Source: Bacteroidota bacterium (GTDB lineage: Bacteria; Bacteroidota; Bacteroidia; Bacteroidales; Lentimicrobiaceae). From it: DNA of 38,958 bases. Where the stretch lies: positions 1 to 38,958 of the forward strand of contig WSXU01000033.1 in NCBI GenBank assembly GCA_009773455.1. The letters are read 5' to 3'. The translations under genes were made by a program, and so were the position numbers. Under the pieces are notes generated by a model. That model was not told the origin of the DNA and did not search any database. It worked only from the letters and a program-made list of their open reading frames with translations. Position 1 is the stretch's first letter. Each line of letters starts with the position of its first letter. This document shows positions 1 through 38,958 of this stretch, piece by piece.

Positions 1-234
1 CGTATCAACGATGAAAACAGAAAAAAAGAGTTCGGCTTTATTGCCCAGGAAGTAGAAGTAGCGCTGACCGAAGCCGGAGCATCTGATACCGGCATCATTT
101 CCATCGATGATGAAGGATTATACAGTATGCGGTACAACGATCTGATCGCGCCCATGGTAAAAGCCATCCAGGAGCTGAGCAAAGAAAATGCTGAACTTCT
201 GAAACGTATTGAAAAATTAGAGAATAATAAATAA
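1..234 (+). CDS. C-terminus of an S74 / endosialidase-chaperone (tail-fibre type) surface protein, 5' truncated
   Basis: The reading frame is open from base 1 and ends at TAA 232-234, giving 77 residues of a protein that starts outside the window. The motif KKEFGFIAQEVE, followed by LYSMRYNDLIAPMVKAIQEL and a short leucine-zipper-like coiled coil of E, L and K residues, is the signature end of the intramolecular chaperone of endosialidase (peptidase S74) domain. In phage tail spikes and many Bacteroidota exported proteins this domain helps trimerisation and then cleaves itself off. The catalytic Ser/Lys region lies upstream and is not visible, so activity cannot be judged. Only 17 bases separate it from the next exported-protein gene, so the two may be co-transcribed. 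The family call is firm; the rest of the protein is unknown. Confidence 0.85.
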   Translation, partial: RINDENRKKEFGFIAQEVEVALTEAGASDTGIISIDDEGLYSMRYNDLIAPMVKAIQELSKENAELLKRIEKLENNK

Positions 235-251
235 TTAGATAACAACACATT

Positions 252-2507
252 ATGAAAAGATTGATATTTATGAAAAGCCTGATCAGCACGATTCTTATCT
301 CGCTTATGCTTAGTGTCTTCTCTTTTGCCCAGGTAGCTATAAATACCGATGGTACAGCTCCTGCAAATTCTGCCATGCTCGATGTGAAATCGACAAGCAA
401 AGGTTTTCTCCCTCCCCGTATGACTTATGTTCAAATGGTAGGAATTGCTTCTCCGGATGAAGGACTGGTTGTTTATTGTACCGATTGCGGTTCGAACGGG
501 CAGGGTACACTTTCGATGTTCATGGCCGGCGCCTGGTATAACCTCAATGCAAGCTGCCAGGGTCCAATTCCACCGGTTGCGGGAAATTCTTATCCTGCAT
601 CATCCCAGATTTTCTGGACATGGAATTCTGTACCAGGAGCTACCGGTTATAAATGGGCTACTGTTAATAACCATCTACAAGCTGTTGATGTGGGGACAAC
701 TACTCAGTATCTCGAAACCTTCCTTTCCTGTAATTCGACTTATACCCGATATATCTGGGCTTATAATGATTGTGCCGTTTCTACACCCACTATTATTACA
801 GCTACCACCGGTTCACTTCCTGTTTCACCGACCGGTGCAGCAGCAGTGCCTCTGACAACTCAGATTACCTGGAACTGGAATGCGATTCCCGGAGGGGCAA
901 CAAATTACAAATGGAACACGGTAAATGATTATGCTACTGCCATAAATATGTCGAATGCAACATCCAGGGTAGAAACAGGACTGACATGTAACACTCCATA
1001 CCTGAGATATGTGTGGTCTTATAACGCCTGTGGAAATTCAACCGCTCCGGTTATCCTTTCCCAGTCAACCTCTTCATCCCCTGCAGCACCTACTGCTGGT
1101 GTTCATGTTCCGATATCGAACCAGATTGTATGGAACTGGAATGCAGTTCCGGGTGTCCTGGGATATAAATGGAATACAGTGAACAATTATGCTACAGCCA
1201 CAGATATGGGAACAGCCATTACCCGGACAGAAGCAAGCCTGGTCTGCAATACTGCCTACACCCGTTATGTCTGGTCTTACAGCAGTTGCGGAGCCTCACC
1301 AGTTACTGTTCTTACACAAAATACTGCTGCAAATCCTGTTGCAACTACCGCTACAACACACACAGCAGCAGTTAATTCAATTGTCTGGAACTGGAGTGTT
1401 GTTCCGGGAACAAACAATTACAGATGGAATACAGTAAACGATTACGCGACCTCCATCAATACGGGTGCGGCTACAACACGGACGGAAACCGGTCTGAACT
1501 GCAATACCCAGTATACCCGTTATGTATGGACATATAATTCATGTGGCGCCTCCCCTGCCATAACATTAACACAATCCACGTCCCCGGCATCTATACCTGC
1601 AGCACCTGTTGAGGGAATTCATAATTATACACAAACCTCGGTAACCTGGAGGTGGCTTTCAGTAAGCGGAGCAATCGGATATAAATGGAATACAACGAAT
1701 AATTATGCAACGGCTACGGATGTAGGAAGTGCAATTTTCAGAACAGAGACCGGGCTTACCTGCGGTACGGAATATACCAGATATGTATGGGCATACAGCG
1801 CCTGTGGTAATTCCACTCCGACCCCCCTGGTACGAACCACTGTTTTATGCCTCTGGATATGCGGTCAGGACCCGGTTATTGATGAATCAGACGGCGCTTC
1901 CTATCCAACAGCACTGATCGGCACACAATGCTGGATGGCAAAGAGTCTGAATAAAGGAATCCGCAGGGATCAGAGTGTTGCGCAATCAAATAATGGCGTC
2001 ATTGATAAATACTGTTATCTGAACAGTGAAACCAACTGCACAACCTACGGTGGTTTATACCAATGGGATGAAATGATGAATTATTGGGGCACTTCCAATG
2101 CAAATCCAAGTGGAGTCAGGGGTATTTGTATGGCGGGCTGGCATTTACCATCTGAGAGCGAATGGTGCGAATTGATCACAAATCTGGACGCAACAGTAAC
2201 CAATTGTCCTGATTTAAACTGGATGGGAGATGCCGGAAGTAAAATGAAGGAAGCCGGAACAACGCACTGGAACGCTCCCAATACTGGAGCAACCAATTCG
2301 AGCGGCTTTACTGCGCTTGCCGGTGGGTGTAAAACAAACCTGATTGTACCCTATGGAGGAAAAGGGGAGAGTGCTTACTTCTGGGCCTGCACTCAGGGTT
2401 CAACAACCAATGGTATTTTTTTTGAACTAAATACCAATGAGGCGGGGATATATTACAGCATTTTTGAAAAAGCGGCTGCACTTTCAGTGCGGTGTGTAAA
2501 AGATTAG
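252..2507 (+). CDS. Secreted protein with five Fn3-like repeats and C-terminal FISUMP domain
   Basis: A 751-residue exported protein. A signal peptide covers about residues 1-26, with cleavage after FAQ; M7 is an alternative start. Residues 27-60 (VAINTDG..NSAMLDVKST.KGFLPPR) form a short N-terminal module shared with the gene at 2646. Five tandem repeats of 84-87 residues follow (about 108-532), each with W.WN.VPG, YKWNTVN.YA, a TGL.CNT..TRYVW segment and a conserved Cys-Gly. They look like fibronectin type III-related beta-sandwiches. Residues about 545-751 are a FISUMP (Fibrobacter succinogenes major paralogous) domain: GTQCWMAKSLN, GWHLPSESEWCELI, SGFTALAGG and a final SVRCVKD. FISUMP proteins are abundant surface or secreted proteins of largely unknown function, and adhesion or carbohydrate binding is only an inference. 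No T9SS C-terminal sorting domain is visible. Confidence 0.9.
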   Translation: MKRLIFMKSLISTILISLMLSVFSFAQVAINTDGTAPANSAMLDVKSTSKGFLPPRMTYVQMVGIASPDEGLVVYCTDCGSNGQGTLSMFMAGAWYNLNASCQGPIPPVAGNSYPASSQIFWTWNSVPGATGYKWATVNNHLQAVDVGTTTQYLETFLSCNSTYTRYIWAYNDCAVSTPTIITATTGSLPVSPTGAAAVPLTTQITWNWNAIPGGATNYKWNTVNDYATAINMSNATSRVETGLTCNTPYLRYVWSYNACGNSTAPVILSQSTSSSPAAPTAGVHVPISNQIVWNWNAVPGVLGYKWNTVNNYATATDMGTAITRTEASLVCNTAYTRYVWSYSSCGASPVTVLTQNTAANPVATTATTHTAAVNSIVWNWSVVPGTNNYRWNTVNDYATSINTGAATTRTETGLNCNTQYTRYVWTYNSCGASPAITLTQSTSPASIPAAPVEGIHNYTQTSVTWRWLSVSGAIGYKWNTTNNYATATDVGSAIFRTETGLTCGTEYTRYVWAYSACGNSTPTPLVRTTVLCLWICGQDPVIDESDGASYPTALIGTQCWMAKSLNKGIRRDQSVAQSNNGVIDKYCYLNSETNCTTYGGLYQWDEMMNYWGTSNANPSGVRGICMAGWHLPSESEWCELITNLDATVTNCPDLNWMGDAGSKMKEAGTTHWNAPNTGATNSSGFTALAGGCKTNLIVPYGGKGESAYFWACTQGSTTNGIFFELNTNEAGIYYSIFEKAAALSVRCVKD
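574..1850 (+). repeat. Five tandem 252-261 bp coding repeats (Fn3-like modules)
   Basis: Repeat units begin near 574, 825, 1086, 1338 and 1599. They share the protein pattern W-x-W-N..VPG..Y-K/R-W-N-T-V-N and end with RYVW.Y..CG. The middle units are the most alike and the first is the most diverged, as expected from duplication and drift of an adhesin-like array. Confidence 0.8.
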
Positions 2508-2645
2508 CTATCCTGATTCATTCCGGGAATTCCAAAACTACAAAACGGTGATAAAGCCTACTGAACTGATTATAAATTACTGAAGAAAGAAAAAATCCGG
2601 GCAAAAACATTTGCCGGGTTGTCAGAAACCTTTAAACTACCAATT

Positions 2646-4580
2646 ATGCAGATTCTGAGATACCTTTTGGCGATCCTTCTTATTGTGAGTGTATCAGAAA
2701 TTGATGCCCAGGTAGCCATCAATACCGACGGCACTTTACCTGATAATTCAGCCATGCTGGATGTAAAATCAACCGGAAAAGGATTGCTTATACCACGTTT
2801 GACGCTGGTGCAACGTGATGCCATTGTCAACCCTGCCGCCGGACTTCTGATTTTCAATACTTCATCCGGATCTTTCGATTACTTTACAGGTACCGGCTGG
2901 TTCAGTCTGGGTGCTTCATTGCCCGGGGGCAACACCGCCGGCGATCTGCTGGAGTGGAACGGATCGCAATGGCAACCGGTAACCTTCAGATATTTTTATG
3001 CCGACAGGGATCAGGATGGTTTCGGAGATTTTTTCTCGGTGATTTATACCAGGCGTGCGCCCTTTGGGTTTGTTGATAACAATTGTGATTCGGATGACAA
3101 TAATCCGAACTCAGGAGGTTTGCCCCCGCAACCAAAATACCCCGATGCCGATGGCGATGGCCATGGCGACCCCAATGGTATCCCGGTTTTTGCCTGCCAG
3201 GCGCCTCCGGGCTATGCATCCTATTACCAGAACGACTGTGATGACTCAAATGCACTTATCTACCCGGGTCATCCTGAATATTGTGATGGAATTGACAACA
3301 ATTGTGATGGCCAGGTTGACGAAACGGTCACCCTCTTTGCCGACAATGATCATGACAATTTCGGCGACCCCAATAATTCAATTCAGTCATGCGTTCCTTT
3401 TCCTGCAGGTTTTATTCTGAACAACGCTGATTGCAATGACCAGAATCCCAACATCAATCCCGGCATTCAGTATGAGTTGTGTGATGGCATCGATAATAAC
3501 TGCAACGGTCTGATTGATGAAGCACAGACCTTTATTTTTGTTGACAATGATGGGGACGGATACGGGAGCCTGCAGGGATATCCGATTCCATGGAGCTGCA
3601 ACGAACCACCCCCTGCCGGATATGCATGGACTTTTGATGACTGCGACGATTATAATGACGCCATTCATCCCGGAGTACAGGAGATATGCGACGGGATAGA
3701 CAATGACTGCAATGGCGCTGTTGATGATAATGTCATTGAATTCAACACCTTCTTTATTGATGTGGATGCCGATGGCTATGGTGTTTCTGATGTTACGGTA
3801 ACCATAGCCGGATGCTACCCCCCTGCCGGATACTCTCCGGTGAATACCGATTGTGATGATAACAACGCTGCTATAAATCCCGGGTTAAACGAAACGTGCA
3901 ATGGCATTGATGATAATTGTAACGGACAGATTGATGAGGGACAGGCAACAAACGGGACACCTTATTATTTTGATAATGATGGTGATGGTTTCGGAGAGTT
4001 GAGCAATATAGTATTTTTATGTTCCCTGCAACCTGGTTACACATCAGATGGAAGCGACTGCAATGATAATGACCCGGATTCATACCCAGGTGCACCTGAA
4101 ACCTGCGACGGGCAGGACAACAACTGTGATGGGTATGTTGATGAAGGCCTGCCTGTTACTGTATGGTATTTTGATTATGATGGAGATGGTTATGGAAGTC
4201 CCGCCTATACAATTTCAGCATGTTTCTCCCCGGGCGGCTCATATATAGCTACCGGTTCCGATTGCGATGATTCCAATCCTGATGTACACCCGGGAGCACC
4301 GGAGTTATGCGATGGAACCGATAACGACTGCAACGGCCAGATCGATGATAATGCAATAAATACCTACACCTTGTACATAGATGCTGACAGCGACGGGTAT
4401 GGCGATGCCGGTGTCGCTCCGGTTATAACATGCGATCCGAATCAATATTTCGGTTATTCAACACTTAATACAGATTGCGATGATTCCAAATACTGGGTAC
4501 ATCCTGGCGCACCGGAATTATGCGGAAATGGTACTGATGATAATTGTAACGGCCAGACGGATGAACCTGGATGCCAATAG
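2646..4580 (+). CDS. Secreted MopE-like protein with tandem putative metal-binding repeats
   Basis: A 644-residue exported protein, very rich in Asp, Asn and Cys. The start at 2646 is chosen over an in-frame ATG at 2619 because the signal peptide (QILRYLLAILLIVSVSEIDA, cleavage before QVAINTDG) begins there. The N-terminal module VAINTDGTLPDNSAMLDVKS matches that of the preceding FISUMP gene. From about residue 115 a unit of roughly 69 residues repeats. Each unit has a DxDxDG calcium-loop-like segment (for example FVDNDGDGYG), a DCDD.N..I.PG segment and a CDGIDNNCNGQIDE motif. Seven copies of the last motif are visible, matching the MopE/putative metal-binding family. MopE of Methylococcus binds copper, but these repeats in Bacteroidota are not assigned a metal. 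The protein ends two residues after the last Cys-containing motif, with no anchor or T9SS sorting domain. The family assignment is firm; the function is unknown. Confidence 0.88.
   Translation: MQILRYLLAILLIVSVSEIDAQVAINTDGTLPDNSAMLDVKSTGKGLLIPRLTLVQRDAIVNPAAGLLIFNTSSGSFDYFTGTGWFSLGASLPGGNTAGDLLEWNGSQWQPVTFRYFYADRDQDGFGDFFSVIYTRRAPFGFVDNNCDSDDNNPNSGGLPPQPKYPDADGDGHGDPNGIPVFACQAPPGYASYYQNDCDDSNALIYPGHPEYCDGIDNNCDGQVDETVTLFADNDHDNFGDPNNSIQSCVPFPAGFILNNADCNDQNPNINPGIQYELCDGIDNNCNGLIDEAQTFIFVDNDGDGYGSLQGYPIPWSCNEPPPAGYAWTFDDCDDYNDAIHPGVQEICDGIDNDCNGAVDDNVIEFNTFFIDVDADGYGVSDVTVTIAGCYPPAGYSPVNTDCDDNNAAINPGLNETCNGIDDNCNGQIDEGQATNGTPYYFDNDGDGFGELSNIVFLCSLQPGYTSDGSDCNDNDPDSYPGAPETCDGQDNNCDGYVDEGLPVTVWYFDYDGDGYGSPAYTISACFSPGGSYIATGSDCDDSNPDVHPGAPELCDGTDNDCNGQIDDNAINTYTLYIDADSDGYGDAGVAPVITCDPNQYFGYSTLNTDCDDSKYWVHPGAPELCGNGTDDNCNGQTDEPGCQ
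3280..4566 (+). repeat. Seven tandem ~205-bp coding repeats (MopE metal-binding motif)
   Basis: CDG.DN.C.G..DE-type motifs start near 3280, 3478, 3685, 3895, 4101, 4306 and 4521, a spacing close to 205 bp. Each is preceded by an acidic DxDxDG loop. The last copy deviates (CGNGTDDNCNG). The unit combines a Ca2+-loop-like segment with a two-cysteine segment. Confidence 0.8.
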
Positions 4581-4742
4581 GGCCAGTGCATACATTGCTG
4601 TCTGACTGAAAAAATGCAGGATTTGTTTAAGATCATTCACACGGCATCCTCAATTATTCCCTGACCGGGAATACCTGAATACATTTCCCATATGCTAAAC
4701 TTCAGCATGGGCAATGAACAACCTATGACCATTTTCCTGTCA

Positions 4743-7700
4743 TCACCGGTTCTTCAAGCGCCGGTTGTGTATATGATAGTTTATCAGTTCAATCAGCTTT
4801 TTCTGGTTGACGGGTTTGGATATATAATCATCACACCCGGCTTTTAATGCCTTCTCTTTGTCATCGGCCATTCCATGGGCTGTTTGCGCGATTATGATTA
4901 CGTTGGTATTAAATAATCTGATCCGTCGGGTGGTTTCATATCCGTCAAACCCGGGAATTTTGATGTCCATGAGTATCAGATCAAGATCAGGAAATTTTGT
5001 TGCGATATCAAGTGCTTCCCGACCTGAAACAGCATGCAGAATCTCCCTGCTGATTTTACTGACTGAAATTTTGAGAAACATATCCGAAATTTCATCGTCT
5101 TCCACAATCAGTGTCTTCAGGCCACTTACATTGTCAATCATATCTTCCGCAGGATTGACTACCCTGACCGGATTACTTCCACTGTTTTCAGTGCTATGGG
5201 GCAGTGTAAAATAAAAAGCTGATCCTTTGCCGGGTTCACTTTCAACCCAGATATCCCCACCCAGCAATTCCACATAGGCTTTTGATATGGATAATCCTAA
5301 ACCAGCACCTTCATAATTCCTGCTCAATGATTCGCTTCCCTGCCTGAACCGTTCGAAAATAAATGATTTGTGCTCTTCCGGAATTCCGGCTCCGGAGTCC
5401 CTAACAAAGAATTCAAGCATTCCGGTTTTTCTGACATATCCAAATTCGATGAATCCTGTTCTCGTAAATTTGATCGCATTTTTTACCAGATTGGTGAGAA
5501 TGGCATAAACCTTTTCCCGGTCAGTTTTCAGAACTGCATCGGTGAAGGGCAACCCGACAGAATACATGAACTGTATTCCCTTCTGATCAGTTTCGGGCCT
5601 GAAAAAATTATAAATATACTCAACAACCTCATTTACATTGGTTTCATTGATAGAGACCGTTACCTGTCCGGATTCAATTTTTGAGATATCAATGATGTCA
5701 TTGATAATGTTCAGCATCCGGTCGCCGCTCTTCTTAATAATCTGAATATATTCCCGCTGTTCTTCTCCGGTGAGTCCAGGTGTTTTAAGCAATTCGGTAA
5801 ATCCGAGAATCCCGTTCATTGGAGTCCGTATTTCGTGACTCATATTGGCCAGAAATGCCGATTTTAACCGGTCACTTTCCTCCGCCCGATCTTTGGCATT
5901 GATCAGTTCTTCACGAATCTTTTTAGCAGCTGTTATATCGGTTTTGATGGCGACAAAATGTGTGATCTCTCCACTGGCATTGTGAATGGGAGAAATAATG
6001 GCGTTTTCCCAGAAGAACTGACCATTTTTTTTCTTATTGTAAAATTCCCCTTCCCAGGTTTTACCTGCCCGGATCGTTTTCCACAATTCATCATAAAACA
6101 CATTGTCATGGTATCCTGAGCTGAGGATACCCGGGCCTTTACCCTTTATTTCCTCCCAGGTGAATCCGGATATTTCCAGACAGAAAGGATTGGCATATTC
6201 AATAATTCCATTTCCATTGGTAATAAGAATAGATGTGTTTGAATTTTCAATGGCAGTCTGAAATTTAACAAGTGCTTCTTCAGCAAGTTTACTTTCGGTG
6301 ATATCGGAAATTATTCCATACCACAATGTGCTTCCGTCTTCAAGCAACTCCGGACGGGCATCGCAGTGCCGCCAGCGCAATCCCTTTTCAGGCAGAATAA
6401 CCCTGAAATCACTATGATAAAGGGTTTGGTTTTTTGCAGAGTTAAGAATCGTTTCAACTACACTCTCACGGTCATCGGGGTGGAGCCTCGAAAAAACGAT
6501 GGAAGCATCAGTCCTGACTTCTTCGGGGGTAACCTCATAAATATCATACATTCCCCGGCTCGATACAGGAAAGCAGGAATGCCCGTCAGGGTAAAGGCGG
6601 TATTGATACACAACACCGGGCACCATAGCTGTAAGGTTATTCAGCAGGTTATAGCTTTGCTGAAGTGCCTCCTCTGCCAGTTTACGTCCTGTAATATCCC
6701 TGAGCGCCCCGTCAACATGGAGAGGTCTGCCTTCGGCATCAAGTATAAGCCGTGCATTCAGGGAAACGTACATGATTTCCCCAGTCTTTGTTCTGAGTTT
6801 CAATTCATAATCGCGTACTTCCCTTGACCTCAGCAAAGCAGTAAGTAATCCTCCCCGCTCATCAGGGTTGGCATATAAATCAGTAACCGGAGTGCCGATA
6901 AGTTCCTCCTTGTCAAATTGTGCAAAATGCTTGATTGATGGGCTGATTTTATGGATAATCCCATCAAGCCCGGTCTGGAAGAAAACATCCTGGACATTCT
7001 CATATATGGCACTGAATTGCTCTTCACTTTCACGCAGTAGTTCATCCATCAGTCTTTTTTCAGTAATATCAGTCCCCATGTTAAGGGTAGCTGGCCGGCC
7101 ATTCCATTCAATCCTGACTGAATTTACCGACAACCAGTGCTTCTCACCATTCCTGTGGTTTACAGAAAAAGTCTTATTATGGCTCTTTATACTGCCTTCA
7201 ATCAGATTCGAATGATGCAGGGCAATTTCCTTACGGTCTTGTTCATCAACGAACTCAAATATTGAAACTCCCAACAGATTCACAGGACTGACTCCTGTAA
7301 CATCTTCACAAACCTGATTGGCAAAAACGATTTTCTCATCCTGAACAACATAGATTGCTTCATTGGCGTTTTCAAAGAGCAACCTGTACTTTTCCTCACT
7401 GAACCGCAAAGCTTCTTCGGCCTTTTTTCGTTCGGTGATGTCAAGGAAAATAACAGCAAATAACCCGGCTCCTGGCGAATATGAATTTACCTGGTAATGC
7501 TTATTCAACACCTGGCTGAAATGCTCAAACGTAACAGGATTGCCTGTTAACGCCACCTTACCATAGGTTTCAATCCAGAATGACTCAGTATCAGGCATTA
7601 CTTCAAGGGCTGTTTTACCGACAATTTCCGCAGCTTTCAAACCAGTCATCGCTTCAAATGCAGGGTTAATCTGAAGAAACCTGTAATCAACCGGCTTCCC

Positions 7701-9926
7701 GGCTGAATCCAGAATGATTTCATGATGGGCAAATCCTGTGGTCAGATGCCGGAACAGCAAACGAAATTTCTCCTCACTCTCGCGTAAGGCTTCTTCAACT
7801 TTTTTCCGATCGGTAATATCCCGCCCAATTCCGACAAGGCCGATGATCTCACCTCCCTTTTCACGTAAAGGTATTTTTGAAGAAAGCAACCACCGCTTCT
7901 GATCCAGTTCATCAAAAATAAACTCTTCCCTGTTGAGGATCGGTTTACCGGTTTCAATCACCTGTTTATCGTCTTCAAGAAATTTTGCTGCCAGATCTTC
8001 AGGATAAAAAGCATAATCGTCTTTCCCAAGCACCTCCGCTTCGGATTTCGCGCCCATATACCTTACTTCGGTTTCATTGGCCAGTGTTTTACAGTAATTA
8101 AGGTCCTTACTGTATATAGCATCAGGAATATTGTCAATCAGGGTCCTGAAAAGCAAACGTTCTTTATGGAGCTGTTCCTCTGCAAGCTTTCGCTCGGTTA
8201 TGTCATGCGAAAGCAACAATACTCCCGTAACCTCTCCATCCGGACCTGTGATCTTTGTATTGTTGGTGAGAAACCAGTAGTTACCTGTAGGGAGCGTTAC
8301 AAAATCTTCGTACTGCAGATTCCGGTCACTTCCGACCACTTCCTGAAACCTTTTCGCATAAACAGATGCTGTATGATCACCAAATACTTCTTTCAGCGTT
8401 TTTCCGATCAGGTCTTCAGTTTTGTGCCCCATCTGCTGAACCGCCTTCTGATTGTAAAATAAAATCCTACCATCAGGACTGTATACACCAACCCCGATTC
8501 CCGCGTTTTCGACCAGCAATCTGTACTTTTCCTCACTTTCACGCAGTGCATCTTCAGCCAGTTTCCGCGCTGTTAAGTCGCGTGAAACACCATGGACTTC
8601 AAGGGTACCGTCTCTGGCAATCTGAAATTTCGTGGAAGCTTCAACCCAGATTATGCTGCCGTCTTTACATACCTGCTCAAATTCATCAATATAAGTTTTA
8701 AAAATTCCATCCTGGAATTCCCTGATACGGGAAGGAACTCTTTCAATCAGCTTCTTTGCTGAAAAAGGTTTAAGTGAATCGCTTAATCCCTCTTCCATGA
8801 CTTCGGTAACAGTAAAGCCACGCAGGTGAAAAACAGATGGGCTTATGTAGGTAAATTTATTGTGAGTGATATTGTAAATCCAGATTACATCAGATATGTT
8901 TTCGGTTAAAAAGCGGTGCTTTTCTTCACTTTCCCTCAGCTTCTCTTCTGTCTTCCGCAGTTCGGAAAGATCAATGTCAATACAAAAGAGTTCCTGTGCT
9001 TTCCCGGGTACTTTCACGATTGTATGACTTGAAAACACGGGAACAAGAGAGCCATCACTACGCATCAGCATCATTTCTGAAGCAGGAACCGGCTCCCCGG
9101 ACTCAGCCATTTCAGTAATGGCCTGCCTTACTGAATTTCGCATTTCAGGAGGAATAATCAGGTCAACAAGGTTGCGTCCGATGGCTTCTTCAGCCGTATA
9201 TCCATACAATTTTTCAGAAGCTTTATTCCAATACTGAGTTATCCCATCGGGGCCATATCCCTGAACCGAAACGGAATGTACATCCATCAGCAGGTTCCGG
9301 AACCTGACTTCACTTTCCAACAATTGAGTTTTAGTCTTGTCGAGCTCTTCAATCTTTTTATTCTTCAGATAACCATCATATGCTTTCCCGGAGAGCCCGT
9401 TAACATATTCGTAAAGCATCTTCGCTATTTTTTCAAACTTTTCATAAGGCATTACAGGAACTTCTTCCAGTGCTTTTTTAAACTCTGTTCCATCCACCTC
9501 CAAAGCAGCAGCATACTCAGCCGTCAACCCGCTATCAATGCTTTCGTCACGAACCTGACCTATAAGCCAGTTGGCGATGTGCTTTCCTCCGGCATATATG
9601 CGAACCCCTGACTCCCAAAGTCCGCAACCAGGACAAATGCTGACCGGAGGCTCTCCGGATCCTTTGCTGCAGATCGCAGCTTCTGACTGCCGGCACATTT
9701 CCATCCCCTTTATAGTCGGCCTGATGATATCCCTGCACAAACGGGTAAAGTTGCTCGGCATGGTTAACGGATTTCCCAGGGTATCTGATATTATCGAAGC
9801 AACACCTGTAGCATCCGAGAACATATCCTGCAAGCGCTGAATTTCTTCCTGTTCAAAAAGATCAGAAAACCTGACCTCACCGGAATATTCATCCAATACA
9901 CCTGAGTTTGATGATTCTATTTCCAT
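4743..9926 (-). CDS. Large hybrid histidine kinase: PocR sensor, nine PAS domains, HisKA, HATPase, receiver
   Basis: A 1727-residue signalling protein without membrane segments, so it is probably cytoplasmic. Residues about 10-190 resemble the PocR ligand-binding domain (FSDLFEQEEIQRLQDMFS, then MCRQSEAAIC and CPGCGLWESGVRI). Nine PAS units follow at a pitch of roughly 125 residues (starts near 205, 330, 465, 590, 715, 840, 965, 1090 and 1220), most introduced by an A..ALRESEEK.R.L linker. HisKA (about 1350-1415) has the phospho-acceptor motif HEIRTPMNG. The ATPase (about 1455-1580) has NLVKNAIKF, DSGAGIP and GAGLGLSI. The receiver (about 1600-1725) has VEDDE, LILMDIK and a C-terminal SKPV lysine. 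All catalytic motifs look intact. An upstream in-frame ATG at 9977 would add 17 residues; 9926 is preferred because PocR-like sequence starts soon after it. The gene stands alone with no output-regulator neighbour. The ligand is unknown. Confidence 0.92.
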   Translation of the reverse strand: MEIESSNSGVLDEYSGEVRFSDLFEQEEIQRLQDMFSDATGVASIISDTLGNPLTMPSNFTRLCRDIIRPTIKGMEMCRQSEAAICSKGSGEPPVSICPGCGLWESGVRIYAGGKHIANWLIGQVRDESIDSGLTAEYAAALEVDGTEFKKALEEVPVMPYEKFEKIAKMLYEYVNGLSGKAYDGYLKNKKIEELDKTKTQLLESEVRFRNLLMDVHSVSVQGYGPDGITQYWNKASEKLYGYTAEEAIGRNLVDLIIPPEMRNSVRQAITEMAESGEPVPASEMMLMRSDGSLVPVFSSHTIVKVPGKAQELFCIDIDLSELRKTEEKLRESEEKHRFLTENISDVIWIYNITHNKFTYISPSVFHLRGFTVTEVMEEGLSDSLKPFSAKKLIERVPSRIREFQDGIFKTYIDEFEQVCKDGSIIWVEASTKFQIARDGTLEVHGVSRDLTARKLAEDALRESEEKYRLLVENAGIGVGVYSPDGRILFYNQKAVQQMGHKTEDLIGKTLKEVFGDHTASVYAKRFQEVVGSDRNLQYEDFVTLPTGNYWFLTNNTKITGPDGEVTGVLLLSHDITERKLAEEQLHKERLLFRTLIDNIPDAIYSKDLNYCKTLANETEVRYMGAKSEAEVLGKDDYAFYPEDLAAKFLEDDKQVIETGKPILNREEFIFDELDQKRWLLSSKIPLREKGGEIIGLVGIGRDITDRKKVEEALRESEEKFRLLFRHLTTGFAHHEIILDSAGKPVDYRFLQINPAFEAMTGLKAAEIVGKTALEVMPDTESFWIETYGKVALTGNPVTFEHFSQVLNKHYQVNSYSPGAGLFAVIFLDITERKKAEEALRFSEEKYRLLFENANEAIYVVQDEKIVFANQVCEDVTGVSPVNLLGVSIFEFVDEQDRKEIALHHSNLIEGSIKSHNKTFSVNHRNGEKHWLSVNSVRIEWNGRPATLNMGTDITEKRLMDELLRESEEQFSAIYENVQDVFFQTGLDGIIHKISPSIKHFAQFDKEELIGTPVTDLYANPDERGGLLTALLRSREVRDYELKLRTKTGEIMYVSLNARLILDAEGRPLHVDGALRDITGRKLAEEALQQSYNLLNNLTAMVPGVVYQYRLYPDGHSCFPVSSRGMYDIYEVTPEEVRTDASIVFSRLHPDDRESVVETILNSAKNQTLYHSDFRVILPEKGLRWRHCDARPELLEDGSTLWYGIISDITESKLAEEALVKFQTAIENSNTSILITNGNGIIEYANPFCLEISGFTWEEIKGKGPGILSSGYHDNVFYDELWKTIRAGKTWEGEFYNKKKNGQFFWENAIISPIHNASGEITHFVAIKTDITAAKKIREELINAKDRAEESDRLKSAFLANMSHEIRTPMNGILGFTELLKTPGLTGEEQREYIQIIKKSGDRMLNIINDIIDISKIESGQVTVSINETNVNEVVEYIYNFFRPETDQKGIQFMYSVGLPFTDAVLKTDREKVYAILTNLVKNAIKFTRTGFIEFGYVRKTGMLEFFVRDSGAGIPEEHKSFIFERFRQGSESLSRNYEGAGLGLSISKAYVELLGGDIWVESEPGKGSAFYFTLPHSTENSGSNPVRVVNPAEDMIDNVSGLKTLIVEDDEISDMFLKISVSKISREILHAVSGREALDIATKFPDLDLILMDIKIPGFDGYETTRRIRLFNTNVIIIAQTAHGMADDKEKALKAGCDDYISKPVNQKKLIELINYHIHNRRLKNR

Positions 9927-10038
9927 TATTTGTAGTTTTTGAACAAAACGCTTAATCAGAATTGAAAAAACCCGCAATGTCAGACGGTAAGAGAATGCTT
10001 GAATGCTTTAATAATCAGCTGCGAATCCTGCAACAGAA

Positions 10039-10054
10039 GTTAATCATGATTAAC
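10039..10054. promoter_or_regulatory. 16-bp perfect palindrome, possible operator
   Basis: GTTAATCATGATTAAC is a perfect palindrome just downstream of the candidate -7 box, where a repressor would cover the start of transcription of the kinase gene. The binding protein is unknown, and a chance AT-rich palindrome is possible. Confidence 0.35.
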
Positions 10055-10066
10055 ATGAGATGTAAT

Positions 10067-10074
10067 CAAATTTA
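10067..10074 (-). promoter_or_regulatory. Candidate -7 box (TAAATTTG) for the hybrid kinase
   Basis: On the minus strand this matches the Bacteroidota -7 consensus TAnnTTTG and lies about 140 bases upstream of the chosen start. No clear -33 TTTG is seen at the usual 19-21 base spacing, so it is only a candidate. Confidence 0.4.
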
Positions 10075-10261
10075 AGCATGAAATATGAGAAAACATGGTT
10101 CATTATGAAATAAATATCCGGGAAGCCAGTGCAGAAATTTTCAGGGTTATCAAAAAACCGGATAAACAATGTTTCTTGTTTTAATGTCTGACAACCAAGT
10201 CAAAGTAATTCCGAAGTGGTCAATACCTTTTTTGGTCAAAAGGGTTTAGCCCTGCTGAGAT

Positions 10262-11134
10262 TTACGGGCGTGGAATCTTCAGCAGACAACTGTTCAACGG
10301 ATGGTCTGAAGTAAAATTGATGGTATCGTACCAACTGGCGGCTCCCAGACACTGAAATGCATTCCTGCTGAATAGTATTCTGTCGATGCCGGTTAAATAA
10401 GTTGAATCAGCGTCGGCCAGCCCGGCCTCGCCAAACTCCAGATAATACTCATCCACTGCCCACTGGTAGTTTGAATCACCCATCATAATCACGGGATCGT
10501 TAAGCCTGCTGAGATATAGCTTTGTATTACCAATGGCTTCATTCATTTCGCCCAACCCATTGTCATAATGATATGAAATGGCATTCAGACGGAAGGAACC
10601 ATTGATTTCGAGCAGTGTACAAAGGATGCTTCTTTTCTGCCACTGGTCAACATAAGAAACTTCAGTATTTTCAATTCCTGCAATCCGGTATTTCGAAAGT
10701 ATGGCATTCCCCCATTCCCCGTGAACCGGGTAGATGCCCTCAGGATCATTATACCCATGCGCCCCGAAAGCATAATTCATATTAAGCCGGGTGGCCAGTT
10801 TCTCAATAAAATCCTTGATTACCGCATTGTAACGGTTTCGTGGCACCTCCTGCAACGCAACAATATCAGCATCCACCTGCCTGACCATGGCAGCAATGCG
10901 CTCAACCTGCACCCTGCCGGCTCCGGAAATATTTTTATCCCAGGGGTTTTTTGTAGCAGGAAAGCCAAGCTGAATATTAAAGGTAGCGCATACAAGGATG
11001 GAATCGTTGTATAACGAATCATGGATATTCCTGAAATACGAAGTCCGGTGGTGTTCATAGTCGTGATGTTCCCTGGTGCAGGCAGGCCCAAGTACCATCA
11101 GTAAAATAAAACCGTAAATACAGCACCTCATCAT
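10262..11134 (-). CDS. Endonuclease/exonuclease/phosphatase-fold lipoprotein
   Basis: A 290-residue protein with a lipoprotein signal peptide (FILLMVLGPAC; acylated Cys at residue 19). M2 is an equally possible start. The EEP (DNase I-like) fold is shown by FNIQLG near the N-terminus, ADIVALQEV with the metal-binding Glu, ISYHYDNG, MMGDSNY in place of the usual GDFN, and the C-terminal SDHPL with the catalytic His. EEP proteins hydrolyse phosphodiesters in nucleic acids, phosphoinositides or sphingomyelin, and the substrate here cannot be assigned. The lipobox implies attachment to a membrane on the periplasmic or outer side, which fits a scavenging hydrolase. It is divergent from the pentapeptide gene and has no operon partner. 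Confidence 0.82.
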   Translation of the reverse strand: MMRCCIYGFILLMVLGPACTREHHDYEHHRTSYFRNIHDSLYNDSILVCATFNIQLGFPATKNPWDKNISGAGRVQVERIAAMVRQVDADIVALQEVPRNRYNAVIKDFIEKLATRLNMNYAFGAHGYNDPEGIYPVHGEWGNAILSKYRIAGIENTEVSYVDQWQKRSILCTLLEINGSFRLNAISYHYDNGLGEMNEAIGNTKLYLSRLNDPVIMMGDSNYQWAVDEYYLEFGEAGLADADSTYLTGIDRILFSRNAFQCLGAASWYDTINFTSDHPLNSCLLKIPRP

Positions 11135-11280
11135 AGTTACTCAGGCATGGGTTTGTTTCACAAAGATTAAACTTTTTTGGCTTGCCGGTTTATCCCTGAA
11201 TAAAAATCTGTGTCCAAAGCTCAGATGGTTGTATAAACAAACAAATCATCCCAGGTTTTTATGTATCCGATGAAAGTTTT

Positions 11281-11288
11281 TAATTTTG
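11281..11288 (+). promoter_or_regulatory. Candidate -7 box (TAATTTTG) for the pentapeptide/GyrI unit
   Basis: Matches TAnnTTTG about 97 bases before the chosen start of the pentapeptide gene. A T-rich stretch at 11256-11260 sits near the -33 position. Sequence match only. Confidence 0.4.
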
Positions 11289-11385
11289 AAGTGGAACAGT
11301 ATGGTTAAACCTTTCGGGGAATATCCGGGGAAAAGACCTCACGCATATGCTGTTCCGGCAATCATTATCAAAGATAGTTTCAGCG

Positions 11386-11958
11386 ATGAATCACCCTTTT
11401 TTCCCTGACAAAACATATACCAGGATTGATTTCAAGGAATCCGGTCTGCCAAAAGGCGAATACGAAAACTGCAGTTTCTCGGATTGCGATTTCTATCAGT
11501 CGGATTTAAACGGAATCCTCTTCACCGGATGCACATTTACCGGATGCAACCTCAGCCTTGCTGATCTGACCGGCACTGCTTTCCGCGATGTCAGGTTTAT
11601 TGACTGTAAAATGCTGGGTCTTCGCTTCGAACAATGCAATGGATTTGGCCTGTCGTTCAGTTTCGAAAACTGCCTGCTGAACCACAGTTCGTTCTTTCAG
11701 GCCAAAATCAGAAAGACAGCTTTCAGCAATTCCCAGCTCCGCGAAACTGACTTCACCGAAAGTGATCTGTCAGGAGCGGTATTCGAAAACTGCGATCTGG
11801 CAGATGCCTCCTTCGAAAAAACCAACCTTGAAAAAGCCGATCTCCGCAGTACTGTCAATTATTCGATCGACCCGGAGAATAACAGAATAAAAAAAGCCAG
11901 GTTCTCATTGGACGGGATTCCCGGATTGCTGACCAGATTTGATATTGTTATAGAATAA
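11386..11958 (+). CDS. Pentapeptide-repeat protein (possible gyrase-interacting, Qnr/McbG-like shape)
   Basis: 190 residues from the chosen start at 11386 (MNHPFFPDKTY). An in-frame ATG at 11347 would add 13 residues that do not look like part of the fold. Residues about 20-165 are pentapeptide repeats of the A(D/N)LxF type: CSFSDCDFYQSDLNG, CNLSLADLTGTAF, TDFTESDLSGAVFENCDLAD, TNLEKADLRS. They form a right-handed beta-helix. The end (KKARFSLDGIPGLLTRFDIVI) resembles the C-terminal cap seen in Qnr/McbG-type proteins, which mimic DNA and protect gyrase. The next gene, only 4 bases downstream, is GyrI-like, a second family tied to gyrase and its toxins. The fold is firm. A gyrase role is inferred from length, the end motif and the neighbour; most pentapeptide proteins have no known function. 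Confidence 0.85.
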   Translation: MNHPFFPDKTYTRIDFKESGLPKGEYENCSFSDCDFYQSDLNGILFTGCTFTGCNLSLADLTGTAFRDVRFIDCKMLGLRFEQCNGFGLSFSFENCLLNHSSFFQAKIRKTAFSNSQLRETDFTESDLSGAVFENCDLADASFEKTNLEKADLRSTVNYSIDPENNRIKKARFSLDGIPGLLTRFDIVIE

Positions 11959-11962
11959 ACTT

Positions 11963-12469
11963 ATGGGTCCATTCCTCCGTTTTGAAGAAGCTCCGGCAAG
12001 GGAACTCGTTGGTCTAAGGATGAGCATGTCCTTTGCAGGGAACCTTACACCCTTGCTTTGGCGCAGTTTTATGCCGAGGCGTAAGGAAATAGTCAACAAC
12101 CTGAACAGTGACCTCATTTCCATGCAGGACTATGGCAAGGCAATGGATTTCAGGAATTTTGATGTTCATGCCCGTTTCGACAAATGGGCGGTTGCTGAGG
12201 TTGCTGATTTTACCGTGGTACCTGAAGGGATGGAATCCTATGTGCTGCCAGCCGGACTCTATGCCGTTTTTTTTCACAAGGGGGCGGCAAGCACAGGAGA
12301 AGCGACGTTCAGGTATATTTTCGAAACCTGGATGCCTTCTTCAGGGTATGTTCCTGACAACAGACCACATTTTGAAGTATTGGGGGCAAAGTACAGGAAC
12401 AATGACCCTGATTCGGAGGAAGAGATATGGATCCCAGTGAAGCCGGTAAACCTGCATGGCGGCTGGTAA
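11963..12469 (+). CDS. GyrI-like small-molecule-binding domain protein
   Basis: A stand-alone protein of 168 residues. It has the SOUL/GyrI-like architecture: an N-terminal strand with AREL-VGLRMSM, a central VLPAGLYAVFFHKG strand-turn, ETWMPSSGYVPDNRPHFEV, and the C-terminal EEIWIPVKP that marks the GyrI/AraC-effector-binding family. E. coli SbmC (GyrI) binds gyrase and protects it from microcin B17 and some other inhibitors, while other members bind drugs or are fused to AraC regulators. No DNA-binding domain is present here. The start ATG lies 4 bases after the stop of the pentapeptide gene, so the two are almost certainly one transcript. A gyrase or xenobiotic protection role is inferred. 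Confidence 0.82.
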   Translation: MGPFLRFEEAPARELVGLRMSMSFAGNLTPLLWRSFMPRRKEIVNNLNSDLISMQDYGKAMDFRNFDVHARFDKWAVAEVADFTVVPEGMESYVLPAGLYAVFFHKGAASTGEATFRYIFETWMPSSGYVPDNRPHFEVLGAKYRNNDPDSEEEIWIPVKPVNLHGGW

Positions 12470-12630
12470 TGGAACAAATAGAATGAAATCTGCCTTAAAA
12501 ACCTGACAAAATAATTGAATGCGCCCTGGATTTTTCTGATAAGAACCAGCTAATTATCCTGTGTCAAGTTTTGGGATACTTTAAAACCACGGGAACAGAT
12601 CACTCCTTACCCACCTCGGGCTGGCAGGGC

Positions 12631-12716
12631 TCCTTACTCCTTACTCCTTACTCCTTACTCCTTACTCCTTACTCCTTACTCCTTACTCCTTACTCCTTAC
12701 TCCTTACTCCTTACTC
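12631..12716. repeat. Tandem heptanucleotide array, about 12.3 copies of TCCTTAC
   Basis: Bases 12631-12716 are an uninterrupted perfect repeat of a 7-bp unit (TCCTTAC on the plus strand, GTAAGGA on the minus), with imperfect units on both sides (12601-12610 and 12717-12730). It sits directly after the stop codon of the plug gene, so it would lie in that gene's 3' untranslated RNA. Arrays of this type vary in copy number through slippage. Confidence 0.95.
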
Positions 12717-12729
12717 ACTTCTCACTTCT

Positions 12730-14106
12730 TCAGTTCCCCACCACTTCCGCCGCTACCAAACGGTCATACCTCGATCCGGGTTCGCGGTGATACACCAGCA
12801 CGGTATAGCTGTTTTTCGCTTCAAAACGGTTGCCTTCGATCAGGGCTGTTTCGGCTTTGGTGGCTCCGTCGGGGAGGTAAGCATACAGGTAATTGTAGTA
12901 GCCCTGTTTCAGATACAGTCGTGCCTGGTAACCCTGCCGGGCAAAATTGTACTCCATCCGGCCCGGACCCGAGGCAGAAGCCGGGCTGTTGCCCGGGGCA
13001 GCAAACTGCCATTCGGTGAGTGCCCCCATGATGTATATGCCACCACCGGTTACCGGGGTTGCATAGGGCAGGAAGAAATCTACCCACACATATTCCGATT
13101 CAATGGTGGCGTCGTTGGCATCTTCGGTTTTGATCAGCCGCTGGCCGTTGATGTCGCCATAAGTAATATATGGTGTGGTTGCCCTGTTTTTATCCGGCTG
13201 CAGCTCAACATGAAATCCATCGGTCCTGTTGTCGAAACTGCGCACCCGTTCCGACTGGTACCGAAGGCTTTTGATGTCAAAATACCTGAACTCGTTTCCG
13301 GCTTCAAACGTATTGGTACCATCGGTATATCGGTAATCCAGTTCTTCGCCTCGAAGCATCATTGGTTGCAGGCCCCACAGAGCGTTGTCCCAACGGGAAT
13401 TCTGCTGCACCACAACCTTCAGGTCGCGGTATGGTTCGCTTATTTTATAGCTGCCTGTGTAAACCGAAAACTGCACCTCCTGGTGGGTGAAACGCAGGTC
13501 GACAGGGGTTGCGGCCTTAACTACCCCCTTTACGGTTACCCGGGGTTCAACCACCATAAACCGCCGGGTCAGAATGGGGTTTTCCGGCTGGCCATCGGGA
13601 TAAACTTTCAGTATGTAGTTCCCCGAAAGGGTAAAGTTCAGGTTTTCGTTCGGGACAACAAGGCTGTAATTGGTGAAGCGTTGTAAGGTATTGTATGAGA
13701 AACGGTAGTCGCGCACATAGTCATCGGTAAATCCGTCTATATATTCGTTTTGCCACAGGTCAGTAGGATTCCATTCCGCATCGCAGTGCAGCACCGTATA
13801 TTGCCAGACTGAATAATCACCCTCAAGGTCATCAAAAGAAAGGACAAGCCTTTCATCGGTACCATAGGTAATAACCGGTGGTGTCAGTTCCCAACCCTCA
13901 CGGTGAAAAATCACTGATGTGATGGATTCTTTATAACTGCAGTCGGTGTAACGAAGAAATGCGGGATCAAAATTATTGTCCTTCCTGTCTTTGGTTTTTG
14001 CCTTTTTTTCAGGGATTGAAGTCTGACCTGAAACTACCTTCTGATCTTTCTGAGCCTGCACCATCAGGGCACTGAAGAGAAATATAAAGAAAATAAAAAA
14101 CTTCAT
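12730..14106 (-). CDS. Type IX secretion system plug protein (DUF5103 family)
   Basis: 458 residues. The start at 14106 is chosen because a clean signal peptide begins there (MKFFIFFIFLFSALMVQA|Q); an in-frame ATG at 14133 adds nine polar residues. Family marks are ITSVIFHREGWELTPPVITYG, LVLSFDDLEGDYSVWQYTV, HCDAEWNPTDLWQNEYIDGF, a PNE motif and SGNYILKVYPDG. This is the Bacteroidota family formerly DUF5103, whose Flavobacterium member was seen plugging the periplasmic side of the SprA translocon when PorV is absent. Its length fits the family. It fits with porT and porV elsewhere in the window. The gene appears monocistronic, with its own -7 box upstream and a 7-bp repeat array directly downstream. 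Confidence 0.9.
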   Translation of the reverse strand: MKFFIFFIFLFSALMVQAQKDQKVVSGQTSIPEKKAKTKDRKDNNFDPAFLRYTDCSYKESITSVIFHREGWELTPPVITYGTDERLVLSFDDLEGDYSVWQYTVLHCDAEWNPTDLWQNEYIDGFTDDYVRDYRFSYNTLQRFTNYSLVVPNENLNFTLSGNYILKVYPDGQPENPILTRRFMVVEPRVTVKGVVKAATPVDLRFTHQEVQFSVYTGSYKISEPYRDLKVVVQQNSRWDNALWGLQPMMLRGEELDYRYTDGTNTFEAGNEFRYFDIKSLRYQSERVRSFDNRTDGFHVELQPDKNRATTPYITYGDINGQRLIKTEDANDATIESEYVWVDFFLPYATPVTGGGIYIMGALTEWQFAAPGNSPASASGPGRMEYNFARQGYQARLYLKQGYYNYLYAYLPDGATKAETALIEGNRFEAKNSYTVLVYHREPGSRYDRLVAAEVVGN

Positions 14107-14159
14107 TGTTAATCGGTGAACAATAGATCCCATGTGCTTGTTATTGGCTTGACTTTAAA

Positions 14160-14167
14160 CAAAGTTA
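14160..14167 (-). promoter_or_regulatory. Candidate -7 box (TAACTTTG) for the plug gene
   Basis: On the minus strand this fits TAnnTTTG and would start transcription about 45-50 bases before the chosen ATG at 14106. No clear -33 box is present. Confidence 0.45.
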
Positions 14168-14343
14168 ACAATTGAATGCTTTCATTCATGACGAAAAATT
14201 TTTTATCTGAAAAATCCCTCTCCCGGCCTTCTGTTTTAAAGCTTTTTGTGATTAGGGAAGGATAACAGACAAATGATTGATCTGATTTCAAAATCAGGTA
14301 AAAGTTTATACTAAAACTAACTCTGAAAAACCTAATTAATTGT

Positions 14344-14351
14344 TACTTTTG
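14344..14351 (+). promoter_or_regulatory. Candidate -7 box (TACTTTTG) for the nqr operon
   Basis: Fits TAnnTTTG, with TCTG about 18 bases upstream as an imperfect -33 element. It gives a leader of roughly 100 bases before nqrA. The same TACTTTTG box precedes apbE, which may reflect matched expression of enzyme and flavin transferase. Confidence 0.5.
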
Positions 14352-14455
14352 CCAGCGTTTTTTGCAGTAACTGCCTGTCATTATTTGTACATGCATAAAA
14401 AGACATAGGTCAATTCTTACTGTTTGATTCATTATTACTCTGAAATTACAGGAAT

Positions 14456-15754
14456 ATGCCCAAAACATTCACATTAAAAAAGGGACTTGACATCAGGCTT
14501 AAAGGTGAAGCTGAGAAGACCCTACGGGAAGTAACGGCACTGCACTATGCTGTTAAACCTACCGATCTTATCGGAGTTTTTCCGCGTTTGCTTGTCAAGG
14601 AAGGTGATACCGTACTGGCAGGCACCCCGGTCTTTGTTGATAAATACCGCGATAATATATGCTTTCCTTCCCCGGTCAGCGGGACTGTTGCTGAAATCAG
14701 GCGGGGTGATAAAAGGCTGCTGCTTGAAGTAAGGATTGAACCGGATGGCAAAAACGGGCAAATCGATTTTGGGGCAGCAGACCCTTCGAAGCTACTCATC
14801 AGGCAAAGGCCGTACGGTATCATTGCCAACCCGGAGCAATCGCCCAAAGCCATTCATGTTTCGGCTTTTGACACTGCTCCCCTGGCACCCGACTATGATT
14901 TTATTGTAAAAGGACAGGGTGAATTTTTTCAGGTAGGACTTGATGCACTTTCTAAACTCACTTCCGGTAAACTACATCTTAATATAAGTCACAAAACCAC
15001 TGCTGTTGAATTCCTTAACAGCCGCAATGTCGAAATCAATACATTCAAAGGCCCTCATCCAGCCGGTAATGTAGGAGTCCAGATTCATCACCTAGACCCG
15101 GTCAACAAAGGCGATATCGTCTGGTTTGCCGGTGTTCAGGATGTAATCACCATCGGGCGACTTTTCAGGGAGGGTATTTACAACCCCGATATTATTCTGG
15201 CGCTGGCCGGTTCTGAGGTATTGAAAACAGGATATTTTAAAACCCGCCGCGGTGCCTGCATCTACAAAATGGTTGAGGGTAATGTTAAAGATGGAAATGT
15301 ACGTTACATCTCCGGAAATGTACTCACCGGAACGCAGATCAGGCACGACAGTTTTGCCGGCTATTATGATTCAATGGTTACTGTTATACCTGAAGGCAAC
15401 TACCATGAATTCCTCGGTTGGGCGCTCCCGGGTTTAAACAAACTCAGTTTTTCGAGATCCTTTTTCTCATGGATGATGCCCGGAAAAAAGTTTACCGTCG
15501 ACACCAACCTCCACGGCGGAGAAAGGGCTTTTGTTATGACAGGTCAGTTTGAGAAAGTACTGCCCATGAATATTTATCCCATGCAGCTGATCAAAGCTGC
15601 CATCGCCGAAGACATCGAACGGATGGAGAATCTTGGCATTTATGAAGTGGAGCCTGAAGACCTCGCCTTATGCGAATTCATCGATACATCAAAAACGGAA
15701 ATCCAGACCATCATCAGAAATGGATTGGAACTGGTGAGGAAAGAGATGAGTTAA
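14456..15754 (+). CDS. nqrA: Na+-translocating NADH:quinone reductase subunit A
   Basis: 432 residues, close to the family length. It begins FTLKKGLDIRLKGEAEKT and contains the biotinyl-lipoyl-like segment KEGDTVLAGTPVF..FPSPVSGTVAEI typical of NqrA and RnfC, plus GPHPAGNVGVQIHHLDPVN and the C-terminal half ending in FIDTSKTEIQTIIR.GLELV. NqrA is the peripheral cytoplasmic subunit that lies on NqrB. It is the first gene of a six-gene operon whose order (A-F) matches the canonical one. A 119-base gap with a hairpin separates it from nqrB. Confidence 0.96.
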   Translation: MPKTFTLKKGLDIRLKGEAEKTLREVTALHYAVKPTDLIGVFPRLLVKEGDTVLAGTPVFVDKYRDNICFPSPVSGTVAEIRRGDKRLLLEVRIEPDGKNGQIDFGAADPSKLLIRQRPYGIIANPEQSPKAIHVSAFDTAPLAPDYDFIVKGQGEFFQVGLDALSKLTSGKLHLNISHKTTAVEFLNSRNVEINTFKGPHPAGNVGVQIHHLDPVNKGDIVWFAGVQDVITIGRLFREGIYNPDIILALAGSEVLKTGYFKTRRGACIYKMVEGNVKDGNVRYISGNVLTGTQIRHDSFAGYYDSMVTVIPEGNYHEFLGWALPGLNKLSFSRSFFSWMMPGKKFTVDTNLHGGERAFVMTGQFEKVLPMNIYPMQLIKAAIAEDIERMENLGIYEVEPEDLALCEFIDTSKTEIQTIIRNGLELVRKEMS

Positions 15755-15764
15755 TTTTGAAAAC

Positions 15765-15799
15765 TGAATTACGGGTTACTGTTCGTCAGTCGTAATTCA
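15765..15799 (+). promoter_or_regulatory. Bulged RNA hairpin between nqrA and nqrB
   Basis: TGAATTACG (15765-15773) pairs perfectly with CGTAATTCA (15791-15799). Inside, ACTG (15778-15781) pairs with CAGT (15787-15790) around the loop TTCGT, leaving a 4-base bulge on one side. No T-tract follows, so it is more likely an RNA-processing or stability element than a terminator. Confidence 0.45.
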
Positions 15800-15873
15800 T
15801 CTTTCCGGATTTCACCTGACCCATCAGGATTGAACACAAAAGCATATCTTAAAACGAAATTAACCACTACTGA

Positions 15874-17040
15874 ATGAAAGCCCTCAGAAATTATCTTGAC
15901 AGGATAAAACCTCAGTTTGAGAAAGGAGGCAGATTTGAAAAACTGCAATCAACGTTTGATGCGTTTGAAACATTTCTGTTTGTCCCTGATAAAACCACCC
16001 GTTCCGGAAGCCACATCCGGGATGCCATTGACCTGAAACGAACCATGTCGATGGTGATTATTGCGATGGTACCTGCCCTGTTGTTTGGCATATGGAACAC
16101 CGGGTATCAGCACTACCTTTCGCTTGGACAGCAGCCCGGTTTCGGGCCTATTGTAGGCTATGGATTGATGAAAGTCATACCCATTATCATCGTATCCTAT
16201 GTAGCCGGACTGGGGGTTGAATTTATCTTTGCGCAATACCGCGGGCATGAAGTAAATGAGGGATACCTTGTTTCAGGAATGCTGATTCCGCTGGTGATGC
16301 CGGTTGATATTCCACTCTGGATGGTGGCTGTGGCGAGCATTTTTGCCGTAACCATTGGCAAAGAGACCTTCGGGGGAACAGGAATGAATGTATTCAATCC
16401 TGCGCTGCTGGCGCGGGCATTCATATTCTTCGCCTATCCCGCCAAAATAACAGGAGATACCATCTGGACCGGTGGGCTGACCAAAGGCGAAGGCGTTGTT
16501 GATGGTTTCTCGGGTGCTACGCCACTTGGCAATGCAGCCGCGGGTGCAATGGATAAAATCCCTTCGATGTACGATCTTTTTTTCGGATTTATTCCGGGTT
16601 CTATTGGCGAAACTTCCAAAATTGCGATCATTCTCGGTGCAATTATTCTTATTGTAACCGGAATCGGAAGCTGGCGGATCATTGTTTCTGGCATTCTCGG
16701 TGGTATAACCATGACCCTTATATTTAATGCATTTGCTGTCAACGATTACATGACACTCAGTCCGCTGACACAGATCATGATGGGTAGTTTCCTTTTCGGG
16801 ATGGTATTCATGGCCACTGACCCGGTGACTGCATCCCAGACCAACAGAGGGAAATGGATCTACGGTTTCCTGGCCGGATTCTTCGCAATCATGATCAGGG
16901 TATTCAATCCGGCATATCCTGAAGGTACGATGCTTGCCATTTTACTTATGAATGCCTTCGCACCACTCATCGACTATTATGTTGTTGAAGCCAACATCAG
17001 TAAACGTTTGAAAAGAGCAGTTACTGCTGTTAAATCTTAA
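15874..17040 (+). CDS. nqrB: Na+-NQR subunit B (membrane, covalent FMN)
   Basis: 388 residues with many hydrophobic helices. The flavinylation motif GFSGATPLG places the FMN-bearing threonine at T216, equivalent to T236 of Vibrio NqrB. KETFGGTGMNVFNPALLARA and FMATDPVTASQTN are family signatures. NqrB is the large membrane subunit that carries covalent FMN and takes part in sodium translocation. The ATG start at 15874 is the only sensible one. It is followed after 14 bases by nqrC. Confidence 0.97.
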   Translation: MKALRNYLDRIKPQFEKGGRFEKLQSTFDAFETFLFVPDKTTRSGSHIRDAIDLKRTMSMVIIAMVPALLFGIWNTGYQHYLSLGQQPGFGPIVGYGLMKVIPIIIVSYVAGLGVEFIFAQYRGHEVNEGYLVSGMLIPLVMPVDIPLWMVAVASIFAVTIGKETFGGTGMNVFNPALLARAFIFFAYPAKITGDTIWTGGLTKGEGVVDGFSGATPLGNAAAGAMDKIPSMYDLFFGFIPGSIGETSKIAIILGAIILIVTGIGSWRIIVSGILGGITMTLIFNAFAVNDYMTLSPLTQIMMGSFLFGMVFMATDPVTASQTNRGKWIYGFLAGFFAIMIRVFNPAYPEGTMLAILLMNAFAPLIDYYVVEANISKRLKRAVTAVKS

Positions 17041-17054
17041 TTTTCGCTGCCGAT

Positions 17055-17774
17055 ATGGAACATAGTAACAAATATATCTTCATCTACTCCATTGTTATGG
17101 TGGTAGTGATTGCTGTTTCGCTCACCGTGGTGGCCGTACAGCTCAAACCTGCGCAGGAGGACAATATACGCATTGAAAAGATGCAGAACATCCTGGCATC
17201 GGTCAATGTACCTACTGCTGAAGTACCTAAAAAACAGGTCATTGATGTGTATCATAAATACATTACCAATGTGGTTGGTGTCAACCTGAACGGTGATGTC
17301 GTTGAAAAAGATGCCGAAAAACTCTTTGCCATAGAACTTGCCAATGAGTTCAAAAAACCTGCGGCACAACAGGTATTGCCGGTATATACGGCTACCCTGG
17401 ATAATGGCGATACCGCCTTTATCATGCCACTCCGCGGCAAGGGACTCTGGGGACCAGTATGGGGTTATATTTCATTCAGGACCGACTACAATACCGTTGT
17501 CGGAACCATGTTTGACCATAAAGGTGAAACTCCCGGTCTGGGTGCTGAAATTAACCAGCCCTTCTTTATGGATCCATTTAAAGGAAAGACGATTTTTGAT
17601 CAGGATGGTAAATTCACCTCCATTCAAATAATGAAAGGTGGTGCCCCGGATGACAATCCACATGGTGTTGATGCCATTTCAGGAGGGACCATTACAAGCA
17701 AAGGGGTTGAGAAAATGATCTTCGACAACCTGTCAAATTACCAGGCTTACATCAATAAACAGAAGAAACAATGA
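17055..17774 (+). CDS. nqrC: Na+-NQR subunit C (covalent FMN)
   Basis: 239 residues with one N-terminal membrane helix (about 8-30) and a periplasmic FMN-binding domain. [10 protein letters not shown] (about 158-167) and [16 protein letters not shown] are typical. The acceptor for phosphoester-bound FMN is T212 in SGGT; Gly replaces the Ala of the usual SGAT, which the ApbE motif tolerates. NqrC passes electrons across the membrane to NqrB. Its stop overlaps the nqrD start by 4 bases (ATGA), indicating translational coupling. Confidence 0.96.
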
Positions 17775-18430
17775 GCGAAAATAAAAAGACCAAAGAAAGA
17801 GAACCGATGTTCTCTGCCAAGGTGCTGAGGCTCCTTAAAAACCCTTTTAATCTGGAGAATCCGATTACTGTTCAGGTACTCGGTATTTGTTCAGCACTCG
17901 CTGTAACTGTTCAGATGAAGCCGGCCATTGTTATGGCCTTGTCGGTTACGATCGTGACAGCTTTTTCTAATCTGATTATTTCTGCCCTGCGCGATACCAT
18001 TCCTTCGCGTATCAGGATCATCGTACAACTTGTTGTGGTAGCAGCCCTGGTAATCATCGTTGACCAGATTCTGAAAGCCTATGTGTATGATGTCAGCAAG
18101 AAGCTATCAGTTTTTGTCGGACTGATCATCACCAACTGTATACTCATGGGCCGGCTTGAAGCCTATGCCATGGCCAATAAGCCCTGGCCTTCGTTTGTTG
18201 ATGGTATCGGCAACGGACTCGGTTATGGTCTGATCCTGGTAATCGTAGCCTTCTTCAGGGAACTTCTCGGATCGGGAAAAATCTATGGCATGCGGGTTAT
18301 CCCTCAGGCTTTGTACGACAGTGGTTATATGGACAATGGTCTGATGATCCTTCCTCCTATGGCCCTGATTACCATTGGTGTGATCATATGGGTGCAGCGA
18401 AGCAAAACACCTGAATTACAGGAGAAATAG
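17771..18430 (+). CDS. nqrD: Na+-NQR subunit D
   Basis: 219 residues, a six-helix membrane subunit paired with NqrE. The N-terminal extension of about 30 charged residues precedes [18 protein letters not shown]40 and C123 ([16 protein letters not shown]) are the cysteines that, together with two in NqrE, hold the intramembrane iron centre. [13 protein letters not shown] is a family signature. It starts inside the last codons of nqrC. Confidence 0.96.
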
Positions 18431-18472
18431 CTGGCATTCACCGAAAATAACTTATTCTGAAAATACCGAACC

Positions 18473-19090
18473 ATGGAAAACCTTTTTAACCTGTTTGTCA
18501 GAAGCATCTTCATCGACAATATGATCTTTGCCTATTTTCTGGGGATGTGTTCTTACCTGGCAGTTTCAAAAACAGTAAAGACCTCGGTAGGACTGGGCAT
18601 AGCTGTAACCTTTGTACTCCTGGTCACAGCCCCTGTTAACTGGCTTGTCGACACTTATCTGCTGAAGCCGGGTGCACTGGCCTGGCTTAGTGCTGATCTT
18701 GCAGACCTTGACCTGAGTTACCTGAGCTTTATGATATTCATCGCTGTAATTGCAGCCATTGTTCAATTGGTTGAGATGGTGGTTGAGAAGTTTTCTCCTT
18801 CACTATACAACGCGCTGGGAATCTTCCTGCCTCTTATTGCTGTGAACTGTGCTATATTGGGTGTTGCCCTATTTGTTCAGGAACGCGAATATACTTCCAT
18901 TGCCGAAGTAACCGTTTATGCAGGAGGTTCAGGTATAGGCTGGTTCCTTGCCATTGCATCACTGGCTGCCATCCGCGAAAAAATTACCTATTCTCATATT
19001 CCCAAACCCCTTCGTGGTCTTGGCATCTCCTTTATCATTACCGGACTGATGGCCATTGCTTTCATGAGTTTTATGGGAATTAAAATCTAA
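18473..19090 (+). CDS. nqrE: Na+-NQR subunit E
   Basis: 205 residues of hydrophobic helices. [15 protein letters not shown] (C26) and VNCAILG (C126) provide the iron ligands of the NqrD/NqrE pair, at almost the same positions as in Vibrio. The ending [20 protein letters not shown]-type segment and [12 protein letters not shown] fit NqrE. It is encoded 42 bases after nqrD and 16 bases before nqrF. Confidence 0.96.
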
Positions 19091-19106
19091 TGAATAACCT
19101 TTGATT

Positions 19107-20378
19107 ATGATAACATCAACTGTATTATTTCTTGGTGCACTGACCGGACCACTGCTTGTTGGTACCCTGATATTTCTCCTGGTAACCATTGCACTTATCG
19201 TTATGCTTCTGGTAGCCAAGGCCAAGCTGGCCCCTTCGGGCCCGGTAACCATCAGTATCAATGGTGAGAAAGAACTCAATGTCAATGGCGGTTCTTCGCT
19301 TCTTTCGACACTCTCGAACGAAAAGCTCTTTCTCCCCTCAGCCTGTGGTGGCGGGGGAACCTGTGGCATGTGCAAATGTCAGGTGATAGAGGGTGGCGGA
19401 TCTATTCTTCCTACCGAAACAGGCTTTTTCACCCGTAAACAGCAGATGGATCACTGGAGGCTCGGCTGCCAGGTTAAGGTGCGCGAAAACATGAAGATTG
19501 AGATCCCGAAAGAAGTCTTCGGCATCAAGAAATGGGAATGTGAAGTCATAAGCAACCACAATGTGGCCACCTTCATCAAGGAATTTGTTGTCAAACTTCC
19601 GGAAGGTGAATCGCTTGATTTCCAGTCAGGCGGGTATATCCAGATAGATGTGCCAAAAATAGAAGTCGATTTTAAGAACATAGAAGTCGATGACAAATTC
19701 CGCGAAGACTGGGATAAACTGAAGATCTGGGATCTGAAGATGAAGAACCCGGAACCGATCTACAGGGCTTATTCTATGGCCAATCACCCTGCTGAAGGCA
19801 ACATCGTGATGCTGAACATCAGGATCGCCACTCCACCATGGGACAGGGCTAAAAATCAGTTTATGAATGTAAATCCCGGCATCTGCTCTTCGTACATCTT
19901 CACCCGTAAACCCGGTGACAAGGTGATGGTTTCGGGACCCTATGGCGAGTTCCACATCAAGCACACCAACAAGGAGATGATTTATATCGGAGGTGGTGCC
20001 GGTATGGCCCCGCTGCGTTCACACATTTTCCATCTGTTTAATACTGAAAAAACAAACAGGAAAGTATCCTACTGGTACGGTGCGCGTTCGCTGCGCGAGG
20101 TTTTTTATGACGATGAATTCCGCACCATTGAAAAGAACTTCCCGAATTTCAAATTTAACCTGGCACTCTCGGAACCCATGCCGGAAGATAACTGGAAAGG
20201 GGCTACCGGATTCATCCACCAGGTGGTGCTGGATAACTACCTTAGCAAACACCCTGAACCGGAGGAAATTGAATTTTACCTCTGCGGGCCGCCCATGATG
20301 AATTCAGCCGTATTTAAAATGCTTGACAACCTTGGCGTTCCTAAAGAGAACATCGCATTCGATGACTTTGGCGGATAA
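19107..20378 (+). CDS. nqrF: Na+-NQR subunit F (NADH dehydrogenase, FAD, 2Fe-2S)
   Basis: 423 residues from the ATG at 19107; a TTG at 19101 is in frame but less likely. A membrane helix at about 7-37 is followed by a ferredoxin domain with cluster ligands C80, C86, C89 and C121 ([17 protein letters not shown]), an exact +10 offset from Vibrio. The FAD motif is [10 protein letters not shown], the NADH motifs are [11 protein letters not shown] and CGPPMMN, and the protein ends with the conserved DDFGG. This is the electron entry subunit. A hairpin terminator follows 22 bases after the stop. Confidence 0.97.
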
Positions 20379-20399
20379 TATCCCAAAAACTGATGAAGT

Positions 20400-20432
20400 G
20401 AAATCGCCCGTAATGCGGGCGATTTCCGTTTT
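20400..20432 (+). terminator. Rho-independent terminator of the nqr operon
   Basis: A perfect 11-bp stem (GAAATCGCCCG / CGGGCGATTTC) with loop TAATG is followed by a short T-tract (20429-20432). It lies 22 bases after nqrF and before the apbE promoter, so apbE is probably a separate unit. Confidence 0.85.
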
Positions 20433-20452
20433 CAGAGGGATGGAATAATCAG

Positions 20453-20460
20453 TACTTTTG
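20453..20460 (+). promoter_or_regulatory. Candidate -7 box (TACTTTTG) for apbE
   Basis: Fits TAnnTTTG, with TTTC at 20430-20433 at a 19-base spacing as an imperfect -33. It lies 25 bases before the apbE start, giving a short leader, and is identical to the nqr operon box. Confidence 0.5.
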
Positions 20461-20485
20461 CTGACAACCAACGATTCTGTTAGAA

Positions 20486-21508
20486 ATGAAAAATCACACA
20501 ATCCTGCTCAGTTTACTGGTCCTTATCCTGGCTTCATGCAGCGGCAATAAGAACCTGATTGAAGTCAAATTTGAAGGTGAAGCCCAGGGCACATATTATG
20601 CTGTGACTTACTACGACAGCAAAGGCATCAGTTATCAGCAGGCCATCGACAGCTTTTTCAGGGCGTTTGATCAATCGGCTTCCATTTATCAGAAGGAATC
20701 GATTATAACAAGACTCAACAACAATGATTCAACGGCCAAAGCTGATGAGATATTTACCTATGTCTTTAACAAATCAATGGAGGTATCTGAAAAAACAGAT
20801 GGCGCTTTCGATATCACAGTGTTGCCCCTGGTTAATGCCTGGGGATTCGGATTCACTGACCCAATGAAGCTCGATTCCGCTCAGGTCGACAGCTTGCTGC
20901 CTTTGGTTAATTACAGGAATGTCAGACTGGTGAATGGCAGGCTGGTGAAGTCAAATCCGGCCATCATGGTCGATTTTAATGCCATTGCCCAGGGGTACTC
21001 AGCAGATCTGATCGGGAAGATACTTGAATCGCACGGAATTGAAAATTACCTGATTGATGTGGGTGGAGAGGTTTTGGCCAGAGGGACCAAACCGGAAAAT
21101 AAAATGTGGAAAGTTGGTATAGAGAAGCCGGCTGAGAATGCTGACGATGAAAGAATACTGAATGCAGTGGTCAGCCTGCGCGACAAGGCCCTGGCAACTT
21201 CAGGCAGTTACAGGAAGTACTTCGTTAAAGATGGTATCAGGTATTCGCATACCATTGATCCAAAAACCGGCTTCCCGGTAAACCACACCGTTTTAAGCGT
21301 ATCAGTTCTGGCCGGAGACTGTATCTCGGCTGATGCCTACGCCACCTCATTTATGGTGATGGGACTGGACAAAACAAAGAAATTTCTCGCGTTGCACCCT
21401 GAACTCAACGCCTATATCATTTATTCGGACGCCACAGGAAAACTGTCAACCTGGTCAAGTGATGGTTTAAGCCAGCTGATTGAAGCTGCACCTTCGGAAG
21501 TGAAATAG
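20486..21508 (+). CDS. apbE: FAD:protein FMN transferase (flavin transferase for NqrB/NqrC)
   Basis: 340 residues with a lipoprotein signal (LLSLLVLILASC, lipid-anchored C18). ApbE marks: EGEAQGTYYAVTY, DGAFDITVLPLVNAWGFG, VDFNAIAQGYSADLIG, LIDVGGEVLARG, ATSGSYRKYF, HTIDPKTGFPV, and DCISADAYATSFMVMG with the metal-binding Asp residues. ApbE transfers FMN from FAD to a threonine in an SGAT-type motif; NqrB T216 and NqrC T212 encoded just upstream are the obvious substrates. Periplasmic attachment fits the orientation of those threonines. The gene is convergent with nqrM, with stop codons one base apart. Confidence 0.96.
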   Translation: MKNHTILLSLLVLILASCSGNKNLIEVKFEGEAQGTYYAVTYYDSKGISYQQAIDSFFRAFDQSASIYQKESIITRLNNNDSTAKADEIFTYVFNKSMEVSEKTDGAFDITVLPLVNAWGFGFTDPMKLDSAQVDSLLPLVNYRNVRLVNGRLVKSNPAIMVDFNAIAQGYSADLIGKILESHGIENYLIDVGGEVLARGTKPENKMWKVGIEKPAENADDERILNAVVSLRDKALATSGSYRKYFVKDGIRYSHTIDPKTGFPVNHTVLSVSVLAGDCISADAYATSFMVMGLDKTKKFLALHPELNAYIIYSDATGKLSTWSSDGLSQLIEAAPSEVK

Positions 21509-21509
21509 T

Positions 21510-21710
21510 TTATTCGGATTTATTCCGGCAGGTTCCGGCTTCCTCATTAGCACCACCGCAACTACAACCGATTTTTGATCCGGTGGTGGGGTCGATGCTG
21601 CCGCATGATTTCCTGAATTCACTTCCTTTTTTAAAGAACATTTTAACAGCGATTCCTGCCACAGAGAGGCCGATCAGAAAAATTGCAATAAGTATAACCT
21701 TTATTATCAT
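21510..21710 (-). CDS. nqrM: NqrM-like Na+-NQR maturation protein
   Basis: A 66-residue protein with one N-terminal membrane helix (about 3-24) followed by AVKMFFKKGSEFRKSCGSID and a cysteine-rich tail. Cysteines are C36, C49, C51 and C61. This is the layout of NqrM (DUF539): helix, a K-rich stretch, an SCG motif, then CxC and one more Cys. In Vibrio, NqrM is needed to insert iron into the NqrD/NqrE pair. Its position, tail-to-tail with apbE and next to nqrA-F, strongly supports the call. It is easily missed because of its size. The exact cysteine spacing differs from the proteobacterial type, so the call rests partly on context. Confidence 0.82.
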   Translation of the reverse strand: MIIKVILIAIFLIGLSVAGIAVKMFFKKGSEFRKSCGSIDPTTGSKIGCSCGGANEEAGTCRNKSE

Positions 21711-21824
21711 TTCAGTTGTTTTGAAGTCAGTTTTTGTAATTGTGGTCCATTACCGCAGACAACCAGTAATAAACACGAATATTTCAGGAAAGTTGCTGCA
21801 TTGCCAGTAAATTCATAAAAGTCA

Positions 21825-22595
21825 TCAATCCGGGCATTGCTTTCTGATCTCATAACAGATGATTGCCGCTGCAATAGAAGCATTCAGCGATTCAGCACGA
21901 CCTGAGGGGCCTGAAAAAGATGCAGGTATGGTAATTTTTGTCGTGATGTAGGGTTTAATCTGTTCCGAGATACCATGTGATTCGTTCCCGATTACCACAA
22001 CTCCATTCTTACCAAACCGGGTATCCATGAGCGATTCTCCTTCAAGAAGGGTTCCGTAAACAGGTATTTTCCCGGAGATGGTTTTCAGATAAGCGGCAAT
22101 ATCAGAATAATGAACCGGCACCCTGAATACCGATCCCATACTTGCCTGAACAACTTTCGGGTTCCATACGTCAACGCTGCCATGGGCAGCGATGATCCTG
22201 TTAAACCCAAACCAGTCAGCCGTGCGGATGATCGTACCAAGGTTCCCCGGGTCACGGAGTTGATCGAGCAGCAACACCCATTCACCGGAAATATCAGGCA
22301 AAGGAGCTATAACAGGAAGTTTCGCCAGGGCCAGCACCTGGTTGGGGGTAGTCAGCGAACTGATTTTTTCAAGTTCAGCCTGAGAAATTTCATTGATCTC
22401 AACCAGATAACGGTCCTGAGGGATATGGCCGGCGCGGATCCATTCGATGGTAGCAAATATCCGGGTCACAGGAAAGCTGCTACGCAGCAGTTCATCAACA
22501 AGTTTAACTCCTTCGGCAACGAACAGACCTTCTTCGTGCCTGAACTTCTGAAGGCGAAGCGAGTTGATTAACTTAAGCTGGTTTCTCGAAAGCAT
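21825..22595 (-). CDS. TrmH-family (SpoU) RNA 2'-O-methyltransferase
   Basis: 256 residues. The N-terminal substrate-binding part (SRNQLKLINSLRLQKFRHEE, FVAEGVKLV) is followed by the SPOUT knot with its three motifs: RDPGNLGTIIRTADWFG, VVIGNESHGIS, and TIPASFSGPSGRAESLNASI. It should methylate a ribose 2'-OH of rRNA or tRNA with S-adenosylmethionine. The motifs cannot separate RlmB, TsnR and other members. It lies downstream of rplI beyond a terminator. Confidence 0.92.
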   Translation of the reverse strand: MLSRNQLKLINSLRLQKFRHEEGLFVAEGVKLVDELLRSSFPVTRIFATIEWIRAGHIPQDRYLVEINEISQAELEKISSLTTPNQVLALAKLPVIAPLPDISGEWVLLLDQLRDPGNLGTIIRTADWFGFNRIIAAHGSVDVWNPKVVQASMGSVFRVPVHYSDIAAYLKTISGKIPVYGTLLEGESLMDTRFGKNGVVVIGNESHGISEQIKPYITTKITIPASFSGPSGRAESLNASIAAAIICYEIRKQCPD

Positions 22596-22601
22596 ATACA
22601 G

Positions 22602-22630
22602 AATAAAAATCCCGGCATTCAGCCGGGATT
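22602..22630 (-). terminator. Rho-independent terminator after rplI
   Basis: On the minus strand AATCCCGGC and GCCGGGATT form a 9-bp stem with loop TGAAT, followed by a T-rich run. It sits 31 bases after the rplI stop and just before the methyltransferase start, so that gene depends on read-through or an unseen promoter. Confidence 0.85.
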
Positions 22631-22660
22631 AAAAATACTAATAAATCTGTTGAATGATAA

Positions 22661-23110
22661 CTATTCAGCAAAAACTTCGAAGTTCACCATAACACTGACA
22701 CCTTTGTGCAGCATAATCTTGGCTTTGTATTCACCGACTTCTTTGACTGAATCGCCATCGAGATGAATTTTCTTACGATCAACGTCATAGTTAAACTGAT
22801 CTTTCAGTGCTTCGGAAATCTGCAGAGAATTCACAGAACCGAAAATCTTACCGGTTGATGCAACCTTGGCGCCGATTTTAACGGTAACGTTCTCAAGTAA
22901 TTTAACCATAGCTTCAGCTTCGTTACGAACCTTATCTTCTTTAAATGCTTTCTGCTTAAGTGTTTCAGCATTCATTTTCCGGTTCGATTCTGTAGCCATT
23001 ATGGCAATTCCCTGAGGAATAAGGTAGTTACGGGCATAGCCATCGCGTACCTTAACTATATCTGTAGCATAACCCAGACTTGGGATATCTCTTTTAAGAA
23101 TTACATCCAT
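22661..23110 (-). CDS. rplI: 50S ribosomal protein L9
   Basis: 149 residues, the normal length. The N-terminal domain MDVILKRDIPSLGYATDIV and KVRDGYARNYLIPQGIAI is the L9 signature, followed by the long connecting helix and the C-terminal domain. Last gene of the rpsF-rpsR-rplI operon, 12 bases after rpsR. Confidence 0.98.
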   Translation of the reverse strand: MDVILKRDIPSLGYATDIVKVRDGYARNYLIPQGIAIMATESNRKMNAETLKQKAFKEDKVRNEAEAMVKLLENVTVKIGAKVASTGKIFGSVNSLQISEALKDQFNYDVDRKKIHLDGDSVKEVGEYKAKIMLHKGVSVMVNFEVFAE

Positions 23111-23122
23111 TGCTTTTCCTCC

Positions 23123-23395
23123 TTATTTTAACAAGTCAGCCACGTAAGGCATCAGGGCAATATGACGGGCCCTTTTTACCGCCTGCGCAACTTTGCGCTG
23201 GTATTTGGTTGATGTACCGGTGATACGGCGGGGAAGAATCTTACCCTGCTCATTCACAAACTTCATAAGAAAGTCAGCGTCTTTGTAGTCAATATACTTA
23301 ATACCGCTCTTTTTGAAACGGCAGTATTTCTTTTTCTTAACATCGACCGCGATCGGTGTCAAATATTTGATTTCGGAATTGGGTTGATTTGCCAT
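23123..23395 (-). CDS. rpsR: 30S ribosomal protein S18
   Basis: 90 residues. [36 protein letters not shown] and [14 protein letters not shown] are diagnostic. A short N-terminal extension with the [11 protein letters not shown] stretch carries one cysteine. It binds S6 on the 30S platform and lies between rpsF and rplI without an ssb gene in the cluster. Confidence 0.98.
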
Positions 23396-23422
23396 TGTAC
23401 AATGAATTAAAAATTAGACCTA

Positions 23423-23788
23423 TCAGGCTTCTGTTACAGGTTCAGCAGCAACTGCAGCAGCCTTGTTAAGGCGTTTCTTTTCGTTGTAAGCAACTGCGTG
23501 CTTATCGAGCGCTACAGTGAGGAAACGGAGAATCCGTTCATCACGTTTAAATGCTACTTCAAAATCATTGATTACAGTTCCCTCACATTTAAACTCGATC
23601 AGGTGATAGAATCCTGAGGTTTTTTTCTGGATGGGATAGGCCAGCTTACGCAGGCCCCAATGATCTTCATGGACTATCTCAGCCCCCTTGTCTTTCAGAA
23701 TTTTCTGAAATTTTCCAACCGCTTCCTTCATCTGATCATCAGACAAAACGGGAGTCATAATGAAAACGGTTTCATAGTTTTTCAACAT
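23423..23788 (-). CDS. rpsF: 30S ribosomal protein S6
   Basis: 121 residues. [40 protein letters not shown] and a C-terminal [13 protein letters not shown] are the S6 fold marks. An Ala/Val/Glu-rich tail follows the fold. First gene of the operon, with a -7 box about 50 bases upstream. Confidence 0.98.
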
Positions 23789-24091
23789 CTGTTCTAAGGT
23801 TTGATTATTAATTCAATACGAATTTTTAAACGGACTGCAAAGGTATAACTTTATTTGAAATAAAAAAGCCCTCTGGTAAGGATTTTTATTGAGATTTTCG
23901 CATCCGGTCCAGATAGGTCAGATGGCAGCTACACCACTAGTATATAACAGGTTCGGGCATCCGCAAGCATGGTGGCAGGTGTACCGGTTTAAAATATTCT
24001 GCTCTTCCGGTTTGACAGGTAACCACAATCCTGATCCTTTGCAGCGGCAATCATTAACCGGAAACAGGGTTTTAGCCGTGCTGACCGGGAA
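23789..24091. other. 303-bp intergenic region between rpsF and the wecB 3' end
   Basis: Holds the rpsF leader and promoter at its left end. The rest has no convincing gene; a plus-strand reading frame starting at 23889 runs into the antisense of wecB and looks non-coding. No clear wecB terminator is seen. Confidence 0.5.
23838..23845 (-). promoter_or_regulatory. Candidate -7 box (TACCTTTG) for rpsF-rpsR-rplI
   Basis: Fits TAnnTTTG on the minus strand and would give a leader of about 40 bases before rpsF. The -33 region is AT-rich without a clear TTTG. Confidence 0.55.
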
Positions 24092-25252
24092 TCAGTATTT
24101 TGACCCTTCGGCTGAATCAATCATTGTCCTGCAGATAAATCCGGCAGCTTTTCCATCACCGAACACCGGAGGAAAGGAGATCGGTGGGTTTTTCAGGAAT
24201 TGACTGGCAGCCTTTACAATGGCATTTTCATCCGCATCGGTTACCATGCCTGCCCCGGCATCAACAATCTCTACCCACTCTGTCTCCGGCCTGGCAATGA
24301 TACAGGGTTTATTAAAATAATAGGCTTCCTTCTGAACACCCCCAGAGTCGGTTACGACCATTTCCGCATGCTTTTCGAGTTTTATCATATCCAGAAACGA
24401 AACCGGTGGCATCATCCTGATGAGGGTATTGGCCTTTACCGAATTAAAGACCGCAGGAGTGAGATTTTTTTCAAGCAGGCCAGAAGTTCTGGGATGCAAC
24501 GGTAAAGCGATCAGCAGCCGGTGATCACGGCTGATCCGGTCGAATGCACTGAAAATGGCATTGAGTCGTTGCGGAACATCGGTATTGTTATCGCGGTGGA
24601 CAGTACCAAGAATAAATTTTCCCTGATTGAGCCCATGTTGTTTAAGTATATCAGATTTCTCTTCAGCCAGCCCGGCAAAGAATAGACTGTTGTCGTACAT
24701 GATATCACCGCAATGAAAGATCCCCGGATTATCGCTGTTAAAGGGTGCCCGGTTATCTTTTCTGAAGCCTTCGCTCACCAGGTTATTGAAACCTGTCGCC
24801 GTAGGGCTGAACAGCAGGGTTGAGGCGTGGTCGCACATAATCCTGTTGATTTCCTCGGGCATTGATTTGTTGAATGACCTCAGTCCGGCTTCGATGTGAA
24901 CGATGGGAACCCGCAGTTTGGAAGCGGCAATGGCGCCTGCCAGGGTCGAATTGGTATCACCATAGAGAACAAGGTAATCAGGCTTTACCTCCAGGAGTAT
25001 TTTCTCAATTCCTTCGATCATTAGGGCCGTTTGTCGGCCATGAGAGCCACTTCCTACGGCCAGGTTATAGTCAGGTACCGGAATCCCGAGTTCATCGAAG
25101 AAAACCTGCGACATATTGGTGTCGTAATGCTGGCCTGTATGCACTATGATTTCACTTATTGAGTGCGAATAATCTGATGCTATAATGCGGCTCAACGCAG
25201 CCGCTTTGATAATCTGTGGCCTGGCGCCAATAACGGTAACTATCCTGATCAT
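24092..25252 (-). CDS. wecB: UDP-N-acetylglucosamine 2-epimerase (non-hydrolysing)
   Basis: 386 residues, normal length. Family motifs: IVTVIGARPQIIKAAAL, HTGQHYDTNMS, LYGDTNSTLAGAIAA, HIEAGLRSFN..MPEEINR, TVHRDNNTD and VTDSGGVQKEAYYFNKPCI. It interconverts UDP-GlcNAc and UDP-ManNAc in the cytoplasm for surface polysaccharide synthesis. The gene follows radC by 24 bases on the same strand, but no other polysaccharide gene is adjacent, which is unusual for this enzyme. Confidence 0.95.
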   Translation of the reverse strand: MIRIVTVIGARPQIIKAAALSRIIASDYSHSISEIIVHTGQHYDTNMSQVFFDELGIPVPDYNLAVGSGSHGRQTALMIEGIEKILLEVKPDYLVLYGDTNSTLAGAIAASKLRVPIVHIEAGLRSFNKSMPEEINRIMCDHASTLLFSPTATGFNNLVSEGFRKDNRAPFNSDNPGIFHCGDIMYDNSLFFAGLAEEKSDILKQHGLNQGKFILGTVHRDNNTDVPQRLNAIFSAFDRISRDHRLLIALPLHPRTSGLLEKNLTPAVFNSVKANTLIRMMPPVSFLDMIKLEKHAEMVVTDSGGVQKEAYYFNKPCIIARPETEWVEIVDAGAGMVTDADENAIVKAASQFLKNPPISFPPVFGDGKAAGFICRTMIDSAEGSKY

Positions 25253-25276
25253 CTGAAATAAATTCCTGATTTAATA

Positions 25277-25993
25277 TTAAAGCATCCCTTCGTCCGCAAA
25301 GCTATAATATTTTTCGTCGCCAATGATCAGGTGATCCAGAACCGGCAGATCCATCACTTGTCCGGCTTCTTTCAGTTTACGTGTCAGCCTTACATCGGCC
25401 TCGCTGGGTTTAAGATTACCGGAAGGGTGATTATGGCAGAGAATCATTGAGGCGGCATTGTGTTCAAGGGCCATTTTAAAGATTTTTTTGGGATCGGCGA
25501 CGGTTCCGGCCTGACCACCTTCGCTGATCTGCCTTACGGCAAGTTTGCAGTTGGCCCTGTTTAAAAACAACACCCAGAAACCTTCATAATGGCTGTCGGC
25601 CAGAAATGGATAGAAAAGCTCAAATGCATCCTTACTGGAACCTACAACCTGCCGGGCCAGTGCCTCGGCATGCCGCCGGCGCAGGCCCAGTTCAAGGGCG
25701 GCAAGTATACTCAGGGCTTTGGCCTCCCCCACTCCCTTGAATTTCATAAGATCATCGATACCCAGCTTTGAAAGAAGGATAAGGTTGTTGCCGCAATGTT
25801 GAAGCATACTTCTTGCGAGTTCAACGGCCGATTTATCGCGTGAGCCTGAACGCATCAGGATGGCAATGAGTTCGGCATCACTCAGTGAGTTTTTCCCTTT
25901 TCTGGCCAGTTTCTCACGGGGTCTGTCATCTTCGGCCCACTGGCTGATGGGTAACCTTTCAGGTGATTCATCCATGATTAAAGATGTTTTCAT
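25277..25993 (-). CDS. radC: RadC family JAB/MPN-domain protein
   Basis: 238 residues. An N-terminal helix-hairpin-helix region (SLSDAELIAILMRSGSRDKS, LMKFKGVGEAKALSI) is followed by the JAMM metalloprotease-like domain with HNHPSGNLKPSEAD and DHLIIGDEKYYSFADEGML. RadC is widely annotated as DNA repair, but its real role is unsettled. M7 (25975) is an alternative start. It lies downstream of rpsT beyond a terminator and upstream of wecB. Confidence 0.95.
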   Translation of the reverse strand: MKTSLIMDESPERLPISQWAEDDRPREKLARKGKNSLSDAELIAILMRSGSRDKSAVELARSMLQHCGNNLILLSKLGIDDLMKFKGVGEAKALSILAALELGLRRRHAEALARQVVGSSKDAFELFYPFLADSHYEGFWVLFLNRANCKLAVRQISEGGQAGTVADPKKIFKMALEHNAASMILCHNHPSGNLKPSEADVRLTRKLKEAGQVMDLPVLDHLIIGDEKYYSFADEGML

Positions 25994-26020
25994 CTGCTAA
26001 GTTAATCAATTTCAGCAAAA

Positions 26021-26050
26021 ATAAAAAACCCCCGCACAAAAGCACGGGGG
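26021..26050 (-). terminator. Rho-independent terminator after rpsT
   Basis: On the minus strand CCCCCG and CGGGGG form a strong GC stem around a loop of about ten bases, followed by a run of six T (26023-26028). It is 22 bases beyond the rpsT stop. Confidence 0.85.
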
Positions 26051-26071
26051 TAACATATAATCTCTGAATTA

Positions 26072-26326
26072 TTATGCCATCTTGTTAACCAGGCGGGTCA
26101 GTTTCGATTTGAGGTTGCCGGCCTTATTCTTGTGAATAATGGTTTTCTTGGCAAGCTTATCAATCATTGAAATGAGCTTGGGAAGTTTCTCAGCGGCTTC
26201 GGCCTTGTTATCCAGAGACCGGAACTTGCGAACAGCATTACGCATGGTTTTTGCATAGTACCTGTTGCGGACGCGACGGGTTTCGTTAGCCCTGATTCTT
26301 TTTAATGATGATTTGTGATTTGCCAT
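26072..26326 (-). CDS. rpsT: 30S ribosomal protein S20
   Basis: 84 residues, highly basic. [27 protein letters not shown], and [20 protein letters not shown] are diagnostic for S20. The start codon lies only 18 bases after the 3' end of tRNA-Glu, so it is expected to be transcribed from the promoter upstream of that tRNA. Confidence 0.97.
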
Positions 26327-26344
26327 TTTATTATTCTTTGTTTG

Positions 26345-26416
26345 CAGTCCGTAGGGGAATCGAACCCCTATTACCAGGATGAAAACCTGGCGTCCTAACC
26401 GTTAGACGAACGGACC
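26345..26416 (-). tRNA. tRNA-Glu (anticodon TTC)
   Basis: The minus strand folds as a cloverleaf of 72 bases. The acceptor GGTCCGT pairs with ACGGACT (one G-U at the end), the anticodon arm CCAGG-TTTTCAT-CCTGG holds TTC, and the T-arm is AGGGG-TTCGATT-CCCCT. The discriminator is G, as in bacterial tRNA-Glu. Only CA, not CCA, follows, so CCA is added after transcription. Confidence 0.95.
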
Positions 26417-26439
26417 ATAGGTCGTTTGATTAAGGACTG

Positions 26440-26470
26440 CAAATTTACAACTATTTTTTAATACTCCAAA
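26440..26470 (-). promoter_or_regulatory. Promoter of tRNA-Glu / rpsT
   Basis: On the minus strand TTTG (26467-26470) is followed after exactly 19 bases by TAAATTTG (26440-26447). This is a full match to the Bacteroidota -33/-7 promoter and lies about 24 bases before the tRNA. Confidence 0.8.
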
Positions 26471-26572
26471 TCCCACCTTAATTTTTTTGAAATATTTACA
26501 TCTTTTCAGCAATCCAATTCTATTTTCCTGATATCCATTGCCTTACACTATTGCATAGCCATCAGAATTCTC

Positions 26573-27271
26573 TCAGGAGGCTCCAAATTCTTCATGATCA
26601 GCCTGAAAGCGGAAGCCCAGGCGTTTTCCGGTCGGGATTTTCAGATTCTCAATCGATGTCTGCATATCATAAACAGATACCTGTTTCACCTCTTCGTAAG
26701 GAGGCGTAAGCAGGTCAAAATTAATGGTATACATAACAGAAGATTCTATGATTCCCCTTGCCGCTTCCTTCGTCATCATTGAAGTAGCGAAATTATTATA
26801 CAACATTCCGATCTCCCGCTTTCCTTCGATGAAATAATGGAGGTCTTTATTGATGAATACCCTGCCGATCAGATAGCCAATGTCATTTACACGGTTATAC
26901 TTAAAAGAATCGGCCAAAAAGTTGTAGACGTTGATTACTCCGCAGTAGGACCGATCGGTATCGTCCCTGATATAGGCTGTTTTCATCACTTCATGCATGC
27001 GTGAAAACTCAAATATATTGGTGTGCATAACAAAGAAAAGCACATCGCCCCCGAATTTCAGTTCCAGCTCAAATTCACCGGTATCGCGGAATTCAAACGG
27101 AACCGGAGCCGGATTACCATTATACTTTGAATGGTATTCGGTTACCATTTCCTGCATAATAGTTTTAAACAGCCCGAATGAGCCGAGGGTTTTACGGTAA
27201 ACATCCTGTTTCAACAGTGCTTTTTTTCGCACTGATTCAAAAATATCCGGTTTTTCTTCGGCCTGATCCAT
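26573..27271 (-). CDS. Conserved-looking protein of unknown function
   Basis: 232 residues, soluble, with no signal peptide or membrane helix. I do not recognise a named family. The central part is rich in aromatic residues and has a patterned look: FHVM-like FFVMHTNIFEFSRMHEVMKT, then RSYCGVINVYNFLADSFKYN, NDIGYLIGRVFINKDLHYFI and EGKREIGMLYNNF. It ends with polar sequence ending GFRFQADHEEF. The N-terminus is a charged helix. Codon use resembles its neighbours, and start and stop are clear, so it is a real gene. Both neighbours are on the same strand, but the gap of 136 bases to the FAD protein does not prove an operon. Confidence 0.8.
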   Translation of the reverse strand: MDQAEEKPDIFESVRKKALLKQDVYRKTLGSFGLFKTIMQEMVTEYHSKYNGNPAPVPFEFRDTGEFELELKFGGDVLFFVMHTNIFEFSRMHEVMKTAYIRDDTDRSYCGVINVYNFLADSFKYNRVNDIGYLIGRVFINKDLHYFIEGKREIGMLYNNFATSMMTKEAARGIIESSVMYTINFDLLTPPYEEVKQVSVYDMQTSIENLKIPTGKRLGFRFQADHEEFGAS

Positions 27272-27407
27272 GGTGATGTGAATGCTTTAATGAAAAAATA
27301 GAGTTATGCAAACTTATGAAATTAGAAGAGCAAAATGATGACAAATGCTTCAAACCTGATCAAAATCATTCAATGCTAACGGAAAGTATCATGATGGATT
27401 CAGGGTA

Positions 27408-28967
27408 TCAGACAGATGATTTACCGGCAATGGCCATAGCACATCTGACTCCATCTATGGCAGAAGAAACAATACCACCGGCATACCCTGCACCTTCACC
27501 ACACGGATACAATCCTGCCGCCTGTGGATTCTGCAGGGTATCTTCGTTTCTCGGGATCCGCACCGGTGATGAAGTCCTGGATTCAACGCCAACAAGAACA
27601 GCTTCGGAGGTCATGTAACCTTTCATCTTTTCATTGAAATCCCTGAAAGCCTGTTTGAGCCTTGATGACAGAAAACCCGGAAGAATTCCGGAAAGCGGCA
27701 CACTGGAGAGTCCGGGGTTATATGAATTTTCCGGCAAGGTAACCGATAGCCTGTCTTCCATAAAATCGGTCAGGCGCTGAGCGGGTGCTTTGATTGAATT
27801 ACCGGCCGCGTCCCATGCTTTACGCTCAATTGACTGCTGAAGGTTCAGGGCAGCAAAAGGACCCGCAGTTTCAAATTCTTTCCAGTCGGCTGGTTCGATG
27901 GCCACCGCTATGCCCGAGTTGGCAAATGGCGAATTTCGTCTTGAATTTGACATTCCGTTAACTACTGTTTCCATCTCTGCGGTTGCAGCCGGCACAATCA
28001 CACCTCCCGGGCACATGCAGAAAGAAAACACACCCCTTCCCTCTACCTGGGTCACAAGGTTATATGTTGCAGCAGGCAGGTGCGGGCCCCTGTCAGGTAT
28101 ATGATACTGGATTGAATCGATCAGCTGTTGCGGATGTTCAATCCTGACGCCCAATGCAAAAGGTTTTGGCTCCAGCATGATGCCCTGGTTGTGAAGAAAT
28201 TCAAACACGTCCCTGGCTGAGTGCCCGGTGGCCAGAATGACAGACGAAGACCTTATTTCATTGCCATCACCGGTAGTGACTCCCTTAACGCGGCCATTTT
28301 TTATGATCAGCCCGGTTACCTTCTTATTGAACAGCACTTCACCACCGGCATCAAGAATGGAACGTCTGATAGAAGCAATGATGTTCGGTAATTTATCGGT
28401 CCCGATGTGAGGGTGGGCATCGATCAGGATATCTTCGGATGCACCATGGGCAACCAGTGTCCTGAGGATTTCACTCACATTACCCCGTTTGGTTGACCTT
28501 GTATACAATTTGCCATCGGAATAGGTGCCGGCCCCTCCTTCACCGAAACAATAATTGGAATCCGGATTCAGCCTCTCTCCCCTGTTTAAAGTTGAAATGT
28601 CGAATTTACGGGCTTTGACATCCTTTCCCCGCTCGAGTATAACCGGTTTAAAACCCTGCTCAATCAATGTCAGTGCCGCAAAAAGACCGGCCGGACCTGC
28701 ACCTACGATGATAACCGGAGGACGACGGCTCACATCCGGATAAGCAGGAATCAGTATTTTTTCCGAATATGGAAACTGCTCTCCTATAAATAACTCAACC
28801 TTCAGCCTGAAAAACACCTTGTGCCTGGCATCAATGGAACGCTTCAGCGGCCTCAGATGGTATATTCTTCCTGCCGGCACCCCTGTCAGCGACGCGGCAA
28901 TCTGTTTCCAGCGTTGCGGGTCAAATGCTTCGGCAGGGGTAAGTTTCAGTTCAATTTCTCTCCGCAT
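27408..28967 (-). CDS. FAD-dependent dehydrogenase-like protein (COG2509 type)
   Basis: 519 residues from the chosen start at 28967 (MRREIELKLTP); an in-frame ATG at 29006 adds 13 residues. An N-terminal domain of about 75 residues precedes the Rossmann FAD motif VIIVGAGPAGLFAAL (GxGxxG at 89-94). It also has CFGEGGAGTYSDGKL, a second nucleotide segment with SVILATGHSARDVF, and a C-terminal GLYPCGEGAGYAGGI that closes the FAD site. This matches the COG2509 family of uncharacterised FAD-dependent dehydrogenases. The substrate is unknown; earlier automatic names such as 'glutamate synthase-like' have no support here. Confidence 0.9.
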   Translation of the reverse strand: MRREIELKLTPAEAFDPQRWKQIAASLTGVPAGRIYHLRPLKRSIDARHKVFFRLKVELFIGEQFPYSEKILIPAYPDVSRRPPVIIVGAGPAGLFAALTLIEQGFKPVILERGKDVKARKFDISTLNRGERLNPDSNYCFGEGGAGTYSDGKLYTRSTKRGNVSEILRTLVAHGASEDILIDAHPHIGTDKLPNIIASIRRSILDAGGEVLFNKKVTGLIIKNGRVKGVTTGDGNEIRSSSVILATGHSARDVFEFLHNQGIMLEPKPFALGVRIEHPQQLIDSIQYHIPDRGPHLPAATYNLVTQVEGRGVFSFCMCPGGVIVPAATAEMETVVNGMSNSRRNSPFANSGIAVAIEPADWKEFETAGPFAALNLQQSIERKAWDAAGNSIKAPAQRLTDFMEDRLSVTLPENSYNPGLSSVPLSGILPGFLSSRLKQAFRDFNEKMKGYMTSEAVLVGVESRTSSPVRIPRNEDTLQNPQAAGLYPCGEGAGYAGGIVSSAIDGVRCAMAIAGKSSV

Positions 28968-29129
28968 TAAAAAAGCTTTTCCACAGATAAACGGGTTCAC
29001 AATCAACAGATAGAACTACCTGATCCGGGGTATTAACAAAAACGATATGGCCGGAGAACAGGTAGCATGTTAGAGCTACAGGTCCGGTAATCCTGAAATA
29101 ACAAAAAGCGCTGGTTAAAGTTCGTGAAT

Positions 29130-29903
29130 TTATTCGAAGGTAAAGGAAAGAAGAAATAATTTGGAACGTAACCGATCAACCGGAAGGGTGTAGATATTGC
29201 CTTCCCTCTTCAGAACGTCAAAGAAACCGTATGACATTTTCAGCTCCACACCGAATTTGAAAAAAGTGGTGTAAAAATCAAGGCCTGCACCCATCTCACC
29301 GTAGACATCGCTTCGCGACAAAGCAACGTAGATGTTGTTATTCTCTTCCTTTTTCTTTGAATCACTGGCCAGGTCAATGGAATACTTGGCCCCGACCAGC
29401 CAGTAAGGTCTCACATTGTTCATCCGGCTGCCTTTATACTTTAAGTGCAGGGGAAATTCAACAAAGGTCGATTGCAGCTTTTTTCTGATGTCGATCAATT
29501 TGTCAACACCTTCGAAATTGGTTCTGATGGTGTAGAGCAGATCCCTTTCTCCGAAGGAGAGTGAAGGCACAAACCTGAGGTCGAGGTATTCGTTTATACG
29601 GAGGTTAGAGACTATGCCAATGGTAAATCCGAGCGAAGGGTTATGGGTAAGGCTGAAAAGTTTGGAAGAATCAGCATAGAGGTCGGGGGTTTGCAAGGCA
29701 TAATAACTGACATCCTGATAACCAGGTCTTGTTTTCAGTGAAAACAACATCTGGTTCATACCCAGAATAAAACCAAAGTGATAGGGTGCAAGATCGTAAT
29801 TGGGCAGGTTTCGCACCCGGGCACGCTGGGCATGGGAATCCGGCTTCAGGAAAACCAATAATATGGCAGCAAGAATAATATATTTCAGAAATGATAACCG
29901 CAC
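29130..29903 (-). CDS. porT: PorT-family outer membrane beta-barrel protein of T9SS
   Basis: 257 residues with a signal peptide (FLKYIILAAILLVFLKPDSHA|Q). The mature start RVRNLPNYDLAPYHFGFILG is the PorT/SprT hallmark. The rest alternates in beta-barrel fashion (LGFTIGIVSNLRINEYLDLR, FVEFPLHLKYKG, LVGAKYSIDL) and ends with an aromatic residue pattern, SFTFE. PorT is required for type IX secretion in Porphyromonas and Flavobacterium. It is a single gene with its own candidate promoter. Confidence 0.9.
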   Translation of the reverse strand: MRLSFLKYIILAAILLVFLKPDSHAQRARVRNLPNYDLAPYHFGFILGMNQMLFSLKTRPGYQDVSYYALQTPDLYADSSKLFSLTHNPSLGFTIGIVSNLRINEYLDLRFVPSLSFGERDLLYTIRTNFEGVDKLIDIRKKLQSTFVEFPLHLKYKGSRMNNVRPYWLVGAKYSIDLASDSKKKEENNNIYVALSRSDVYGEMGAGLDFYTTFFKFGVELKMSYGFFDVLKREGNIYTLPVDRLRSKLFLLSFTFE

Positions 29904-29964
29904 AGTAAACTTTTTTCTTCTAACGACAGAATGCTGTATTTATTTTAAGCTGGCAACCAGTGCA

Positions 29965-29996
29965 CAAAGATACATCTAAATTTCATCCTCCGGCAA
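29965..29996 (-). promoter_or_regulatory. Candidate promoter of porT
   Basis: On the minus strand TTG (29994-29996) and TATCTTTG (29965-29972) are 21 bases apart, fitting the Bacteroidota -33/-7 pattern. The leader would be about 55 bases. Confidence 0.5.
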
Positions 29997-30053
29997 TTTT
30001 GAAGGATTCACCAGAGGTGAAGTAATTTCACCCATAGCAAATATAGTCTGATT

Positions 30054-31073
30054 TCACTCTTCAGCGATAAATTCAAGGGCTTCTCTGAGTAATCTTTCAC
30101 GGTCAACGGGTACCACCCCGACATGCTCGCAAACCAGCCCACCTGCCAGGTTCGATAAAGAAGCCATCAGGAATGAAGGTGCTTTAGCTGCACGGCACAG
30201 ACTTGCCACACTGATCACAGTATCACCTGCCCCGGAAACGTCTGTGATATTTCGTAAATGTGCGGCAATGTGGTGTTCAACCGGTTCACCGTCTGAAACA
30301 TCGCGGATAAACAAACCAGCCTCCGACAAAGTCACCATCACAATGCTGATTGCCTGCTGCTTTTGCCAACGGACAACGGCCTCCCGTATCTTGTCAATAT
30401 CCCTGAGATCCATCTCTATCTTCAGCCCTTCACACAACTCTTTAAGATTGGGTTTAAACAGATCAACCTTCCGATAGGCATCGAAATTTTTCTTTTTCGG
30501 ATCAACCACAACCGGGATGCCGCGTGATGAGGCCATGGCATTCACTTCACGAATAACCCTACCCGTTAAAACACCTTTATTATAGTCCTGCAGGATGACC
30601 GCTCCAATGTCGTGTTTTTCAAACACCCCCAGGATACCGGCAAGCAGCTTATCTTCATCTTCGGCACTGAGATCCGTATCAATTTCTTCGTCAACCCTAA
30701 GCATCTGGGCTTTATTGCCGATGATCCTGAATTTGGTGGTTGTGATTCTTTCCCTGCTCCTGATGATGCATTCCTGAGAAATTCCGTCAGATTGCAGGAG
30801 TGCGGCAAACTCTTCGCCACGAATATCGTTACCCACAACGGAACAAAGCAAAGGAACAGCGCCAAGAGCCTTTATATTCAGGGCTACATTGGCGGCCCCA
30901 CCCAGCAGGTTTTCGCGTTTCTTCACCGACACAACGGGAACGGGGGCTTCAGGAGAAATACGATCCACTTTACCCCACAGGTAAGCATCAATCATTACGT
31001 CGCCAAGGATCATCACTTTTTTACCGTCAAACTCGTCGAAAAGGGCCTTAATCCGGTTCCGGGATATTTTCAT
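30054..31073 (-). CDS. rfaE1: D-glycero-beta-D-manno-heptose-7-phosphate kinase
   Basis: 339 residues of the PfkB/ribokinase fold from the chosen start at 31073 (MKISRNRIK); the ATG at 31115 would overlap the upstream helicase gene. Signatures are VMILGDVMIDAYLWGKVDRI, SPEAPVPVV, LLGGAANVALNIKALGA and the catalytic DVSGAGDTVIS. It corresponds to the kinase half of E. coli HldE only; the adenylyltransferase half is missing and must be elsewhere. It makes heptose-1,7-bisphosphate for ADP-heptose, the LPS core precursor. It lies 25 bases after the helicase gene on the same strand. Confidence 0.92.
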   Translation of the reverse strand: MKISRNRIKALFDEFDGKKVMILGDVMIDAYLWGKVDRISPEAPVPVVSVKKRENLLGGAANVALNIKALGAVPLLCSVVGNDIRGEEFAALLQSDGISQECIIRSRERITTTKFRIIGNKAQMLRVDEEIDTDLSAEDEDKLLAGILGVFEKHDIGAVILQDYNKGVLTGRVIREVNAMASSRGIPVVVDPKKKNFDAYRKVDLFKPNLKELCEGLKIEMDLRDIDKIREAVVRWQKQQAISIVMVTLSEAGLFIRDVSDGEPVEHHIAAHLRNITDVSGAGDTVISVASLCRAAKAPSFLMASLSNLAGGLVCEHVGVVPVDRERLLREALEFIAEE

Positions 31074-31098
31074 ATAAATCTGTATTTTCTTATAACGA

Positions 31099-32544
31099 TC
31101 AGCTGAAAAAATCATTGTTGAAATTTACAAAATAGACTTCCATCGAAGCTCTGGTCAGAGCAGTATACAACCATCTTACAAATCCTGTATCTATCATTTC
31201 ATCGGTAAGATAACCATGATCAATAAAAACAGCATCCCACTGACCACCCTGGGTTTTATGACAGGTAAGCGCATAGGCAAACTTAGCCTGAACGGCGTTG
31301 TAATAAGGATTGTTTTTTACCTTGGACATCCGTTCCTGTTTTGATGGAATTTCAGTGTAATCAAGCATAATCTCATCAAACAGTTTCTGATGTTCAGCCT
31401 GTGGCAGTGAGGGTGTGTCAATAACCATAGAATCGAGGAGAAGCTTTATTTCTATCACCTCCTGATCGGGGTAGTCAACCAGTTGAATACTGACATCGGC
31501 AAACCTATATCCATACATTTCACCGGTTTTGAGTATCCTGCGAACCTCGGCCATATCACCGTTGGCAATAAATCCTGCTTTGGCTCCGGATGGCAGCCAG
31601 AAATAATTATTGCGGGTTACCATGATGATATCACCGGCTGACAGCTCGGTTTCACGGAAAAGCAGCCGAGCCCTGACTTCATTGTTGAAAAGATTGGCCC
31701 TTTTATTCGACCGCGTAATGATGACGGTATTTTCGTATCCAAAACGTGAATAGCATGAATTCAGGGCATCTTCAAACATGGAACCATCGATCTGCCTGAT
31801 ATCGCTGAAACCGGCAAGTTTAAAAAATGGCAATACCGGTTTTTCAGCACCCGCCTGGATGCGGAGGTTTGTCGCATTGGACAGGATACCGCTTTCGAGT
31901 GATTGCCTGACTACTTCAGTCAATTCGTATGACCCTGCATCAAGATGGTAGGTCCGCTGAAGAATATCAGAATCAAGTGCAGGACTCTGGTCGGTGCCTA
32001 CCGGCGGCAGCTGGGCTGTATCGCCGATCAGTAAAAGCTTACACCCCTCGCTGCTGAAGACAAATTTGACCAGATCTTCGAGCAGATCGCGGTTTGAATA
32101 GATACCCTGATCGGATGATGCGCCAGACCCGGGGATCATAGATGCCTCATCAACAATGAACAGCGTGAATTTGTGCGGATTCGGCGCGAGGGACATTCTC
32201 AGTCTGCCATCATGACCGGGAATGGAGCGGTAGATTTTACGGTGAATGGTATTTGCCTGCTTCCGCGAATAACCGGCCAAAACCTTGGCTGCCCTGCCTG
32301 TAGGAGCCAGCAGTACCGATTGCATGCCAATCAATGGCAACACCCTTACCAGCGCGCTGACCAGTGTTGTTTTTCCTGTTCCGGCATAACCTTTGATCAG
32401 GAATGAAGGCTGTTGATTCGGGACTGGTTGAAGTGCAACAAAATCCGAAAGTCTGCCTATCAGTTCCATCTGACCCGTTGTTGGCTCATGGCCAAGTTCG
32501 AGTAATATATTTTCGGCTATCTGCCTGCTGTTAAGTTCAATCAT
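31099..32544 (-). CDS. RecD-like SF1B ATP-dependent DNA helicase
   Basis: 481 residues. Walker A is GYAGTGKTT (52-60), then LLAPTGRAAKVL, Walker B FIVDEASMI, LLIGDTAQLPPVG, and the C-terminal UvrD_C_2 block YALTCHKTQGGQWDAVFID with RWLYTALTRA. These are the motifs of the RecD/Pif1-Dda class of 5'-3' helicases. It lacks the N-terminal region of RecD2 and has no RecB or RecC neighbours, so it probably acts alone in replication or repair. The heptose kinase gene follows. Confidence 0.92.
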   Translation of the reverse strand: MIELNSRQIAENILLELGHEPTTGQMELIGRLSDFVALQPVPNQQPSFLIKGYAGTGKTTLVSALVRVLPLIGMQSVLLAPTGRAAKVLAGYSRKQANTIHRKIYRSIPGHDGRLRMSLAPNPHKFTLFIVDEASMIPGSGASSDQGIYSNRDLLEDLVKFVFSSEGCKLLLIGDTAQLPPVGTDQSPALDSDILQRTYHLDAGSYELTEVVRQSLESGILSNATNLRIQAGAEKPVLPFFKLAGFSDIRQIDGSMFEDALNSCYSRFGYENTVIITRSNKRANLFNNEVRARLLFRETELSAGDIIMVTRNNYFWLPSGAKAGFIANGDMAEVRRILKTGEMYGYRFADVSIQLVDYPDQEVIEIKLLLDSMVIDTPSLPQAEHQKLFDEIMLDYTEIPSKQERMSKVKNNPYYNAVQAKFAYALTCHKTQGGQWDAVFIDHGYLTDEMIDTGFVRWLYTALTRASMEVYFVNFNNDFFS

Positions 32545-32695
32545 AAAACACTTTATTCATCTTAATACTTCAGGATACCTGATTACCGGATACCTGAAAG
32601 ACTGGCTCACTCTTCCGGACAGACTGCCGGTTCAATGATCTGTCCGCGAATTTAATCTGTTTTCATACCCATGCGTTGCATCCCTATCAGGTTCA

Positions 32696-35074
32696 TCAGA
32701 ACGGGTATCCAATTCCGAAGTTCCAGTTAATATCCTTAATCTGGAACCGCCTCAGGCTTATCCATCTGTTGTCGCTGCTTTTTCCGGGATCGTAAAGCGG
32801 CATACCCCCGTCGATTCTGAAGATAAAGAAGCTGAAATCGAACCTGAACCCGATGCCGGCATCAAATGCCAGTGTCGGAACCAGCCTGTTGAACCGGAAT
32901 TCACCTTCCGGAAAATCCTCATTCTTTTTAAGCAGCCATACATTTCCCGCATCTGTAAAGAGTGCTCCCTTAACAAAACTATAAATCGGAAAACGATATT
33001 CAAGGTTGGCTTCAATCCAGATATCCCCGATGTTTTCATAGGAAACGGAATCGTTGGCAACATAACCTCCGGGCCCAAGTGATCGCACCGGCCATCCCCT
33101 CAATCCGTTTGACCCGCCGGCAAAAAATCCTTTCTCAAACGGAAGTGAGGAAGAGTTCCCATAAGGAACGCCGATTCCGAAAGCGGCCCGGTAAACGACC
33201 TTCTGATTTTCAGTCAGCGGACGGTAATAACGGAAGTCAAAATCACTCCTCAGGTACTGTGCATAGCGTATTCCAAACAGGGTATAATCTCCGTTTTCAT
33301 CTTTCTCAGCTTTGCTGAGATTGCTTGTCAGGTTCAGAACATTCCCCGCGGATTCCAGGTTAATCCTGAAATAGAAGAAGTTCTTCTTTGCCATCAGATT
33401 CTGGTTATTGAAAATATAAGAGTATTTCAACGCCATGATCAGGTGGTCGGTATACTGGGTCAGCAGCTTCGGGTCATTTAATCCGGTAAGATATTCAGTA
33501 AAGAGGCTATCGCGGTCGATGCTGATGGAACTGATGTCAACAGGAGAAAAAATGTGCCTGGTTGTGAGCGATGAATTCCATTCATAGCCAATAGAAGCAG
33601 AGGCAATGTACCTGAGATATTCCACTTTATTCTGTGAATTAAGCCCGAGTGCTATGCTTGTTTTAGCGCGGGCATTTTCAATTGATTTTCTGATTCTGAA
33701 CGGGCTTACAATCCGGGGAAAGTCGATGCCGGTCTGAATGCCGAATTCGTGAGAATTAAACAGGGCCTGACCCTCATTTCCACCGACACCAAGTGAAGGT
33801 TGAATTTCGAATGCACCGTGCAGTTTCAGTTTCAGCGTTTCAGCACCCCTGAATATATTGCGGTTACGGTAGTTTAAGCTTCCTCCCAACCCAACAAATC
33901 CTCCCGAGTTGGTCCCTTCAGCTTCAACGGTAAACATATTGACAGGCGCCCTTACCAGTTTTATTTCACAATCGAGCAGGGCCAGTCCGGCCGGGACATA
34001 TACTCCTGTCATCCTTGAAGGAACGACATTAACAGAGGCATAACGTGTCAGCGACATGTTCTGCATCATGTTGTAGGTCAGGTTGATATTTTTCTGACTG
34101 AACGGCTCGTAAGGCCTGATAAATACCGACCTGCCCAATGCAGCCGGTCTGATCCTGAGCTTATCCCGGTAAAAAAGATAATAGTCCGGATTGCGTTTGC
34201 CTGTCGAATCCTGATGCCTGTAATAAGCAAGGGTATCATAAACTACCGCCGTATCTGAAACCTGAGTCCGCTGATTTGAATTGATAAATACGTTATTGAT
34301 ATAATAGCGGAGATGAGCGACCTCTGAAACAGAATCCCTGATTCCAGGAATGCTGTTCCTTACATTTTTGATGATAATATTCAGATTGGCTGTTCTGCTG
34401 CCTGAGCTGGTATCAACCTCGAAGAAAATGTAATCCCGCATAAAAGCATAATACCCCAGATCCTTCAGCTCCCGGGTTATCCGTTCCCTTTCATTTCCCA
34501 TCAGGTAAGCGTCATATTGTCCTCCGGATTTAAGGACAGTGCCTGACTTAATCTGTTCAACAAAATAACGGATGCTGTCATCCTTAATTGAATAACTGAT
34601 ATTTCCGAATTTAAACGGCTCTGAAGTATGGGTCTGATATTCCACGCTGGACCTGGCTCCTCTGAACCTGATTGTTCGCGTAACATAAGCACCGAAATAA
34701 CCTTTGTTGTTCAGGTATACTTTCATGGGCACCAGCGAATTGTCGACAAGTGCTGAATCGAGCAAAACCGGGGCTGCGCCGATTTGTTTTCGCACCCATT
34801 TTTTGAATTTTGAATCTCTTTTGCCTGAGAATGCATCATAGATCCATACCCGTTGCCGGAAAAGACCAAGAAATTTCCTGTTGGGCTTTGGCTGTGCGAA
34901 ATTGGTCAGGTCATAGGTTGAGATTCCCGGCCTGTCGGTTTTAACCACATTCCTGCTGAGAAGGTAACCACCTCTTTTTTGCACCCTGCGCGATGAGCTG
35001 CAGGCAGAAACAAGCAGCAGCAAAGTTACAGACAGGAATATCAGAAAAAGGTATCTGAAGGCGGATGTTGGCAT
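32696..35074 (-). CDS. tamL: TamL, lipoprotein BamA/TamA-family outer membrane protein
   Basis: 792 residues from the chosen start at 35074. An in-frame ATG at 35089 directly abuts a TAAATTTG box and would probably lie at or before the transcription start. The lipoprotein signal is FLSVTLLLLVSAC with C25. The N-terminal half holds POTRA-like domains (YFVEQIKSGTVLKSGGQYDA, RITRELKDLGYYAF). The C-terminal half is an Omp85 barrel with RGWPVRSLGPGGY (the conserved RGF/RGW loop) and an aromatic end, NFGIGYPF. In Bacteroidota this lipidated TamA relative, TamL, helps outer membrane protein assembly. The usual partner tamB is not seen in the window. Confidence 0.9.
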   Translation of the reverse strand: MPTSAFRYLFLIFLSVTLLLLVSACSSSRRVQKRGGYLLSRNVVKTDRPGISTYDLTNFAQPKPNRKFLGLFRQRVWIYDAFSGKRDSKFKKWVRKQIGAAPVLLDSALVDNSLVPMKVYLNNKGYFGAYVTRTIRFRGARSSVEYQTHTSEPFKFGNISYSIKDDSIRYFVEQIKSGTVLKSGGQYDAYLMGNERERITRELKDLGYYAFMRDYIFFEVDTSSGSRTANLNIIIKNVRNSIPGIRDSVSEVAHLRYYINNVFINSNQRTQVSDTAVVYDTLAYYRHQDSTGKRNPDYYLFYRDKLRIRPAALGRSVFIRPYEPFSQKNINLTYNMMQNMSLTRYASVNVVPSRMTGVYVPAGLALLDCEIKLVRAPVNMFTVEAEGTNSGGFVGLGGSLNYRNRNIFRGAETLKLKLHGAFEIQPSLGVGGNEGQALFNSHEFGIQTGIDFPRIVSPFRIRKSIENARAKTSIALGLNSQNKVEYLRYIASASIGYEWNSSLTTRHIFSPVDISSISIDRDSLFTEYLTGLNDPKLLTQYTDHLIMALKYSYIFNNQNLMAKKNFFYFRINLESAGNVLNLTSNLSKAEKDENGDYTLFGIRYAQYLRSDFDFRYYRPLTENQKVVYRAAFGIGVPYGNSSSLPFEKGFFAGGSNGLRGWPVRSLGPGGYVANDSVSYENIGDIWIEANLEYRFPIYSFVKGALFTDAGNVWLLKKNEDFPEGEFRFNRLVPTLAFDAGIGFRFDFSFFIFRIDGGMPLYDPGKSSDNRWISLRRFQIKDINWNFGIGYPF

Positions 35075-35393
35075 ATCGGGGAATAACATGCAAATTTAAT
35101 GCAAACTTGTCACACTCCTGACTTTTACCGGGAATTAGTGTACAAGTGCAGCTATTCAATTTAATATCAGGAATTTAAGGCCAGCCAGCGAATGATAAGC
35201 CTTTGATTGCTATTCAGGATTCAGCGTTTAGGAAAGTTCATTTATATCTTCCCGATATTTTACCAGAATTTTTAATACTGCATAAATGAAACCGTTAACT
35301 GAATATAGAGTTTGGATATATTTACTTTACCGTTTCATACGTTGAAGAACCTGCATGTATTACAATCAATCATTTATTAAACGAGAAAAAGCA
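35075..35393. other. 319-bp AT-rich intergenic region between tamL and the FemAB-like gene
   Basis: Holds the tamL -7 candidate at its left end. The remainder is AT-rich with an imperfect dyad (ATGAAAC..GTTAAC near 35286 and TTTACCGTTTCAT near 35327). No gene or RNA is recognised. Confidence 0.45.
35091..35098 (-). promoter_or_regulatory. Candidate -7 box (TAAATTTG) for tamL
   Basis: Fits TAnnTTTG on the minus strand, one base upstream of the upstream candidate ATG. If used, transcription would start near that codon, leaving 35074 as the real start with a leader of about 10 bases. No clear -33 box. Confidence 0.4.
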
Positions 35394-36368
35394 TCAGGGC
35401 CTTTCTTTTACCATGGGTAATGTGAAATTTATGTTTCTGACTATTTTGTATACCCTGTTCAACATCTTGAAATGAAGACTTAACCGGTTAAATCTCAATC
35501 CGGGATAACTGACGCATACAGAACCAAAGCTTTTATAAAACCTGGCCAGACTGGGATCGTTTGATCCTTCAAAATCGAGGGTAAGATGGTTTCCTGACAG
35601 GTCTTGGATAAAATGATCAATCAGCATAAACATTGCTCCTTTTTCTTTTGCAGTCTCATTGGTAGCTGAGAACAGAAATATGGCTTTCCGGTGGCTGAAA
35701 ACAACAATTGCACCTGCACACAAGGTATTTTCTGAAGTATAGGCACCGTAGCAGATGGCCTTCCTGTTAACAATACATTCATAGGCAAGCCTGATAAACC
35801 TCCTGTAATCATTCTCGGTCAGATTCCTGAATTGTTTCCCTTTGTTATCCCTGAATAACCGGACAATCTCTTCTGGTTTAATGCTTGAGGAAATGCTGAT
35901 GTTATTCCGGATTGCCTTGGCGATGTTCCGGCTTGTGTTCTGCGAATAACCTTTTTTCAGTATTTCGTAAGGCTCAATCAAATCGAGCTCATGATTAAGA
36001 TTATCCACGAGTTGCCATTTTATACGGTCGGGCTTATTGTAAGCATTCAGGTTGATCTCTGCGAACTTATATCTCTTTGGGATCGCCGAAAGGAACTCTT
36101 CAACAATCTGCGGAGTAATGTGCAGGATTGAGAATATGCCAAGTTGCTGTGTGAAAAATGGCTGATAAAGATACCAGATTCCGAATTTTTTCCTGAATGT
36201 CAGTGGAAAAACAGATTCGTATTCACCAGAAATCAAGGCATCCCATTCATCACACACAATATCCAGGTACCATGAAAAGGCATAAATATTTCCATTGACT
36301 GACTGCCCGATGCAGTTGTCCCAGGCCGCCTTATCCAGATCCTTGTGTTCTACCAGCCGGATATCCAT
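35394..36368 (-). CDS. GNAT/FemAB-like acyltransferase
   Basis: 324 residues, soluble. The layout fits the FemAB/BioF2-like double-GNAT family: an N-terminal segment with WDNCIGQSVNGNIYAFSWYLD and PLTFRKKFGIWYLYQPFF, and a second half with KGKQFRNLTENDYRRF, CAGAIVVFSHRKAIFLFSAT, KGAMFMLIDHFI and LTLDFEGSNDPSLARFYKSFG. The last motif is typical. Such proteins transfer acyl or aminoacyl groups, in peptidoglycan or lipid modification among others. The substrate here is unknown. It is encoded 12 bases after ispF, so co-transcription is likely. Confidence 0.8.
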   Translation of the reverse strand: MDIRLVEHKDLDKAAWDNCIGQSVNGNIYAFSWYLDIVCDEWDALISGEYESVFPLTFRKKFGIWYLYQPFFTQQLGIFSILHITPQIVEEFLSAIPKRYKFAEINLNAYNKPDRIKWQLVDNLNHELDLIEPYEILKKGYSQNTSRNIAKAIRNNISISSSIKPEEIVRLFRDNKGKQFRNLTENDYRRFIRLAYECIVNRKAICYGAYTSENTLCAGAIVVFSHRKAIFLFSATNETAKEKGAMFMLIDHFIQDLSGNHLTLDFEGSNDPSLARFYKSFGSVCVSYPGLRFNRLSLHFKMLNRVYKIVRNINFTLPMVKERP

Positions 36369-36380
36369 GCGCTTTTCAGT

Positions 36381-36866
36381 TTATCTGTATAACAGTACTA
36401 CCGCCCAGGCCTGTATACCTTCCTCACGACCGGTAAAACCCAAATGTTCGGTAGTGGTGGCTTTCACCGAAACCGTTCCTTCTTCAGAAGCTGTAAGCTG
36501 CTGTATCTGTAACACCATTTCATCAATAAACCCTGCGATTCTGGGTTTCTGAAGGGCAACAGTACAGTCGATGTTTCCAACTTTCCATCCATCTGCTCCA
36601 ATCAGTTTCATTGTTTTTTCAACCAGTACCCGACTATCGATATCTTTATAATCAGTTGAAGTATCAGGAAAATGATGTCCGATGTCTTTCAGACCTGCAG
36701 CACCTAAAAAAGCATCACAAATGGCATGCAACAGCACATCAGCATCTGAATGTCCAAGTGCTCCCTTGTTGTGTTCAATCCTGATTCCGCCAATGATCAG
36801 TGGCCTTCCTTCAACCAGTTGATGCACATCATATCCGAATCCTATCCTGTATGGGAACATAGCCAT
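36381..36866 (-). CDS. ispF: 2-C-methyl-D-erythritol 2,4-cyclodiphosphate synthase
   Basis: 161 residues, normal length. Active-site motifs are RIGFGYDVHQL with the zinc-binding Asp and His, GHSDADVLLHAICDAFLG, GLKDIGHHFPDT, and the C-terminal SVKATTTEHLGFTGREEG. It makes the cyclic diphosphate of the MEP isoprenoid pathway. M3 is an alternative start. Followed at 12 bases by the FemAB-like gene. Confidence 0.97.
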   Translation of the reverse strand: MAMFPYRIGFGYDVHQLVEGRPLIIGGIRIEHNKGALGHSDADVLLHAICDAFLGAAGLKDIGHHFPDTSTDYKDIDSRVLVEKTMKLIGADGWKVGNIDCTVALQKPRIAGFIDEMVLQIQQLTASEEGTVSVKATTTEHLGFTGREEGIQAWAVVLLYR

Positions 36867-37021
36867 TGTTTTGTTTAACCTGTTATGGTGTCAGTTGTGG
36901 TAAGGAAGTGTAAAACTAACGAATTCTGCAGACCAGAGTGTATTTCAGGCTGAAAAAAGGTCCAGTTTTATTGGTAAATCCCTGCAAACTTAAAAAAGAT
37001 GATTTTTTTTTCAGAAATCTA

Positions 37022-37051
37022 TTGCAGTATTGAAATATGTGTGTAAATTTG
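37022..37051 (+). promoter_or_regulatory. Promoter of tRNA-Val
   Basis: TTG (37022-37024) and TAAATTTG (37044-37051) are separated by 19 bases, a good match to the Bacteroidota -33/-7 promoter. The tRNA starts 62 bases downstream. Confidence 0.75.
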
Positions 37052-37113
37052 CAGCCTCATTTGGGAGAACGACTTATCCCGGATTACCTGAATTGTCAGG
37101 GAATTTTATAAAT

Positions 37114-37188
37114 GGGAGCATAGCTCAGCTGGTTCAGAGCACCTGCCTTACAAGCAGGGGGTCACAGGTTCGAACCCTGTTGCTCCCA
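37114..37188 (+). tRNA. tRNA-Val (anticodon TAC)
   Basis: A complete 75-base cloverleaf. The acceptor GGGAGCA pairs with TGCTCCC, the D-arm contains AGCTGGTTCAGAGC, the anticodon arm CCTGC-CTTACAA-GCAGG holds TAC, and the T-arm is ACAGG-TTCGAAC-CCTGT. The discriminator is A, then CA follows, so CCA is not fully encoded. The 3' part of this gene and its terminator are repeated twice downstream. Confidence 0.96.
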
Positions 37189-37215
37189 CAAAGAAGCCAC
37201 TTAACGTGGCTTTTT
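37169..37215 (+). repeat. 47-bp direct repeat, copy 1 (tRNA-Val 3' end plus terminator)
   Basis: It runs from the T-loop of tRNA-Val through the terminator stem into the T-tract. It is identical over 47 bases to 37742-37788, 573 bases downstream. The layout resembles attachment-site duplication at a tRNA 3' end. Confidence 0.9.
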
Positions 37216-37216
37216 T
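37194..37216 (+). terminator. Terminator of tRNA-Val
   Basis: AAGCCAC and GTGGCTT form a 7-bp stem with loop TTAAC, followed by T-residues through 37216. It begins a few bases after the tRNA. Confidence 0.85.
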
Positions 37217-37222
37217 CCGTTT

Positions 37223-37677
37223 ATGCCATTTCTATATATATTATATAACTGTTGTCCGGTTAAATTTTATTGAATATTCTGTAATGCTTGATATATCTCG
37301 TCCCTAAGGGACTTATGTTAAATGGGGGTTACTTTTTATTCTACCAAAATATCGTCCCTCTGGGACTGTCCCGTTAGGGACCCCGCCATGGCGGGGGTAG
37401 AGTCCCGTATGGGACGAAATATATTTTTTACCGGACAATAATAATTTTATATTCTGAAAATCTGGACAAGTATTATGTTGGTTCAACCAATGATACTGTT
37501 GAGGAAAGAGTATACAAACACAACAACAGTCATAAAGGATTCACTTCAGTAGCTTCGGACTGGCATCCTGCATATTCGGAATACTTTACAGACTATCCAG
37601 CAGCGCTGTTAAGGGAGAAAGAGATAAAAAGGTGGAAGAGTCGCAAAATGATAGAACGATTGATTAATCCTTTATAA
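37223..37677 (+). pseudogene. GIY-YIG nuclease gene, interrupted and without a usable start
   Basis: Bases 37441-37677 encode the body of a small GIY-YIG protein: ILYSENLDKYYVGSTND with the YIG half-motif, an EERVYKHNN segment with the catalytic-type Arg, KGFTS, and LREKEIKRWKSRKMIERL with the Glu helix, ending at TAA 37675-37677. The frame upstream has no ATG, GTG or TTG before a stop at 37375. At 37223 an ATG begins MPFLYILYN, the expected N-terminus with the GIY-type tyrosine, but in another frame. Between the two halves lies the 187-bp palindromic element, so the gene appears split by insertion. The intact family is 80-100 residues and common in Bacteroidota. Function in this copy is presumably lost. 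That 37223 is the original start is an inference. Confidence 0.75.
37252..37438. mobile_element. 187-bp palindromic repetitive (REP/MITE-like) element
   Basis: Terminal inverted repeats TTGTCCGGT (37252-37260) and ACCGGACAA (37430-37438) bound a segment packed with short palindromes. These are GTCCCTAAGGGAC (37300-37312), GTCCCTCTGGGAC (37354-37366), GTCCCGTTAGGGAC (37368-37381), CCCCGCCATGGCGGGG (37381-37396) and GTCCCGTATGGGAC (37402-37415). An outer inverted repeat of about 20 bases (ATATCTCGTCCC near 37293, GGGACGAAATAT near 37411) folds the whole element. It has no coding capacity, so it would be non-autonomous. No exact target duplication is seen. Confidence 0.7.
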
Positions 37678-37764
37678 GCTGGTTCAGTGCATCCCGACTG
37701 GAAGTCGGGAGGGTCACAGAGCCTGTCCCGGATTTTCGGGATTCGAACCCTGTTGCTCCCACAA
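37677..37764 (+). pseudogene. Chimeric tRNA-like sequence derived from tRNA-Val
   Basis: It directly follows the GIY-YIG stop codon. AGCTGGTTCAG (37677-37687) matches the tRNA-Val D-arm, GGGTCACAG (37711-37719) the variable region, and 37742 onward the T-loop and acceptor 3' half. The anticodon arm is different (CCCGA-CTGGAAG-TCGGG, with GGA in anticodon position). A 22-base insert with its own TCCCG/CGGGA stem sits in the T-stem. The 5' acceptor strand is missing. It cannot be a normal tRNA. Confidence 0.75.
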
Positions 37765-37788
37765 AGAAGCCACTTAACGTGGCTTTTT
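37742..37788 (+). repeat. 47-bp direct repeat, copy 2 (tRNA 3' end plus terminator)
   Basis: Identical to 37169-37215 and includes a second terminator hairpin (AAGCCAC 37767-37773, GTGGCTT 37779-37785, T-tract to 37788). It closes the unit carrying the GIY-YIG gene. Confidence 0.9.
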
Positions 37789-37801
37789 CTTATTTATACA
37801 A

Positions 37802-37866
37802 TGTCCGGCATCTCCAAGATCCGAACCCTGTTAAACCTACAAAAAAAAGCCACTTAATGTGGCTTT
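37802..37866 (+). repeat. Third, decayed copy of the tRNA-end/terminator module
   Basis: Bases 37818-37866 align with the 47-bp repeat with several substitutions (CCGAACCCTGTT then AAGCCAC-TTAAT-GTGGCTT). The similarity extends upstream to about 37802 into the T-stem insert of copy 2 (about 22 of 29 bases by eye). It is therefore a descendant of a copy-2-like sequence, not of the plain tRNA. Confidence 0.7.
37841..37865 (-). terminator. Terminator of porV, formed by the decayed module
   Basis: On the minus strand AAGCCAC and GTGGCTT form a 7-bp stem with loop ATTAA, followed by a run of eight T. It lies 23 bases beyond the porV stop codon, so a repeat remnant seems to serve as the porV terminator. 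Confidence 0.75.
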
Positions 37867-37888
37867 ATAATCTTCATCAATGCAAATC

Positions 37889-38958
37889 TTATTTTGCCGA
37901 TTGCTTCTGGAAAGCATCAAAATCGAAATGCAGGGTAAACCTGAGTGTATTTTCGAGTGGGTTATTGGCCTGACCACCTGTAGGAATGAGGTAAGCAAAA
38001 TCAAGTCCGAATACATTATACCGAAGACCGGCACCAAGTGTGAAGAACTTCCTGTTACCCTTGGTTGAGTGCTCATTAAAATAACCGCCCCTGATGGCAA
38101 ACTGCTTGTCATACCAGTATTCCACACCAACAGCGATGGCAATTTCGTGCATCTCTTCCTTGAATCCGCCCGGAGCATCATAGAATGACTGAAGCATACC
38201 GGCAGGCACTGAAACATCGGGATTCATCCCGAATTTAATAACCCCATCGCCATTACCATCAACTGAATCAAGGTAGTAAACCGGAGGGGTCGGAATCAGC
38301 AGTTTATTGATATCAACCATAAACGAAAGCCTGTTGTAATCATCAACATCGAGTGTCAGCGATGGACCTATCCGGAGGTTAGTGGGGATAAAGTCGCGCT
38401 CTGTATTGGTTGAGTAGGAAATCTTTGCACCTATATTACTGATGTTCAAACCCCAGGCGAAATAACCCTCCATATTTTTAAACTCAAGGTCATGCCTCGA
38501 ATAAACGGCAATATCAGCAGCATATGTATTCCCGGGCTTAGTGGCAGAGCCGCTTACTTCCTGGCCCTGGGTAAGGTTGGAATGAATGTATCGTGCGGTG
38601 ATCGCCCCTGACAGGTTATCGGTTAGTTTCCTTGAATAACCTCCGGTTAAGGCGAATTCGTTCGGCCGGAAATTTCCTATAGTTTCACCCTGAATATCGG
38701 TAAAAGTAATGTCACCCAAAGAGAAGTAAAGCAGTGATCCGGAAATAACCTGATCGTTCGCCAGTTTTTTATAACCGGTCAGATAAGCAAGGTTGATATC
38801 ACTGACCAGCGCCCTTAACCAGGGGCTGTATGACAGAGAAAATCCCATATCACCATCAATGTAGGTATATTTCGCCGGATTCCAGTGTAATGAATTGGCA
38901 TCCGGGTCTGATGAAACCCCAACCTCTCCCATTCCACCGGCACGTGCATCCGGGGCTA
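37889..38958 (-). CDS. porV: PorV, T9SS outer membrane protein (5' truncated by the window)
   Basis: 355 residues are visible and the frame is open to the window edge; the Met at 38932 is internal. The edge encodes APDARAGGMGEVGVSSDPDA, then NSLHWNPAKYTY, the classic start of mature PorV (LptO/PG27). It goes on as a FadL-like barrel (LSFSLSYSPWL-type strands, AITARYIHSNL, FAIRGGYFNEHSTKGNRKFF, TLGAGLRYNVFGLDFAYLIP) and ends TLHFDFDAF. PorV shuttles substrates from the SprA translocon to the attachment complex in type IX secretion. The signal peptide and probably porU lie outside the window. Confidence 0.95.
   Translation of the reverse strand, partial: APDARAGGMGEVGVSSDPDANSLHWNPAKYTYIDGDMGFSLSYSPWLRALVSDINLAYLTGYKKLANDQVISGSLLYFSLGDITFTDIQGETIGNFRPNEFALTGGYSRKLTDNLSGAITARYIHSNLTQGQEVSGSATKPGNTYAADIAVYSRHDLEFKNMEGYFAWGLNISNIGAKISYSTNTERDFIPTNLRIGPSLTLDVDDYNRLSFMVDINKLLIPTPPVYYLDSVDGNGDGVIKFGMNPDVSVPAGMLQSFYDAPGGFKEEMHEIAIAVGVEYWYDKQFAIRGGYFNEHSTKGNRKFFTLGAGLRYNVFGLDFAYLIPTGGQANNPLENTLRFTLHFDFDAFQKQSAK

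Follow-up and report, generated by a model that had tools for sequence, protein, structure and literature searches.

Integrative elements that encode a tyrosine recombinase insert at tRNA genes and restore the tRNA, duplicating its end as a direct repeat. GIY-YIG endonucleases are also tied to tRNA targets when they are encoded by group I introns in tRNA genes. In T-even phages, the GIY-YIG homing endonuclease SegB lies near tRNAs and drives tandem amplification, according to the available portion of one source (PMC13096335), and the available portion of another describes fungal mitochondrial mORFs at atp6, atp9, cox2 and nad3 of Glomus, citing a further case at atp6 of Allomyces (PMC3630166). 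Here, we examined a stretch of 38,958 nucleotides (the window) from a Bacteroidota bacterium, in which an intact tRNA-Val gene is followed by GIY-YIG nuclease sequence and further copies of the tRNA end. We put at roughly 75% the probability that this locus is a decayed copy of a minimal homing-type element, one of a family that resides at tRNA genes and consists of a GIY-YIG gene and a pseudo-tRNA, a reading drawn from sequence comparison.

The tRNA-Val locus of the window

The unit comprises the following features.

37114..37189, + strand: intact tRNA-Val(TAC), the host gene of the putative element (ARAGORN; Rfam tRNA 73.5 bits; locus L006)
37194..37216, + strand: first terminator-like stem with T run, 3' of the intact tRNA (sequence)
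37223..37250, + strand: 5' remnant of the GIY-YIG frame, ATG and about nine codons, before the interruption (read by eye)
~37244..37446, + strand: palindrome-rich MITE-like repeat inside the nuclease gene, bounds approximate (repeat search, genome copies)
37441..37677, + strand: rest of the GIY-YIG nuclease frame, without start codon, stop included (Pfam PF01541, E 2.8e-11)
37677..37762, + strand: pseudo-tRNA-Val (sequence, repeat and hairpin analysis)
37767..37788, + strand: second copy of the terminator, which with the T arm makes an exact 47-bp repeat (sequence)
~37802..37865, + strand: third copy of the tRNA end, decayed, with its own terminator (repeat families D1, D2)

The sequence contains all the parts recognised by the first-pass annotation: the tRNA-Val, the GIY-YIG frame, the perfect 47-bp repeat at a distance of 573 bp and, beyond it, another copy that has decayed. 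The exact repeat runs from T loop to terminator and pairs 37169-37215 with 37742-37788 at a spacing of 573. The annotation took this segment to be the copied part; the 47 bp are indeed exact, but the copy begins further back, in the D arm, and contains two hairpins. Its D-arm start (37677-37691) is 93% identical to 37127-37141, and the pseudo-tRNA-Val proceeds from this D-arm part through a hairpin, the variable loop, a second hairpin and the T arm to the acceptor 3' strand. The first hairpin, TCCCGACTGGAAGTCGGGA at 37692-37710, stands where the anticodon arm would be, and the second lies inside the T arm at approximately 37725-37741.

The small GIY-YIG gene reported earlier is borne out by the domain match, but it is split by the palindrome-rich repeat and the remaining frame lacks a start codon; the ORF list contains no ATG-, GTG- or TTG-started ORF for the nuclease and no large ORF inside the unit. 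Because the repeat splits the frame near its start, the window nuclease is most likely dead, and this copy is most likely a pseudogene, a decayed member of the family. The N-terminus of the 5' remnant resembles that of an intact relative in G001 (L040). The interrupting repeat, about 200 bp long, has an inverted repeat at its ends (37238-37264 and 37426-37452), and other copies in the source genome (G000) are 98% identical over 158 bp, 97% over 155 bp and 84% over its length. Copies are located on contigs C5, C40 and C68 (18373-18597), and weaker ones occur in G073, G076, G011 and G006. The near-identical repeats of the locus are better explained by local amplification and decay than by the separate insertions (at least two) proposed earlier.

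In the window, tRNA-Val separates an ispF gene (36381-36866) from a PorQ-like gene (37889-38932). The two genes are close together on the same strand in seven relatives from the order, and ispF has the opposite orientation in six members of the genus, suggesting local rearrangement at the tRNA. The gene labels used here (ispF, PorQ, carbonic anhydrase, uxuA/cutC-like, recombinase, excisionase) are provisional assignments, in part read by eye.

Recurrence of the unit and its association with tRNA genes

The source genome has nine PF01541 matches, two of which are parts of large proteins. We take these two to be UvrC-like and an exonuclease fusion. Four of the seven stand-alone genes closely follow an intact tRNA (Pro-TGG, Arg-ACG, Val-TAC and Pro-GGG); in the Pro-TGG and Arg units, the tRNA is repeated as a copy further downstream, and the Pro-GGG unit runs into the contig end. 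A fifth gene (L004) follows a 16-nt tRNA-Asp 3' end; the tRNA-Asp gene itself is about 8.4 kb away, beyond an island (C62:80300-89500, L359) in which no integrase is evident by eye and which seems to have used this tRNA when the unit was already in place.

Across 21 genomes (the source and 20 relatives), 18 of 39 stand-alone GIY-YIG matches have an ARAGORN tRNA at most 450 nt upstream on the same strand. Units were also found in an order sample of 60 genomes (stand-alone rows taken among the matches listed), among named genomes (20 loci), in a phylum sample of 99 genomes (loci given and rows chosen by rank) and in five complete genomes. Stand-alone sets were selected by frame length, which excludes UvrC-like and exonuclease-fusion proteins and a few long frames, and copies were scored by local alignment with a threshold of 15, array members being counted singly. 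The first-pass annotation had suggested searching for GIY-YIG genes at tRNAs that are followed by a matching copy. After cleaning, the pooled set (223 sequences, the order and phylum parts among the matches listed) yields 102 such units at tRNAs of 15 isotypes, in 59 genomes or records. Cleaning took out four duplicate records (L199, L202, L205, L209), together with three rows in which the copy overlaps a different called tRNA; the uncleaned set holds 109 units and 16 isotypes. Two loci set aside, L017 and L203, probably represent genuine units in which the copy was itself taken for a tRNA. A candidate in Moranibacteriota (L218) was rejected as a false copy between two ordinary tRNAs. The tRNA-first arrangement of the window locus, which the annotation described, is that of 83 units (form A); mirror-image elements with the intact tRNA downstream of the nuclease also exist (form B, 19 units).

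Units occur in Bacteroidota, related phyla and one candidate-phylum MAG (Parcubacteria, L208). Named records with a copy include Aquimarina, Cyclobacteriaceae, Crocinitomicaceae, Ignavibacterium, Chlorobi, Zixibacteria and Parcubacteria, and in Parapedobacter and Rhodohalobacter the gene sits at a tRNA with a copy that scores below threshold. The family profile matched in 64 of the 99 sampled phylum genomes, an upper bound for tRNA-linked units because related subfamilies match it too. Units are about 345-620 bp long with a nuclease gene of some 80-100 codons, and in form A the tRNA and the nuclease match are separated by a median of 51 nt (105 rows, before cleaning). Nucleases also stand in tandem arrays with tRNA-like pieces between them, four genes in G130 (L331, C34) and three in G153 (L332); G130 has 22 profile matches in total.

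Controls on the tRNA association came from three sequence-built subfamily profiles, h1 to h3, with a search that favours h1 by design. Since training rows were hand-picked by known linkage (h1 linked, h2 and h3 without tRNA), only held-out rows count. Among 155 held-out h1 rows, which include the duplicates L205 and L209, 117 are tRNA-linked; the remaining 38 have no called tRNA nearby (10 with short flanks, 28 without). A matching copy, for which the annotation had suggested a check, is found for 95 of these 117, and the other 22 lack a recognisable one. At least two h1 subclades seem to be without tRNA linkage. With duplicates removed and training rows included, linkage holds for 129 of 168 h1 rows and a clean copy is present for 102, and a tRNA on the opposite strand in the same intervals was found for 0 of 174 h1 genes. 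The related small GIY-YIG subfamilies h2 and h3 occur in the same genomes and differ in that none of their 27 held-out rows (three with short flanks) is at a tRNA; the notion that all small GIY-YIG genes are tRNA-linked was thus rejected. We take h2 to be the YhbQ/COG2827 group.

The copies belong to the tRNAs beside them. In one set, the copy matches its own tRNA above every tRNA of another isotype at 25 of 31 loci; in a second set, three of whose loci also occur in the earlier sets, its own tRNA is best at 30 of 35 (two ties, and three lower with another tRNA downstream). A chance repeat was rejected, the copies fitting the adjacent tRNA better than others. For tRNA-Pro, -Asp and -Val, 45 orthologous sites were compared within the genus: a tail copy is present at 11 of 12 sites with a downstream GIY-YIG gene, the twelfth having only 200 bases before the contig end, and at 4 of 33 sites without one, three of these resembling hairpin relics and one being a tRNA cluster. 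Pseudo-tRNA-Pro sequences without a nuclease gene in G005, G072 and G001 (L143, L146, L147), hairpin-like where read (G001, G005), are probable relics. In G005 and G072, a recombinase-like gene directly follows tRNA-Val (L178, L179); about 11 kb beyond it in G005, close to ispF, is a relic of a pseudo-tRNA-Val.

The family encodes the domain of a homing nuclease class, PF01541, with conserved core residues, the window copy itself being broken. In 14 aligned proteins, Y16, G18, H31, E63 and K67 are invariant and R27 is nearly so, positions that presumably include catalytic residues. The solved structures nearest to the family profile are the UPF0213/YhbQ-like small GIY-YIG proteins 1zg2 (E 7.1e-19) and 1ywl (E 2.1e-13). 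Where dN/dS could be estimated, the values indicate that the nuclease is under purifying selection: 0.07-0.12 in unsaturated interspecific Asp and Pro pairs (6 of 26, the rest being saturated), 0.28 in one Asn pair and 0.13-0.19 within three tandem arrays, with 0.50 for one Asp pair in a single array (L168a/b). Nuclease lineage follows tRNA isotype. The nearest cross-family relative has the same isotype in 52 of 102 cases (51 of 105 before cleaning), whereas label shuffles that count related rows as independent average 8.8 and reach at most 22, and with one row per family and isotype the match is 37 of 73 (shuffle mean 5.9, maximum 20). Such tracking suggests that the specificity of the nuclease matches the invaded site; about half of nearest relatives differ in isotype, and therefore switching or mislabelling also occurs. 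One query protein gave two weak phage matches and one weak match in a plasmid collection, and with one query per collection a phage or plasmid is unsupported as the usual vehicle. Four family proteins scanned against PHROGs gave a single weak match (E 2.8e-4).

Hairpin-marked copies, empty sites and rival explanations

The first-pass annotation had the unit carrying a tRNA end, but the copy usually extends to the D loop or beyond and is often disabled by a perfect hairpin that interrupts one arm of the tRNA or stands in its place. In copies from tRNAs of up to 79 nt, with three overlapping-copy rows included, form A (n=68) mostly lacks the first 17 positions and mostly retains 45-76, and form B (n=15) retains 1-27 and mostly lacks the last 20. 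A hairpin arm of at least 7 is present in 53 of 83 copies, and the mean arm is 6.8 versus 4.5 in shuffles. Where copies with an arm of at least 6 are listed (again including the three overlapping-copy rows), the hairpin often keeps one position per isotype: Val hairpins stand at positions 28/46 in 6 of 9, two of the six being tandem copies; Pro hairpins at 27-28/45-46 in 6 of 11, in both forms; Lys hairpins at 25/43 in 3 of 3; and Asp hairpins at 50-51/59-60 in 5 of 10. In Arg form B, the hairpin is a pure insertion after position 21 or 22 in 6 of 7 copies, and five of these insertions, from five families and four anticodons, are CCTGCCTGCCGGCAGGCAGG or a close variant; Arg form A copies have other hairpins at other places. 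Positions are more scattered in Asn, Met, Gly and Ser. The palindrome TCCCGA..TCGGGA occurs at 19, 41, 4, 20 and 11 places in five genomes versus 0-3 for a control. As a tRNA-only signal it was rejected, being frequent elsewhere in the genomes, and because it recurs in this way (19-41 places in three of the five genomes), the hairpins may be partly a general genome feature. One pseudo-tRNA still scores 48 bits as a tRNA.

As the annotation had proposed, relatives were compared for empty sites, and orthologous ones were found at tRNA-Arg, -Asp and -Val. At tRNA-Arg(TCT) in the genus of G084, all three states are represented: G179 is empty, G177 and G178 have form A (intact tRNA, nuclease, hairpin-marked copy), and G084 and G176 have form B (hairpin-marked 5' part, nuclease, intact tRNA). 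The flanks of the five sites are alike by eye (left in four of five, right in all five). The G178 nuclease is matched in three overlapping pieces and may be frameshifted. At tRNA-Asp, G001 is filled and G007, with a similar downstream gene, is empty; at the tRNA-Val beside ispF, G001 is filled and G011 empty. Thus, the element is inserted at or beside its target, and alleles lacking it exist. The pseudo-copy is altered by its hairpins, and the intact tRNA-Asp of the filled site is identical in sequence to the empty-site tRNA.

Terminators add a second line of evidence. At tRNA-Pro in G000 and G011, a new terminator follows the intact tRNA and the most distal copy has the terminator type of the empty G012; here, a new gene end has come with the element and the native one has been displaced. 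At tRNA-Asp, terminators are mixed, in reciprocal combinations among G006, G012 and G076. That terminators differ between the intact tRNA and the displaced copy implies insertion, not simple duplication, at those sites. The tRNA-Pro(TGG) allele (L135-L150) is common to the unit-bearing G000, G006, G011 and G076 and the empty G012, and differs strongly from the allele of 11 other genus genomes; a PorQ tree, run to ask whether the divergent allele had moved with the unit, has long branches.

These observations weigh on the possibility that a host tRNA-nuclease pair was merely duplicated in tandem by unequal crossing over, without mobility and with a cellular role for the nuclease. Near-identical tandem arrays are common (G001 Val, 348 bp; G011 Asn, 390 bp; G032 Val, three 354-bp units), dN/dS is low, and the two terminators match at G001 Val, G001 Asp, G006 Pro, G076 Pro and the window Val, all as such a history would predict; the matching-terminator sites are compatible with local amplification and, taken alone, with duplication. 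We nevertheless consider this explanation unlikely in view of the filled and empty states of orthologous sites in the same genus, the differing and reciprocally combined terminators at tRNA-Asp and tRNA-Pro, the similar nucleases at the same isotype across families, and the two mirror forms. A role in defence or regulation, in which nuclease and hairpin-marked pseudo-tRNA together guard either the cell or its tRNA locus, for instance through cleavage of incoming DNA with the same tRNA sequence, would also fit the low dN/dS, the retained structure of pseudo-tRNAs and the isotype tracking. It appears improbable to us: the units are patchy and decay, their arrays and relics are typical of selfish DNA, islands are present at the same tRNAs, and in two proteins scanned against defence families the sole match was weak and partial (PDC-S14, E 3.1e-4).

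The scar of a tyrosine-recombinase element, with the repeats as attL and attR and the nuclease as the last surviving cargo gene, would explain the choice of tRNA 3' ends, which are classic attachment sites. By eye, the 8.4 kb between tRNA-Asp and the GIY-YIG unit in the source genome include an HTH excisionase-like gene, and the gene after tRNA-Val in G005 and G072 appears to encode a recombinase. We regard this origin as highly improbable. The annotation was right that no integrase is present: the units read carry the nuclease alone between tRNA and copy, with no recombinase, and an integrase footprint was rejected on this ground. In addition, the copies cover either the 5' half or the part from D loop to 3' end, with hairpins at regular places, and the islands sit between tRNA and unit and look like separate events.

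A proposed cycle and its relation to known systems

Returning to a minimal homing-type element at tRNA genes, the central idea of the first-pass annotation, a selfish nuclease with a spare tRNA part that restores its target, gains from the many sites, matching copies and empty sites and from the missing recombinase in the units examined, although the copied part and the arrangement are wider than it supposed. We propose that the nuclease would cut the cognate tRNA gene on an element-free chromosome, near the place that the hairpin occupies in the pseudo-tRNA, and that the break would be repaired from the element-bearing copy through tRNA homology on either side. In the product, the nuclease would stand between an intact tRNA and a copy marked by the hairpin. 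Depending on which side of the hairpin the crossover falls, form A or form B would result; repeated cutting or unequal exchange could produce tandem arrays, and dead units would decay, as may have happened in the window. The cycle presumably includes a route between cells. The hairpin would represent an altered target that protects the second copy from the nuclease. The intact tRNA of a filled site should still be cut, because at tRNA-Asp its sequence equals that of the empty site.

Because tRNA genes are indispensable and leave little room for sequence change, a selfish nuclease directed at them needs unusual target restoration and self-immunity, and the hairpin-marked copies suggest a solution to both. 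We see roughly even odds for the broader proposal that these units form an undescribed class of minimal mobile elements with isotype-specialised lineages, in which the hairpin-marked pseudo-tRNA is a protected, recombination-ready copy of the target, and which ranges across Bacteroidota and Chlorobi/Ignavibacteria relatives to at least one bacterium of a candidate phylum. If so, they would be among the smallest elements that could be autonomous (one gene of about 85 codons, in units down to about 345 bp). The family is common, would account for odd tRNA fragments and small GIY-YIG genes beside tRNAs, and may supply natural, isotype-specific small DNA nucleases.

Compared with tyrosine-recombinase elements, the units read are without a recombinase and have a single small nuclease gene, hairpin copies and both orientations of restoration. 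Unlike in group I introns, the tRNA is uninterrupted; an intron was rejected, since Rfam searches at eight loci, the window's included, returned only tRNA families above threshold. A literature search for bacterial units of this kind, incomplete in coverage, found no description. SegB and the free-standing GIY-YIG endonucleases of T4 type share a gene position beside tRNAs, implication in the cutting of tRNA-containing DNA, amplification and many isotypes (PMC13096335). They differ in being phage-borne and in favouring no isotype, and the available portion of that source describes no hairpin-marked pseudo-tRNA, target restoration or isotype-specific lineages (PMC13096335). In mORFs, as in our units, an endonuclease ORF brings a replacement gene end and the native end is displaced downstream as a duplicate; their targets are mitochondrial protein-coding genes, the endonuclease is mostly LAGLIDADG (GIY-YIG in atp9), and no hairpin-marked copy figures in the portion of the source at hand (PMC3630166). 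Here, the target is a tRNA gene in bacteria, with 15 isotypes represented, and restoration may concern either end. The units look like a family of minimal selfish elements that appears undescribed, combining traits of mORFs and SegB on bacterial chromosomes with a hairpin-marked copy and isotype tracking.
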